Source: Bdellovibrionota bacterium (lineage in GTDB: Bacteria; Bdellovibrionota; Bdellovibrionia; Bdellovibrionales; JAMPXM01). Taken from it: a DNA stretch of 44,008 nt. The stretch spans positions 1 through 44,008 of the forward strand of contig CAUJGS010000070.1 in NCBI GenBank assembly GCA_963170185.1, given 5' to 3'. Each line of letters starts with the position of its first letter. Within the stretch, counting starts at the first letter, position 1. Below the pieces are notes generated by a model. The model saw only the letters and a program-made list of their open reading frames with translations. It did no database searches and was not told the DNA's origin. A program made the translations under genes and the position numbers. This document shows, in pieces, positions 1 through 44,008 of the stretch.

Positions 1-936
1 GTCGAATTTGATCGAATCAAATGGGTAGGCCGACAAAAACTCCCAAGCTTTTACGACATTCAAATTATGTTTGCCGAAGACCGCTCCGGCCGTCAATGAG
101 CCTAAGCGCTCGCGAACTTTTACGAGTTCGGTAAGGCCCTTTAGGATCATGGCGCTAGAGCCGCGACCAGACTTCGTGACGCGTGCACGGTCGTTTTAAT
201 CAGGCGCTCCGTAGATGGAAATCGTCACGTTGGCGCGAAGGCTTGCCAATAGTTCGGCCGCTTCAGCTGTGACCAAAGTGCCGTTGGTGACGATATCAAA
301 GTGCAGGCGAATGCCACGGCCAGCGGCCATGAGCTTGGCGTGACGAGCGAGCGACTTTACGATCTCGGGGTGGAGCAATGGTTCGCCGCCGAGAAATGTG
401 ACGACGAAGTTTTCGCCTGCTGGAACAGCCGTGATCAAACGCGTGAGCAGGCTTTGCGTGGAATCGAGGTATGGCGTTTTGGTTTTTGAACCATATGTGC
501 CGTCGCCACCGGCTGCGCAGTACGTGCAAGCGAGGTTACAGACTTGCGAAACGTTGATCGTGAGCGAGCGGATTGCGGGTTCACGTAAGATCGGGCGAAT
601 GACGGTCGCGTGATCAAGCCCGCTTGCCAGCGGCCTTTGGGCCATCGCTTCGACCGGCTTTTCGTTGGACCAGAGGCTCAGTTCCTCGCGAGCTTCGGTT
701 TGATCAGGAGTCAGTGCGAGAGTCGCTTCGGGCTTGGTCAGCGAAACCAGAGCCGGCCAGGCCTCCGGAGCGAGGTTTGCGACATCCATCGTGTCGGCAT
801 GGAAGGCGACGATATGGGGGCCACGGCGAAGCGCGAGAATGTCGCGAAAACGCAGGAGTTCGAGAGTGTCGGCAGGAGACTGGCTCGATGAGTTGGCGTC
901 GGTGACTGAAGCGGCGATTGATTTTGCGTGGCTCAT
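1..936 (-). pseudogene. Radical SAM protein interrupted by an in-frame TAA (partial at window edge)
   Basis: The intact part (codons 1-246, positions 936-199) has an N-terminal domain of about 110 residues, followed by the radical SAM core. The core carries the 4Fe-4S cluster motif CNLACTYC (Cys133, Cys137, Cys140), the GGEP motif of the SAM-binding strand, and an ISIYGAPD strand. A TAA at 196-198 (minus strand) ends the frame. The same frame stays open for the next 65 codons to the window edge and reads NDRARVTKSGRGSS, which is how SPASM-type radical SAM enzymes normally continue (G-x-P-E/D-x-H-D-R). The stop therefore replaces exactly one codon and there is no shift. The start at 936 is supported by the site GGAAAGGAG upstream. 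The N-terminal domain resembles the recognition-type domain of peptide-modifying radical SAM enzymes, but no precursor peptide is evident. It is either a nonsense pseudogene or a sequence error. Confidence 0.8.
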
Positions 937-1044
937 CTCGTTCTCCTTTCCTCTGATCTAGTTTTCTGGTCTCGTCTTCTGGTCTCGCTTGCAGCGGCTC
1001 TCTTTTTTGCCTGTTGCCTAGGCCGTTTTCTTCAACATCCCGGT

Positions 1045-1192
1045 GACTGAATGACCCCAGTCCCTTACGTGTCAAAACACTCAGATCGAATTCCTTCGAT
1101 CTGGCGGAAACTGGTGTCAGGAAGCGAGTTTGACGCCTTCCGGGTGGGCTCATTGCGAGCCCGAAAACCTAGTTGGCGGGCAAAGTCGCCCG
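1045..1192. other. Cluster of stem-loops in the 937-1303 intergenic region
   Basis: This 367-base gap separates the divergent radical SAM and C15-like genes. It contains five or six consecutive inverted repeats: GACTG/CAGTC at 1045-1062, GTGT/ACAC at 1069-1080, CAGATCGAA/TTCGATCTG at 1082-1103 (9 bp perfect, 4-base loop), GGAAGCG/CGCCTTCC at 1120-1141 (one bulge), GGGCTC/GAGCCC at 1146-1162, and CGGGC/GCCCG at 1177-1192. None has a U-tract, so they are not ordinary terminators. They could form a structured 5' leader for the radical SAM gene. I could not match them to a known riboswitch class. Confidence 0.5.
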
Positions 1193-1303
1193 TCAGTCAG
1201 TTGGTGGTAGCAAAATTCGGGCGCACATGTCCGGCCGGATGATCTGCGCCAGGCTCGGCTTCCGTCGGGTTGAGCAAAACGAAAAAGGTACCGATAACGA
1301 CGT

Positions 1304-2239
1304 ATGTGGCACGTTACGCGTCGTTCCCGAGCGATGTACTTTTTCGTTTCGCTGCTGCTCTTTAGCGGCCTAGAGGCATGGGCGGCGGATAAGAATACCG
1401 AAGTCACCGTCTTGCTCACAAGCTTTGATCACTACCAGGACCCGATCAACTCGGGACAGATCGTCGCGGAGCGTATGAAACAAAGCCGGGCCTTAGCGGC
1501 TGCAGGGATAAATGTCGTCCACTGCAAAGATCTTTCGACTGACGACACGAGCGGAAAAAATGCATTCTCACGAGTTCAGCGTTGTATCAAAGATCTCAAA
1601 ACAAAACCTGACATGGTGATCTCTTTCGGAGAGAGCGACTGCGGAAAATTCAAATTAGAGACCCGGTTTGCAAATGTCGTTCAATCTGGTTCTCCGCTTG
1701 ATCCCGATTTTGGACCGGAAATAGCTTCGAGCCTACCTTTGCTGAAGATGTATTGCGCCAACAGGAGATTTCAACCTCCGTCAGAGACACAATCAGACAA
1801 AAAACCGCCGAGGAGCTCTGTGCGAGACGTCGTTGAGGTCAAGCCATCGCAGGATGCGGGATTTATCACGTGCAACAATTCGGCGTTTTTCCTGGCTCAA
1901 CACTTCAAGAAGTCCGCAGTTCCTTATGGATTTATTCACGTGCCTCGTTTTTCAAAAGAATGCCGTCTCAATCAGAAAACGCAAAAAGAAGTTTTTGCGT
2001 CTATGGAGCTGATGATTCTGGCCGCTGCTGAGAACTTCCGCTCAAAAACTCGTTCGGGACAAAGTGGCGAAGAGTTTCAGCCGAAAAACCATTCCGAAGC
2101 GCTGGCGGAAGAATCCGCTATCAAAAAGAGTTCGGCCGACCTATGCGAAAAAGAGTTCTATTCGGAGTTGCTCAAAGGCTACGCCCCTCACGAAGGCATT
2201 TCCTCGCCACCGTCTCGCCGGCGAGAGGTGACCAAATAG
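1304..2239 (+). CDS. Exported peptidase C15 (pyroglutamyl peptidase I)-like protein
   Basis: The protein (311 aa) has an N-terminal signal peptide (RRSRA, then a hydrophobic stretch ending LEAWA), so it is probably periplasmic. The body follows the C15 fold pattern. LLTSFDHYQDPINSG matches the VLLTGFxPFGG...NPS opening strand, and SFGESDCGKFKLETRFANV matches the region carrying the catalytic Glu (here Glu119). AGFITCNN carries the expected nucleophile Cys190, and GFIHVP carries His212. Spacing between Cys and His is about that of the family. Known C15 enzymes remove N-terminal pyroglutamate and are usually cytosolic and about 200-220 aa. This one is exported, with an inserted loop around 150-180 and a C-terminal extension of roughly 90 residues. 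A start at 1334 is possible, but the basic residues needed for a signal peptide favour 1304. Function as an active aminopeptidase is inference. Confidence 0.65.
   Translation: MWHVTRRSRAMYFFVSLLLFSGLEAWAADKNTEVTVLLTSFDHYQDPINSGQIVAERMKQSRALAAAGINVVHCKDLSTDDTSGKNAFSRVQRCIKDLKTKPDMVISFGESDCGKFKLETRFANVVQSGSPLDPDFGPEIASSLPLLKMYCANRRFQPPSETQSDKKPPRSSVRDVVEVKPSQDAGFITCNNSAFFLAQHFKKSAVPYGFIHVPRFSKECRLNQKTQKEVFASMELMILAAAENFRSKTRSGQSGEEFQPKNHSEALAEESAIKKSSADLCEKEFYSELLKGYAPHEGISSPPSRRREVTK
2208..2230. terminator. Stem-loop in the last codons of the C15-like gene
   Basis: CACC-g-TCTCGCC pairs with GGCGAGA-GGTG (11 pairs, one bulged G; the innermost pairs must open to form a loop). It lies 7 bases before the stop codon at 2237-2239, and the convergent PBP gene ends at 2259. 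There is no T-tract. It may be a 3' end-forming or stabilising hairpin, which is inference. Confidence 0.35.
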
Positions 2240-2258
2240 ACGACACCGCCAACCTTTT

Positions 2259-4724
2259 CTAAAAGAAGCTGGAAGACGGTTTGGAGTCTTTGAGCTCGAT
2301 CAGAGGAACTGGCGCTTTAACGAGATCGCCGATGCCTTCGTACTTGCTTAAGTCATCCGCTTCCAGAGTCTTCACGTGAACCGTGTCGGGCCAAGGAAAG
2401 TCTGTTTGAGCAGCGGCACGCTTGGAGAGTTTTTGCGATTGCAGCATGAACTGCGACCAAATCGGCACGGCGCCTGATCCGCCGGTGAGGCCGTGCGAGG
2501 TGTTGTCGTCGTATCCGACCCATACCACCGCAGTTTGCGAGGGTGTGAAGCCCGCGAACCAAGAATCCTTTTTGTCGTTGGTCGTTCCGGTTTTTCCGGC
2601 AGCGGGGCCGATAAGGCCAAGCAGGCGTGCCGCGCGCCCAGTGCCCTGGTCGACGGCGTTTTTTAATATGCCGACGAGCATCGCGGCTGCCTCGGTGTTC
2701 ACGACGACATCCGCCGTTGGTCGGAAGCTATGTAGCTCGCGCCCGGTGAGGTCTTCGACGCGGTATAAGGTTGAAAGAGGAACGCGCGAACCAAGGCGTG
2801 TGAGGGCCGTGTAAGACTCTAGAACTTCAAGCGGTGAAAGTTCGAACGCACCAAGCGCTAGCGAAGGAAGGTTTTCGAGTTTCGAACTGATCCCCATTCG
2901 GCGGGCGAGGTCGATAACATTTTTGATGCCGACATCTTGCCCAAGACGTGCGGTTGAAACATTGAGAGATTCAACCAGCGCAAACCATAGCGGAACCGTG
3001 CCGCGATACTTGCCGTCGTAATTTTTCGGTGTCCACGACTGGCCTTCGTACTTGATGGTGTAGGCGCTGTCGTCGATCTCTGTTTCTGGATCAAATGGCT
3101 CACCGTTGTGGGTGCCGGACTCAAGTGCCGCCAGAAACACAAAAGGCTTCATCACAGAACCGACTTGGCGTCGGCTATCGATGGCGCGGTTGTATTGCGT
3201 GGCTGTGTAACTGCGGCCGCCGACGATCGCAGTGATAAATCCCGAGGAAGGATCGGCCGAGATCAAGAGGGCCTCGAGGTGTTTGCCCTTTGCTTTGATC
3301 TTTTTAACCTGTGCGGCCGACGTTTCGATTTTTTCTAATCCCTCGCGAACGGCCTTTTGAGCGGCATCTTGTGCGCGCAGATCAAGAGTGGTGTAGACGC
3401 GAAGTCCGGACGAGAGATCAAACCCGAGCCTCTCAAGTTCTCGCCTTGCCGCTTTCACGAAGTAAGGGGCTGGTTCCGTCATCGCGCGCGCCGGTGTCTT
3501 TGGAAGCGGTTCGGCGTTTGCCTGCATGTATGTGGCGTTGTCGATTCGGCCGGACTCAAGCATTTTGTCGAGCACGCGAGTTCGGCGTTTGAGTGAGGCT
3601 TCGGGTTTGGTGAACGGGTTGAACATGCCTGGGCTGTTCAGCACGGCGGCGAGAAGCGAGCACTCGTGTAGCGCGAGGCTTTCGATAGGTTTGGCAAAAT
3701 AATAGTGCGAGGCGGCTGCGAACCCACGGACTTCAAATGGTCCGTTCTGGCCCATGTAGATGAGATTCAAGTAGGTTTCGAGAATGTCCTCTTTCGAGGC
3801 GTGCCGTTCGACTAAAAACGCCATCGCGATTTCGGTGAACTTGCGTTTGAGAGTTTTTTCTTCCGTCAGGAAGTAGTTCTTCACGAGCTGCTGCGTGATG
3901 GTGCTGCCGCCTTGAGCGAAGCGGCCTCGACGAAGGTTCGCGACGACCGCGCGAAGCAGAGCCGTGAAGCTGATCCCGGCATGATCCAAAAAACCTGGGT
4001 CTTCGATCGCGAGCAGAGCATCTTTGCAGGTTGGCGGAATTTGGCCAAGATTCACTTCCGTGCGAAGCGTTGGGCGATCTCCGTAGTATTGAGCAAACAG
4101 CTCGGGTGTAAGGACAGAGGCTTCGACGGCGCGCGGATTGGCTCCGGCAAACGTGCCCAAAACTTCGAACTCGCCGCTTGCCAGTTTCCCGAAGGCGATG
4201 ATCTGAACAGGCTCGGCCTCGAGCCCGCCATCCGGCGCGCTCGAGTTCAGAATCGCCCCGGCTGAAAAGTCGGAATCGGAAGCGGGGCGATGTCGAAAGG
4301 CGACGCAGGCCGTGATGGCCTCACGTGCTTCGCTGCTTGAGGTGTCACTTGCCGGGAACGCGTCTAACGGGAGAATCGATTGGCAGCCGTCACCTGGCCA
4401 AACGCTGTAATCCATCGGCTGCAAGGGCTGGCCGAATTCGCGAGCGCGGTATCCGCGACGGGTGAAAATTTGAACAAGGTCTTGTGGTTTTAAGGCATAG
4501 CCGATTCGGATAAGCTCAGGAGCTGAATAAAACTCGACCGGTGGCGCGAAGCGTTTTTGCGCAAAACGGTCGGCGATCTCTCGATCTAAGCGAAAGGCCC
4601 AAACCCCGACGATCAGGGTCGCGACTCCGAGGATCGCAAGTAGCCCAAGGAAGCTCCAAAGCAGCCAGCGACGTTTTCGTGGAGTGGATGCTTGTGCTTC
4701 AGGAGGCGTTTGCGTGTCGGTCAT
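2259..4724 (-). CDS. mrcB: Class A penicillin-binding protein (PBP1B-like transglycosylase/transpeptidase)
   Basis: This bifunctional peptidoglycan synthase (821 aa) is anchored in the inner membrane and polymerises lipid II and cross-links stem peptides. It has a basic cytosolic N-terminus, one membrane segment at about 20-43, and a UB2H-like region after it (VEFYSAPELIRIGYALKPQDL, about 63-83), which points to PBP1B rather than PBP1A. The GT51 domain spans about 220-400, with catalytic Glu241 in AIEDPGFLDHAG and the RFAQGGSTITQQLVKN motif. The transpeptidase domain has Ser523 in GSVMKPF (SxxK), SLN at 586-588 (SxN) and KTGT at 711-714. All catalytic motifs are intact. Unusual is an insertion of about 70 residues (roughly 108-180) between the UB2H-like and GT51 parts, containing two Cys. 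It is divergent from the GroES-like gene, with start codons about 88 bases apart. Confidence 0.93.
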   Translation of the reverse strand: MTDTQTPPEAQASTPRKRRWLLWSFLGLLAILGVATLIVGVWAFRLDREIADRFAQKRFAPPVEFYSAPELIRIGYALKPQDLVQIFTRRGYRAREFGQPLQPMDYSVWPGDGCQSILPLDAFPASDTSSSEAREAITACVAFRHRPASDSDFSAGAILNSSAPDGGLEAEPVQIIAFGKLASGEFEVLGTFAGANPRAVEASVLTPELFAQYYGDRPTLRTEVNLGQIPPTCKDALLAIEDPGFLDHAGISFTALLRAVVANLRRGRFAQGGSTITQQLVKNYFLTEEKTLKRKFTEIAMAFLVERHASKEDILETYLNLIYMGQNGPFEVRGFAAASHYYFAKPIESLALHECSLLAAVLNSPGMFNPFTKPEASLKRRTRVLDKMLESGRIDNATYMQANAEPLPKTPARAMTEPAPYFVKAARRELERLGFDLSSGLRVYTTLDLRAQDAAQKAVREGLEKIETSAAQVKKIKAKGKHLEALLISADPSSGFITAIVGGRSYTATQYNRAIDSRRQVGSVMKPFVFLAALESGTHNGEPFDPETEIDDSAYTIKYEGQSWTPKNYDGKYRGTVPLWFALVESLNVSTARLGQDVGIKNVIDLARRMGISSKLENLPSLALGAFELSPLEVLESYTALTRLGSRVPLSTLYRVEDLTGRELHSFRPTADVVVNTEAAAMLVGILKNAVDQGTGRAARLLGLIGPAAGKTGTTNDKKDSWFAGFTPSQTAVVWVGYDDNTSHGLTGGSGAVPIWSQFMLQSQKLSKRAAAQTDFPWPDTVHVKTLEADDLSKYEGIGDLVKAPVPLIELKDSKPSSSFF

Positions 4725-4811
4725 CGTTTCCGTGATCTCCTCGTTCTTGCTTCTCGGGATGAATCACAATAGTAAGAAACCCGCTGAGTGTCCAATCGAG
4801 GTGATGACGAG

Positions 4812-5384
4812 ATGGCTAAAACAAAAAAGAATCTGAAATCTAAAACAAAGTCCCAAAAACCAAAGGTGGCGAAGCCGAAGGCGAAAGCTGCGAAGGCGAA
4901 AAAGCCGACCAAGGTAGCCGCTAAACCGAAAGCGAAACCTGCGAAGAAGAAAACAACCAAGTCGGCTGCGCCTAAGATGAAAGCAGTAGTGAAAGCTGTA
5001 CCGAAAGCAGTTAAGAAAACTGCGGCGAAAACTGTGGCGAAGTCCGGCGCAAAGCCAAAGCTGACGTTGGTTAAAACGACTTCGAAGTCGCTGGGCTTTT
5101 TGACGCCACTGGATGATCGCATTTTGGTGGAAAAGCTGGGTGCGAGCGATCGCACGCCCGGTGGCTTGTACATTCCCGACATGGCGCAAGAGCGTCCAAA
5201 CAAGGGGAAGGTTGTCGCCGTCGGCCATGGTCGTCGCGATAAAAAGGGCCGTGTACGTCCACTGGATGTGCAAGTAGGTGATGTGGTTTTGTTCACGCAG
5301 TGGGCGGGTGGCGAAATCGAACTCGATGGTGCGACTTTTCTTATCATGCGTGAGACCGATGTACTCGGTGTTGCGTTGGAATAG
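4812..5384 (+). CDS. GroES-like co-chaperonin with a Lys/Ala/Pro-rich N-terminal tail
   Basis: The protein has 190 aa from ATG 4812, which is preceded by GAGGTGA at 7 bases. An upstream in-frame GTG at 4788 lacks such a site. Residues 1 to about 90 are almost only Lys, Ala, Pro, Thr and Val, in repeats such as KPKAKAAKAKKP and VKKTAAKTVAK, like the C-terminal tails of histone H1 or bacterial H1-like proteins. Residues from about 95 to the end are a complete GroES (Cpn10) domain: FLTPLDDRILVEKL, the mobile loop TPGGLYIPD that contacts the chaperonin, GKVVAVGHGRRDKKGRVRPLDVQVGD, and the closing FLIMRETDVLGV. No groEL is next to it. It is probably a second, specialised GroES. The tail predicts binding to nucleic acid or an acidic surface, which is inference. 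A perfect stem-loop follows at 5439. Confidence 0.85.
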   Translation: MAKTKKNLKSKTKSQKPKVAKPKAKAAKAKKPTKVAAKPKAKPAKKKTTKSAAPKMKAVVKAVPKAVKKTAAKTVAKSGAKPKLTLVKTTSKSLGFLTPLDDRILVEKLGASDRTPGGLYIPDMAQERPNKGKVVAVGHGRRDKKGRVRPLDVQVGDVVLFTQWAGGEIELDGATFLIMRETDVLGVALE

Positions 5385-5438
5385 ATGCGAAGTAGGCAGC
5401 GTGAGAATCGCTCCAAGTTTTTTGACGCCAATGCTCTC

Positions 5439-5470
5439 GAAAGCCAGTCCTAGACTGGCTTTCCTGTTTT
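5439..5470 (+). terminator. Stem-loop terminator after the GroES-like gene
   Basis: GAAAGCCAGTC pairs perfectly with GACTGGCTTTC (11 bp, 3-base loop CTA), followed by CTGTTTTGG. It lies 55 bases after the stop codon and ahead of the porin-like gene. The T-run is short and broken, so strength is uncertain. Confidence 0.65.
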
Positions 5471-5602
5471 GGTGGCAATGTCGCTCTATGGAGAGAAGCT
5501 GCCGACATATTGTGATGTATGGCAACGTAATGTTTCTATTGACCGAATACCATGATTTGATGCCGACTAGGGGAGTTCAAGCGACATCGTAGGAGGTAAG
5601 AG

Positions 5603-7060
5603 ATGGTTCAGCCGTGTAATTCCAAACGAGTGATGGGGGCTTCTCTGGTTTCTGCGTTCATCGCAGCCGCAATGGCGCTCGTCGTTCTTGTCTCCGCGTC
5701 GGTCTCTCAAGCTGCCGATCTGCAATGGGGCGGGCTTTACCGCTTCGAAGGCAATCTGATCAACAATCCGGAACTATCGTCTTCGCCGCGTGCGAAGACC
5801 TACATGCTTCATCACCTGATCTTACAACCGAAGATCGTCGCGGCCGACGGTATGACGGTCTTTGGTCGCTTCGACATGCTCAATTCTGGATTTGGGGCTA
5901 ACTCGCAAGCGGGCGCCTTCATCGGTCAGGGTGTCGGTAGCGGTACACCAACGGGCATTGACGATAGCAACGTACTTTCCCGCAATCAGGCCGTCAGCAA
6001 TTTACAGATCTCAGAACTCTACATGAGTTGGACTCAGGAGTTTGGTCAGCTTGTGGTCGGACGTGCACCTTTGCACTTCGGTCTCGGCGCATGGTTCAAC
6101 TCTGGCCGTGGCAACTTCGACCATTATCTTTCGACACTCGACATGGTTGGATACAAGATCGTCACCGGAAACCTCTTCATCATGCCGATTCTTGGCAAAG
6201 TGAATGAAGGCAGTGTCGATCAAGAAGACGACGTGAACGACTACATGGTTCACGCTCAATACGACAATCCGGAAACTGAACTCTCTATTGGGCTTCTCTA
6301 CCAGGCTCGTAATGGTGGGAAGAACGATATCGTAACTGGCAGCGACTACGTCGGCGGACCGGGCTCGACAGTTATTGGCGGTTACAAACATTCGTACATC
6401 GGCATCTTCTCATCGCAGAAGCTCAAGGACGTAACGGTTGCTGTTGAAGCCGGAATTCTTAGTGGCGACACCGGCGTGCGTACGGCGGGTGGCGCAGATG
6501 TGAAACTCAATGCGTTTGGTTTGGCAGCGGAAGTCGCTTGGAAACCAGAGACATCGAAGTGGAGTTCGGTCGTGAAAGCGGGTTTTGCGACGGGTGATGA
6601 TCCGGGCACTCTTGATACGAACGAGAGCTTCACGTTTAGCCGAAACTACCGCGTTGGTCAGTTGATGTTCACGCATCCACTTGGTCAGCGTGACTTCTTG
6701 CGCACAGGCCTCACGCGTAACGTTGCAGTGGGTTCCACTGGTAACCAAATCGACACGGAAGCCATTTCAAATGCGATGTATATCGCGCCGGCGGTTCAAT
6801 ACCAATCGAGCGACGCATGGGCGTTTGGCGGAACATTTATCCTTGGCCGTCTCAACAAAGAGCCTATTGCGGGCGGTTCGACTGCCACGGATCTTGGATA
6901 TGAGTTTGATTTGAATATGACGTGGACACCATTTGATCGCTTCACATGGACCACGGAACTGGGCCTCTTCTTGCCAGGCGAAACCTGGAAGGCTGGCCCC
7001 GCGAACTTGGATAACTCGTTCGCGTACGGAATCACGACCAAGGCCGCCGTTCGCTTTTAA
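5603..7060 (+). CDS. Outer-membrane beta-barrel (porin-like) protein
   Basis: The product (485 aa) has a long signal peptide: a basic start, then a hydrophobic core ending VSASVSQA before ADLQWGG. A very strong ribosome site, GTAGGAGGTAAGAG, directly precedes ATG 5603. The mature protein shows alternating polar/hydrophobic strands with Gly- and aromatic-rich turns throughout (YRFEGNL, FGRFDMLN, LVVGRAPLHFG, YEFDLNMTWT, FTWTTELGLF). It ends in ...KAAVRF, the terminal Phe typical of proteins inserted by the BAM complex. Length fits a barrel of 16 or more strands. I cannot name the transported solute, and homology to a named porin is not clear. It is transcribed alone, since a strong terminator follows at 7137. 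Confidence 0.75.
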   Translation: MVQPCNSKRVMGASLVSAFIAAAMALVVLVSASVSQAADLQWGGLYRFEGNLINNPELSSSPRAKTYMLHHLILQPKIVAADGMTVFGRFDMLNSGFGANSQAGAFIGQGVGSGTPTGIDDSNVLSRNQAVSNLQISELYMSWTQEFGQLVVGRAPLHFGLGAWFNSGRGNFDHYLSTLDMVGYKIVTGNLFIMPILGKVNEGSVDQEDDVNDYMVHAQYDNPETELSIGLLYQARNGGKNDIVTGSDYVGGPGSTVIGGYKHSYIGIFSSQKLKDVTVAVEAGILSGDTGVRTAGGADVKLNAFGLAAEVAWKPETSKWSSVVKAGFATGDDPGTLDTNESFTFSRNYRVGQLMFTHPLGQRDFLRTGLTRNVAVGSTGNQIDTEAISNAMYIAPAVQYQSSDAWAFGGTFILGRLNKEPIAGGSTATDLGYEFDLNMTWTPFDRFTWTTELGLFLPGETWKAGPANLDNSFAYGITTKAAVRF

Positions 7061-7136
7061 CGCATCTTGATCGCATCTTGCTTGAACATCTTAGACGACA
7101 TCTAGAACGCAACATGACGGAATGGCGGAGCAGGGC

Positions 7137-7165
7137 CCTGGGGGAGCAATCCCCCAGGTTTTTTT
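7137..7165 (+). terminator. Rho-independent terminator after the porin-like gene
   Basis: CCTGGGGG pairs perfectly with CCCCCAGG (8 bp, loop AGCAAT), followed directly by seven T. This is a textbook intrinsic terminator for the gene ending at 7060. Confidence 0.92.
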
Positions 7166-7252
7166 CTTTCTGGCACCTCCGTGCCAGAAAGAAACTGCTT
7201 GTGTCGCTGCGGCCTCCGGCCTTCGCTGCTTTTCGTGCAGGGGCACGAAAAG
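7163..7252. repeat. Tandem perfect hairpins between convergent genes
   Basis: Directly after the terminator come further inverted repeats. TTTCTTTCTGGCAC/GTGCCAGAAAGAAA at 7163-7194 is a perfect 14-bp stem with loop CTCC. GGCC/GGCC lies at 7211-7221. CTTTTCGTGC/GCACGAAAAG at 7229-7252 is a perfect 10-bp stem with loop AGGG. The gene on the other strand ends at 7266, so the first of these could end its transcripts, since the minus-strand reading finishes in a pyrimidine-rich arm. The number of stems exceeds what two convergent genes need. Confidence 0.75.
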
Positions 7253-7265
7253 ATTGGGAGAGGGC

Positions 7266-8156
7266 TTATTTTGCGAAGACTAGTTCTAGGCCTGGTGAGG
7301 CTTTTGAAGCCACTTGGTCGATTTTGTCACCCGAGACTTCGATGTGCAGAGTCTCGTTTGAGTTTGCGTAGTACACGGAGGCCGTGAGAGCGAAGAGCTT
7401 GTATGCCTGGTCCGCGACTCGAACTCCGTTCGAGCTCCACAGTGTTGCGCGAGTTCCCTCTTCGTTGACGATTGGTGGGCCGCCCGCAGCGAGGCTCACG
7501 AGCTTCAACTCCGAAAGGTCTGTGCCCCAGCCCACAGGAAGATCGGCATAAACGCGAACGCGTGAGATAATGCGCTCGTTCGAGAAATACGAAACCGTCC
7601 CGATGTACGACTTTGTACCAGAGTAAGCTGGCGCTTTTGAGTCCAGAACAACCGCGAGGAAGCGATTGGGAAGCATGGAGTTTGGAACCTCGATCTCAAA
7701 CAACGTGCTCGTCGTGGCTTCGACTTTTTTTCCTGTGTTGACGTTGAGGAGGCGTGTGATGTCGGAAGCTCCACAGCAGCCGTACTCGCGAATGCCGACG
7801 AAGCCGGTTCCAGGGAAGACGACTTCTGCACCTTGCTCTTGTGCTGTCCACATGACTTTGTCGAAACGTTTTTTATCTGTTCCGCGAACTTCGAGTTTCA
7901 CGTTGCCCTGCATGCCTTCCGCGCCAGTGAAGCGACGGGTTTCGATGGTGGCTTTCGCGAGGAAGTCTGTTGGGTAACCGAGGTCGAAGTAGCGAGTTTC
8001 AACGGCTTCGAGTACTTCCATGCCGTCGGCATTTTTGTAGACTTTGAATGATGCCGACGAGCTGTCGAAGTAATCCACGGCGATTGAGGTCGCGACAGCG
8101 GTCGCGCTAAGTGCGAGGGAGGCGATCGCGAGAGCGGTCAGGCGAGAGAGTTTCAT
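7266..8156 (-). CDS. Exported protein of unknown function
   Basis: The protein (296 aa) starts at ATG 8156 behind a clear AAGGAG. It has a standard Sec signal peptide, MKLSRLTALAIASLALSATAVA, and no lipobox Cys or later membrane segment, so the product is periplasmic or secreted. The mature part is rich in beta-type segments with evenly spread charged residues, and includes a Cys-Cys pair in REYGCCGASD. I recognise no enzyme motif. It is flanked on both sides by terminators, so it forms its own transcription unit. Confidence 0.6.
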   Translation of the reverse strand: MKLSRLTALAIASLALSATAVATSIAVDYFDSSSASFKVYKNADGMEVLEAVETRYFDLGYPTDFLAKATIETRRFTGAEGMQGNVKLEVRGTDKKRFDKVMWTAQEQGAEVVFPGTGFVGIREYGCCGASDITRLLNVNTGKKVEATTSTLFEIEVPNSMLPNRFLAVVLDSKAPAYSGTKSYIGTVSYFSNERIISRVRVYADLPVGWGTDLSELKLVSLAAGGPPIVNEEGTRATLWSSNGVRVADQAYKLFALTASVYYANSNETLHIEVSGDKIDQVASKASPGLELVFAK

Positions 8157-8294
8157 AAGGCTCCTTCATGTGAGCGTTGGTTTGTGAGGGGTTTCGCTGA
8201 GGGTGCCTATCAGAGCGGATGACGCGCCACAATCTCGGACATGGAGCTTGGAGGAAAAACGCTGGAAGGTATGAGGAAGATAGCTTTGAAACAG

Positions 8295-8326
8295 GAAAAA
8301 CCCGCCCAGTAATAGGCGGGTTTTTC
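8295..8326. terminator. Bidirectional-type intrinsic terminator
   Basis: GAAAAACCCGCC pairs perfectly with GGCGGGTTTTTC (12 bp, loop CAGTAATA). On the minus strand it gives a GC stem followed by TTTTTC, placed 43 bases after the gene ending at 8369, which it most likely terminates. Confidence 0.88.
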
Positions 8327-8368
8327 TATTGGCCCACATCGAACGTGAGCAAGATCGGACTTTTGCGA

Positions 8369-9910
8369 CTACGGATTCGAGAAGATCGAACGTGGCGCAG
8401 GGAAGCTGAGGGTCGGTGCCGCCGAAGGCAGTCCATTGATGCGTGAGCCGACTGCTGTGCCGCCAACCGTGCTGCCGCCGAACGAGCGGACGACTGCGAG
8501 ATCAGTTGGGATCGTGCGATCCGTACCGAGAATCGAGCTCGTGATCGAACCCGTTGGGCGAGTCGTCTGAGTCAGAGTCGACTGCGGAGACAGGCTTGTG
8601 AAGCTACGCGAGTCGCGCATCATCTTTTGCAGTTCGAGGAATGGCTTCGTGAACTCGTTGTAATCACCCGAAGTCATCAACCCAGTCGTCTGCATCGAAC
8701 GAAGGGGGCGGATGTATGTCGGTTCGAGGTTCATACCGATGTCGAGGCGCAGAGCTTCGTAGTCGCCGATCAAGAAGTTCATTGTTTGTTGCGAGTTGTT
8801 CAAAGCTTGGTTGGCATCCCAGTAAGCTTGCTGAGCGTAAGGATCAAGCGGGTTACGCATAGCCGCCTGGTACGCTTGGTCACGCATTGCCGCAAGCGAG
8901 CTGTACTCTGTGCGCGCCGTGCGGAGATTGTCGCGAACATCTTTTGCGCGATCCGAGTACTTCGAAGACTCCTGTTGTGTCTCTGCACCTTGTTTGAGAG
9001 CCGAGATTTCGCCGATCAGTTTAGAAATCGCGTTGTTCGAGCGACCGTTGCGTGTGCGACCGAGGTCGTACTCAGCGCCGACTTCTGAGATTGTGTCCAT
9101 CGCATCTTTTGCCATGTCTTTTGCGTGTTCGACGCGGTCATCGTCGTCCGAGAGGAGAGCGTCTTTCAGGAGGCGCTTAAATGGACCGCGAACGATGCGC
9201 TGGAGCTCTGCCAAAACAGCTCGGCCTTCTTCTGTTTCCGATTTCTGTTTTCCAACACGTTGACCGATGTTGTTGAGCTGATCAATCCAGCACTCGAGTT
9301 TCGCTTCCGAACCCTTCAAGGTTTCACCTTTGCGATTGAGCGAGCAGTTCTTCATGCCGTCCGCGATACGCTTTTTCTCTTCGTCGCGGTCCGCTTTGTC
9401 TTTGTCGTCCGCGACTTCTTTTCCTGGACGAGCGGATTCGCCTGCGCACGCTTCTTTTTTGATCGTGCGATGAGCTTTAACGGCCGCCGCGAGAACATTG
9501 TCGGCTTCGGATTTCTTCACCATTGTATTGATGAGGTCTTCTTTCCAAGTGATTGAAACGGCCGCGTCGTTTGAGCGAGATGTACGGACCGCTGTGATCT
9601 CGGTCATCATCTTGCCGCCTTCGCGCGAAACCTGTTGGTAGTGAACCTTATAAAGGTCACCGCAGATGCGCGCCTCGCTTTCGTGTGAAGGAAGTGAGAG
9701 TTTCACTGCCGCAGGGCCGTCACCTGTCGCTTTGACAGTGATCGCGTCTGGAGCCGCGCTAACTTTGCCGTCGCCAGCTGGAGTGGCACCTGCCGACTTC
9801 ACTTCGGATGCGAGCTGCACCGAGTGAAAGTCTATCTTCTCCCACGACACGTTCGCGGCTAGGACCGCCAAGAGCGCAGCTTTCAGTGCTGTCTGTTTCG
9901 TGAGTTTCAT
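8369..9910 (-). CDS. Exported or membrane-anchored protein of unknown function, partly coiled coil
   Basis: The open frame begins at 10006, but the real start is ATG 9910, preceded by TGGAGGAAGT, giving 513 aa. The N-terminus (MKLTKQTALKAALLAVLAANVSW) is a weak signal peptide or anchor. Residues about 110-190 form a compact charged domain. From about 190 the protein is Lys/Glu/Asp/Arg-rich and helical, with likely coiled coil (DKDKADRDEEKKRIADGMKNC, and later DRAKDVRDNLRTARTEYSSL). It has five Cys. The last 120 residues are Ser/Thr/Gly-rich and low in charge. No catalytic motif is recognisable. An inverted repeat CTGGCC/GGCCAG (9922-9936) lies just upstream of the ribosome site, with a terminator downstream. 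Confidence 0.6.
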   Translation of the reverse strand: MKLTKQTALKAALLAVLAANVSWEKIDFHSVQLASEVKSAGATPAGDGKVSAAPDAITVKATGDGPAAVKLSLPSHESEARICGDLYKVHYQQVSREGGKMMTEITAVRTSRSNDAAVSITWKEDLINTMVKKSEADNVLAAAVKAHRTIKKEACAGESARPGKEVADDKDKADRDEEKKRIADGMKNCSLNRKGETLKGSEAKLECWIDQLNNIGQRVGKQKSETEEGRAVLAELQRIVRGPFKRLLKDALLSDDDDRVEHAKDMAKDAMDTISEVGAEYDLGRTRNGRSNNAISKLIGEISALKQGAETQQESSKYSDRAKDVRDNLRTARTEYSSLAAMRDQAYQAAMRNPLDPYAQQAYWDANQALNNSQQTMNFLIGDYEALRLDIGMNLEPTYIRPLRSMQTTGLMTSGDYNEFTKPFLELQKMMRDSRSFTSLSPQSTLTQTTRPTGSITSSILGTDRTIPTDLAVVRSFGGSTVGGTAVGSRINGLPSAAPTLSFPAPRSIFSNP

Positions 9911-10211
9911 ACTTCCTCCATCTGGCCTCAGGCCAGGCTCATAAAAAAGTCCTTCACCGAAGTGATAGTCCAAAACCCGCGCCGTTAAGACTTTGTGAGT
10001 TGGCACGGGCTCATAACCTACTGAAATAAAACGAGTATCCGTGAATTTTGGAACCCAAATGATGGCCCTGCTCTGGGGGCTCGGCGTGAGCAGAGATCGA
10101 ACACCCCTGGGGGGTGGGGTGTCGAGGTCAAAGATTTCAACGGTTTACATTGTCGAGAAAGCTGACAGGGGGGAGGGCGCAATTTTCGGCGGAGTGTGCT
10201 ACGTCCACCCT
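9911..10211. other. Intergenic region with stem-loops upstream of kamA
   Basis: This holds the divergent control region between the unknown gene at 9910 (minus) and kamA. CTGGCC/GGCCAG lies at 9922-9936, 11 bases upstream of the minus-strand start. A G-rich stem-loop at 10098-10124 pairs TCGA-ACACCCC with GGGGTGT-CGA around TGGGGGGT, with a one-base bulge. A run of short G-tracts follows (10168-10180). I see no convincing -35/-10 pair. The open frame upstream of the kamA start (10041-10211) has no protein-like composition. Confidence 0.4.
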
Positions 10212-11519
10212 ATGCGTTTTGAGTTCCCAGTTTCTACGGTTCCAGATGGAGTGGCTTCTTTAGATTGGACCAATTGGCTTTGGCAAATGCGCCACTCGCT
10301 TTCAACGGAAAGCGATTTTGCGAAGGTCTTCGAACTTACCGAGGCCGAGAAGCAGGGTTTAAACGAGGGGCGAAAGCTCTTCGAAGTCCGAACTACTCCT
10401 TATTATGCAGCTCTGGCGGCGACTCCAGAGGCAATTCTCAGAGGTGAGCACGATCCTATTCGAAGGATCTTGATGCCCAGATCCGAAGAGCTGCACCGAG
10501 GAGCTCAAGCGATGCTCGATCCGCTGGGCGAGCGAAAGAACAACCCGGCACCTCGAATTGTTCACCGCTATCCTGACCGAGCTCTCTTTTTGGTCACGGA
10601 TTTTTGTTCGGTCTACTGTCGTTACTGTACAAGGAAACACTTCACCGGCGGCGAAGAGTCGTTCATCCGTGGCCAGGACTACGAAAAGGCGCTTTCCTAT
10701 ATTCGCCGTGCGACCGGGCTTCGCGAAATTATCTTGTCCGGTGGCGATCCGTTGACATTGTCAGATGAGCGGCTCGAGCGTGTGTTGTTTGATATACGTA
10801 AAATTGAGCACATAGAAATCATCCGTGTTGGTACGAGAATGCCGGTGGTTTGTCCGATGCGGGTAACCGAGGACCTGGTGAAGATACTCCGGCAGGCTAA
10901 GCCGGTTTTTTTGATGACCCACTTCAATCACCCTCGAGAACTCACAGCAGAGGCGGCACATGCTATCGAGACATTTGTTGATCACGGTGTACCGGTGTTC
11001 AACCAGATGGTGCTTTTAAATGGTGTGAACAATGATGTGCGCATTGTGCAGGCTTTGTCGCGTCGGCTTTTGTTCTTGCGTGCAAAGCCCTATTATATGT
11101 TTCAGTGCGATCCTTCGATAGGTACCGATCATCTGCGGACAAGTGTTGAGGAGAGTCTCGAGATTAGTCGCGAGCTTTGGGGACGGATCTCGGGTCTCGC
11201 GATGCCGAATCTTTCTTTGGATATTCCCAACGGCGGTGGCAAGGCTTCGCTGGTTCCCAATTTTGAACTAAATGAGTTTCGTACCGGAACACGTGAGGAA
11301 GGTGTTTCTCGTGTTTTTGAGGGTTGGGACGGAATTCGAGCGACGTATAAGAGTCCGCCGGTTTCGCAGTACATGAGACCACTAGATGCCGAATTTTACG
11401 AGAGAGAATGGCTAGAGCTGACAAGCGCGAAAGCGCATGTCAGCTCTCAGATGAATTCCTATGGGCCGACAAGGTTGTCAAAGGGCGCGGTTCCCGCCGC
11501 CTTGTCTAATTCTAAATAG
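10212..11519 (+). CDS. kamA: Lysine 2,3-aminomutase-type radical SAM enzyme
   Basis: This enzyme family interconverts L-alpha-lysine and beta-lysine using SAM, a 4Fe-4S cluster and PLP. From ATG 10212 (435 aa) the sequence has cluster motif CSVYCRYC (Cys132, 136, 139), SGGDP (176-180), and the PLP-binding Lys344 in NGGGK. The two aspartates that hold the substrate's distal amine in clostridial lysine aminomutase appear conserved: Asp300 in FQCD and Asp337 in LSLD. That favours a true lysine 2,3-aminomutase over the EF-P modifying EpmB, and no efp is nearby. The frame extends upstream to 10041, but that part is unlike the family. The ribosome site for 10212 is weak, so the start is uncertain. 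Its last 61 bases overlap the convergent amidase gene. Confidence 0.85.
   Translation: MRFEFPVSTVPDGVASLDWTNWLWQMRHSLSTESDFAKVFELTEAEKQGLNEGRKLFEVRTTPYYAALAATPEAILRGEHDPIRRILMPRSEELHRGAQAMLDPLGERKNNPAPRIVHRYPDRALFLVTDFCSVYCRYCTRKHFTGGEESFIRGQDYEKALSYIRRATGLREIILSGGDPLTLSDERLERVLFDIRKIEHIEIIRVGTRMPVVCPMRVTEDLVKILRQAKPVFLMTHFNHPRELTAEAAHAIETFVDHGVPVFNQMVLLNGVNNDVRIVQALSRRLLFLRAKPYYMFQCDPSIGTDHLRTSVEESLEISRELWGRISGLAMPNLSLDIPNGGGKASLVPNFELNEFRTGTREEGVSRVFEGWDGIRATYKSPPVSQYMRPLDAEFYEREWLELTSAKAHVSSQMNSYGPTRLSKGAVPAALSNSK
11414..11447. terminator. Long perfect stem-loop inside the 3' end of kamA
   Basis: AGAGCTGACA pairs with TGTCAGCTCT. After an A-A mismatch, GCGC pairs with GCGC across a GAAA tetraloop, giving 14 pairs. 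It sits in kamA codons and 12 bases beyond the stop of the convergent amidase gene (11459). It is therefore well placed to end or protect the amidase mRNA, although there is no U-tract on either strand. Confidence 0.5.
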
Positions 11520-12571
11520 TTTTCCCAGATTTCCATATCGCGCTCTTCGTTTCTTGCAAACAGCGCAGTGTATCTGCCGATATTGTACAAGTTCACCTGT
11601 TGAATCTTTTGGAGTTCACCTGGTTCTAAACTACGAAACCGAACTGGGTCTTGCTTGAGAATATCGCTGAATAAGAAGACCTGAACCTTATGTGGATAAG
11701 AGGCCTCAGAGAAAATCTTTTTGAGATCGAGAGTCAGGTCCTTCGTGAGCTCAGCATAGGGAATACGCTTTGAGTTCACACGAATTGTGTACAGCCACTC
11801 GTTCCCTTTTACCGAGGAAAAGGTTTGCCATTGAGTGTTTAGCTCGGTCGCGACCTTCGTGAGGACTGCTTCCATATCACTGGGCTTTTTTGCATTCTCG
11901 GCGATATACCAGAATCGCCAGTCCACGGGACGTGTTCCGTTGCTCAGCATTTCGCGTTCTTCATCGTAATAGAAATTTGTTACGGAGCGCCCAGCTTCTT
12001 GAGGCCGATGAACACGGAGGCCGTTCTTATAATCCAAGATAACAACGTTTCCGCTGAGGTCTTTGACATAGTATTGGATCGGAAATAAGTACTGCTCCAT
12101 CGAGATGGATTTCGCTACGGCGATCGCCTCGTCGACATCTTTGGCCTGGTCCAAAAGAAGTGCCATCAGATCGCCTTCGGAAACGACTGGGCCTTTGCTT
12201 TGAGGATCTCGATTTAGCGATGGTGGACCTAGTTCATACACTTCAAGTCCGGTTTCATTGACTCCATTGAAACTGTAGCTTGGCCCAAGAACAGACAGGA
12301 CAATGCTTCTATATTTCGAGGTCCAACGAAAGGTTGAGTCTTTTGCGAAAACGGGTTTTTTTTCTAGGCCACGCTCCAAAAGGAAAACACCGCCGCCGAG
12401 ATAGTGTCGTCCGTTAGTTTCGTCGGTCTTAACAAAGCCAGGCCACTCCATTGTGTAGCCGGTGAGCGTTTCGTCGGTGTCGGACAACGTGAGGACCGAG
12501 CAGGCTAGGCCAGACTCCGGAACAAGACCTGTCGCTAAAGTGATTTGGAGGACATATTTCAAGAATTGCAC
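11459..12571 (-). CDS. Exported Ntn-type amide hydrolase (choloylglycine hydrolase / penicillin V acylase family)
   Basis: The protein (370 aa) has a signal peptide (MQFLKYVLQITLATGLVPESGLA) whose cleavage would expose Cys24. An N-terminal nucleophile Cys is the hallmark of this family, which cleaves linear C-N amide bonds (bile salts, penicillin V, acyl-homoserine lactones in various members). Family features follow: FNGVNETGLEVYEL matches the conserved GxNExGL stretch, and YYVKDLSGNVVILDYKNGL matches the central strand pair. Odd: the GRTMDW motif reads GYTMEW here, so the usual active-site Arg and Asp are Tyr39 and Glu42. Activity or substrate may therefore differ. It is located in the periplasm or outside. 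The gene overlaps kamA tail to tail. Confidence 0.72.
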   Translation of the reverse strand: MQFLKYVLQITLATGLVPESGLACSVLTLSDTDETLTGYTMEWPGFVKTDETNGRHYLGGGVFLLERGLEKKPVFAKDSTFRWTSKYRSIVLSVLGPSYSFNGVNETGLEVYELGPPSLNRDPQSKGPVVSEGDLMALLLDQAKDVDEAIAVAKSISMEQYLFPIQYYVKDLSGNVVILDYKNGLRVHRPQEAGRSVTNFYYDEEREMLSNGTRPVDWRFWYIAENAKKPSDMEAVLTKVATELNTQWQTFSSVKGNEWLYTIRVNSKRIPYAELTKDLTLDLKKIFSEASYPHKVQVFLFSDILKQDPVRFRSLEPGELQKIQQVNLYNIGRYTALFARNEERDMEIWENYLELDKAAGTAPFDNLVGP

Positions 12572-12745
12572 GGAGCGCCTTTCATTATGAGTTGGTTACT
12601 TCAGAAGCGTCGGGCTAGATGAAACGTACAATATAGATTTGTACAAATTTTTCGCTCTGCGCAGTGCCGAAAAGTGGCGCAAACGGACGGCGCAGGAACG
12701 TGAGTCATTGGAGCACGAGACCATTTGATACTGTCAGTCGTGGTG

Positions 12746-15097
12746 TCAGGTACGCTCGAGGCGAGCGTACTTCGCCACGAATTTTTTGACGGTGTTGTTG
12801 GAGAAGACGACGGTGACTTTTGTGTCGGGACCAGAGCCTTCGACTTGCAGAACCTGACCGACGCCGTACGACGGGTGACGCACGCGAAGCCCTTTGCGGT
12901 ACTCGGGGCCAGAACTCACATCATCAAACGAATCGCTCGCACCCTCGTAATCCGGAAACGGCGAAGAGCTGCGTCCCGAACTGCCCGCCGAACCGCCCAT
13001 AAGTGGGTGCGAACTCGAAGTGCCGGATTGTGAACCATAGGAACCAGACGACTCGTCTTGCGCGCCCCATTTCTCGAGGAAGCGAGGACGATTTCCAGCC
13101 GCCGACTGCTGCACAACGCCTTCTTTTGGAAGTTCCCGTAGGAAACGACTTGGCGGATTCATTTGATCCGCACCCCACACTTTGCGTGTGCGCGCATGAG
13201 TCATCCAAAGGCGTTTTTCGGCGCGAGTCATGCCGACGTAGCAAAGCCTACGTTCTTCTTCAATTTCCGTAGGATCCGCCGAATCGGTGGCGCGCCCACT
13301 GGGGAAAAGATTTTCCTCGCAGCCGACGATGAACACGTACGGATACTCAAGACCTTTTGAGATATGAAGAGTCATCATGGTGACGGCTCGCTCGCCTGCG
13401 CCGCCCGTGTCATCGGCGTCGCTGACCAGAGCCATTTCTTCCAAAAATGCCTGAAGGTGTCCTTCTTCTCCGCGTTCTTCCGCGAACTTGGAGATCGCAT
13501 TCTGGAGTTCTTCCAAGTTTTCGATGCGTGCGTCGGCCTCAGGGGTGCCTTCTGTACGCAATCGCTTGGCGTACTCAGTCTTATCGACGATCGCGATTGC
13601 GAGGTCGGGCATCGAAACTTGACGGGCTTCATCGCGAAGACTCAATAGCAGATTTAAAAAACCACGCACTTTCGAAGAGGTGCCAGAGTTGAATTCGCGG
13701 TGATCGACAGCCCAGCTTGCGGCTTCCACCATGGAGATGCGGTTTTGATTGGAAATAGACTCGATCTTTTCGATCGTGGTTTTTCCGATTCCGCGCGCGG
13801 GCACATTGATGACACGCTTGAAGCTGATGTCATCGCCAGGATTTAGAATGAGCTTCAAGTAGGCCAGGATGTCTTTGACCTCCATGCGGTCATAGAACTT
13901 CATTCCGCCGACGATCTTGTAGGGGATCGCGCGCGAACGGAACTGCTCTTCAAGTACGCGGCTTTGCGCATTCGTGCGGTAGAACACGGCCATGTCTTCG
14001 GGCGACGCATCGGATTCACGCAAGAGCTTGGCGATTTCACCTACGACGAAGCGCGCTTCGTCGTACTCGTTGTTCTCCTCACGGATAATGATGGGGTCAC
14101 CAGACGGATTGTTCGTGAAGAGTGTTTTGTCTTTGCGCTGAGTATTGTTGCGGATCACATGAGTCGCGGCGTTGATGATCGTCTGAGTCGAACGGTAGTT
14201 CTCTTCCAGCTTTACGACTTTGGCGTTCGGAAAATCCTTTTCAAACGAGAGGATGTTCTGAATATCCGCGCCACGCCACGAGTAGATTGACTGATCCTCG
14301 TCACCGACGACGCAGAGGTTTTGGTGTCCATCGGCGAGAAGCCGCACGATCTTGTACTGAATCGCGTTGGTGTCTTGATACTCGTCCACCATGATGTAGC
14401 GGAATTTATTCCGATACGCTTCAAGCACATCCGGATAGTCGACAAAGAGCTGATGCGTTTTGATGAGAAGGTCGCCGAAGTCGAGTGCATTGGCGCGTTT
14501 CATTTCCTCTTCGTAGCGCTCGAATACAGCCAATTGCTGGTCGTCCATCAGGTGACGACGTTTTCGAACATCGTCTGGCGTGAGGCCATCGGTTTTGACC
14601 GAGTTGATGCGACCAGCGAAGATTTTTGCAGGATAGAGCTTCTCGTCGAAACCTAGCGCTCCAGCGACTTTCTTGACCATCGCCAGCTGCTCGCCCGTGT
14701 CGTAGATGCCAAAGCTTGAACCGTAGTCGAGAAGCTCGATGTGTTCGCGAAGCAAGCGAGCGCCGATCGAGTGGAAGGTCGAAATCCACATACGATCTTG
14801 TGAATAAAAAGAACTTTCACCGGAACCCAAGCCAAACTGACGAAGTAGGATCTGAGTTCGGTGCTCCATCTCGCGAGCTGCCTTGTTGGTGAAGGTCACC
14901 GCGAGAATTTGTTCAGGCGCCGCTCGACCGGTGGCGATGAGGGCCGCGATACGATGAGTGAGCACACGCGTTTTGCCGGAGCCTGCACCGGCAAGGATTA
15001 AGAGAGGGCCGTCGAGAGTGCGAACAGCCTCGGCTTGAGGAGCATTGAGGCCATGTGTAATCGCCTCCAGAGCACTTGTAGATCCTTCATGCGGCAT
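12746..15097 (-). CDS. uvrD: UvrD/PcrA-type superfamily 1 DNA helicase
   Basis: This 3'-5' ATP-dependent helicase acts in excision and mismatch repair and in removing proteins from DNA. All SF1A motifs are present in order: GAGSGKT (Walker A), TFTNKAAREM (Ia), VDEYQDTNAIQ (II), GDEDQSIYSWRGA (III), LEENYRST (IV), TLHISKGLEYPYVFIVG (V) and YVGMTRAEKRLWM (VI). A low-complexity Ser/Gly linker of about 60 residues (SSGSYGSQSGTSSS) leads to a C-terminal Tudor-like domain (KGLRVRHPSYGVGQVLQVEGSG), the RNA-polymerase-binding module of PcrA/UvrD. From ATG 15097 it has 783 aa, close to family length. The start is supported by GGGAGA upstream; ATG 15133 and 15199 are alternatives, the latter overlapping the divergent gene. 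Confidence 0.93.
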   Translation of the reverse strand: MPHEGSTSALEAITHGLNAPQAEAVRTLDGPLLILAGAGSGKTRVLTHRIAALIATGRAAPEQILAVTFTNKAAREMEHRTQILLRQFGLGSGESSFYSQDRMWISTFHSIGARLLREHIELLDYGSSFGIYDTGEQLAMVKKVAGALGFDEKLYPAKIFAGRINSVKTDGLTPDDVRKRRHLMDDQQLAVFERYEEEMKRANALDFGDLLIKTHQLFVDYPDVLEAYRNKFRYIMVDEYQDTNAIQYKIVRLLADGHQNLCVVGDEDQSIYSWRGADIQNILSFEKDFPNAKVVKLEENYRSTQTIINAATHVIRNNTQRKDKTLFTNNPSGDPIIIREENNEYDEARFVVGEIAKLLRESDASPEDMAVFYRTNAQSRVLEEQFRSRAIPYKIVGGMKFYDRMEVKDILAYLKLILNPGDDISFKRVINVPARGIGKTTIEKIESISNQNRISMVEAASWAVDHREFNSGTSSKVRGFLNLLLSLRDEARQVSMPDLAIAIVDKTEYAKRLRTEGTPEADARIENLEELQNAISKFAEERGEEGHLQAFLEEMALVSDADDTGGAGERAVTMMTLHISKGLEYPYVFIVGCEENLFPSGRATDSADPTEIEEERRLCYVGMTRAEKRLWMTHARTRKVWGADQMNPPSRFLRELPKEGVVQQSAAGNRPRFLEKWGAQDESSGSYGSQSGTSSSHPLMGGSAGSSGRSSSPFPDYEGASDSFDDVSSGPEYRKGLRVRHPSYGVGQVLQVEGSGPDTKVTVVFSNNTVKKFVAKYARLERT
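12750..12770. terminator. Stem-loop in the last codons of uvrD
   Basis: GTACGCTCG pairs perfectly with CGAGCGTAC (9 bp, loop AGG), one base from the uvrD stop codon (12746-12748). No T-tract follows on the minus strand. It is one of several hairpins at gene 3' ends in this window. Confidence 0.4.
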
Positions 15098-15155
15098 TGC
15101 GTGTGTCTTCTCCCATTGGTCGCTCTGAAGCATTATAGGCCCTCGTGAGGTGTTG

Positions 15156-16667
15156 ATGACGGTGCCCAAATTCGGCCCACGCCGTGCTTTCCAACCCAAA
15201 GTGGTGGGTTTAGCGGATTTACCTCGAAAGAGGAATGAGATTGCGGTGCTTCCGGGGAACGAATTTTCCCTTTCTGGCTGGTTTTGCGGCCGGTTTGGCT
15301 ATCGAGCGGCCTCTCATTTCGCTCTGACGGCGGCTCTGGCGCTTTCGACGGTCGGACTCACGGCTTGTAGCCCTGTTGATGACCCGGCAGTTTCCTCGAG
15401 TTCACAAACATTTCGCCTGCCCTGGCCCGACGGTTCAGGGTCTTATCGCCTGCAGGATGTCTCGCTTTCCACCTTCCATTCGCCGGAACGGCTAGAGGGG
15501 GATGCGGCGCAGATTATTGTAGATCCTCGAGTCAGCGGTCGTGGAGTCGTCGGCGAGGAGCCGATTGGGCGTTGGGTGCGTGAAAACGGAAAAATGATTC
15601 CGGCCGATTTCGTAACGCTTCAGGGTGCCGTGATTTATGCGCACACCGAAAAACTCGTCGACATCGACAAAGCGCTCGGCGTGGCTTCAAGTTTTAAAGG
15701 GCGTTCGCGTATCGGTCTCTTGGCGCGACTTTCCGAGACACCGTTTTCACCAATCATTTTTAACAACGCGATTTTCGATGGTCGTATCGACACGCTCTTC
15801 TTTGTTCCATTTGATGGCAAAGACCTTCCGATCGCGTTCAATGCTGGCATAATCGCTCACGAACACTTTCACCGGCTCTTCAACGCCACAGTGATTCAAA
15901 GTGTTCAACGTGAGCTTTCGACGCGCATGCGACCCGACGAGGTTCTCGAGCAACTGGGGATCGATGGTGCTCACTACGATCATCATCGTTGCGCGGGTGC
16001 GCAGGCTTTAAGTGTTGGCGCGACCAGTGGGGACTTCGCAGAAAACCTCTCGAAGCAGGCTGTTCCCGGGCAAAACCCGGAAGAGGACACGATGATTCCT
16101 CGCAAGATCTGGAATCAAACCTTGCTTCGTGGTTTGAACGAAGGCCTGGCCGACTATTGGGGCTGGGCGTATGCGCAAGATGAGAGTTTTGTCGGGCGAT
16201 CGCTGGGCAAGACAGAAAACGAAAATCGTCGTCTCGATCGCCAGGTGTTTGGGTTTCCGACAAGACTGGCTTTCAGAAATTCTCTGATCACTGTTACGCG
16301 CTTTGGTGCTCCGACTTTGAAATCCGAAACGGGTCGAATCTCAAGCGCCTATCGGTTGGGAACCGAGTATGCTCGCGTGCTTCGCGGGTTGGCTGACGCG
16401 TCTTCGGCTTCGCATGTGCGCTGGTCGCTTTCGCAAGCATTTCCGTTGATCGCAGCGACACTCGCGCAAAGCTGGGAGCGGCGAAATCTTGAGCCAGAAG
16501 AGCTTCTGGTGCCGATCGTGGATCAGATTTTTAAAGCCTCGCCTGTGGCGCCTGGAATCGTCGGAAGCAGCTTGTCTCCAGAGAAGATTCAGTCGGTCTG
16601 TGCAGAGCTGAAGCGTCTAGAGGCAAATAAGACGTTGCTTGAAAGACACTGTGCGGGGGCGCAATGA
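15156..16667 (+). CDS. Putative zinc-metallopeptidase lipoprotein (HExxH, gluzincin-like)
   Basis: A hydrophobic segment ending LSTVGLTAC gives a lipobox with Cys71, so the protein is probably a lipoprotein. The body contains HEHFH at about 235-239, the HExxH zinc site, and 90 residues later NEGLADYWGWAY. This fits the ExxxD/ExxxA helix carrying the third zinc ligand in gluzincins such as the M4/M36 groups. Start ATG 15156 has GTGAGG at 5 bases, but leaves an unusually long 50-residue segment before the hydrophobic core; a GTG near 15246 behind AGAGGAA is the alternative. It overlaps the next gene by ATGA (16664-16667), so the two are translationally coupled. The protease function is inferred from motifs only; overall similarity to a named family is not clear. 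Confidence 0.6.
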   Translation: MTVPKFGPRRAFQPKVVGLADLPRKRNEIAVLPGNEFSLSGWFCGRFGYRAASHFALTAALALSTVGLTACSPVDDPAVSSSSQTFRLPWPDGSGSYRLQDVSLSTFHSPERLEGDAAQIIVDPRVSGRGVVGEEPIGRWVRENGKMIPADFVTLQGAVIYAHTEKLVDIDKALGVASSFKGRSRIGLLARLSETPFSPIIFNNAIFDGRIDTLFFVPFDGKDLPIAFNAGIIAHEHFHRLFNATVIQSVQRELSTRMRPDEVLEQLGIDGAHYDHHRCAGAQALSVGATSGDFAENLSKQAVPGQNPEEDTMIPRKIWNQTLLRGLNEGLADYWGWAYAQDESFVGRSLGKTENENRRLDRQVFGFPTRLAFRNSLITVTRFGAPTLKSETGRISSAYRLGTEYARVLRGLADASSASHVRWSLSQAFPLIAATLAQSWERRNLEPEELLVPIVDQIFKASPVAPGIVGSSLSPEKIQSVCAELKRLEANKTLLERHCAGAQ

Positions 16668-17302
16668 GGGGTTTGATATTGTCGGTGCTATTGTGCGGGC
16701 TTCCGCGTTTCGCCATCGCCTCCGAAGAAGCTGCAATTGCGACGACGATTGCCGTTGAAATGGCGCCGGAAACAGCAATAGATACCGAAACAAAACTTCG
16801 AGTTCGGCCGTTTTTGGGCCTGGGTGGGGCCTTGTTATTTGAAAGCGCGAATGATCGTCGCTACCAGACGTCGGTGGCGCCACCACTGCTTGCGCTTGGA
16901 GCTCGGTTTGGCTCTGCGGCATTTTGGTCGGCCAAGCTTGAGTATGCGAGCGCGGAGACTCGCGACGGCAATGCGACCATCTCGCTCTATAAGAAGCGTG
17001 AATCCTGGTTGCTCTGGCTTAGCCGAGATCTCGGTGGGGCGCAGGGTTGGGTTCCTTATGTGGCTCTTGCGGCGGGAGCGAGTCGTCGTGATGTTGAAAC
17101 CCGAGTCGAGGACGAGATCGAGAAAGTTTCGGGCGGCTGGCTGGGTACAGCTGCAAGCGCGGCGGGAGTTCGGGCCAACTGGAGTCAGTCGGTGACAGCG
17201 AAGCTCGAGTTTCGCTATGAGCTTGGCGACGCACAGAGGTTCTCTGAAAAAACAAGCGACGCCCGGTTGGGCGTCGCTGCAATCATCGAAACGATGTTTT
17301 AG
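16664..17302 (+). CDS. Small outer-membrane beta-barrel protein, unknown role
   Basis: The product (212 aa) begins with the signal peptide MRGLILSVLLCGLPRFAIA. The mature part shows amphipathic strands typical of small OM barrels (VRPFLGLGGALLF, SAKLEYASAETRDG, WVPYVALAAGASRR, AKLEFRYELG) and ends in Phe (IIETMF). It probably forms an 8-strand barrel. It is coupled by a 4-base overlap to the lipoprotein gene upstream, which suggests the two work together at the outer membrane. Two inverted repeats mark its 3' end. Confidence 0.6.
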   Translation: MRGLILSVLLCGLPRFAIASEEAAIATTIAVEMAPETAIDTETKLRVRPFLGLGGALLFESANDRRYQTSVAPPLLALGARFGSAAFWSAKLEYASAETRDGNATISLYKKRESWLLWLSRDLGGAQGWVPYVALAAGASRRDVETRVEDEIEKVSGGWLGTAASAAGVRANWSQSVTAKLEFRYELGDAQRFSEKTSDARLGVAAIIETMF

Positions 17303-17315
17303 CCGAAATTTCGGC
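17256..17315. terminator. Two stem-loops at the end of the small barrel gene
   Basis: GCGACGCCC/GGGCGTCGC (9 bp perfect, loop GGTT) lies at 17256-17277 within the last codons. The 14-base palindrome GCCGAAATTTCGGC (17302-17315) directly follows the stop, between this gene and the convergent SPOR gene ending at 17323. Neither has a full U-tract. Confidence 0.4.
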
Positions 17316-17322
17316 GGCGTAT

Positions 17323-18255
17323 TTAACGAGCGATTTTCTGCACGATCGCCGATGGAAGATCGGCTTGCTTTAAAAGCTGTGCGCGAAACTTAGAAGCTTC
17401 GTTGAAAGATTTGAAGCTGCCGACGCTAACGCGGTACCACGTTTTACCATTGATCTTGGCTTCAACCGGAAATGCCGGGAATCCCTTTTTCACCATCGCT
17501 TCGACATGCTCTTTGGCTGCATCAGCCGTCGGGTAGGACGCGACCTGAACGGTGAACTCGACATCCGCCGAAGCACCTACAGTTTTTGGCAAGCTCGAAG
17601 GAACTCGTGATTCTGTTTTCACGTGCTCAGCAGCTGGGTTTGTCGGAGCTGCATTGTTCGCCACGCGTGTCGCCGCTTGATGCGCAGCCGAGAGATCCGG
17701 CTTTGCCGACGGCTGAGGCGCCGATGCGACGGCGCGAGTCGCCGAGGCTTCTGCGGCCGGTTTCGCAGCTGCTGCCGGTTTTGTCGCAGCCGCTGTTGCC
17801 GAGTGTGCAGATTGAGCCGCAGGTGCATGCGCCACAGCTGCATGAGCATCGGCCGTTGCGGGAGCAGCGTGTTCTGTTCCAGGCTGGTGGCCCGCGACTT
17901 GATGAGCTTTAGCTTCTGTAGGCTCAGCCGACGCTGTCTTGCGACTGGCTTCCATGGCTTTGTCTGTCGCCGCAGCGACTTCTTCGTCTGTTAGGACGTC
18001 GTCTTCTTCGCCTGCTTTGTAAGTCGCCATCGAATCCGAGGACTTTTGAACCTCGCGATCAAATTCGCCTTCCAAGGCTTGGCGTTGGTAATCGCTGTCC
18101 GAGAGTTTCTTTCCGAACCAAATTCCGGAAGAGAACGCAAAAAGCGAAACAAGTGTGATGGAAAGAATCTTGAGGACAAGGTCCCAGCTCGATCCGCCGT
18201 GTTCATTGTCGACTACGCGAGTGACGACATTCGTTCCGTGAAATTTCACCGCCAT
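17323..18255 (-). CDS. SPOR-domain cell-envelope protein
   Basis: The protein (310 aa) has a cytosolic N-terminus and one membrane helix at about 27-47 (ILSITLVSLFAFSSGIWFG). A long Ala/Thr/Pro/His-rich periplasmic linker follows (about 75-225, with repeats such as AHAAVAHAPAAQSAH). The C-terminal SPOR domain (about 230-308) has VEFTVQVASYPTADAAKEHV and TWYRVSVGSFKSFNEAS. SPOR domains bind glycan strands stripped of stem peptides at division septa, so a role in division or envelope remodelling (FtsN-like topology) is likely. I see no FtsN-specific essential motif, so it is not named. It is divergent from the inositol monophosphatase gene. Confidence 0.85.
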   Translation of the reverse strand: MAVKFHGTNVVTRVVDNEHGGSSWDLVLKILSITLVSLFAFSSGIWFGKKLSDSDYQRQALEGEFDREVQKSSDSMATYKAGEEDDVLTDEEVAAATDKAMEASRKTASAEPTEAKAHQVAGHQPGTEHAAPATADAHAAVAHAPAAQSAHSATAAATKPAAAAKPAAEASATRAVASAPQPSAKPDLSAAHQAATRVANNAAPTNPAAEHVKTESRVPSSLPKTVGASADVEFTVQVASYPTADAAKEHVEAMVKKGFPAFPVEAKINGKTWYRVSVGSFKSFNEASKFRAQLLKQADLPSAIVQKIAR

Positions 18256-18341
18256 CAGGATCTCCGTTTCCCTCTCGGTCTCGAGAGGCTGATCTCTATA
18301 TGTTAAGAAGTCTCTGAACCCGGGGTCAATGTGTCAAATCC

Positions 18342-18370
18342 TTGACAAAATCTTCGACTCTTACGCCTAT
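18342..18370 (+). promoter_or_regulatory. Possible sigma-70-type promoter of the inositol monophosphatase gene
   Basis: A perfect -35 hexamer TTGACA (18342-18347) is followed after 17 bases by GCCTAT, a poor -10. Transcription from it would start close to ATG 18377, giving a leaderless or near-leaderless mRNA. The weak -10 makes this tentative. Confidence 0.3.
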
Positions 18371-18376
18371 GGGCCT

Positions 18377-19258
18377 ATGACGAACGATACGAAGCAGTCC
18401 CGAAGTCTAGGTGAGTCAAATGGTGAAGCAGGCAAACGTGCGGGTTCACACGAGTTTGCGCCGCCCGACCTCACGGAAAAAGCGCTGAAGGCGGCGTTCG
18501 AAGGAGCGGATCGGGCCGGCGAGATCTTAAAAAAGTACTACGGTCGTCTCACGAGCGTAGACGAGAAATTTCAGGCAGGTCTGGTGAGCGAGGCCGATCG
18601 TGACTCAGAAGCGGCCATTAAGACCGTACTTTCGCGCGAGTTTCCGCAGCACCAGATTCTCGGCGAAGAGACTGGGCTTTCGGGCAGTTCCAATGCCGAT
18701 TCGGCGATCTGGATGATTGACCCTCTCGATGGGACAACCAACTACGTTCACAGGGTCCCATTTTTTTGCAGCAGTCTTGGGTTTGAATATCGCGGACAGC
18801 TGGAGGTGGCGGTCGTGGACGCTCCTGCAATGGGTTGGCGCTATCACGCCGTTCGTGGGCAAGGGGCCTTCCTGAACGGTCAACCTATCAAGATCTCCGG
18901 TCGCGAGCAGTTTCGCGAAGGTTTGTTTGCTACGGGTTTTTCCAGCGCCGACAACACTCTTGATGTACAGATGGAACTGGTCGCTCATGTGATTCATCAC
19001 GCCCGCGGCATTCGCCGCTTGGGAGCGGCCGCTTTGGATCTATGTATGGTGGCAGAGGGTGTGTTCGACGGTTTTTGGGAACGTGGGTTGCAACCATGGG
19101 ACACGGCTGCGGGCGTGTTGATCGCGCGAGAGGCGGGTGCGCTGGCGACGGATTTTAAAGGGCGTGAATTTGATCCGCGCATGCCGTCGGTGGTGTGTGC
19201 GACACCTCGGCACCACTCGGAACTCATGAAGATTCTAAAGCGCGTCGATCGCGTCTAG
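18377..19258 (+). CDS. suhB: Inositol-1-monophosphatase family protein
   Basis: Members are Mg2+-dependent sugar-phosphate phosphatases; E. coli SuhB also has an antitermination role. The metal-binding motifs are intact: ILGEETG (the GEE motif), WMIDPLDGTTNYVH (DPxDGT), and the C-terminal WERGLQPWDTAAG (WD motif). The body LVSEADRDSEAAI fits the family opening. Length from ATG 18377 is 293 aa, about 30 longer than E. coli SuhB because of a hydrophilic N-terminal extension. An upstream ATG at 18329 would add 16 residues, but overlaps the TTGACA element, and neither start has a good ribosome site. A small hairpin (CGGCTT/AAGCCG, 19284-19299) follows. Confidence 0.85.
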   Translation: MTNDTKQSRSLGESNGEAGKRAGSHEFAPPDLTEKALKAAFEGADRAGEILKKYYGRLTSVDEKFQAGLVSEADRDSEAAIKTVLSREFPQHQILGEETGLSGSSNADSAIWMIDPLDGTTNYVHRVPFFCSSLGFEYRGQLEVAVVDAPAMGWRYHAVRGQGAFLNGQPIKISGREQFREGLFATGFSSADNTLDVQMELVAHVIHHARGIRRLGAAALDLCMVAEGVFDGFWERGLQPWDTAAGVLIAREAGALATDFKGREFDPRMPSVVCATPRHHSELMKILKRVDRV

Positions 19259-19426
19259 CCAGACCTCGGTCAAGTCATCTGAACGGCTTTTGGAAGCCGA
19301 TTTCAACGTCGAGACGTCAAAATCTCTTCTGGATCAGAGACTAGGTGGAATCCTTTTCTCAATCTCAAATCGCAATAACCGAAAGCGCGCCGGTCTGGGT
19401 CCAGTCAAAAGGGTCCCTTCGTGTGG

Positions 19427-19442
19427 TGGCATCGACGTTGCT
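19427..19442 (+). promoter_or_regulatory. Candidate sigma-54 promoter of the flagellar operon
   Basis: TGGCA-TCGACG-TTGC-T matches the -24/-12 consensus TGGCACG-N4-TTGC, with exact spacing between the GG and GC elements. It lies about 97 bases before the fliL start, in the 280-base gap ahead of the operon. RpoN control of flagellar genes is common, but no rpoN or enhancer-binding protein is in the window, so regulation is inferred from the motif. Confidence 0.6.
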
Positions 19443-19538
19443 TATTACACCACTGAAGAATGTTGCCGAGCACGCCTGCGAGGCACGAGCAGAAGGCGAA
19501 GCCGAAGCGACAAATACTGACGGACGCAGGAGGCGGAA

Positions 19539-20078
19539 GTGGCAGAAGAGAATGCAGCAAAGGACGCGGCAGCTCAAGGAGCAGCGAGCGACAGTAAGGG
19601 TTCAAAGCCGATCCTTCTCTACGCGTTGGTCATTATCAATATGTTGGTCGTGGGCGGCGTTGGCGCCATGATCTACCTCGGCAAGAAAAAGGAAGCTCAA
19701 CACGCCACGATCGACAAAGTCGTCGAAGGTGAGGCGCAGGCTCAAGCCGAAGAAAAAGAAAAGGCCGATGAGTTCATTGGAAAGATGATTCCGATGGAAA
19801 CGTTCTACGTGAACCTGGCCGGCAACCGTGGGAACCGTCTTCTTAAAGTGAATATGGAGCTCGAGGTCGAGAGCGAGAAGGTTATCGAGGAAATCGAGAA
19901 GCGAAAGCCTCAGATTCGCGACATCATTATCATCATTCTTTCTTCCAAAACGTTTAAAGACTTGGAATCTCGAGAGGGCAAAGAAGGTTTGCGTGACGAG
20001 ATTAAGGACGCGGTCAACTCGTTCCTGACGAAGGGGCGAATCAAGCATGTGCACTTCACTGAATTCATTTACAACTGA
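19539..20078 (+). CDS. fliL: Flagellar basal-body-associated protein FliL
   Basis: FliL is an inner-membrane protein that surrounds the stator units and supports torque. The protein (179 aa) has a short cytosolic Ala/Lys-rich N-terminus, one membrane helix at about 26-47 (LLYALVIINMLVVGGVGAMIYLG), a charged linker, and the periplasmic FliL domain: FYVNLAGNRGNRLLKVNMELEVES, followed by RDIIIIILSSKTFKDLESREGKEGLRDEI. The start is GTG 19539 with AGGAGG five bases upstream. It is the first gene of the flagellar operon, with fliM beginning 9 bases after its stop. Confidence 0.93.
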   Translation: MAEENAAKDAAAQGAASDSKGSKPILLYALVIINMLVVGGVGAMIYLGKKKEAQHATIDKVVEGEAQAQAEEKEKADEFIGKMIPMETFYVNLAGNRGNRLLKVNMELEVESEKVIEEIEKRKPQIRDIIIIILSSKTFKDLESREGKEGLRDEIKDAVNSFLTKGRIKHVHFTEFIYN

Positions 20079-20087
20079 GGTTAACGC

Positions 20088-21107
20088 ATGAATCAGGTGT
20101 TATCACAGAGTGAAGTCGATGCGCTGCTCGCCGCCGTTAATGAAGGCGAGCTAGCCGAAAAGACCGGTGCGGAACCAGGCGCTGGCGGGGACGACCGTGT
20201 CGTCGTCGTGTACGATCTTACCAGCCAGGATCGTATTATCCGCGGTCGTCTGCCGCAGCTCGATGTCATCTACGAAAAGTTCATGCGCTCTTTCCGAGTT
20301 TCGCTTTCGGCGCAGCTTCGCAAGATCGCGACACTCAATCATGCTTCGACGGACTTTCTAAAGTTCGGCGAGTTCATCAATACGCTTCCGATGCCGACGT
20401 GTATGTCGGTCTTGCGTTTCAATGCGCTTCGCGGCTCGGCTCTGTTGGTGATCGAGACGAAGCTCGCTTATGCATTGGTCGACAGTTTTTTTGGTGGTGA
20501 CGATCGCCCTTACAACAAGGTCGAGGGCAAGGATTTTACGCCAATCGAACTCACGATCATTCAAAAGGTCGTTCAGCTAGCGATCGATGATCTCGAACAA
20601 GCCTGGGCGGCAATTGCGAAGATCGATTGCAGTTTCGTTCGGACCGAGGTCAATCCACAGTTTGTTGGTCTTGTGCCGCCGACAGACGTTGTGATCGCGT
20701 CGACATTCGACGTCGAGCTTGAAAACGCCAATGGTACGATCACGCTTGTGATTCCCTATGCGACGATCGAACCAATCAAGCAGAAGCTTCAGAGCGGCTT
20801 TCAGGTCGAGAGCGATCAGGCTGATAAGAAGATTTGGGCTGGTATCATCAAGAAGCAGCTGCAGACGACGGAAGTGGACGTGAAGGTGAACCTCGGAGAA
20901 ACCGAAATCACTCTGAACGAACTCATGAACCTTCGTCCAGGAGATGTAATTCCGCTGGATCAGGACTCCGGTGGGGAGTTTGATGTACTGGTGGAAGGTG
21001 TCGCGAAGTTTCGCGGCTTCTACGGAATCAATCATGGTTCAGTAGCCGTGCAGTTGACGAGTGGACCACATGGAGAGGGTAAAGGAGACAAAAATGGCGG
21101 ACGATAA
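20088..21107 (+). CDS. fliM: Flagellar motor switch protein FliM
   Basis: FliM is the middle C-ring protein that receives CheY-P and sets rotation direction. The 339-aa protein opens with LSQSEVDALLAAV, the EIDALL-type CheY-binding peptide. Next comes the CheC-like middle domain with LPMPTCMSVLRF and the SFFGGDDRPYNKVEGKDFTPIE stretch (GGXG-type region). The C-terminal SpoA/FliN-like domain (DVKVNLGETEITLNELMNLRPGDVIPLD) completes it. Length is as expected. The last 14 bases overlap fliN. Confidence 0.96.
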   Translation: MNQVLSQSEVDALLAAVNEGELAEKTGAEPGAGGDDRVVVVYDLTSQDRIIRGRLPQLDVIYEKFMRSFRVSLSAQLRKIATLNHASTDFLKFGEFINTLPMPTCMSVLRFNALRGSALLVIETKLAYALVDSFFGGDDRPYNKVEGKDFTPIELTIIQKVVQLAIDDLEQAWAAIAKIDCSFVRTEVNPQFVGLVPPTDVVIASTFDVELENANGTITLVIPYATIEPIKQKLQSGFQVESDQADKKIWAGIIKKQLQTTEVDVKVNLGETEITLNELMNLRPGDVIPLDQDSGGEFDVLVEGVAKFRGFYGINHGSVAVQLTSGPHGEGKGDKNGGR

Positions 21108-21441
21108 AAGCAATGTCGCGAATCTCGTAGAGGCGGAAGCGGCTGCTGGTGGAGCATCCGTCACAGAGCTTCGCAAGACGGATCGCAATCTCGATCTGAT
21201 CTTAGATATTCCCTTAAAGGTAACCGTCGAGCTCGGACGGACGCGTATGCTTGTGAGCGATCTCTTGAACCTCGGTCAAGGGAGCGTTATCGAACTCTCG
21301 AAGCTTGCGGGCGAGCCGATGGAAGTCCTTGTGAACGACAAGCTCGTGGCGCGCGGCGAAGCCGTTGTCGTCAACGAGAAGTTCGGTGTGCGTTTGACGG
21401 ATATCATTTCTCCGTCAGAGCGTGTTGAACAGCTGAAGTAG
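21094..21441 (+). CDS. fliN: Flagellar motor switch protein FliN
   Basis: FliN forms the lower C-ring and binds FliH of the export apparatus. The protein has 115 aa from ATG 21094, which sits behind a strong AAAGGAGA inside the fliM tail. The open frame begins earlier, at GTG 21061, but that part has no support. It has a short acidic N-terminus and then the SpoA domain: LILDIPLKVTVELGRTRMLVSDLLNLGQGSVIELSK, KLVARGEAVVVNEKFGVRLTDI. It overlaps fliM by 14 bases, which suggests coupled translation of the two ring subunits. Confidence 0.95.
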   Translation: MADDKSNVANLVEAEAAAGGASVTELRKTDRNLDLILDIPLKVTVELGRTRMLVSDLLNLGQGSVIELSKLAGEPMEVLVNDKLVARGEAVVVNEKFGVRLTDIISPSERVEQLK

Positions 21442-21480
21442 TTCGTCGATCGAAGACGGTGAGCCATGGAGGGCTTCGTC

Positions 21481-22581
21481 ATGAAATTTTCTAAAGCCTT
21501 TTCTTTTCTCATTTCCAGCACTTTTGCGGCGACTTCGTTTTTGGCGTCGAACGCGATGGCAGCCGACGTTTCGTTGAAACGTGAGGGGCAGGAGATTCAT
21601 ATCACCGCTCAGGCGCAAGAGGACTTCGCTGGGACTGAGGCTGTCGTGACAGCGCCAGACACCGGAACACTTGAGGTGCGTGTCGCAGGGGCGGACTTCA
21701 TGGTCGATGGCAAACGCCAGCTTTTTCGTTTCGAGGACGAAACAGTTCGCACCGTTTCGGTTTCGCGCGATGGTTCGGACGGCGTCATTCGCTTTAACAT
21801 AAAAGGTCTAAACGGATTAGCTGCGGCTGAACAGCTACAGGTAGTTCGTGGCGACGGAAGAGTTCGTGTCGTGCTTCCGTTGGAGCTGACGCCCGTAGCG
21901 ACCACAGCGACCGGGGCTCGTACTGTGGTGATCACGGAAACGTCGGGTTTGGCGACCAGCGCACCGACCCCGGCTGCGGTCGTAGCGGCTTTGCCCGAAG
22001 CCGCACCAGCGGCGGCACCAGTAGCGGCATCGTTACCAACAACTGGCGCAACTGATAAAGAAGCGTCGGTTAAGATCTCGGCACGCGACACACGACCGGA
22101 GTCCGAAATCCCGGTATTCGCGGCGAGCTCGAGTGAAAAGAAACAAGCCTCAAGCGGAATCGAACGTCTTGTCATCACGCTTTTTGTACTCTGCGTGGTG
22201 CTTGCGGCGGCGATTTTTGGTCTGAAAAAATGGTCGGTTCGGAAAAAAGCAAATGCCAACAGTCCGACTAAGATTCAAGTTCTTACCCAGCATTATCTGG
22301 GGCCGAAGAAGAGTCTCGCCATCATTCAAGTGGCCGGCGAAGCCGTTCTTATCGGGATCACGGATCACAACATATCGATGCTCAAGACTCTTGCGCTGAT
22401 CGACGACGAGGTGCCCGGAGTTGTTCCGAAAAATTTCGCGGACCAATTGGATCAAGAGGGGTTCGAGGGCGATAGCGAAGATGAAGTTTCGGAAAACTTC
22501 GCGATGAAGGGCCTTGGCGAGGTTCGAGATATCGTGAGCACACGTTTTTCATTTGGACGTGGCTCGGGAAAGTCGGTCTAA
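21481..22581 (+). CDS. fliO: FliO-type flagellar export protein with a large periplasmic domain
   Basis: Identified from position (between fliN and fliP) and from the C-terminal FliO domain: one membrane helix (VITLFVLCVVLAAAIFGLKKW, about 223-243), then IQVLTQHYLGPKKSLAIIQVAGEAVLIGITDHNISML. FliO helps assemble the FliP ring. The N-terminal part is unusual for FliO: a cleavable signal peptide (about 1-27) followed by roughly 110 residues of beta-type sequence (EGQEIHITAQ, LEVRVAGADFMV, GRVRVVLPLEL), reminiscent of AMIN-type domains, then an Ala/Pro/Thr linker. E. coli FliO is only about 120 aa; this is 366. ATG 21481 is chosen over 21466 because GGAGGG precedes it. fliP starts directly after its stop. 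Confidence 0.85.
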   Translation: MKFSKAFSFLISSTFAATSFLASNAMAADVSLKREGQEIHITAQAQEDFAGTEAVVTAPDTGTLEVRVAGADFMVDGKRQLFRFEDETVRTVSVSRDGSDGVIRFNIKGLNGLAAAEQLQVVRGDGRVRVVLPLELTPVATTATGARTVVITETSGLATSAPTPAAVVAALPEAAPAAAPVAASLPTTGATDKEASVKISARDTRPESEIPVFAASSSEKKQASSGIERLVITLFVLCVVLAAAIFGLKKWSVRKKANANSPTKIQVLTQHYLGPKKSLAIIQVAGEAVLIGITDHNISMLKTLALIDDEVPGVVPKNFADQLDQEGFEGDSEDEVSENFAMKGLGEVRDIVSTRFSFGRGSGKSV

Positions 22582-23340
22582 ATGAAGGTCTCTCAAGTCC
22601 TGAAAGTTCTGGCGCTGACCTCGATCGGGGTATTGGGTTTTTCGGAACTTGCGCAGGCGCAGGTGACGCTTCCATCGGTGAATCTTGGTTTTAAAACGAC
22701 CTCGAATCCCAACGAAGTCGTCAACACTGTGAAGATCATCCTTCTCATGACGGTGCTCACGTTGGCGCCGGCGATTCTGATCATGATGACGGGTTTTACT
22801 CGCTTCATCGTGGTGCTATCGTTTCTTCGCCAAGCTCTCGGGACACAGCAGATGCCGCCAAATCAACTTTTGGTGGGGCTTGCGATGTTTTTGACTTTCT
22901 TCGTGATGCGTCCCGCATTCGAAGAGGTGAACCAAAACGCGCTGCAGCCGTTCTTGAACAACAAAGTGAATCAAGAGCAAGCCATCGATGCGGCTCTTGT
23001 GCCGCTTCGTCGTTTCATGTTCAACCAAACGCGCGACTCTGACTTGGGGCTTTTTGTGAAGCTTGCCAAAATCGAAACGCCCAAAACACGTCAAGACGTA
23101 CCGACGACGGTTTTGATTCCGGCCTTCATCATTTCGGAGCTCAAGACGGCTTTTCAAATCGGCTTTATCATCTATCTGCCTTTTTTGGTGATCGATATGG
23201 TCATTGCGAGCGTCCTCATGGCAATGGGTATGATGATGCTCCCGCCGGTCGTGATTTCGCTTCCATTTAAAATCATGCTCTTTGTGCTCGTCGACGGTTG
23301 GACGCTTCTGATTGGTTCGATGGTCAAGAGCTTCGGTTGA
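22582..23340 (+). CDS. fliP: Flagellar export gate protein FliP
   Basis: FliP forms the pentameric core of the export gate in the inner membrane. The protein (252 aa) has a signal peptide ending LAQAQ, then the conserved family blocks LAPAILIMMTGFTRFIVVLSFLR, LRQALGTQQMPPNQLLVGLAMFLTFFVM, IPAFIISELKTAFQIGFIIYLPFLVIDMV and MGMMMLPPVVISLPFKIMLFVLVDGW. There are four membrane helices. The sequence is highly conserved and complete. Its ATG follows the fliO stop codon without a gap. Confidence 0.97.
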   Translation: MKVSQVLKVLALTSIGVLGFSELAQAQVTLPSVNLGFKTTSNPNEVVNTVKIILLMTVLTLAPAILIMMTGFTRFIVVLSFLRQALGTQQMPPNQLLVGLAMFLTFFVMRPAFEEVNQNALQPFLNNKVNQEQAIDAALVPLRRFMFNQTRDSDLGLFVKLAKIETPKTRQDVPTTVLIPAFIISELKTAFQIGFIIYLPFLVIDMVIASVLMAMGMMMLPPVVISLPFKIMLFVLVDGWTLLIGSMVKSFG

Positions 23341-23353
23341 GGGAGTTTAAAGC

Positions 23354-23626
23354 GTGACAGAAGAACTCGTGATGCGACTCGGTCAGGATGCTTTGAAAAC
23401 GACTGCGATGGTCGCAACCCCGATGCTTGGTGCGGCCCTCGTCGTGGGTTTGGTGATCAGCGTTTTTCAAGCGATCACGCAAATTAACGAAGCCACGCTG
23501 ACATTCGTTCCGAAGATGATCATCATCGCAATCGTATTGATGTTAGCAGGGCCATGGATGATCGACATACTTTCGACATACACGATAGGGCTTTTCGAAA
23601 ACATCGCGACGATCGTGCGCGAGTAG
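23354..23626 (+). CDS. fliQ: Flagellar export gate protein FliQ
   Basis: FliQ (90 aa) has two membrane helices. Family blocks are ALVVGLVISVFQAITQINEATLTFVPK and VLMLAGPWMIDILSTYT. It wraps around the FliP5R1 complex in the gate. The start codon is GTG at 23354, with GAGGGAG upstream, 13 bases after the fliP stop. Confidence 0.96.
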   Translation: MTEELVMRLGQDALKTTAMVATPMLGAALVVGLVISVFQAITQINEATLTFVPKMIIIAIVLMLAGPWMIDILSTYTIGLFENIATIVRE

Positions 23627-23647
23627 GGACGGAATCCGAGGTAGGTC

Positions 23648-24433
23648 GTGGCGCCATTTCAACTGAATGAAGCTGAGATTCTTGTATTCGGTCTAGCACT
23701 GATTCGTATTTCAGCTTTTTTCGTTTCGTGGCCGGTGTTCTCGCAATTCAGTGTTCCCAATCCGATAAAAGTCTTGATCGCTTTGACCGTGACGTTCTGT
23801 GTGTTCTCCGTGATTCCTCGAGATGGAATTCAAGGAGCGAACTTTGAAACCGGATTGGTGTGGCTCGCTCTGAAAGAGGTCCTTGTTGGACTTCTAATGG
23901 GGTTCACATGTCGATTGATTTTTTATGCGGTCGAAGTCGGTGGTCATATGATTGCGACTTCGATGGGTCTTACCAGCGCCACGGTTTTTAACCCGGCAAG
24001 TGGCACGAACTCGACCGTTGTGGAGAAGTTCTATATCGTTCTTTTGACGCTTCTCCTGCTTGGATTGAATGTACACCACAGTTTTCTCTCGGCGATGGTC
24101 GAGAGTTTCACCGCAATTCCCATATCGCCTGCGGGCATTGATCTTGCTGCCTTATCAGAACAGAAGGGCGGGAGTGAGATGTTTCAGCAGGTAACGGTAG
24201 CAGGATTGAAGATGGCGGCCCCTGTAATGGTCGTAATTTTCTTCCTCAACGTCGCAATGGGGATCGTCGGTCGAGCTGTGCCTCAGATCAACGTCCTCGT
24301 GACGTCGCTACCAGTCAATATCCTGGCTGGACTTCTAGTGATGATCGTCACGCTTCCGGCACTGATCCTTGAACTCGACAAAGGAATGGTCGAGTTCGCG
24401 GATCTCGTCTTTCGCTTGCTGAAAACGAAGTAA
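23648..24433 (+). CDS. fliR: Flagellar export gate protein FliR
   Basis: FliR (261 aa) is the single-copy subunit capping the FliP ring. It has about six hydrophobic segments, the first being ALIRISAFFVSWPVFS. The family blocks VGLLMGFTCRLIFYAVEVGGHMIATSMG and VAMGIVGRAVPQINVLVTSLPVNILAGL are present. The start is GTG 23648 behind GAGGTAGG. It lies 21 bases after fliQ and about 70 bases before flhB. Confidence 0.96.
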   Translation: MAPFQLNEAEILVFGLALIRISAFFVSWPVFSQFSVPNPIKVLIALTVTFCVFSVIPRDGIQGANFETGLVWLALKEVLVGLLMGFTCRLIFYAVEVGGHMIATSMGLTSATVFNPASGTNSTVVEKFYIVLLTLLLLGLNVHHSFLSAMVESFTAIPISPAGIDLAALSEQKGGSEMFQQVTVAGLKMAAPVMVVIFFLNVAMGIVGRAVPQINVLVTSLPVNILAGLLVMIVTLPALILELDKGMVEFADLVFRLLKTK

Positions 24434-24502
24434 AAGACAGACGCGCTAGTGAATGTGGCCGCTTATGGATGAGTGGCTTGATCGACCAGGGACGGATCGT
24501 AG

Positions 24503-25570
24503 ATGGCTGAAGATCAACAAGAGAGGACCGAAGAGGCCACGCAGCAGCGGAGGGAAGACTTCCGTAAACGCGGTCAGGTCGCGCAGACGCGCGAACTTGC
24601 TAGCGTGTTTGTTCTGCTCGGCACGGCGCTCTTGTTCTGGGCCCTTGGACGATTCGCTCTTCAGCAAGTCTCAGAGCTTCTGACTTTTGTTCTTGGACCG
24701 AATCTTGTCGAAGCGGTTCGTCAGAACCAAGTCGCTCCTATCGTTATCTTCGCTGTAAAGAAAATGGCGCTTCTCGGTGGGCCCATCATTTTGATGTTAT
24801 TGCTATTGTCGGTGATTTCGACAGTGGTCCAGGTCGGCTTTCTCTATAACGAAGAGGCTATGGACTTCAATCTGGAGAAACTGAACCCGATTGCGGGCTT
24901 TCAGCGCATCTTCAGCATGCGTTCATTGGTGGAAGGCATTAAGTCGATTTTGAAGCTCGTCTTGGTTTGCTCGGTGATTTACGTCATCGTTCGGCAAGAA
25001 GTCGTGCTTTTGCCGCGTCTGAGCTTTTTCACGGTCGACGAAATTCTGGCCTATTCGGGTTCTCTCATCATTAAACTTTTGGGCGCGCTTGGTGTCTTCA
25101 TGGCAGTGATCGCGGCGGCCGATTATTTCTTTCAGCGCTGGGATCTCGAAAAGCAGATGCGCATGACCAAGCAAGAGATCAAAGAAGAGCACAAGTCCCG
25201 CGAAGGTGATCCGATGATCAAGGCTCGCATTCGTCGCATCCAACGCGAGATGGCGGGCAAGCGCATGATGAAAGATGTGCCGAAGGCGGATGTGATCGTG
25301 ACGAATCCGACCCATATTGCCTGCGCACTGGTTTACGACCCGAACACGATGGCCGCCCCGAAGCTCGTGGCAAAAGGCAGCGGCTTGGTTGCCGAGAAGA
25401 TCAAAGCCGTGGCTCGTGAAAACGGAGTCCCGGTCATGGAAAACAAGCCGCTAGCGCGCGCGATGTTCAAGACACTCAAAATTGGTCAAACGGTTCCGCG
25501 CGAGCTTTTCACAGCCGTGGCTCAGGTACTTTCCTACGTTTATAGACTCAAGAAGAAGGCGATGCGCTGA
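24503..25570 (+). CDS. flhB: Flagellar export switch protein FlhB
   Basis: FlhB (355 aa) is the export component that switches substrate class from rod/hook to filament. The N-terminus is charged (DQQERTEEATQQRREDFRKRGQ, the conserved EKTE-type start), followed by four membrane segments. The cytosolic FlhBC domain carries the autocleavage motif NPTH at 268-271, with the usual DVIVTNPTHIACAL context and the later KIKAVARENGVPVMENKPLAR. All key residues are present, so normal self-cleavage is expected. The stop codon overlaps the flhA start by one base (TGATG). Confidence 0.97.
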   Translation: MAEDQQERTEEATQQRREDFRKRGQVAQTRELASVFVLLGTALLFWALGRFALQQVSELLTFVLGPNLVEAVRQNQVAPIVIFAVKKMALLGGPIILMLLLLSVISTVVQVGFLYNEEAMDFNLEKLNPIAGFQRIFSMRSLVEGIKSILKLVLVCSVIYVIVRQEVVLLPRLSFFTVDEILAYSGSLIIKLLGALGVFMAVIAAADYFFQRWDLEKQMRMTKQEIKEEHKSREGDPMIKARIRRIQREMAGKRMMKDVPKADVIVTNPTHIACALVYDPNTMAAPKLVAKGSGLVAEKIKAVARENGVPVMENKPLARAMFKTLKIGQTVPRELFTAVAQVLSYVYRLKKKAMR

Positions 25571-27666
25571 TGGAAGAAGTTTTCCAGTTTCTTAAGCGAT
25601 TCGAAAAATACGCGAAGAACGTCGACCTTTTAATGGCGATCGCGATCTTGGCCGTGTTGGCGGTCATGATCATCCCGCTTCCGGCATTCCTTTTGGACTT
25701 GGCTCTGGTCTTGAGTTTGGCGAGTTCAATTTTGATTCTTTTGGTCTCTTTGTACGCGAAGAAGGCTTTGGACTTTTCGGTTTTTCCAAGCCTTCTGCTT
25801 CTCACAACATTGTTCCGTCTTTCGTTAAACGTCGCGACCACACGTCTGATTTTAAGCGAGGGGCAAAATGGATCGGCCTCCGCCGGAGCGGTCGTTCATG
25901 CGTTTGGTAGTTTCGTCGTCGGTGACAACTACATCATCGGGTTCATCGTTTTCATGATCCTGATCGTTATCAACTTTGTCGTCATCACCAAAGGTTCGGG
26001 CCGGGTAGCGGAAGTCGCAGCGCGATTCACGTTGGATGCGATGCCTGGAAAGCAGATGTCGATCGATGCGGATCTGAACGCTGGACTTATCAATGAGGAC
26101 CAAGCTCGAAAGCGCCGTAAGGAGATCGAAGGCGAAGCGGACTTTTACGGGGCGATGGATGGTGCTTCGAAGTTCGTACGTGGAGACGCGATAGCCGGGA
26201 TTTTGATCATGGTCGTCAACGTTATTGGCGGTCTCTTGATCGGTGTTCTCCAGCACGGTTTGGATATCGGACTGGCGGCGGAAACGTACACAAAACTCAC
26301 TATAGGTGATGGTCTTGTCTCTCAGATCCCGGCTCTGATCATTTCGACCGCGGCCGGTATCATCGTTACTCGCAAGGGTGATGACGACGACATGGGCCAG
26401 GAAGTGGTTTCTCAGCTCTTCTTAAACCCGCGCGCCATGTATATCGGCGGCGGCGTCATCGCCTTTTTGGGAATGGTGCCTGGCCTGCCGATAGTTCCAT
26501 TCATGACGCTGGCAACCGGTTTCGTCGGAATCGGCTGGATCGTCGAGCGCTATAAAAAAGAAGAGGCGGCGGAAAGCAAAAAACGCGCGGACGAGGCCGC
26601 GACGAAACCTGAAAAGGAGAAAGTGGAAACACTGCTTCCGCTGGATCTCGTCGAGTTGGAAGTTGGATATGGACTTATCAATATCGTTGAAAGTCAGCAG
26701 TCCGGTGATCTGCTTGAGCGCATCGTATCGATCCGCAAGCAGTTCGCGCTCGACATGGGCATCATCGTTCCAAGCATTCATATTCGAGACAACTTGCAAC
26801 TGGAGCCAGGTGAGTACCGTCTATTGATTAAAGGTAACCGTGTCGGCGGCGGCACGCTTCGCCCGGACTATCTCTTGGCGATGGACCCCGGAAACACCAC
26901 AGCACGTGTCGATGGAATTCCGACGAAAGAGCCGGCGTTTGGTCTCGATGCGCTTTGGATCGGCAGGTCTTCTCGCGAGGAGGCGGAGCTTGCGGGCTAC
27001 ACAGTCGTCGATCTTCCAACGGTCATGGCGACTCATATCACGGAAATCATTCGCACACACGCGCACGAGCTTCTCGGTCGTCAAGAAGTGGCAGGTCTCA
27101 TCGAAAACCTCAAAAAGTCTTATCCGAAAGTGGTCGAAGATCTCATTCCCGAGCCGCTGTCGGTTGGGATCGTGGTCAAGGTTCTTCAGAACCTTCTTCG
27201 AGAACAGGTTTCCATTCGCGATCTGTTGACGATCTTCGAAACGCTGGCTGACGAGGCTGGTCGCACCAAGGACGCTGATGTTCTGACAGAAAGCGTTCGT
27301 CGTGCCCTGGCTCGCGGTATCTCGGGTCGTTACAAAGATGAGCGCAGCAAAATCAGCGTCATGAGTTTGGATCCGCGTCTTGAAGAGTTGATTTCGAATT
27401 CACTTCTTCAAACCGACCAAGGCGTACAGCTTGTCATGGACCCTCGTACGGCTAGCGACATGATCGAAGGTATCGCAAGCACGATCGAGCGCCACCCTGA
27501 GATCGCGGGTCAGCCGCTTCTCCTTGTCAGCCCAACAACGCGTCGTCATATCGCGAAGCTGACCAACCGATTCATTCCCCAGCTTGTCGTGCTTTCGCAC
27601 AACGAGATTTCTTCTGACGTCAACATTCGTTCGGTAGCAACGGTGGAGATCGCCAATGCGGGTTAA
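25570..27666 (+). CDS. flhA: Flagellar export gate protein FlhA
   Basis: FlhA (698 aa, normal length) forms the nonameric export ring that receives chaperone-substrate complexes and couples to the proton gradient. The membrane half (about 1-330) includes the FHIPEP-family signature region (ARFTLDAMPGKQMSIDADLNAGLI, then EADFYGAMDGASKFVRGDAIAG). The rest is the cytosolic domain (LELEVGYGLI-type motif, ADYLLAMDPG-type loop, FGLDALWI, VVLSHNEI near the end). Its start overlaps flhB by one base, and its end overlaps flhF by 11, so flhB-flhA-flhF are translationally coupled. Confidence 0.97.
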   Translation: MEEVFQFLKRFEKYAKNVDLLMAIAILAVLAVMIIPLPAFLLDLALVLSLASSILILLVSLYAKKALDFSVFPSLLLLTTLFRLSLNVATTRLILSEGQNGSASAGAVVHAFGSFVVGDNYIIGFIVFMILIVINFVVITKGSGRVAEVAARFTLDAMPGKQMSIDADLNAGLINEDQARKRRKEIEGEADFYGAMDGASKFVRGDAIAGILIMVVNVIGGLLIGVLQHGLDIGLAAETYTKLTIGDGLVSQIPALIISTAAGIIVTRKGDDDDMGQEVVSQLFLNPRAMYIGGGVIAFLGMVPGLPIVPFMTLATGFVGIGWIVERYKKEEAAESKKRADEAATKPEKEKVETLLPLDLVELEVGYGLINIVESQQSGDLLERIVSIRKQFALDMGIIVPSIHIRDNLQLEPGEYRLLIKGNRVGGGTLRPDYLLAMDPGNTTARVDGIPTKEPAFGLDALWIGRSSREEAELAGYTVVDLPTVMATHITEIIRTHAHELLGRQEVAGLIENLKKSYPKVVEDLIPEPLSVGIVVKVLQNLLREQVSIRDLLTIFETLADEAGRTKDADVLTESVRRALARGISGRYKDERSKISVMSLDPRLEELISNSLLQTDQGVQLVMDPRTASDMIEGIASTIERHPEIAGQPLLLVSPTTRRHIAKLTNRFIPQLVVLSHNEISSDVNIRSVATVEIANAG

Positions 27667-29230
27667 AAAATTTGAAGCCAGATCAATGAAAGAAGCTCTA
27701 CGCATGGTTAAGGCCGAACTCGGCCCCGAAGCCGTGATCTTGGGAGCTCGTGAAAATAAAAGATCGTTTGGTCTTGGTGGCGAGACGTCGTTTGAAGTAA
27801 CGGCTGCTGTCTCCGAAACGACGCTTCAGAAGAAGCGCTTTGTTGAATCGCGCTTGAAAGACGATGATCGCGAAAAGTTCCGTGCCGCTGACGCGCGTAT
27901 GCAGCGTCGAATGATCGAGAAGATGGTTGAAAAACGCCTTCAGGCGCAGGTGGCGACGCCGCAGCGCTCTTCGTACAATTCGGAACCTGTCGCGCAGGTG
28001 ACTTCGTCCGCCGATCCCAATTGGAAGCCACGCCCGATTACAAAAATCAGCTACATCGATATCCCGGATGAGACGCCTGTCTACGCGACTCGGCGTCCAG
28101 CGGCTCCGGCGCCCAGCCCGGCGTCGCGTCCGACTTCGGCGCCGACAGCGAAAGCCAATGTCGATGGGCGTGAGGTCGAGGTCCGAGGCAAGATCCGAAG
28201 TCTCGCTCGTGAAGCATTTGAAGCGGGCCGTTCGACGACGGTAACGCCACCGAAGGCCCAAGCCGGAATCACTCCGTCCGCGCAATCGGCGGCGACGACG
28301 ACGGCAATGGAAACCCAAGAGATCGCCTCATTGAAGAGCGAGATCAATCGCCTTCAGACATTGCTTGAGGGATTCCAAAAAGTTCCGCAAACCTTTCAAG
28401 GGGCTTCGCATCCGGGTGCGGAGTTTGGTCTCTCGTACGACTTCAGCCGCTGCTATCAGAAACTGGTAGAGGCCGGAGTGTCGGGTGATTTGGCTGGCGA
28501 GATTCTTCATCGTGCCGCGCAAGAAATCGATCCGATGAACGCTAAAAAACCGGCGATCATCGAAGCGTGGGTGGCGAAGTGGTTCCTGCAAAATATCTCC
28601 ATCTGTCAGCGCCCCCTCGCGAGCAAGTTTCACATCTTCGTTGGCCCAATGGGCGGTGGCAAGACATCGCAACTGGTAAAAACGGCGGCTCAGCTCGTGA
28701 TTCGCGAAAAGAAACGTGTCGCGATCGTGACCACTGACACAACGAAGGTCGGAGCAATCGACCAGCTAAAGATCTACTGCCAGATCCTCAATGTGCCGTT
28801 CGCGATCGTTCGTGATCGGTCAGAATGGCAATGGCTGGAGTCGCAAATGGGTTCTATCGACCATGTTCTCGTCGACTGCCCGGGCGTGGCATTGAAGGAC
28901 ATGGAAGAGATCTCAATGATGCGTTCGATGATTCCTGGGTTTGATAGCCAGGCTGTCCATCTCTGTCTCTCGTCGTCGATGAAAGAGACGGATGCGCTCG
29001 AGGTGGTACGACGCTTCCGTGTCGTTCAGCCGACGGACCTTGTTTTCACGGGCCTTGATCTCTCTATCCAGCATGGAGTGATCGCAACTGTTCAAATGCG
29101 TTCTGGTCTTCCGATTCATTCGTTTGGAATCGGTGCGCGAGTTCCCGAGGATTTCGAACTTGCGACCAAAGAGCGCGTACTCGATTTACTTTTCAAACTT
29201 TCCAGCCTCAAGCGGATTACGGAGAAATAA
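27656..29230 (+). CDS. flhF: SRP-type GTPase FlhF with altered G-motifs
   Basis: FlhF directs the flagellum to the pole. The protein (524 aa) has the conserved B-domain start MRVKKFEARSMKEAL...LGPEAVILGARE, then a low-complexity Pro/Ala/Thr region (about 100-215). The NG domain follows (about 265-520), with P-loop GPMGGGKT at 330-337. Several nucleotide motifs differ from the SRP-GTPase norm: DTTKVGAIDQL (361-371) for DTYRIGAVEQL, DCPG (407-410) for DTAG, and TGLD (465-468) for TKLD, in which the Lys normally contacts the guanine. GARVPEDF near the end is standard. GTP affinity or hydrolysis may be reduced, or FlhF may act mainly as a scaffold; that is inference. ATG 27656 lies inside the flhA end. 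Confidence 0.92.
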   Translation: MRVKKFEARSMKEALRMVKAELGPEAVILGARENKRSFGLGGETSFEVTAAVSETTLQKKRFVESRLKDDDREKFRAADARMQRRMIEKMVEKRLQAQVATPQRSSYNSEPVAQVTSSADPNWKPRPITKISYIDIPDETPVYATRRPAAPAPSPASRPTSAPTAKANVDGREVEVRGKIRSLAREAFEAGRSTTVTPPKAQAGITPSAQSAATTTAMETQEIASLKSEINRLQTLLEGFQKVPQTFQGASHPGAEFGLSYDFSRCYQKLVEAGVSGDLAGEILHRAAQEIDPMNAKKPAIIEAWVAKWFLQNISICQRPLASKFHIFVGPMGGGKTSQLVKTAAQLVIREKKRVAIVTTDTTKVGAIDQLKIYCQILNVPFAIVRDRSEWQWLESQMGSIDHVLVDCPGVALKDMEEISMMRSMIPGFDSQAVHLCLSSSMKETDALEVVRRFRVVQPTDLVFTGLDLSIQHGVIATVQMRSGLPIHSFGIGARVPEDFELATKERVLDLLFKLSSLKRITEK

Positions 29231-29231
29231 G

Positions 29232-30077
29232 ATGGGATTTTCGCAAGATCATACAGGACGCTCAACCAAAGTTATCTCGGTGACATCAGGTAAGGGTGGA
29301 GTGGGAAAAAGTACGATCGTCGCAAACCTGGCGACGGAGTTTGAAAAGCGCGGCAAACGTGTTCTGCTTTTCGACGGCGATCTTGGCATGGCGAATCTCG
29401 ATATCATGTTCCAAGTTAAACCGGAATATTCGGTAGCGGACGTCATCAATGGCAATGCCGACATTCGCGATATTTTGGTCGACGTGACATCGTCGATCAG
29501 CCTGATTCCAGGCGGTAACGGCCTCTTTGAGTTGCAGAAACTGCCTCAGGCAAGCAAACAAACATTGCTTGATCAGGTAAGTGATCTCGGCACCATTTAC
29601 GACGTGATGATCATTGATACCGCTCCGGGGATTGCCGATAACGTGCTTTACCTAAATTCGGCGGCCCAAGAGATCACCGTCGTGTTGACTCCAGATCCGT
29701 CTTCGCTTGCGGACGCCTACGCGCTCATCAAGGTTTTGAACTTGCGGCAGCGCGAATCGAAGTTCTCGGTTGTCTGCAACCAAGTTCGCGACGAACAAGA
29801 CGGACGGAGAATATTCGATCGCTTGCAGTCGGTCGCGGCGCGTTTTTTACCCGTGACGTTGACCTACCGTGGCTCGATTCCAAGCGATCCGCACTTGCGT
29901 CAATCTACGCGTGCACAACAGCTTGTGTGTCGAACTTTCCCACAGGCGGAATCGGCAAAAGCACTCGCAGGTCTAGCGGATACTTTTGTTAGCCGAGCGG
30001 ATTATCGCGTATCCGACGAGGTCGAGTGTAAAGGAAGTTTACAGTTTTTCTGGAAACAATTGATCGGCGCTGCTTAG
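29232..30077 (+). CDS. flhG: MinD-like ATPase FlhG (FleN/YlxH), flagellar number regulator
   Basis: The protein has 281 aa from ATG 29232, behind GGAG in the flhF tail. The deviant Walker A GKGGVGKST is at about 20-28, followed by VLLFDGDLGMANLDIMF and the switch region MIIDTAPGIADNVLYLNSAAQEITVVLTPDPSSL. The last residues (SLQFFWKQLIGAA) look like the amphipathic membrane-binding helix. FlhG limits flagellar number and normally stimulates FlhF GTPase through an N-terminal DQAxxLR motif. I do not see that motif: the N-terminus is only MGFSQDHTGRSTK. This fits the altered G-motifs of the neighbouring FlhF. It is the last gene of the operon before fliA. Confidence 0.93.
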   Translation: MGFSQDHTGRSTKVISVTSGKGGVGKSTIVANLATEFEKRGKRVLLFDGDLGMANLDIMFQVKPEYSVADVINGNADIRDILVDVTSSISLIPGGNGLFELQKLPQASKQTLLDQVSDLGTIYDVMIIDTAPGIADNVLYLNSAAQEITVVLTPDPSSLADAYALIKVLNLRQRESKFSVVCNQVRDEQDGRRIFDRLQSVAARFLPVTLTYRGSIPSDPHLRQSTRAQQLVCRTFPQAESAKALAGLADTFVSRADYRVSDEVECKGSLQFFWKQLIGAA

Positions 30078-30219
30078 GGCGCATTTGGTGACAGGCCGGA
30101 GGGCGAGGCTAGGTTTTTACTCAAGCCCAAATTGGTCTGGCATGAAATAGTCAGGACTTCTAAGGATGGATGGAAGCGAGTAACCTTAAAGTGTTGCTCG
30201 AGGCAAAACGAGGGAATGA

Positions 30220-30999
30220 ATGAACAGTTCAGCACTCAAAAAGTATAAGGACGAACCCACGCGATTGAACTCGAAAGAGCGCGAAGAGTTGATCCGTGAG
30301 TACACGCCACTTATCAAGTTCATTGCGCAGAAAATCGCCGTGCGTCTTCCTTCGAATATCGAATTAGATGACCTCATTTCAAGTGGCGTCATCGGTTTGA
30401 TGGACGCGATCGAGAAGTACGATCCGACTCGCGACAACAAGTTTAAGACCTACGCTGAATTCCGTATTCGCGGTGCGATTCTCGATGAGCTTCGCGCGCA
30501 AGACTGGGTCCCGCGCTCGGTTAGAGACAAAGCCAAGCTGCTTGATAAAACGGTCGCGGATCTCGAAGCGGAGCTTGGACGTCAAGCCACAGATGAAGAG
30601 GTTGCTTCGAAGCTGAATATGACGCTCGACGAGTTCTTTGAACTCGTGAATCAGGTGCGTCCGGTTTCTGTTCTTTCAATCGACGAGATCGCGTCGTTCT
30701 CAAACGTCGACAAAAAGTCGTTGATGTCGCTTTTAGAGGACGTGAAAGTCGCAAACCCCTATATCCAGCTGAATCTCAAGTCAGTGAAGGATGTTATTAC
30801 GGGAGCGATCGAAGAGTTGCCAGAAAGACAGCGTCTTGTGCTTTCGCTTTATTACTACGAAGACCTCAACCTCAAAGAGATCGGCAAAGTTCTTCGTGTA
30901 ACCGAAAGTCGTATTTCACAGCTTCACGCTCAAGCGATCAGCCGCTTGCGCGCAAAACTCACGACCTTCTTCAAAGAACAAAACAACGAAGCGAGCTGA
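30220..30999 (+). CDS. fliA: RNA polymerase sigma factor FliA (sigma-28)
   Basis: The protein (259 aa) belongs to the FliA/WhiG group of sigma-70 factors that transcribe late flagellar genes. Region 2 is LIKFIAQKIAVRLPSNIELDDLISSGVIGLMDAIEKYDPTRDNKFKTYAEFRIRGAILDELR, the region 3 start is WVPRSVRDKAK, and region 4 is LPERQRLVLSLYYYEDLNLKEIGKVLRVTESRISQLHAQAISRLR. ATG 30220 follows GAGGGA. It is separated from flhG by 142 bases, in which I see no convincing promoter, so it may be co-transcribed. It is convergent with rpoH. No flgM is in the window. Confidence 0.95.
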   Translation: MNSSALKKYKDEPTRLNSKEREELIREYTPLIKFIAQKIAVRLPSNIELDDLISSGVIGLMDAIEKYDPTRDNKFKTYAEFRIRGAILDELRAQDWVPRSVRDKAKLLDKTVADLEAELGRQATDEEVASKLNMTLDEFFELVNQVRPVSVLSIDEIASFSNVDKKSLMSLLEDVKVANPYIQLNLKSVKDVITGAIEELPERQRLVLSLYYYEDLNLKEIGKVLRVTESRISQLHAQAISRLRAKLTTFFKEQNNEAS

Positions 31000-31013
31000 G
31001 TCTCGTTGCCGGC

Positions 31014-32225
31014 TTAGCGCCTCTTGCTCTCGAGGCGCTCTTCTAAGATCTTGCGGATCTTTCCCATCAAGCGGTTCTCCATTTGGCGTACGGCTTCGCG
31101 TGTGACGCCGTACTTTTCGCCGATTTCCTGAAGAGTGAGGGGCTCATCCGAGAGCAGGCGATCTTCCAGGAGTTCTCGCTCGCGCTCATTTAGAGAGTCT
31201 TTCAGGTCCTCAATTCCTTCTTGAAGAAGAGACAGCATTTCCGCCTGCCCCATCTGCTCATCGATCGGAGTCTCATCTGAGGATTCAAAGTCGAGCAACG
31301 TTGTCTTGCCGCTGTCGTCGACTGTCGTTTGCAGCGAAACATCGCGGCCTTGCAGGCGCTGGCTCATGGTTTCGACGTCTTGTTCGCTCACGCCAAGACG
31401 GCTTGAAAGCAGCTGCACGCTGGGCTCTTGCCCCATGGACTCAAGCAGTTCTTTTTCCTTTTGAAGGCGATAAAAGAGTTTTCGCTGCGACTGCGTGGTT
31501 CCGATGCGAACCATCGAGTACTGGCGCATGAGGTAGTCTTGGATATAGCCGCGAATCCACCAGACGGCGTATGTGATGAGACGAACGCCCTTGTAGGGGT
31601 TGAACTCACGGACAGCATGCATGAGCCCGACGTTTCCTTCTTGAATCAAATCAATTAGGCGAGCACCGAATTTCGAATATTCTGCCGCGACCTTCACGAC
31701 GAAGCGAAGGTTGCTCGTCACAAGCATTTCGGCCGCACGCTTGTCTCCGGTCTCACGGTAGCGCGTGGCGAGCTCCTGTTCCTGCTCACGCGTGAGCAGG
31801 GGGTACTTACGGACTTCCGCCATGTAAAGCGCGACGGGATCCGCTAGCGCCAACGCTCCAGATTTTGTTTTGGAGGCGGCGTCGGATTTGGAATCAAGGC
31901 TCTCGGTAAGGGCGGGTAGGTTTGACTCCGCCAAGTCGTCGTCAATGAGATCTGTTGGCGTCTCGCGGTCGAGGGCGGAATCGGCTTCCACATGGATGTC
32001 CGACTCGCTATCGGCGTCGTCTTCGATCTGGCCGGCGCTGCGCTCTTTCCAGCCGCGCGCTTCCCAGACATCTTTTTGGCTTTGTACCTGTTCAGCGTAG
32101 TCGGTCGAACGGTTCGGGGAGCTCGGTTCAATGATTTCGGCTTCGACGACGCGTGCGGACCCCTTCGCACTCTTCGTGCGAGGAGTGTTTTTTTTGGGAG
32201 CTTTCACGTCTTTCGACTTCGCCAC
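31014..32225 (-). CDS. rpoH: RpoH-type (sigma-32) RNA polymerase sigma factor with an acidic N-terminal extension
   Basis: The conserved part (about 125-400 of 403 aa) has region 1.2 (DPVALYMAEVRKYPLLTREQEQELA), region 2 (SNLRFVVKVAAEYSKFGARLIDLIQEGNVGLMHAVREFNPYKGVRLITYAVWWI), and region 4 (LTLQEIGEKYGVTREAVRQMENRLMGKIR). TTQSQRKLFYRLQKEK at about 243-258 corresponds to the RpoH box (QRKLFFNLR), which marks heat-shock sigma factors. Unlike the usual 285-aa RpoH, there is an N-terminal extension of about 125 residues: first basic (KSKDVKAPKKNTPRTKSAKG), then strongly acidic (DDADSESDIHVEADS). It might be an inhibitory or regulatory segment, which is inference. The start lies 11 bases after the upstream small gene, so they form one operon. 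Confidence 0.88.
   Translation of the reverse strand: MAKSKDVKAPKKNTPRTKSAKGSARVVEAEIIEPSSPNRSTDYAEQVQSQKDVWEARGWKERSAGQIEDDADSESDIHVEADSALDRETPTDLIDDDLAESNLPALTESLDSKSDAASKTKSGALALADPVALYMAEVRKYPLLTREQEQELATRYRETGDKRAAEMLVTSNLRFVVKVAAEYSKFGARLIDLIQEGNVGLMHAVREFNPYKGVRLITYAVWWIRGYIQDYLMRQYSMVRIGTTQSQRKLFYRLQKEKELLESMGQEPSVQLLSSRLGVSEQDVETMSQRLQGRDVSLQTTVDDSGKTTLLDFESSDETPIDEQMGQAEMLSLLQEGIEDLKDSLNERERELLEDRLLSDEPLTLQEIGEKYGVTREAVRQMENRLMGKIRKILEERLESKRR
31016..31039. terminator. Stem-loop across the end of rpoH, between convergent rpoH and fliA
   Basis: AGCGCCTC pairs perfectly with GAGGCGCT (8 bp, 8-base loop). It lies in the last codons of rpoH and 17 bases after the fliA stop, so it could end either transcript. 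There is no T-tract. Confidence 0.35.
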
Positions 32226-32236
32226 AAATCTCCTGC

Positions 32237-32542
32237 TTAAGCCAAAATTTTCGAGAGCTTTTTCTCGAGAGTCGCCTGAACCATGCCTTTTGCCGGTAGC
32301 AGCATCAGGGGCAAGTCGACTTCAATCGTGACGTGAGAACCAGGGCTTGTGGCCGCGACTTTCACATCTGCCGAAAATTTGGATCCTTTTACCTGTGCCG
32401 TATGGCCTGCATCGTTCGTCTTAATCTCGATTTTCGAGTCCAACTTCCGTAGATCCGGGTCGTCCGCGAGGAGCGTCTTCATTTTTTCAAACGCCTCGGA
32501 TTGGCTGAGGTTGGACTTCGATTCGACTTTGAATTTGGGCAC
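32237..32542 (-). CDS. Small polyhydroxyalkanoate-system-like protein (PHA granule region family)
   Basis: The real start is GTG 32542, with CAGGAG six bases upstream, giving 101 aa; the frame itself runs back to 32602. The pattern fits the small PHA-system protein family: an N-terminal helix (LSQSEAFEKMKTLLADDPDL), two strands alternating in charge (SKIEIKTNDAGHTAQVKGSKFSADVKVAAT), then VTIEVDLPLMLLPAKGMVQATLEKKLSKIL. The family's function is unclear, and no PHA synthase gene is here. It is located directly upstream of rpoH in the same operon, behind a palindrome that may be an operator. Confidence 0.6.
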   Translation of the reverse strand: MPKFKVESKSNLSQSEAFEKMKTLLADDPDLRKLDSKIEIKTNDAGHTAQVKGSKFSADVKVAATSPGSHVTIEVDLPLMLLPAKGMVQATLEKKLSKILA

Positions 32543-32579
32543 GAAACACTCCTGGTCAATGTGGCAGATTTCAAAAACC

Positions 32580-32597
32580 GCCCAATTTGAATTGGGC
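32580..32597. promoter_or_regulatory. Palindromic candidate operator upstream of the rpoH operon
   Basis: GCCCAATT-TG-AATTGGGC is a perfect 8+8 inverted repeat, centred about 46 bases upstream of GTG 32542. The AT-rich centre with a two-base spacer suggests a dimeric repressor site rather than an RNA hairpin. It differs from the CIRCE element of HrcA. The rest of the 32543-32861 gap towards aspS holds no other clear element. Confidence 0.4.
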
Positions 32598-32861
32598 CTC
32601 ACGACCTGCCGTTTTACTTATCGCTATTGCTTCTATAGCGCAGGCGAGGGGTTTGGCGGATGGCGTTATGCCTCACGTTGCTGCCCAGCTCGACAAACGC
32701 TAGTTCTGCAACTCCAAGATTATCGCGTTTGCCCCCTATCTGTCAGGCACATAAGTATTTGTTTGGACTTCCCAAATCCTTTTCATGATTGGCTTTTTTT
32801 TGAACTGGAACTATCCTGCCGACTTCCCCATCAGGCTTGCCCTTCATGAAGGAGTTTTGTT

Positions 32862-34682
32862 GTGTCTTCGACGAGTACCGGTAGTTTTGTTTCAGAAATC
32901 AAACGCTCGCATTATGCAGGTGCGCTTCGCGCCAATAACGCGGGTCAAAACGTGGTCGTCATGGGGTGGATTGATGGTCGTCGCGATCACGGTGGTCTGA
33001 TTTTTGTCGATATTCGTGATCGTGAAGGCACTGTTCAGGTGGTCCTTGATCCTTCGCGTCCTGCGATGGCGGCTGCGAAGGATCTGCGTGCGGAATTTGT
33101 CGTGGCGATTCGTGGACTCGTGCGTACTCGTCCCAGCGGCATGGCCAATAAAAAACTCGCAACTGGCGACGTTGAGATCGAAGCAGCGGAGTTGGAGATC
33201 CTCAGCGAGGCGAAAACTCCTCCGTTTCAGGTCAACGACGAAACTGTCGGCGAAAACCTGCGACTCAAGTATCGCTACCTCGATATTCGTTCGCAGCGTC
33301 TCAGCGGCTTCTTGCGTAAGCGTCACGAGATCGTCCGTTCCGTGCGAAACTTCCTTTCCGAAGAAGGTTTCACGGAAGTCGAAACACCGATCTTGTACAA
33401 ATCGACCCCCGAAGGTGCGCGCGATTATCTAGTGCCTTCGCGAGTTAACCAGGGTTCCTTCTACGCACTCCCGCAATCGCCGCAGACATTGAAGCAGCTT
33501 TTGATGATCGGCGGTATGGATCGCTACTTCCAAATCGCTCGCTGTTTCCGCGACGAAGACTTGCGTGCGGACCGTCAGGCGGAGTTCTCGCAAATCGATA
33601 TCGAGATGAGCTTCGTCGACCAAGACGATATCATCGCGGTGAATGAACGCATGGCCCAGCTGCTTTGGAAGAAATTCCGCGGCGTTGACCTCGGTCCGAT
33701 TCCGAAGATGAAGTTTATCGACGCGATGAACCGCTTTGGTTGCGACAAGCCGGATATGCGTTTTGGTCTTGAACTTCAGGACCTGACCGATAAGTCGCGC
33801 GGTACAGGCTTTAAGGTCTTTGATGACGTCTTGGCGAAAAACGGCGTCGTCAAAGGTTTGGGTATTGAGCAGGCTGGTGAAATGTCACGCGCTCAGATCG
33901 ACAAGCTTGTCGACATCGCGAAAAAAGCCGGTGCCAAGGGATTGGTTTGGATCAAGGGCGATGTGAATGGCGCGCTGACTTCGGCCGTGTCAAAAGCCCT
34001 GCCGGAAGACAAGGTAAAAGAGCTGCATAAAACACTCTGCCCGTCGGGTAAGGGGCTTTCGCTTCTCGTCGCTGACGGCTTCGACACGGCTTGTGCGGCG
34101 CTTTCGGCGCTTCGTCTGCATTTCGGTCGTGAGTTGAAGTTGATCGATGAGTCCCAGGACAAGTTTTTGTGGATCGTCGACTTCCCGCTGTTTGAGTACG
34201 ATGCGGAGGGCGGTCGCTGGGCGGCTCGTCACCATCCGTTCACGTCACCGCAAAACCAGCACATGGAAATCCTAAAGAGCGGCGATGAGAAGCGATATGG
34301 AGAGATCTTGGCGAAGGCTTATGATCTCGTTTGCAACGGTCATGAACTCGGCGGTGGCTCGGTTCGGATTCACCGCAGTGACTTACAGGCCTCGATGTTC
34401 AAAGCGCTAGGCCTTTCGCTAGAAGAGGCCAAAGAGAAGTTTGGTTTCTTTATGGAAGCGCTCAGCTATGGAACTCCTCCACATGCCGGTATCGCGTGGG
34501 GCGTAGATCGTCTGACGATGATTCTTTGCAACACAGATGCGATTCGTGACGTGATCGCGTTTCCGAAGACGGCAAAGGCGACCGACCTTATGGCGGAAGC
34601 TCCCAACGCTGTTTCGCGTGACCAGTTGATCGAACTCGGCATCCGCCTTGCGCCTGGTGTTGGCGAAACAGCTCCGAACTAA
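32862..34682 (+). CDS. aspS: Aspartyl-tRNA synthetase
   Basis: The enzyme (606 aa) is a class II synthetase of the long bacterial type. An N-terminal OB-fold binds the anticodon (VVVMGWIDGRRDHGGLIFVDIRDREGTVQVV). The catalytic core has motif 1 (FLSEEGFTEVETPIL), motif 2 (RYFQIARCFRDEDLRADRQAEFSQIDIEMSF) and motif 3 (GIAWGVDRLTMIL). The GAD insertion domain (about 285-420) typical of bacteria is present. The start is GTG 32862 with AAGGAG seven bases upstream. I cannot tell from sequence alone whether it is discriminating. Its end overlaps the convergent small gene by 4 bases. Confidence 0.97.
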   Translation: MSSTSTGSFVSEIKRSHYAGALRANNAGQNVVVMGWIDGRRDHGGLIFVDIRDREGTVQVVLDPSRPAMAAAKDLRAEFVVAIRGLVRTRPSGMANKKLATGDVEIEAAELEILSEAKTPPFQVNDETVGENLRLKYRYLDIRSQRLSGFLRKRHEIVRSVRNFLSEEGFTEVETPILYKSTPEGARDYLVPSRVNQGSFYALPQSPQTLKQLLMIGGMDRYFQIARCFRDEDLRADRQAEFSQIDIEMSFVDQDDIIAVNERMAQLLWKKFRGVDLGPIPKMKFIDAMNRFGCDKPDMRFGLELQDLTDKSRGTGFKVFDDVLAKNGVVKGLGIEQAGEMSRAQIDKLVDIAKKAGAKGLVWIKGDVNGALTSAVSKALPEDKVKELHKTLCPSGKGLSLLVADGFDTACAALSALRLHFGRELKLIDESQDKFLWIVDFPLFEYDAEGGRWAARHHPFTSPQNQHMEILKSGDEKRYGEILAKAYDLVCNGHELGGGSVRIHRSDLQASMFKALGLSLEEAKEKFGFFMEALSYGTPPHAGIAWGVDRLTMILCNTDAIRDVIAFPKTAKATDLMAEAPNAVSRDQLIELGIRLAPGVGETAPN

Positions 34683-34956
34683 TTTCTGTCGCGCACGCGA
34701 GCGACAGATTCCGTGGTCACGACGAGTTCTACTTCGTGGCCGGTTTTTTTCTTTTTGAGTTCTTGTAACTGCTCGCTATTCAAATCGGACTTTTTTATTT
34801 CATAGACGAGGCTCTTGGTTTCGATGAGGTATAATTCCTCCGTGAAACCCTTTAGCTTTCCGCGAATCGTAAAATGCCCGAGGCAAACGAAGACTGAGTC
34901 CACAAGATGAGCGTGAATGCAAAACAGGCTGTGAAAACGGCGGTGGTTTTTTTCAT
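34679..34956 (-). pseudogene. Small secreted protein with a one-base frameshift
   Basis: Two frames together make one sensible protein. The first starts at ATG 34956, whose ATGA overlaps the stop of the upstream gene. It encodes a perfect signal peptide, MKKTTAVFTACFAFTLILW, then TQSSFASGI, and soon hits TAA. The second frame carries the mature part (FTIRGKLKGFTEELYLIE, KKSDLNSEQLQELKKKKTG, then HEVELVVTTESVARVRDRN, stop at 34679). Adding one base to the four-base homopolymer at 34871-34874 (AAAA on the plus strand) joins them as ...FASGIFTIRGK.... The long open frame starting at 34966 reads nonsense over the signal-peptide region. It is either a frameshift mutation, a phase-variable tract (short for that) or a sequencing error. 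Function is unknown. It overlaps the aspS end by 4 bases. Confidence 0.75.
34685..34708. terminator. Stem-loop just after aspS, inside the end of the convergent gene
   Basis: TCTGTCGC pairs with GCGACAGA (8 bp perfect, 8-base loop), starting 2 bases after the aspS stop codon. It forms the last codons of the small gene on the other strand. No T-tract follows on the plus strand, so it is a weak terminator or stabilising hairpin. Confidence 0.45.
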
Positions 34957-35573
34957 CGGCTGACACCTCGTGGTGCAGAACCGCCTCGTTGTTCGACTTG
35001 AAAGCCGTCGGAGTCAGCCGCTGTGGGTGGTGCCGCCAGTACTTTCAAGGGTTTCACTTTCCAATAAAGCGACGAGCCTCGACGGTTGTTCACGCAGTCG
35101 TTTACCTTTGGGCAGTCGGGGTTGCCGTTAGAGGTTTTGTCGCCCAGACATTGAACGGAAGTTTGTGTGATCTCAAGTCCGGTAAGACTGCCACTTGCGG
35201 CCAGCCGGATGACCGTTCGGTTGATTTCGTCGTCCGTTAGTTTTGACCAATCCGACTTATCCAGCTCTTTTAAAACGGCCGCTTTCAATTTCCGGGTTAC
35301 CGGTGTGCACTGAGCCGAATAGAAGCAAAAGATTTTTTTGGAGTCCGAGCGTACCTCGATATCCTGTTTCGGGTCATCGCATTGAACGACTCCAGCCTCC
35401 GAATAGAACGAACCATTCATGACCATTGTTCCGCAAGCGAACTCAGCCAAGGAACTGGCTTTCGCCGTCGAGACGATGGAAACCATCGGTAAACTGAGTA
35501 GCAGAAGTAAAGCCGGCCGGATCGGGTCAAGCGAAGCATGAGTGCACCTACCGCTGAAAGTTGTAAATACCAT
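34953..35573 (-). CDS. Cys-containing exported protein of unknown function
   Basis: The protein (206 aa) has a signal peptide in the first 40 residues (hydrophobic core PALLLLLSLPMVSIVSTAKA). The mature part has about eight Cys spread in pairs (ACGTM, VQCDD, FCFYSAQC, SVQCLGD, PDCPKVNDC), suggesting disulfides in the periplasm or outside. A charged helical middle (LKAAVLKELDKSDWSKLTDDEIN) precedes a basic, Pro/Gly-rich tail. No domain is recognised. The stop overlaps the start of the frameshifted small gene by ATGA, so both belong to a coupled two-gene cassette of secreted proteins. Confidence 0.55.
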   Translation of the reverse strand: MVFTTFSGRCTHASLDPIRPALLLLLSLPMVSIVSTAKASSLAEFACGTMVMNGSFYSEAGVVQCDDPKQDIEVRSDSKKIFCFYSAQCTPVTRKLKAAVLKELDKSDWSKLTDDEINRTVIRLAASGSLTGLEITQTSVQCLGDKTSNGNPDCPKVNDCVNNRRGSSLYWKVKPLKVLAAPPTAADSDGFQVEQRGGSAPRGVSR

Positions 35574-35681
35574 GCTACCAGTCTTGGCGGAGCTCGAGAC
35601 AAACCTCGACTTCGTGAGTTTGGAGTTCTTGATAAAGGTCGAGAGCGTGCATCGGTCTTGTCGGCTAAAGGTCCGGGTCCT

Positions 35682-35708
35682 TATGTGTGTCTTAAAATGA
35701 GCCGATAA
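35682..35708 (+). promoter_or_regulatory. Candidate sigma-28 (FliA) promoter
   Basis: GCCGATAA (35701-35708) is identical to the E. coli sigma-28 -10 element. Fifteen bases upstream is TATG (35682-35685), only a half match to the -35 TAAA. It lies 86 bases before ATG 35794 and would drive the small gene there. With fliA 5 kb away, a flagellar-regulon link is plausible but unproven. Confidence 0.4.
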
Positions 35709-35793
35709 AAGTCATGAGAGCGGGGCAAGGCGCATGATGCGCTTTAAGAATCCGCCAGTAGCAACGATTCGATTGAACCAACAGGAGGTTGGG

Positions 35794-36240
35794 ATGGAAA
35801 AGATCAGCGGTATTTTACCGAAATCCGCACGAGTGTCATCGGTCGATATGAAGGACTCTGCACCAGTGCGGCCAGGTACGCCTTCGTTTGGTCGACCAGA
35901 AGGAGTTTCGTCGCTTCGCGAAGCGGCGATCGGGCAAACGGCTTCACGCGCAACAAAGATTCAATCCGAACGCATGGATTGGAAAACCAAAGATATGCAG
36001 CAAGCGGCAATGGCGCGCGAGCTTTCAGACAATTTCTTTCGCTCCCGGGTGGCTCAACCGGAAATCGCCGAATCAATGGGCAACGTAAGCGAGCCAGTTG
36101 CGACTTACAACGCCGAAGCGGTTTCAACACCCGTGACGTATGCGCCGATCAGCGGCTTTGCGAACACGGATAGCGAAGCTGCTAGTGAGGCTCCAAGCGA
36201 GCTTTATCCGCGTGGCAGTTTTATCGATGTTCAGGCCTGA
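35794..36240 (+). CDS. Small protein of unknown function, possible FliA-regulon member
   Basis: ATG 35794 (148 aa) is preceded by the strong site CAGGAGG; the frame is open further upstream, from 35734. There is no signal peptide or membrane segment. The N-terminal motif MEKISGILPKSARVSSVDMKDS, then VRPGTPSFGRP, looks conserved in style. A charged middle (QSERMDWKTKDMQQAAMARELSDNFF) is probably helical. The C-terminal third is Ala/Ser/Pro-rich and probably disordered. I recognise no domain; the length and disordered character would suit a secretion chaperone or a structural export substrate, but nothing shows it. It ends 4 bases from the convergent cpaF end. Confidence 0.6.
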   Translation: MEKISGILPKSARVSSVDMKDSAPVRPGTPSFGRPEGVSSLREAAIGQTASRATKIQSERMDWKTKDMQQAAMARELSDNFFRSRVAQPEIAESMGNVSEPVATYNAEAVSTPVTYAPISGFANTDSEAASEAPSELYPRGSFIDVQA

Positions 36241-36243
36241 TTT

Positions 36244-37383
36244 TCACGCCTGGTAAACCGTCGAGAAACAGAATCCCATTTCTTCCAAAGAGGCGACTTT
36301 GCTAATCGATGCAAGTCGCCTTTTTCCGTCTTTCGTTCGGTCGACGGTGACGATGTAGTGAATGCTCGAATGGATCAGGGCTCGAACCGTGGCCGCTGTC
36401 CACTGCGGGGCTCCCATTTGCACCAGCATTTCTAATCGGAGCATGGCTTCACGGGCGTTTGCGGCATGCAGGGTTCCCCAGCAGCCTTCGTGGCCGGTAG
36501 CGAAGGCCATCAAGAGATCCTTTGCCTCGGTGCCGCGGACTTCGCCCATTACCAGGCGATCAGGTCGCATGCGGAGAGATTGTTTTAAGAGATCCCCTAA
36601 GCCGATCTCCGTGTCGTCCGCATGTCTTGCGGTTTTGGTGAGAAGTTTGAGACTTGCCGGAGTGGGAACGGGAATCTCATCGGTGTCCTCTAGTATCAAT
36701 GCGCGTTCATGCTCGGCAATTTCGTTGAGTGCCGCGGAAAGGGCGGATGTTTTTCCGGACCCAGTGGCACCGATCACCAAAACATTTTGTCGTTTAGCTA
36801 TGAGCTCTCGAACTTGCTGAATCCCGCGCTCATTTGCCCATTCCGAAGCAAGCAGCTCTTCTAGAGTCCAGCGACGATTCCGAACTCGGCGGAGTGTGAG
36901 GCAGGGGAAATCGCCGACGATGGGAGAAGCCACGACATGAACACGGAAATCGGACCAGCGCCCGTTGGCAAACGGTTTGGTCTCATCCACATTTGCTTTT
37001 GCCGCTCGTAGAACACGATTGAAGCAGCTACGGTATGTGATGCGATTGAGAAAGCGGTCGCCTAATCGTTCAAGTCGGCCACCGCGCTCCACCCAAATCG
37101 AGTCGGGAGCCATCACCAGAATTTCAGTTACGCTTTCATCGGTTTGAACTCTTCCAAGTGGGCCAAATTCAAAAAACTCTCCGACGATTCGGGCGCGACT
37201 CGGCTCATCGAGATTCTCGAGGCATCGTTTTAGGCAGTTGTCCAATGCGACATCACGTTCGCGTTCAAGCCGATCGAGGATCGGGGTGTGTTTGAGGCTT
37301 GGGATCTCTTGAATCGCCTGAAGAGTGCGTTCTGCGTGCTGCAAGAGATCCGCCGACTGAAGGGAGCTGAGTGTAGTTGTCAT
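36244..37383 (-). CDS. cpaF: CpaF/TadA-type secretion ATPase
   Basis: The protein (379 aa) is a cytosolic hexameric ATPase of the type II/IV secretion superfamily that powers Tad (Flp) pilus assembly or retraction. Walker A GATGSGKT is at 205-212, the Asp-box region is LILEDTDEIPVP, the Walker B region is RMRPDRLVMGEVRG (about 271-284), and the His box is GTLHAAN (303-309). The N-terminal CpaF domain (TEILVMAPDSIWVERGGRLERL) is present but shorter than in Caulobacter CpaF. The gene overlaps the secretin gene by 4 bases. No TadB/TadC membrane proteins or pilin follow here, so the rest of the system must lie elsewhere. Confidence 0.9.
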   Translation of the reverse strand: MTTTLSSLQSADLLQHAERTLQAIQEIPSLKHTPILDRLERERDVALDNCLKRCLENLDEPSRARIVGEFFEFGPLGRVQTDESVTEILVMAPDSIWVERGGRLERLGDRFLNRITYRSCFNRVLRAAKANVDETKPFANGRWSDFRVHVVASPIVGDFPCLTLRRVRNRRWTLEELLASEWANERGIQQVRELIAKRQNVLVIGATGSGKTSALSAALNEIAEHERALILEDTDEIPVPTPASLKLLTKTARHADDTEIGLGDLLKQSLRMRPDRLVMGEVRGTEAKDLLMAFATGHEGCWGTLHAANAREAMLRLEMLVQMGAPQWTAATVRALIHSSIHYIVTVDRTKDGKRRLASISKVASLEEMGFCFSTVYQA

Positions 37384-38732
37384 TGTGACTCCCCTGAAGC
37401 GCCGGGAAAACTGATCTCGGGTGTTAAAAAAATCACGAGTTCGGTGACGCGATTGAGAAAGTCGTGGCTTTCAAAGAGAGTCCCGAGGATGGGAATGGAG
37501 CTGAGAAGTCCGAGGCCTGAGAGCGATCGTCCTTCTTCTCGTTTGATCAGCCCCGAAAGAGCCACGGTCTGTGTGCCGGCAAGGTTAAACTGGGTTTCAA
37601 TGCGATTCGAAGTGACGCCCGGAATGTTGGACTTTGATGGCATGGAGCTGTCGATTGCCGAAATCTCGGTGATGAGCTGAAACTTCAGTCGTTTCAGTCG
37701 ATCAGCACGGGGTTGCACATGAAGGGTGATGCCGTACTTTTTCCACTCGACGTTGCTGGATCGGTAACTCGATGTCTGAATTGGAATTTCTCCACCTGCA
37801 AAAAACTTGGCTTCACCACCGGAGCGACAAAGCAGATTGGGCATCGCGAGAATGCGGCCTTCACCACGCTGCTCGAGATCTTCTAGCTGAGCCGTGATGG
37901 AGCCGACATCAATCACCGTGGGCTGGCCACCGAGGACAAAAAAGTCAGGCCATTTGATTCCGAGCTTTTGCACGGTTGAGCGGCGTACTTCGGCGATGAC
38001 GACTTGAGTGCGGATCATCGGCTCGAGATCATTGATCGAAGAAGAGTGTTCGATTCGGATTCCAAGAGTTGAAAGTTGAAGACTATCCTGCGCGGACATC
38101 TTTTCGCGGTCTTTGTTCGTAACAAGTTGAGGACCATTTTTCTCGATGTGAAGGTAGTCGCCGGCCCACGCGAGATGGCGAAGCTCTTGATTGATAGCTT
38201 GCCTCAGCTTTTCTCGCGGCAAGACCTCGGCTTGCAGCTGCCATGGAATCTGATTGGCCCGGGCGATCTCGGTCAGTATTCTCCAGTCTTCCATTCTTAA
38301 AAGTTCACCGCGTACGACGAGAACGGGTAACGCGGAAGTATCCAAAAACAGCCCGCGCGTTGTTTTTAGAAAGTCAGAGAATCGTTTGGCCGTTGCCGCT
38401 GTTTTGCGGTCGGTGACGTAGACAGTCTGGTCGGGTGAGGCGGTTTTCGATGCGAGAAAGCGTAGTTTCGCCCGTCCGATTTTTTTACCGGTAAGAATGA
38501 CGCTTGCGCCGACCTTGCGGGCTCGAACCACTCCGCCATCGCTGATATGAATTTTGGCCGATTGAAGAAGATCCAGTTTGATGGACTCTCCGATTCCCAA
38601 GATCTGAGATCCTTCAGCCGGTTTGTTTGGCTCCGGCGCGACGGCCTTTGCTTGGAATCCGAGCAAGAGAAAAGAAAGGCCGATGAGAAAGAGAAGTAAC
38701 ATCTGGGTCGTCGAGAGTTTTTGATGGCGCAC
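37380..38732 (-). CDS. cpaC: CpaC/RcpA-type secretin
   Basis: This outer-membrane secretin of a Tad-type pilus has an N-terminal membrane or signal segment (MLLLFLIGLSFLLLGFQAKA). Then come the BON/pilus N-domain (LLQSAKIHISDGGVVRARKVGASVILTGKKIGRAKL) and the secretin core (GIKWPDFFVLGG, ILAMPNLLCRSGGEAKFFAGGEIPIQTS). The C-terminus is NLAGTQTVALSGLIKREEGRSLSGLGLLSSIPILGTLFES, followed by TELVIFLTPEI. I choose GTG 38732, because CGGAGG lies six bases upstream; ATG 38768 has no ribosome site. It overlaps cpaF by 4 bases. At 450 aa it is slightly short for CpaC but appears complete. Confidence 0.88.
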   Translation of the reverse strand: MRHQKLSTTQMLLLFLIGLSFLLLGFQAKAVAPEPNKPAEGSQILGIGESIKLDLLQSAKIHISDGGVVRARKVGASVILTGKKIGRAKLRFLASKTASPDQTVYVTDRKTAATAKRFSDFLKTTRGLFLDTSALPVLVVRGELLRMEDWRILTEIARANQIPWQLQAEVLPREKLRQAINQELRHLAWAGDYLHIEKNGPQLVTNKDREKMSAQDSLQLSTLGIRIEHSSSINDLEPMIRTQVVIAEVRRSTVQKLGIKWPDFFVLGGQPTVIDVGSITAQLEDLEQRGEGRILAMPNLLCRSGGEAKFFAGGEIPIQTSSYRSSNVEWKKYGITLHVQPRADRLKRLKFQLITEISAIDSSMPSKSNIPGVTSNRIETQFNLAGTQTVALSGLIKREEGRSLSGLGLLSSIPILGTLFESHDFLNRVTELVIFLTPEISFPGASGESQ

Positions 38733-38871
38733 TTGAGTCCTCCGAGGGGTTGCTTCGGAGGACTGCATTGAGCACGAGCTGCGCCGTGGATAGGTGAGTG
38801 GTCATCAAGGTCTGGTTCTCGCTGAAGTGTCCGTAGGCCGTAAGCCGGACATCGAGATTTTTTGCCGAGAA

Positions 38872-40002
38872 CTAGTTTCCGGCGTCTTGGTCGCGACCAA
38901 GTAGGAAAGAGACCAGCACAGATTTGTTTTTGGATTCAATCTCGAGCTTCGAGTGATGAAGCTTCAATAAGGCGTTGCAGATGCTCAATCCCAATCCTGT
39001 GCCGATGCTGTGATTGAGTGTGTTTTCATTCAAGGTAAATGGCTTAAGCAGAGATTCGACTTTCTTGGGGTCGAGCTTGGCGCCATTGGCTGTGTGATTC
39101 TCGATCGACACGCGAAGCAGACCATTGCCTTGGGAATCGGCTTGAACCTTTACTTCCGAGTCTTGGTCGGCGAATTTCGCGGCATTGTGAAGCAGACGGC
39201 GCATGATATTGCGTATGATTTTTTCGTCGGCAAAAAACTTTTGGTTTTCAATTTGAAAGCTCAAGGTCACATTTCTGTCGTTGAGCAGTTTTTGAATCGG
39301 CTCGGTAATAAGCGAGTCATTGATCGTCGATTTGGAAGAGATCGAGCGCAGGTCAAGCTTGGTCTGCTGGGTTTCGGCCGAAACGAGTTCCAAGGAATCG
39401 TTGATCATGTCTTGCAAACGAAGCGCTGCGGTTTTGATGCGGCTCAAATAGCGTTGTTGGTCGAGATCGAGTTTTGTTTCGGCCAATAAGTCCGTGAAGC
39501 TTAACATCGTCGTTAGAGGCGTCTTTAACTCGTGGTTCACCAAAACCATGAACTGATTTTTGGCTTGATCCAAAGTCTGAAGCTCTTCGAGAGCGGCTTG
39601 TAGCGCCTGGTTCTTTTCGCGCAGCTCTTGTCCGAGTTCATAGCGTTCGACAGCTTTGTCCACTGTGTTGACGAGATCCACGGGGTCCCATGGTTTGTTC
39701 ACATAGCGATAAATCTGACCGCTGTTGATAGCTTCGATGACGACTTCAATGTCCGCGTATCCGGTGAGAAGAATGCGAATCGCATCCGGATGTGTCTTGA
39801 GTGATCGCGATAAAAACTCCACGCCTGTCATCTTCGGCATACGCTGGTCGCTGATGATCAAAGTCACCCGATTTTGGTCGAGAACCTTAAGTGCATCCTG
39901 GCCCGAGGTCGCCTTTAAGACCTTGTATTTCGTTCGGAGCAAGCGCTCGAGGGCATCAACGTTATCAGCTTCGTCATCAACGCAAAGAATGGTGTGCTTC
40001 AT
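38872..40002 (-). CDS. Response regulator-histidine kinase fusion (REC-HisKA-HATPase)
   Basis: The protein (376 aa) has an N-terminal receiver domain (1-118) with acidic pair Asp9/Asp10, phospho-acceptor Asp52 (ISDQRMPKMTG) and conserved Lys103 (VNKPWDP). A coiled-coil linker (about 118-150, ELREKNQALQAALEELQTLD) leads to the HisKA domain with His157 in VNHELKTPL. The HATPase domain has the N box (IMRRLLHNAAKFA) and G box (GTGLGLSIC). There is no membrane segment, so it is a cytosolic kinase probably controlled by phosphorylation of its receiver. It has the same orientation as cpaC-cpaF but is about 140 bases upstream of it, so a functional link is only suggested by position. Confidence 0.9.
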   Translation of the reverse strand: MKHTILCVDDEADNVDALERLLRTKYKVLKATSGQDALKVLDQNRVTLIISDQRMPKMTGVEFLSRSLKTHPDAIRILLTGYADIEVVIEAINSGQIYRYVNKPWDPVDLVNTVDKAVERYELGQELREKNQALQAALEELQTLDQAKNQFMVLVNHELKTPLTTMLSFTDLLAETKLDLDQQRYLSRIKTAALRLQDMINDSLELVSAETQQTKLDLRSISSKSTINDSLITEPIQKLLNDRNVTLSFQIENQKFFADEKIIRNIMRRLLHNAAKFADQDSEVKVQADSQGNGLLRVSIENHTANGAKLDPKKVESLLKPFTLNENTLNHSIGTGLGLSICNALLKLHHSKLEIESKNKSVLVSFLLGRDQDAGN

Positions 40003-40334
40003 GAAGTGAACATAGTGTAGGATTTAAACAGAGGAACCTGCAATACGGTTTCCTAGGAAAGCACAGTTCGACATCCAGGGAGGGAGGTCGGAGACTGAAG
40101 CATCTCGCCACTCGCAGGGCCATTTTTGGAATCTGTGATCGAGGTTTCAATCCCCATCTCTCGACGGAAGTCGAGTCTATGCACTCAAGTGTCGAATTTT
40201 TTGACGAATCGACTCGATCGAACTGGACCTGTATCGAGGTGATTCAAGTTGATCGTCGAAAATGTCGACACGGTTGAAGTGAAGGACCGTTTAAGTAACG
40301 AACGCTTCGGCTTCGAGGCGCTCAAGGAGATGAC
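40003..40334. other. Intergenic region dense in TCGA sites, upstream of the Gly/Met-rich gene
   Basis: No gene is visible in these 332 bases. They contain twelve TCGA tetranucleotides between 40068 and 40316, eleven within 201 bases. A perfect hairpin CTCGAC/GTCGAG with a GGAA loop (40160-40175) and an AGGAACC/GGTTTCCT imperfect hairpin (about 40032-40054) are also present. I find no good sigma-70, sigma-28 or sigma-54 promoter. The strong ribosome site AAGGAG (40325-40330) for the next gene closes the region. Confidence 0.45.
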
Positions 40335-42683
40335 ATGAAGCTCAGAGCATATTCAGCGCTCTTGATGGCATTCATCATGATGATTTCGTCCGCGTCTCAC
40401 GCGCAGTGGGGTTACGGAATGTACGGCGGCATGCAGATGTGTCCATACGGATACGGTGCGGCGTCTGGTGCAAGCGATGAAGAAGATGAGATCTCGGAGC
40501 TGACAGAAGAGCGTCGTGAGCTTCGCCGTGAAAAACGCGAAATCGAAAAAACGTTCCGCCAAATCGAGCGCGACCTTGATTCCATGCGTGACTCTGTCAA
40601 CAATGTCGTGAAATCAAACTGGGCGAGAGTGATTTTAGAGCACATGGACAAAGGCATGAACTGTTCGGTGTGCGGAGTTCAAGGGCGTCCTTCTGCGCAA
40701 GCTCCAAGCGGGCCACCGGCAGGTACGGGGCTTCGTCCTCCAACGACCGGTCCTGTTCTTGGTCGTCCTTCCGGCGAAACAACGCGCGAAACAGTCACTA
40801 TCGTTGAAGAAGTTATCGAAACTCCTCCGGTTGCTACTCCGACGGCGACGCCAGTGCCTCGTCCAACAGCGCGCCCAACGGCACGCCCGACAGCTCCTCC
40901 AATTCGCATCACTCCTCCAACGGCGACTCCTGCTCCGACTCCGGAATACATTCCGGTTCGTCCAGTTCGCCCTCGTCCAACTGCGGCACCTCGCCCAAGC
41001 TCGACACCACGTGGTGGCGCCTCGCTTGAGAGCGATGGCGGCGGTCGTATGCCGGCGAGTGTGACAGGCGATGAGTCACAGATGTCGCGAGTTCCTAACC
41101 GTGGCCCAGCAAACGAAGTGTCAGCGGGCGCTCGTGTTTCTGGTCAGCAAGCGGATTACTCGGGCTTTGAAGACTTTGGTGCGGACTTTGGCGATGAGCA
41201 GTTCTCGGCGGATGGCTCGCCAACACTCTGCAACCCGGCTCACCAACCATACACGATGAACGCGTGGCGCGCGATCTGTCGTGGTGAAGGCAAAATCGAT
41301 CAACGCGTCTGCCGCGACCGCTACTTCCAAAAGGGCGGTTCAAAGCCTGCGGAAGTGAGCGCTTGTGCTCGAGCACTTGATCGCTACCGTCGTCTCACTC
41401 AAGAGATGACTAAGGCGCAAAATCGTTTGGCAAAAATCGAAGACGAGATCTCGTCGATCGGTTACCGCATTGGCGACATCAAGATGGAACGCCGTCTTGA
41501 TCGCGACATGGAAGCGGATTGCCCAGCGGGTGACGGAAGCTGTTATGAGCGTGGTTCATCGCGCTCGAGCCGTTCGAAATCAAAAGGTCCCTCGCTTGGA
41601 CAAACACTCTTGGCAGTTGGTCTTGACGCGCTTTCAATTGGTGGTTCGATTTACCTAGGTAAACAAGCCAACGAATGGAACGCACGTACAGGGCATCAAG
41701 CCGTTCCTTACGTCGCAACAGGCTTGGCTGGCGGAGCTTTCTACCCGTATCGTACAGCCGGTCTTTATGGCGGTATGTATGGCGGTGTAAACGGGGGCTT
41801 CGGATGCTCACCTTCGATGGCGGGCGGCGGCTTCAATATGGGCCCTTACGGTATGATGGGTCCATACGGAATGGCCGGTGGTATCTACGGCGGTATGAAC
41901 GGTCCGTTCGGTTATCCAGGAATGTCGGGATATCCCATGTACGGTGGCGGTATGTATATGCCGGGCGCCGGTCCTTGGGGCATGAACGGTCCTTGGGGTG
42001 TCGGCGGATGGCCGGGTGGTTATCCAGGCATGGGTGGTTTTGTCGGCGGCATCGCGGGCGGAATCGCTGGAGGCTTCGCAGGTATGGCGGGCATGGCTGG
42101 AATGGCCGGTATGGCTGGAATGGCCGGCGGCTATATGGGAATGCCAGGCTACATGGGTGGTATGGCAGGCATGGCCGGTATGGCCGGTATGGCCGGTATG
42201 GCTGGTGGCTTTGCTGGAATGCCGGGCTTCGCAGGTATGGCTGGAATGGCCGGCGGTTTCGCAGGTATGGCGGGCATGGCAGGCATGGCCGGAATGGCCG
42301 GCGGCTACATGGGAATGCCTGGCTACATGGGTGGCATGGCCGGAATGGCTGGCGGTTTCATGTCTCCATGGGGAATTGCAGGCGGCATGGCCGGTGGTTT
42401 CATGACTGGCGGTATGATGGATCCAACGATGATGCAGCAGCAGTACCAGATGCAGCTAGAGATGCAGCGTCAGTACACCGAACAAGCGGCCTCACGCATG
42501 CGTCTGTATCAAAGCTTCATGTCCGAGTACATGCAGTTCCAGATGAAGTGGAATCAGTATTTCGGAAGCGGTTCTTCGGGCGGAAACTTCTATTACAATC
42601 CTAGTTTCGGTACGAACCCGGTTACCGGTGGCGGCTCGGGACCTGGAACGGGAACAGGCACGACTCCAGGTCGTACGCGCTAA
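40335..42683 (+). CDS. Large secreted Gly/Met/Ala-repeat protein with coiled-coil and Pro/Thr-rich regions
   Basis: The protein (782 aa) starts at ATG 40335 behind AAGGAG. The order of parts is as follows. A signal peptide ends SSASHA. A Gly/Tyr/Met patch follows, then an acidic-basic coiled coil (about 50-95). Next are a CSVC pair near 110 and a Pro/Thr-rich linker (about 115-235, PTARPTARPTAPP). A Cys-containing domain (about 290-350) is followed by a second coiled coil (about 350-385). A glycine-zipper-like hydrophobic segment (LLAVGLDALSIGGSIYLG) leads to about 240 residues (460-700) dominated by Gly, Met, Ala, Tyr and Phe. Within these, MAG triplets run up to five in tandem and a 58-residue unit repeats. 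A Gln/Met-rich helix and a Gly/Thr tail close it. I recognise no family. A structural, adhesive or matrix-like extracellular role is conceivable. A strong terminator follows. Confidence 0.7.
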   Translation: MKLRAYSALLMAFIMMISSASHAQWGYGMYGGMQMCPYGYGAASGASDEEDEISELTEERRELRREKREIEKTFRQIERDLDSMRDSVNNVVKSNWARVILEHMDKGMNCSVCGVQGRPSAQAPSGPPAGTGLRPPTTGPVLGRPSGETTRETVTIVEEVIETPPVATPTATPVPRPTARPTARPTAPPIRITPPTATPAPTPEYIPVRPVRPRPTAAPRPSSTPRGGASLESDGGGRMPASVTGDESQMSRVPNRGPANEVSAGARVSGQQADYSGFEDFGADFGDEQFSADGSPTLCNPAHQPYTMNAWRAICRGEGKIDQRVCRDRYFQKGGSKPAEVSACARALDRYRRLTQEMTKAQNRLAKIEDEISSIGYRIGDIKMERRLDRDMEADCPAGDGSCYERGSSRSSRSKSKGPSLGQTLLAVGLDALSIGGSIYLGKQANEWNARTGHQAVPYVATGLAGGAFYPYRTAGLYGGMYGGVNGGFGCSPSMAGGGFNMGPYGMMGPYGMAGGIYGGMNGPFGYPGMSGYPMYGGGMYMPGAGPWGMNGPWGVGGWPGGYPGMGGFVGGIAGGIAGGFAGMAGMAGMAGMAGMAGGYMGMPGYMGGMAGMAGMAGMAGMAGGFAGMPGFAGMAGMAGGFAGMAGMAGMAGMAGGYMGMPGYMGGMAGMAGGFMSPWGIAGGMAGGFMTGGMMDPTMMQQQYQMQLEMQRQYTEQAASRMRLYQSFMSEYMQFQMKWNQYFGSGSSGGNFYYNPSFGTNPVTGGGSGPGTGTGTTPGRTR
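42071..42416 (+). repeat. Coding repeat: GMA triplets and a 174-bp direct repeat
   Basis: Within the Gly/Met-rich gene, codons for Gly-Met-Ala repeat in runs of two to five. A longer unit beginning GGYMGMPGYMGG occurs at 42126 and again at 42300, exactly 174 bases (58 codons) later. Synonymous differences between copies (for example tatatg versus tacatg) show they are not a fresh duplication. Such a tract can expand or shrink by slippage or recombination. Confidence 0.8.
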
Positions 42684-42720
42684 CCGAGCGAAGTAAAACT
42701 TCTAAACTTCGTAAAACGAA

Positions 42721-42753
42721 CAAAGCCGCTCCGAAGGGGCGGCTTTGTTTTTT
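42721..42753 (+). terminator. Strong rho-independent terminator
   Basis: CAAAGCCGC pairs perfectly with GCGGCTTTG (9 bp, extendable by CC/GG inside), followed by TTTTTT. It lies 37 bases after the stop of the Gly/Met-rich gene and just before the end of the convergent gene. Confidence 0.93.
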
Positions 42754-42766
42754 GAAGACGAAGTTT

Positions 42767-43867
42767 TCACCATCCAGCGCGGTGCACTGGTTGCACGGCT
42801 GCAGTCTCCCCTTGGCGACCGCGGTTATGTGAAATGATGAGAGCCGTCAGCGCAATACCGCCTAGGGTGGCCCACATCCAAGGCTTGATCTTCGGAAGTG
42901 GCTCAAGGGGCTTTTGGTCACGAAACGGATCCGGGTCAATTTGTTGAACGCCGAACTTTTTACCGAGAGTAGTGGCTTCGCTCTGTGTTCCCTCGTTCAG
43001 ACCGCCTTGGAGCAAAGTGGCCCGACATTCCTCTTTGTCGACGGCAATCAAGCGCCCGACTCGCGAAGTGAAGTTGAAACTCGCGATACAGGCAGAGGAG
43101 TCCGTCATCAATGGCCGAGAGACTTTGAGGCGATTAGAGAGTTCGAGATCTTTTGTCAGAGGGCGAACTGAGTTCTCGATCGGCCAGTGACTATTGGAGA
43201 TACCGGTTAGGCGAACTTCGAGGGAATCACCACCGGCGGCTTCGTAGATCAAGGGAAAGCGGCCCTGCGAGCGGTCATACCAGTGACCATCGACAAAGAG
43301 GCCCGCGATTTCATTTGGAACCTCGGAAAAAGAGACCCAACGAACAGTGATTCGACTTTCCATTTCCGCGAGCTCAACTGGAACCGAAGGAGCCAAAGAG
43401 TTCTTTGAGTATTTGAAATGATTCAAAGAGATGGCGGCTTTGATAAGGTGGGTCTGTCTTCTTTCGGGTCGCATACGAGCCAAGCGCTGATGAAACTCGT
43501 AGAAAGCCAAGCGAGCTTCGTCATTCCAGATCGATTCGGATTCTAGCTGAAGAAAAGCTTCAATGGCCGCTGTCGATCGGTTTGAGTTTGAGAGGGATTG
43601 AAACTGAATCCATTCTTCTTGCGCGCGAATGAGGCGAGACTCGAAGGTCGCCATGAGATCACGTGAAGCGGTGCCGTTATGTCCGACCGCCTCCGAGAGA
43701 GTCATCATGCCCATAGCTTGAGCGAGAGAAGACAGCTCCGTCGTGTCGTATGGAGACGGCCGGGATTGAATTGCGACGCCTATGTCATGGATTCGGCTTT
43801 CCTGTGCGATTGCCGATTGAGCGAACAAAGTCATGCCGAGCAGTGGGATTAAAAGTGAATGCTTCAT
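42767..43867 (-). CDS. Exported protein of unknown function with a C-terminal membrane anchor
   Basis: ATG 43867 behind GAAAGG gives 366 aa; an upstream in-frame ATG at 43927 overlaps what looks like the preceding gene. It has a signal peptide MKHSLLIPLLGMTLFAQSAIA. The N-terminal half of the mature part is mostly helical (MATFESRLIRAQEEWIQF, ARLAFYEFHQRLARMRPE). The middle is beta-rich (SRITVRWVSFSEVPNEIAGLFVDGHWYD, DSLEVRLTGISNSHWPI), similar in feel to a PEGA-like sandwich. Two Cys sit at SACIAS and EECRAT. A membrane helix near the C-terminus (PWMWATLGGIALTALIISH) is followed by a short basic tail. No named family is recognised. Confidence 0.6.
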   Translation of the reverse strand: MKHSLLIPLLGMTLFAQSAIAQESRIHDIGVAIQSRPSPYDTTELSSLAQAMGMMTLSEAVGHNGTASRDLMATFESRLIRAQEEWIQFQSLSNSNRSTAAIEAFLQLESESIWNDEARLAFYEFHQRLARMRPERRQTHLIKAAISLNHFKYSKNSLAPSVPVELAEMESRITVRWVSFSEVPNEIAGLFVDGHWYDRSQGRFPLIYEAAGGDSLEVRLTGISNSHWPIENSVRPLTKDLELSNRLKVSRPLMTDSSACIASFNFTSRVGRLIAVDKEECRATLLQGGLNEGTQSEATTLGKKFGVQQIDPDPFRDQKPLEPLPKIKPWMWATLGGIALTALIISHNRGRQGETAAVQPVHRAGW

Positions 43868-43892
43868 AAAAGCCTTTCTTTGAATGGGCGAA

Positions 43893-44008
43893 CTAGTTTG
43901 AGTCTGCAATTCCGTCTTCGTGAACAAGCTCGAGGCGGATGATGGCCGGGGAGAGGTCCTGTCTCGTGCGGCGCACCCGAGCGATGGTCTTAGGAGCCGT
44001 CGGCCTCG
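43893..44008 (-). CDS. C-terminal end of an unidentified gene (runs off the window)
   Basis: On the minus strand one frame is open from the window edge to a TAG at 43893-43895. It reads a plausible protein end (PTAPKTIARVRRTRQDLSP, then AIIRLELVHEDGIADSN). The stop lies 25 bases before the ATG at 43867, a typical operon spacing. Only about 37 codons are visible, so no function can be given. Confidence 0.45.
   Translation of the reverse strand, partial: RPTAPKTIARVRRTRQDLSPAIIRLELVHEDGIADSN

Follow-up and report, generated by a model that had tools for sequence, protein, structure and literature searches.

The open reading frame at 40335–42683 (+) of the window, the whole 44,008-nucleotide stretch analysed here, encodes a 782-residue Gly/Met-rich protein of an undescribed and probably exported family. 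A functional partnership between this protein and the secretin module encoded next door is likely from gene order and co-occurrence, and that partnership is better supported than any specific role for the protein. The best explanation of the data, to which we lean with some reserve, is that the probably exported protein works with the divergently encoded receiver-histidine kinase (RR-HK), secretin and CpaF-type ATPase module.

Domain layout of the Gly/Met-rich protein

The reading frame starts with ATG, is preceded by a ribosome-binding-site-like sequence and was present as the initial annotation had described it. The features of the protein, with the evidence for each, are as follows.

40335–40403 (+): signal peptide, residues 1–23 (putative cleavage between SHA and Q), without a lipobox Cys; read by eye, with hydrophobic N-termini aligning across the family
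40404–40445 (+): conserved motif at the mature N-terminus, QWGYGMYGGMQMCP, with C36 invariant in 30 sequences; alignment
40479–40652 (+): coiled coil 1, residues 49–106, pLDDT about 75–93; predicted structure
40725–41024 (+): Pro/Thr-rich linker, residues about 131–230, well developed mainly in its own family; alignment and composition
41229–41543 (+): Cys-rich domain with coiled coil 2, residues 299–403; alignment and predicted structure
41673–41807 (+): NAxxG..PY...GLYGGxxGG..GFGC segment, residues 447–491, with C491 invariant in 30 sequences; alignment
41757–42413 (+): uncharged Gly/Met/Ala/Tyr repeat region, residues 475–693, 58-residue period; composition and repeat analysis
42423–42566 (+): Gln/Met-rich helix, residues 697–744, pLDDT about 46–68; composition and predicted structure
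42567–42680 (+): Gly/Ser/Thr/Pro tail ending in Arg (C-terminal Arg in 30/30 sequences); alignment

The secretion signal proposed earlier was recovered by eye as a cleavable-looking segment, MKLRAYSALLMAFIMMISSASHA followed by Q, and the mature N-terminus is Gly-rich. Predicted helices at residues 49–106 and 338–394 bore out the two coiled coils, and the Pro/Thr linker was likewise present. A hydrophobic stretch separates the Cys-rich domain and coiled coil 2 from the NAxxG..PY segment. The protein contains 10 cysteines, and six of them, C36, C491 and, within the Cys-rich domain, C326, C344, C396 and C403, are invariant among the 30 aligned sequences, as is the C-terminal Arg. Consistent with the earlier view, this conserved architecture with its conserved cysteines makes the protein modular rather than simple low complexity. 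The Gln/Met-rich helix and the conserved C-terminal Arg had gone unmentioned. Taken together, these features support a protein that would be exported and structural.

In the full-length AlphaFold model, generated from six sequences, the helices alone were confident; mean pLDDT was 44 and fell to about 33 in the Gly-rich region. VIA-align of this model returned weak matches only (Z 5.2 or less) and was uninformative. A second fold, of residues 292–500, was unusable (pLDDT 47).

Distribution and conservation of the family

The protein had no Pfam family match, no NCBIfam match above the curated cut-off (only weak ones far under it), and a best E of 0.017 when the family profile was searched against PDB sequences. 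A protein search gave matches in 41/60 related genomes. When 291 genomes of the phylum were compared with the 30-sequence profile, 89 gave a match: 86 belong to the same order, 2 to a different family of the class, and 1 lies elsewhere. The family is present in most Bdellovibrionales and rarely detected in the rest of the phylum. A contig scan with the core alignment gave 7 named MAG loci, each carrying the label Bdellovibrio, Bdellovibrionaceae or Bdellovibrionales.

The family retains its N-terminal motif, Cys/coiled-coil core, GWP...FGC...FGYP segment, Gln/Met-rich helix and, mostly, the C-terminal Arg, which is absent from the diverged members L074, L075, L078 and L084 (ending in Y, L, F and P). 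L075, in which the repeats are nearly missing, matches the core profile at 99% probability. A second paralogue was found at L043 6947–8740 of genome G039, which we take to be B. bacteriovorus HD100, its gene order being consistent with the published Bd numbers; the orthologue itself is at 3220194–3222347 of the G039 contig, on the minus strand. The second paralogue lies away from the secretin module and stands alone, with a gene of probable L,D-transpeptidase-like type on one side and a response regulator on the other. A divergent 560-residue frame in G062 had a similar look and was rejected as a homologue at a profile comparison probability of 2.6%.

Linkage to a divergent secretin module

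The protein proved to be real, and its frequent linkage to a secretin/CpaF/RR-HK operon was not visible to the first reading. The neighbouring genes are listed below.

38872–40002 (−): response-regulator receiver and histidine kinase (RR-HK), divergent, a conserved neighbour; domain search and comparison of loci
37380–38768 (−): secretin, one of four in the genome; domain and structure-profile matches
36244–37383 (−): CpaF/TadA-type ATPase; domain and profile matches
35734–36240 (+): short conserved gene of no family, convergent with the ATPase, its membership in the module uncertain; comparison of loci

Across many families the protein gene is divergent from the RR-HK/secretin/CpaF-ATPase operon in the inspected loci, the arrangement being judged where the fetched locus extends far enough. 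In L034 the divergent position next to the protein gene is taken by the secretin, and RR-HK was not found; in L041 RR-HK adjoins the protein gene and the secretin and ATPase lie elsewhere. When positions were compared by hand, 47 of the 60 family-positive genomes of the order had the secretin on the same contig, no more than about 6 kb away. The other 13 comprise L078 (G243), which also shows the arrangement, 4 genomes with the two genes within about 10 kb and 8 in which they are far apart or on different contigs (e.g. G029 and G018). The same arrangement was found in L083 and L084, whose two genomes belong to a different family of the class.

Among 71 genomes of the order, 60 carried both protein and secretin, none the protein without the secretin, 8 the secretin without a detected protein, and 3 neither (Fisher p=0.003, with phylogeny ignored). 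Two of these 8, G208 and G232, have a diverged homologue at the same place by profile match. The protein at that place in G056 resembles the one of G243 and is probably a diverged family member; the homology of the G243 protein is less secure because its profile match spans only the Gln-rich helix and tail. The loci of G040 and G234 end at a contig edge. The operon in G017 and G024 is flanked by cell-division genes, without such a protein there: ftsQ/ftsA, plus ftsZ in L072, occupy the place of the Gly/Met gene (L070 2074–7791 and L072 875–8161). G252, with no clear picture at this place, is the last of the 8. Because it is usually encoded back-to-back with a secretin and motor, the protein is probably a partner or cargo of the machine and not a stand-alone product, while the adjacency may mirror shared timing rather than contact.

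Several other features of the region were recorded. The gene at 35734–36240 contains a patch of about 40 residues conserved across several families. A frame at 34953–35573 (−) encodes 206 residues of no family with a signal-like N-terminus, Cys and a terminal Arg (...APRGVSR). A FliA-like sigma factor, 75% identical to the G039 copy, lies near the module at 30220–30999 (+), as does a sigma70-family gene at 31014–32225 (−); fliA bd3318 and bd3314 of HD100 seem likewise placed. The convergent gene on the other flank (42767–43927) shares only about 24% identity among members of the genus, beyond which it was undetected in the compared loci. Rfam gave no match in the window.

A conserved promoter-like element upstream of the gene

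A candidate promoter element conserved across loci precedes the gene.

40244–40268 (+): promoter-like element TCAAG-N15-GTCGA, 91 bp upstream of the ATG; comparison of loci

The form T[CTA]AAG-N15-GNCGA was found 61–132 bp upstream of starts at 25/37 loci tested, and the strict form TCAAG-N15-G[TA]CGA at 19/37 against a background of 0.027 per kb and strand, with a pattern picked after a first look at the same sequences. The binomial value of 3e-35 is overstated, since related loci were treated as independent, the background was counted on the DNA under test, and the figure entered for the loci was approximate. None of the five paralogue-2 genes tested had the element upstream, and the second paralogue of G039 lacks it.

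Read as TCAAG-N16-[TA]CGA, the element resembles the attack-phase FliA consensus TTAAG-N16-CCGATA (PMC3627812), with T or A in place of the C of FliA sites; CCGA was absent from all 25 element sites. In two genomes, the strongest FliA-type candidates ahead of several flagellin genes carry N15 in front of CCGA, and the element differs from these candidates in spacing and in the first -10 base. A regulon search, in which ten places with other copies of the element were inspected, found no regulon; most copies were inside reading frames.

Comparison with known systems

The module resembles Tad (type IVb/Flp) systems. CpaF is the closest match of its ATPase (E 4e-51 to 8rkd), the C-domain of its secretin matches several secretins including RcpA (8odn, E 9e-16), and a secretin with a CpaF/TadA-type ATPase is a combination shared with Tad and type IV pilus loci. 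Unlike in Tad, a TadB/C platform, prepilin peptidase, Flp pilin, RcpC/CpaB and TadZ were not recognised beside it. No match to the platform protein PF00482 was found for the module on contig C70; those of the same genome are on C36, C7, C89 and C134. That genome has four secretins, a fuller Tad cluster on C89 and a TadC-like gene on C134. Since no inner-membrane platform gene adjoins the module, its ability to secrete appears questionable. The Gly/Met protein was also considered as the pilin and rejected: it has 782 residues, an AxA-type signal peptide and a Gly-rich mature N-terminus, and is not a short protein with a class III leader and a mature N-terminus that begins as a hydrophobic helix.

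In B. bacteriovorus HD100, bd3306 ('pilQ') and bd3307 ('cpaF') are probable orthologues of the module secretin and ATPase, as judged from their position near the sigma factor bd3314 and fliA bd3318, the published gene order (PMC3818213; PMC12622784), and L016 and L045. Published work treats bd3306/bd3307 as pilus genes, and no mention of Bd3302–Bd3305 was found in the Bdellovibrio papers searched.

The composition of the protein recalls abductin, the scallop hinge elastomer, which has Gly/Met-rich GGFGGMGGGX repeats, a Cys pair and random-coil elasticity (PMC13052691). Gly/Met-rich uncharged repeats and Cys are found in both; abductin is an animal protein, and the likeness is one of composition only, with no shared core or ancestry shown.

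Alternative roles

The likeness to extracellular elastomers such as abductin (PMC13052691), the separate promoter-like element of the gene and the position of the Bdellovibrio paralogue 2 away from the module would all suit a protein that stands alone as a surface matrix, adhesin or envelope layer, reaches the surface by another route and neighbours the secretin operon only through co-expression. However, the linkage persists across families at identities near 30%, no genome has the protein without the secretin, and the gene on the other flank is not conserved beyond the genus. We regard a free-standing protein as rather unlikely.

We are equally doubtful that the protein is a periplasmic or outer-membrane part of the machine, such as a pilotin-like component or an alignment or anchoring scaffold, that is not exported past the outer membrane. 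Its usual place beside the module, its conserved N- and C-terminal ends and its coiled coils would be expected of such a part, but the fast-varying length and composition of the Gly-rich region are more typical of exposed proteins, and neither Pfam nor NCBIfam matched it to a Tad alignment or pilotin family.

Composition and origin of the repeat region

The unusual composition reported at first was borne out: residues 451–695 are 37% Gly, 18% Met, 14% Ala, 7% Tyr, 7% Pro and 4% Phe, and there are zero charged residues within 475–693. Methionine is less constant among relatives. The repeat regions measured are 30–52% Gly and from 4 to 35% Met; those of L007, L010 and L029 are of a Gly-Leu type (Leu 18–19%, Met 5–6%), the diverged L071 and L078 have Gly-Phe-Pro repeats with a whole-protein Met content of 0.9–1.2%, and the diverged L075 has almost no repeat. 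As read from these sequences, what stays constant is Gly combined with nonpolar residues, a pattern shared with elastomeric proteins, and Met is not the conserved feature; a metal or oxidant role would therefore be unlikely as a general function. The suggestion that this domain uses its Met to bind copper or other metals, or to scavenge oxidants, is thus poorly supported and, to our minds, very improbable. Met is dense in the repeat of this species, but relatives replace it by Leu, Phe or Pro, the repeat can nearly vanish, and the conserved neighbours include no metal-handling gene.

MAG triplets occur up to five in tandem, as initially noted, with 19 in residues 581–700; shuffling of these residues (5000 trials) gave a mean of 2.3 and a maximum of 8, and never a run of five. 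The 58-residue repeat has an exact period, with copies beginning at an interval of 58 residues. An alignment of two copies over 32 residues gives 97% identity for the protein and 83% for the DNA; 15/32 compared codons differ, and because 14 of these 15 differences are synonymous, the repeat is under selection and not an assembly artefact. This synonymous divergence and the excess of MAG over shuffles disfavour recent slippage or misassembly. Moreover, the same architecture occurs in homologues from single-contig genomes and therefore does not stem from assembly, the origin that the initial annotation had said would overturn its claim. Thus, a translated low-complexity sequence or artefact without function, to which the very skewed composition and tandem DNA repeats might point, is exceedingly improbable given the conserved cysteines of homologues in one-contig genomes, the synonymous bias, the ribosome-binding-site-like sequence and the conserved upstream element.

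Proposed role

We infer that the protein is disulfide-braced and fibrous, and a substrate or structural partner of the Tad-type secretin module. A Sec signal peptide would carry it to the periplasm; the core would fold with disulfides and oligomerise by its coiled coils; and the protein would pass through, or anchor to, the secretin ring. The uncharged, length-variable Gly-hydrophobic domain could then serve, on the cell surface or within the envelope, as a flexible layer or fibre of elastomer-like character. Present data fit cargo and scaffold alike. A surface fibre or cargo is a reasonable possibility, and an internal envelope scaffold a more tentative one; the matrix, adhesion or envelope role first proposed would be compatible with these results. 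It is conceivable, if unlikely, that the module is a distinct Bdellovibrionota export or surface-assembly machine that shares or dispenses with a platform, with this family as its dedicated substrate and an elastomer-like surface material.

These data connect a protein family, widespread in the order but undescribed, with an orphan secretin and its motor that the model predator B. bacteriovorus also has. If the link is true, a Tad-type machine would handle an elastomer-like protein in place of a pilin.
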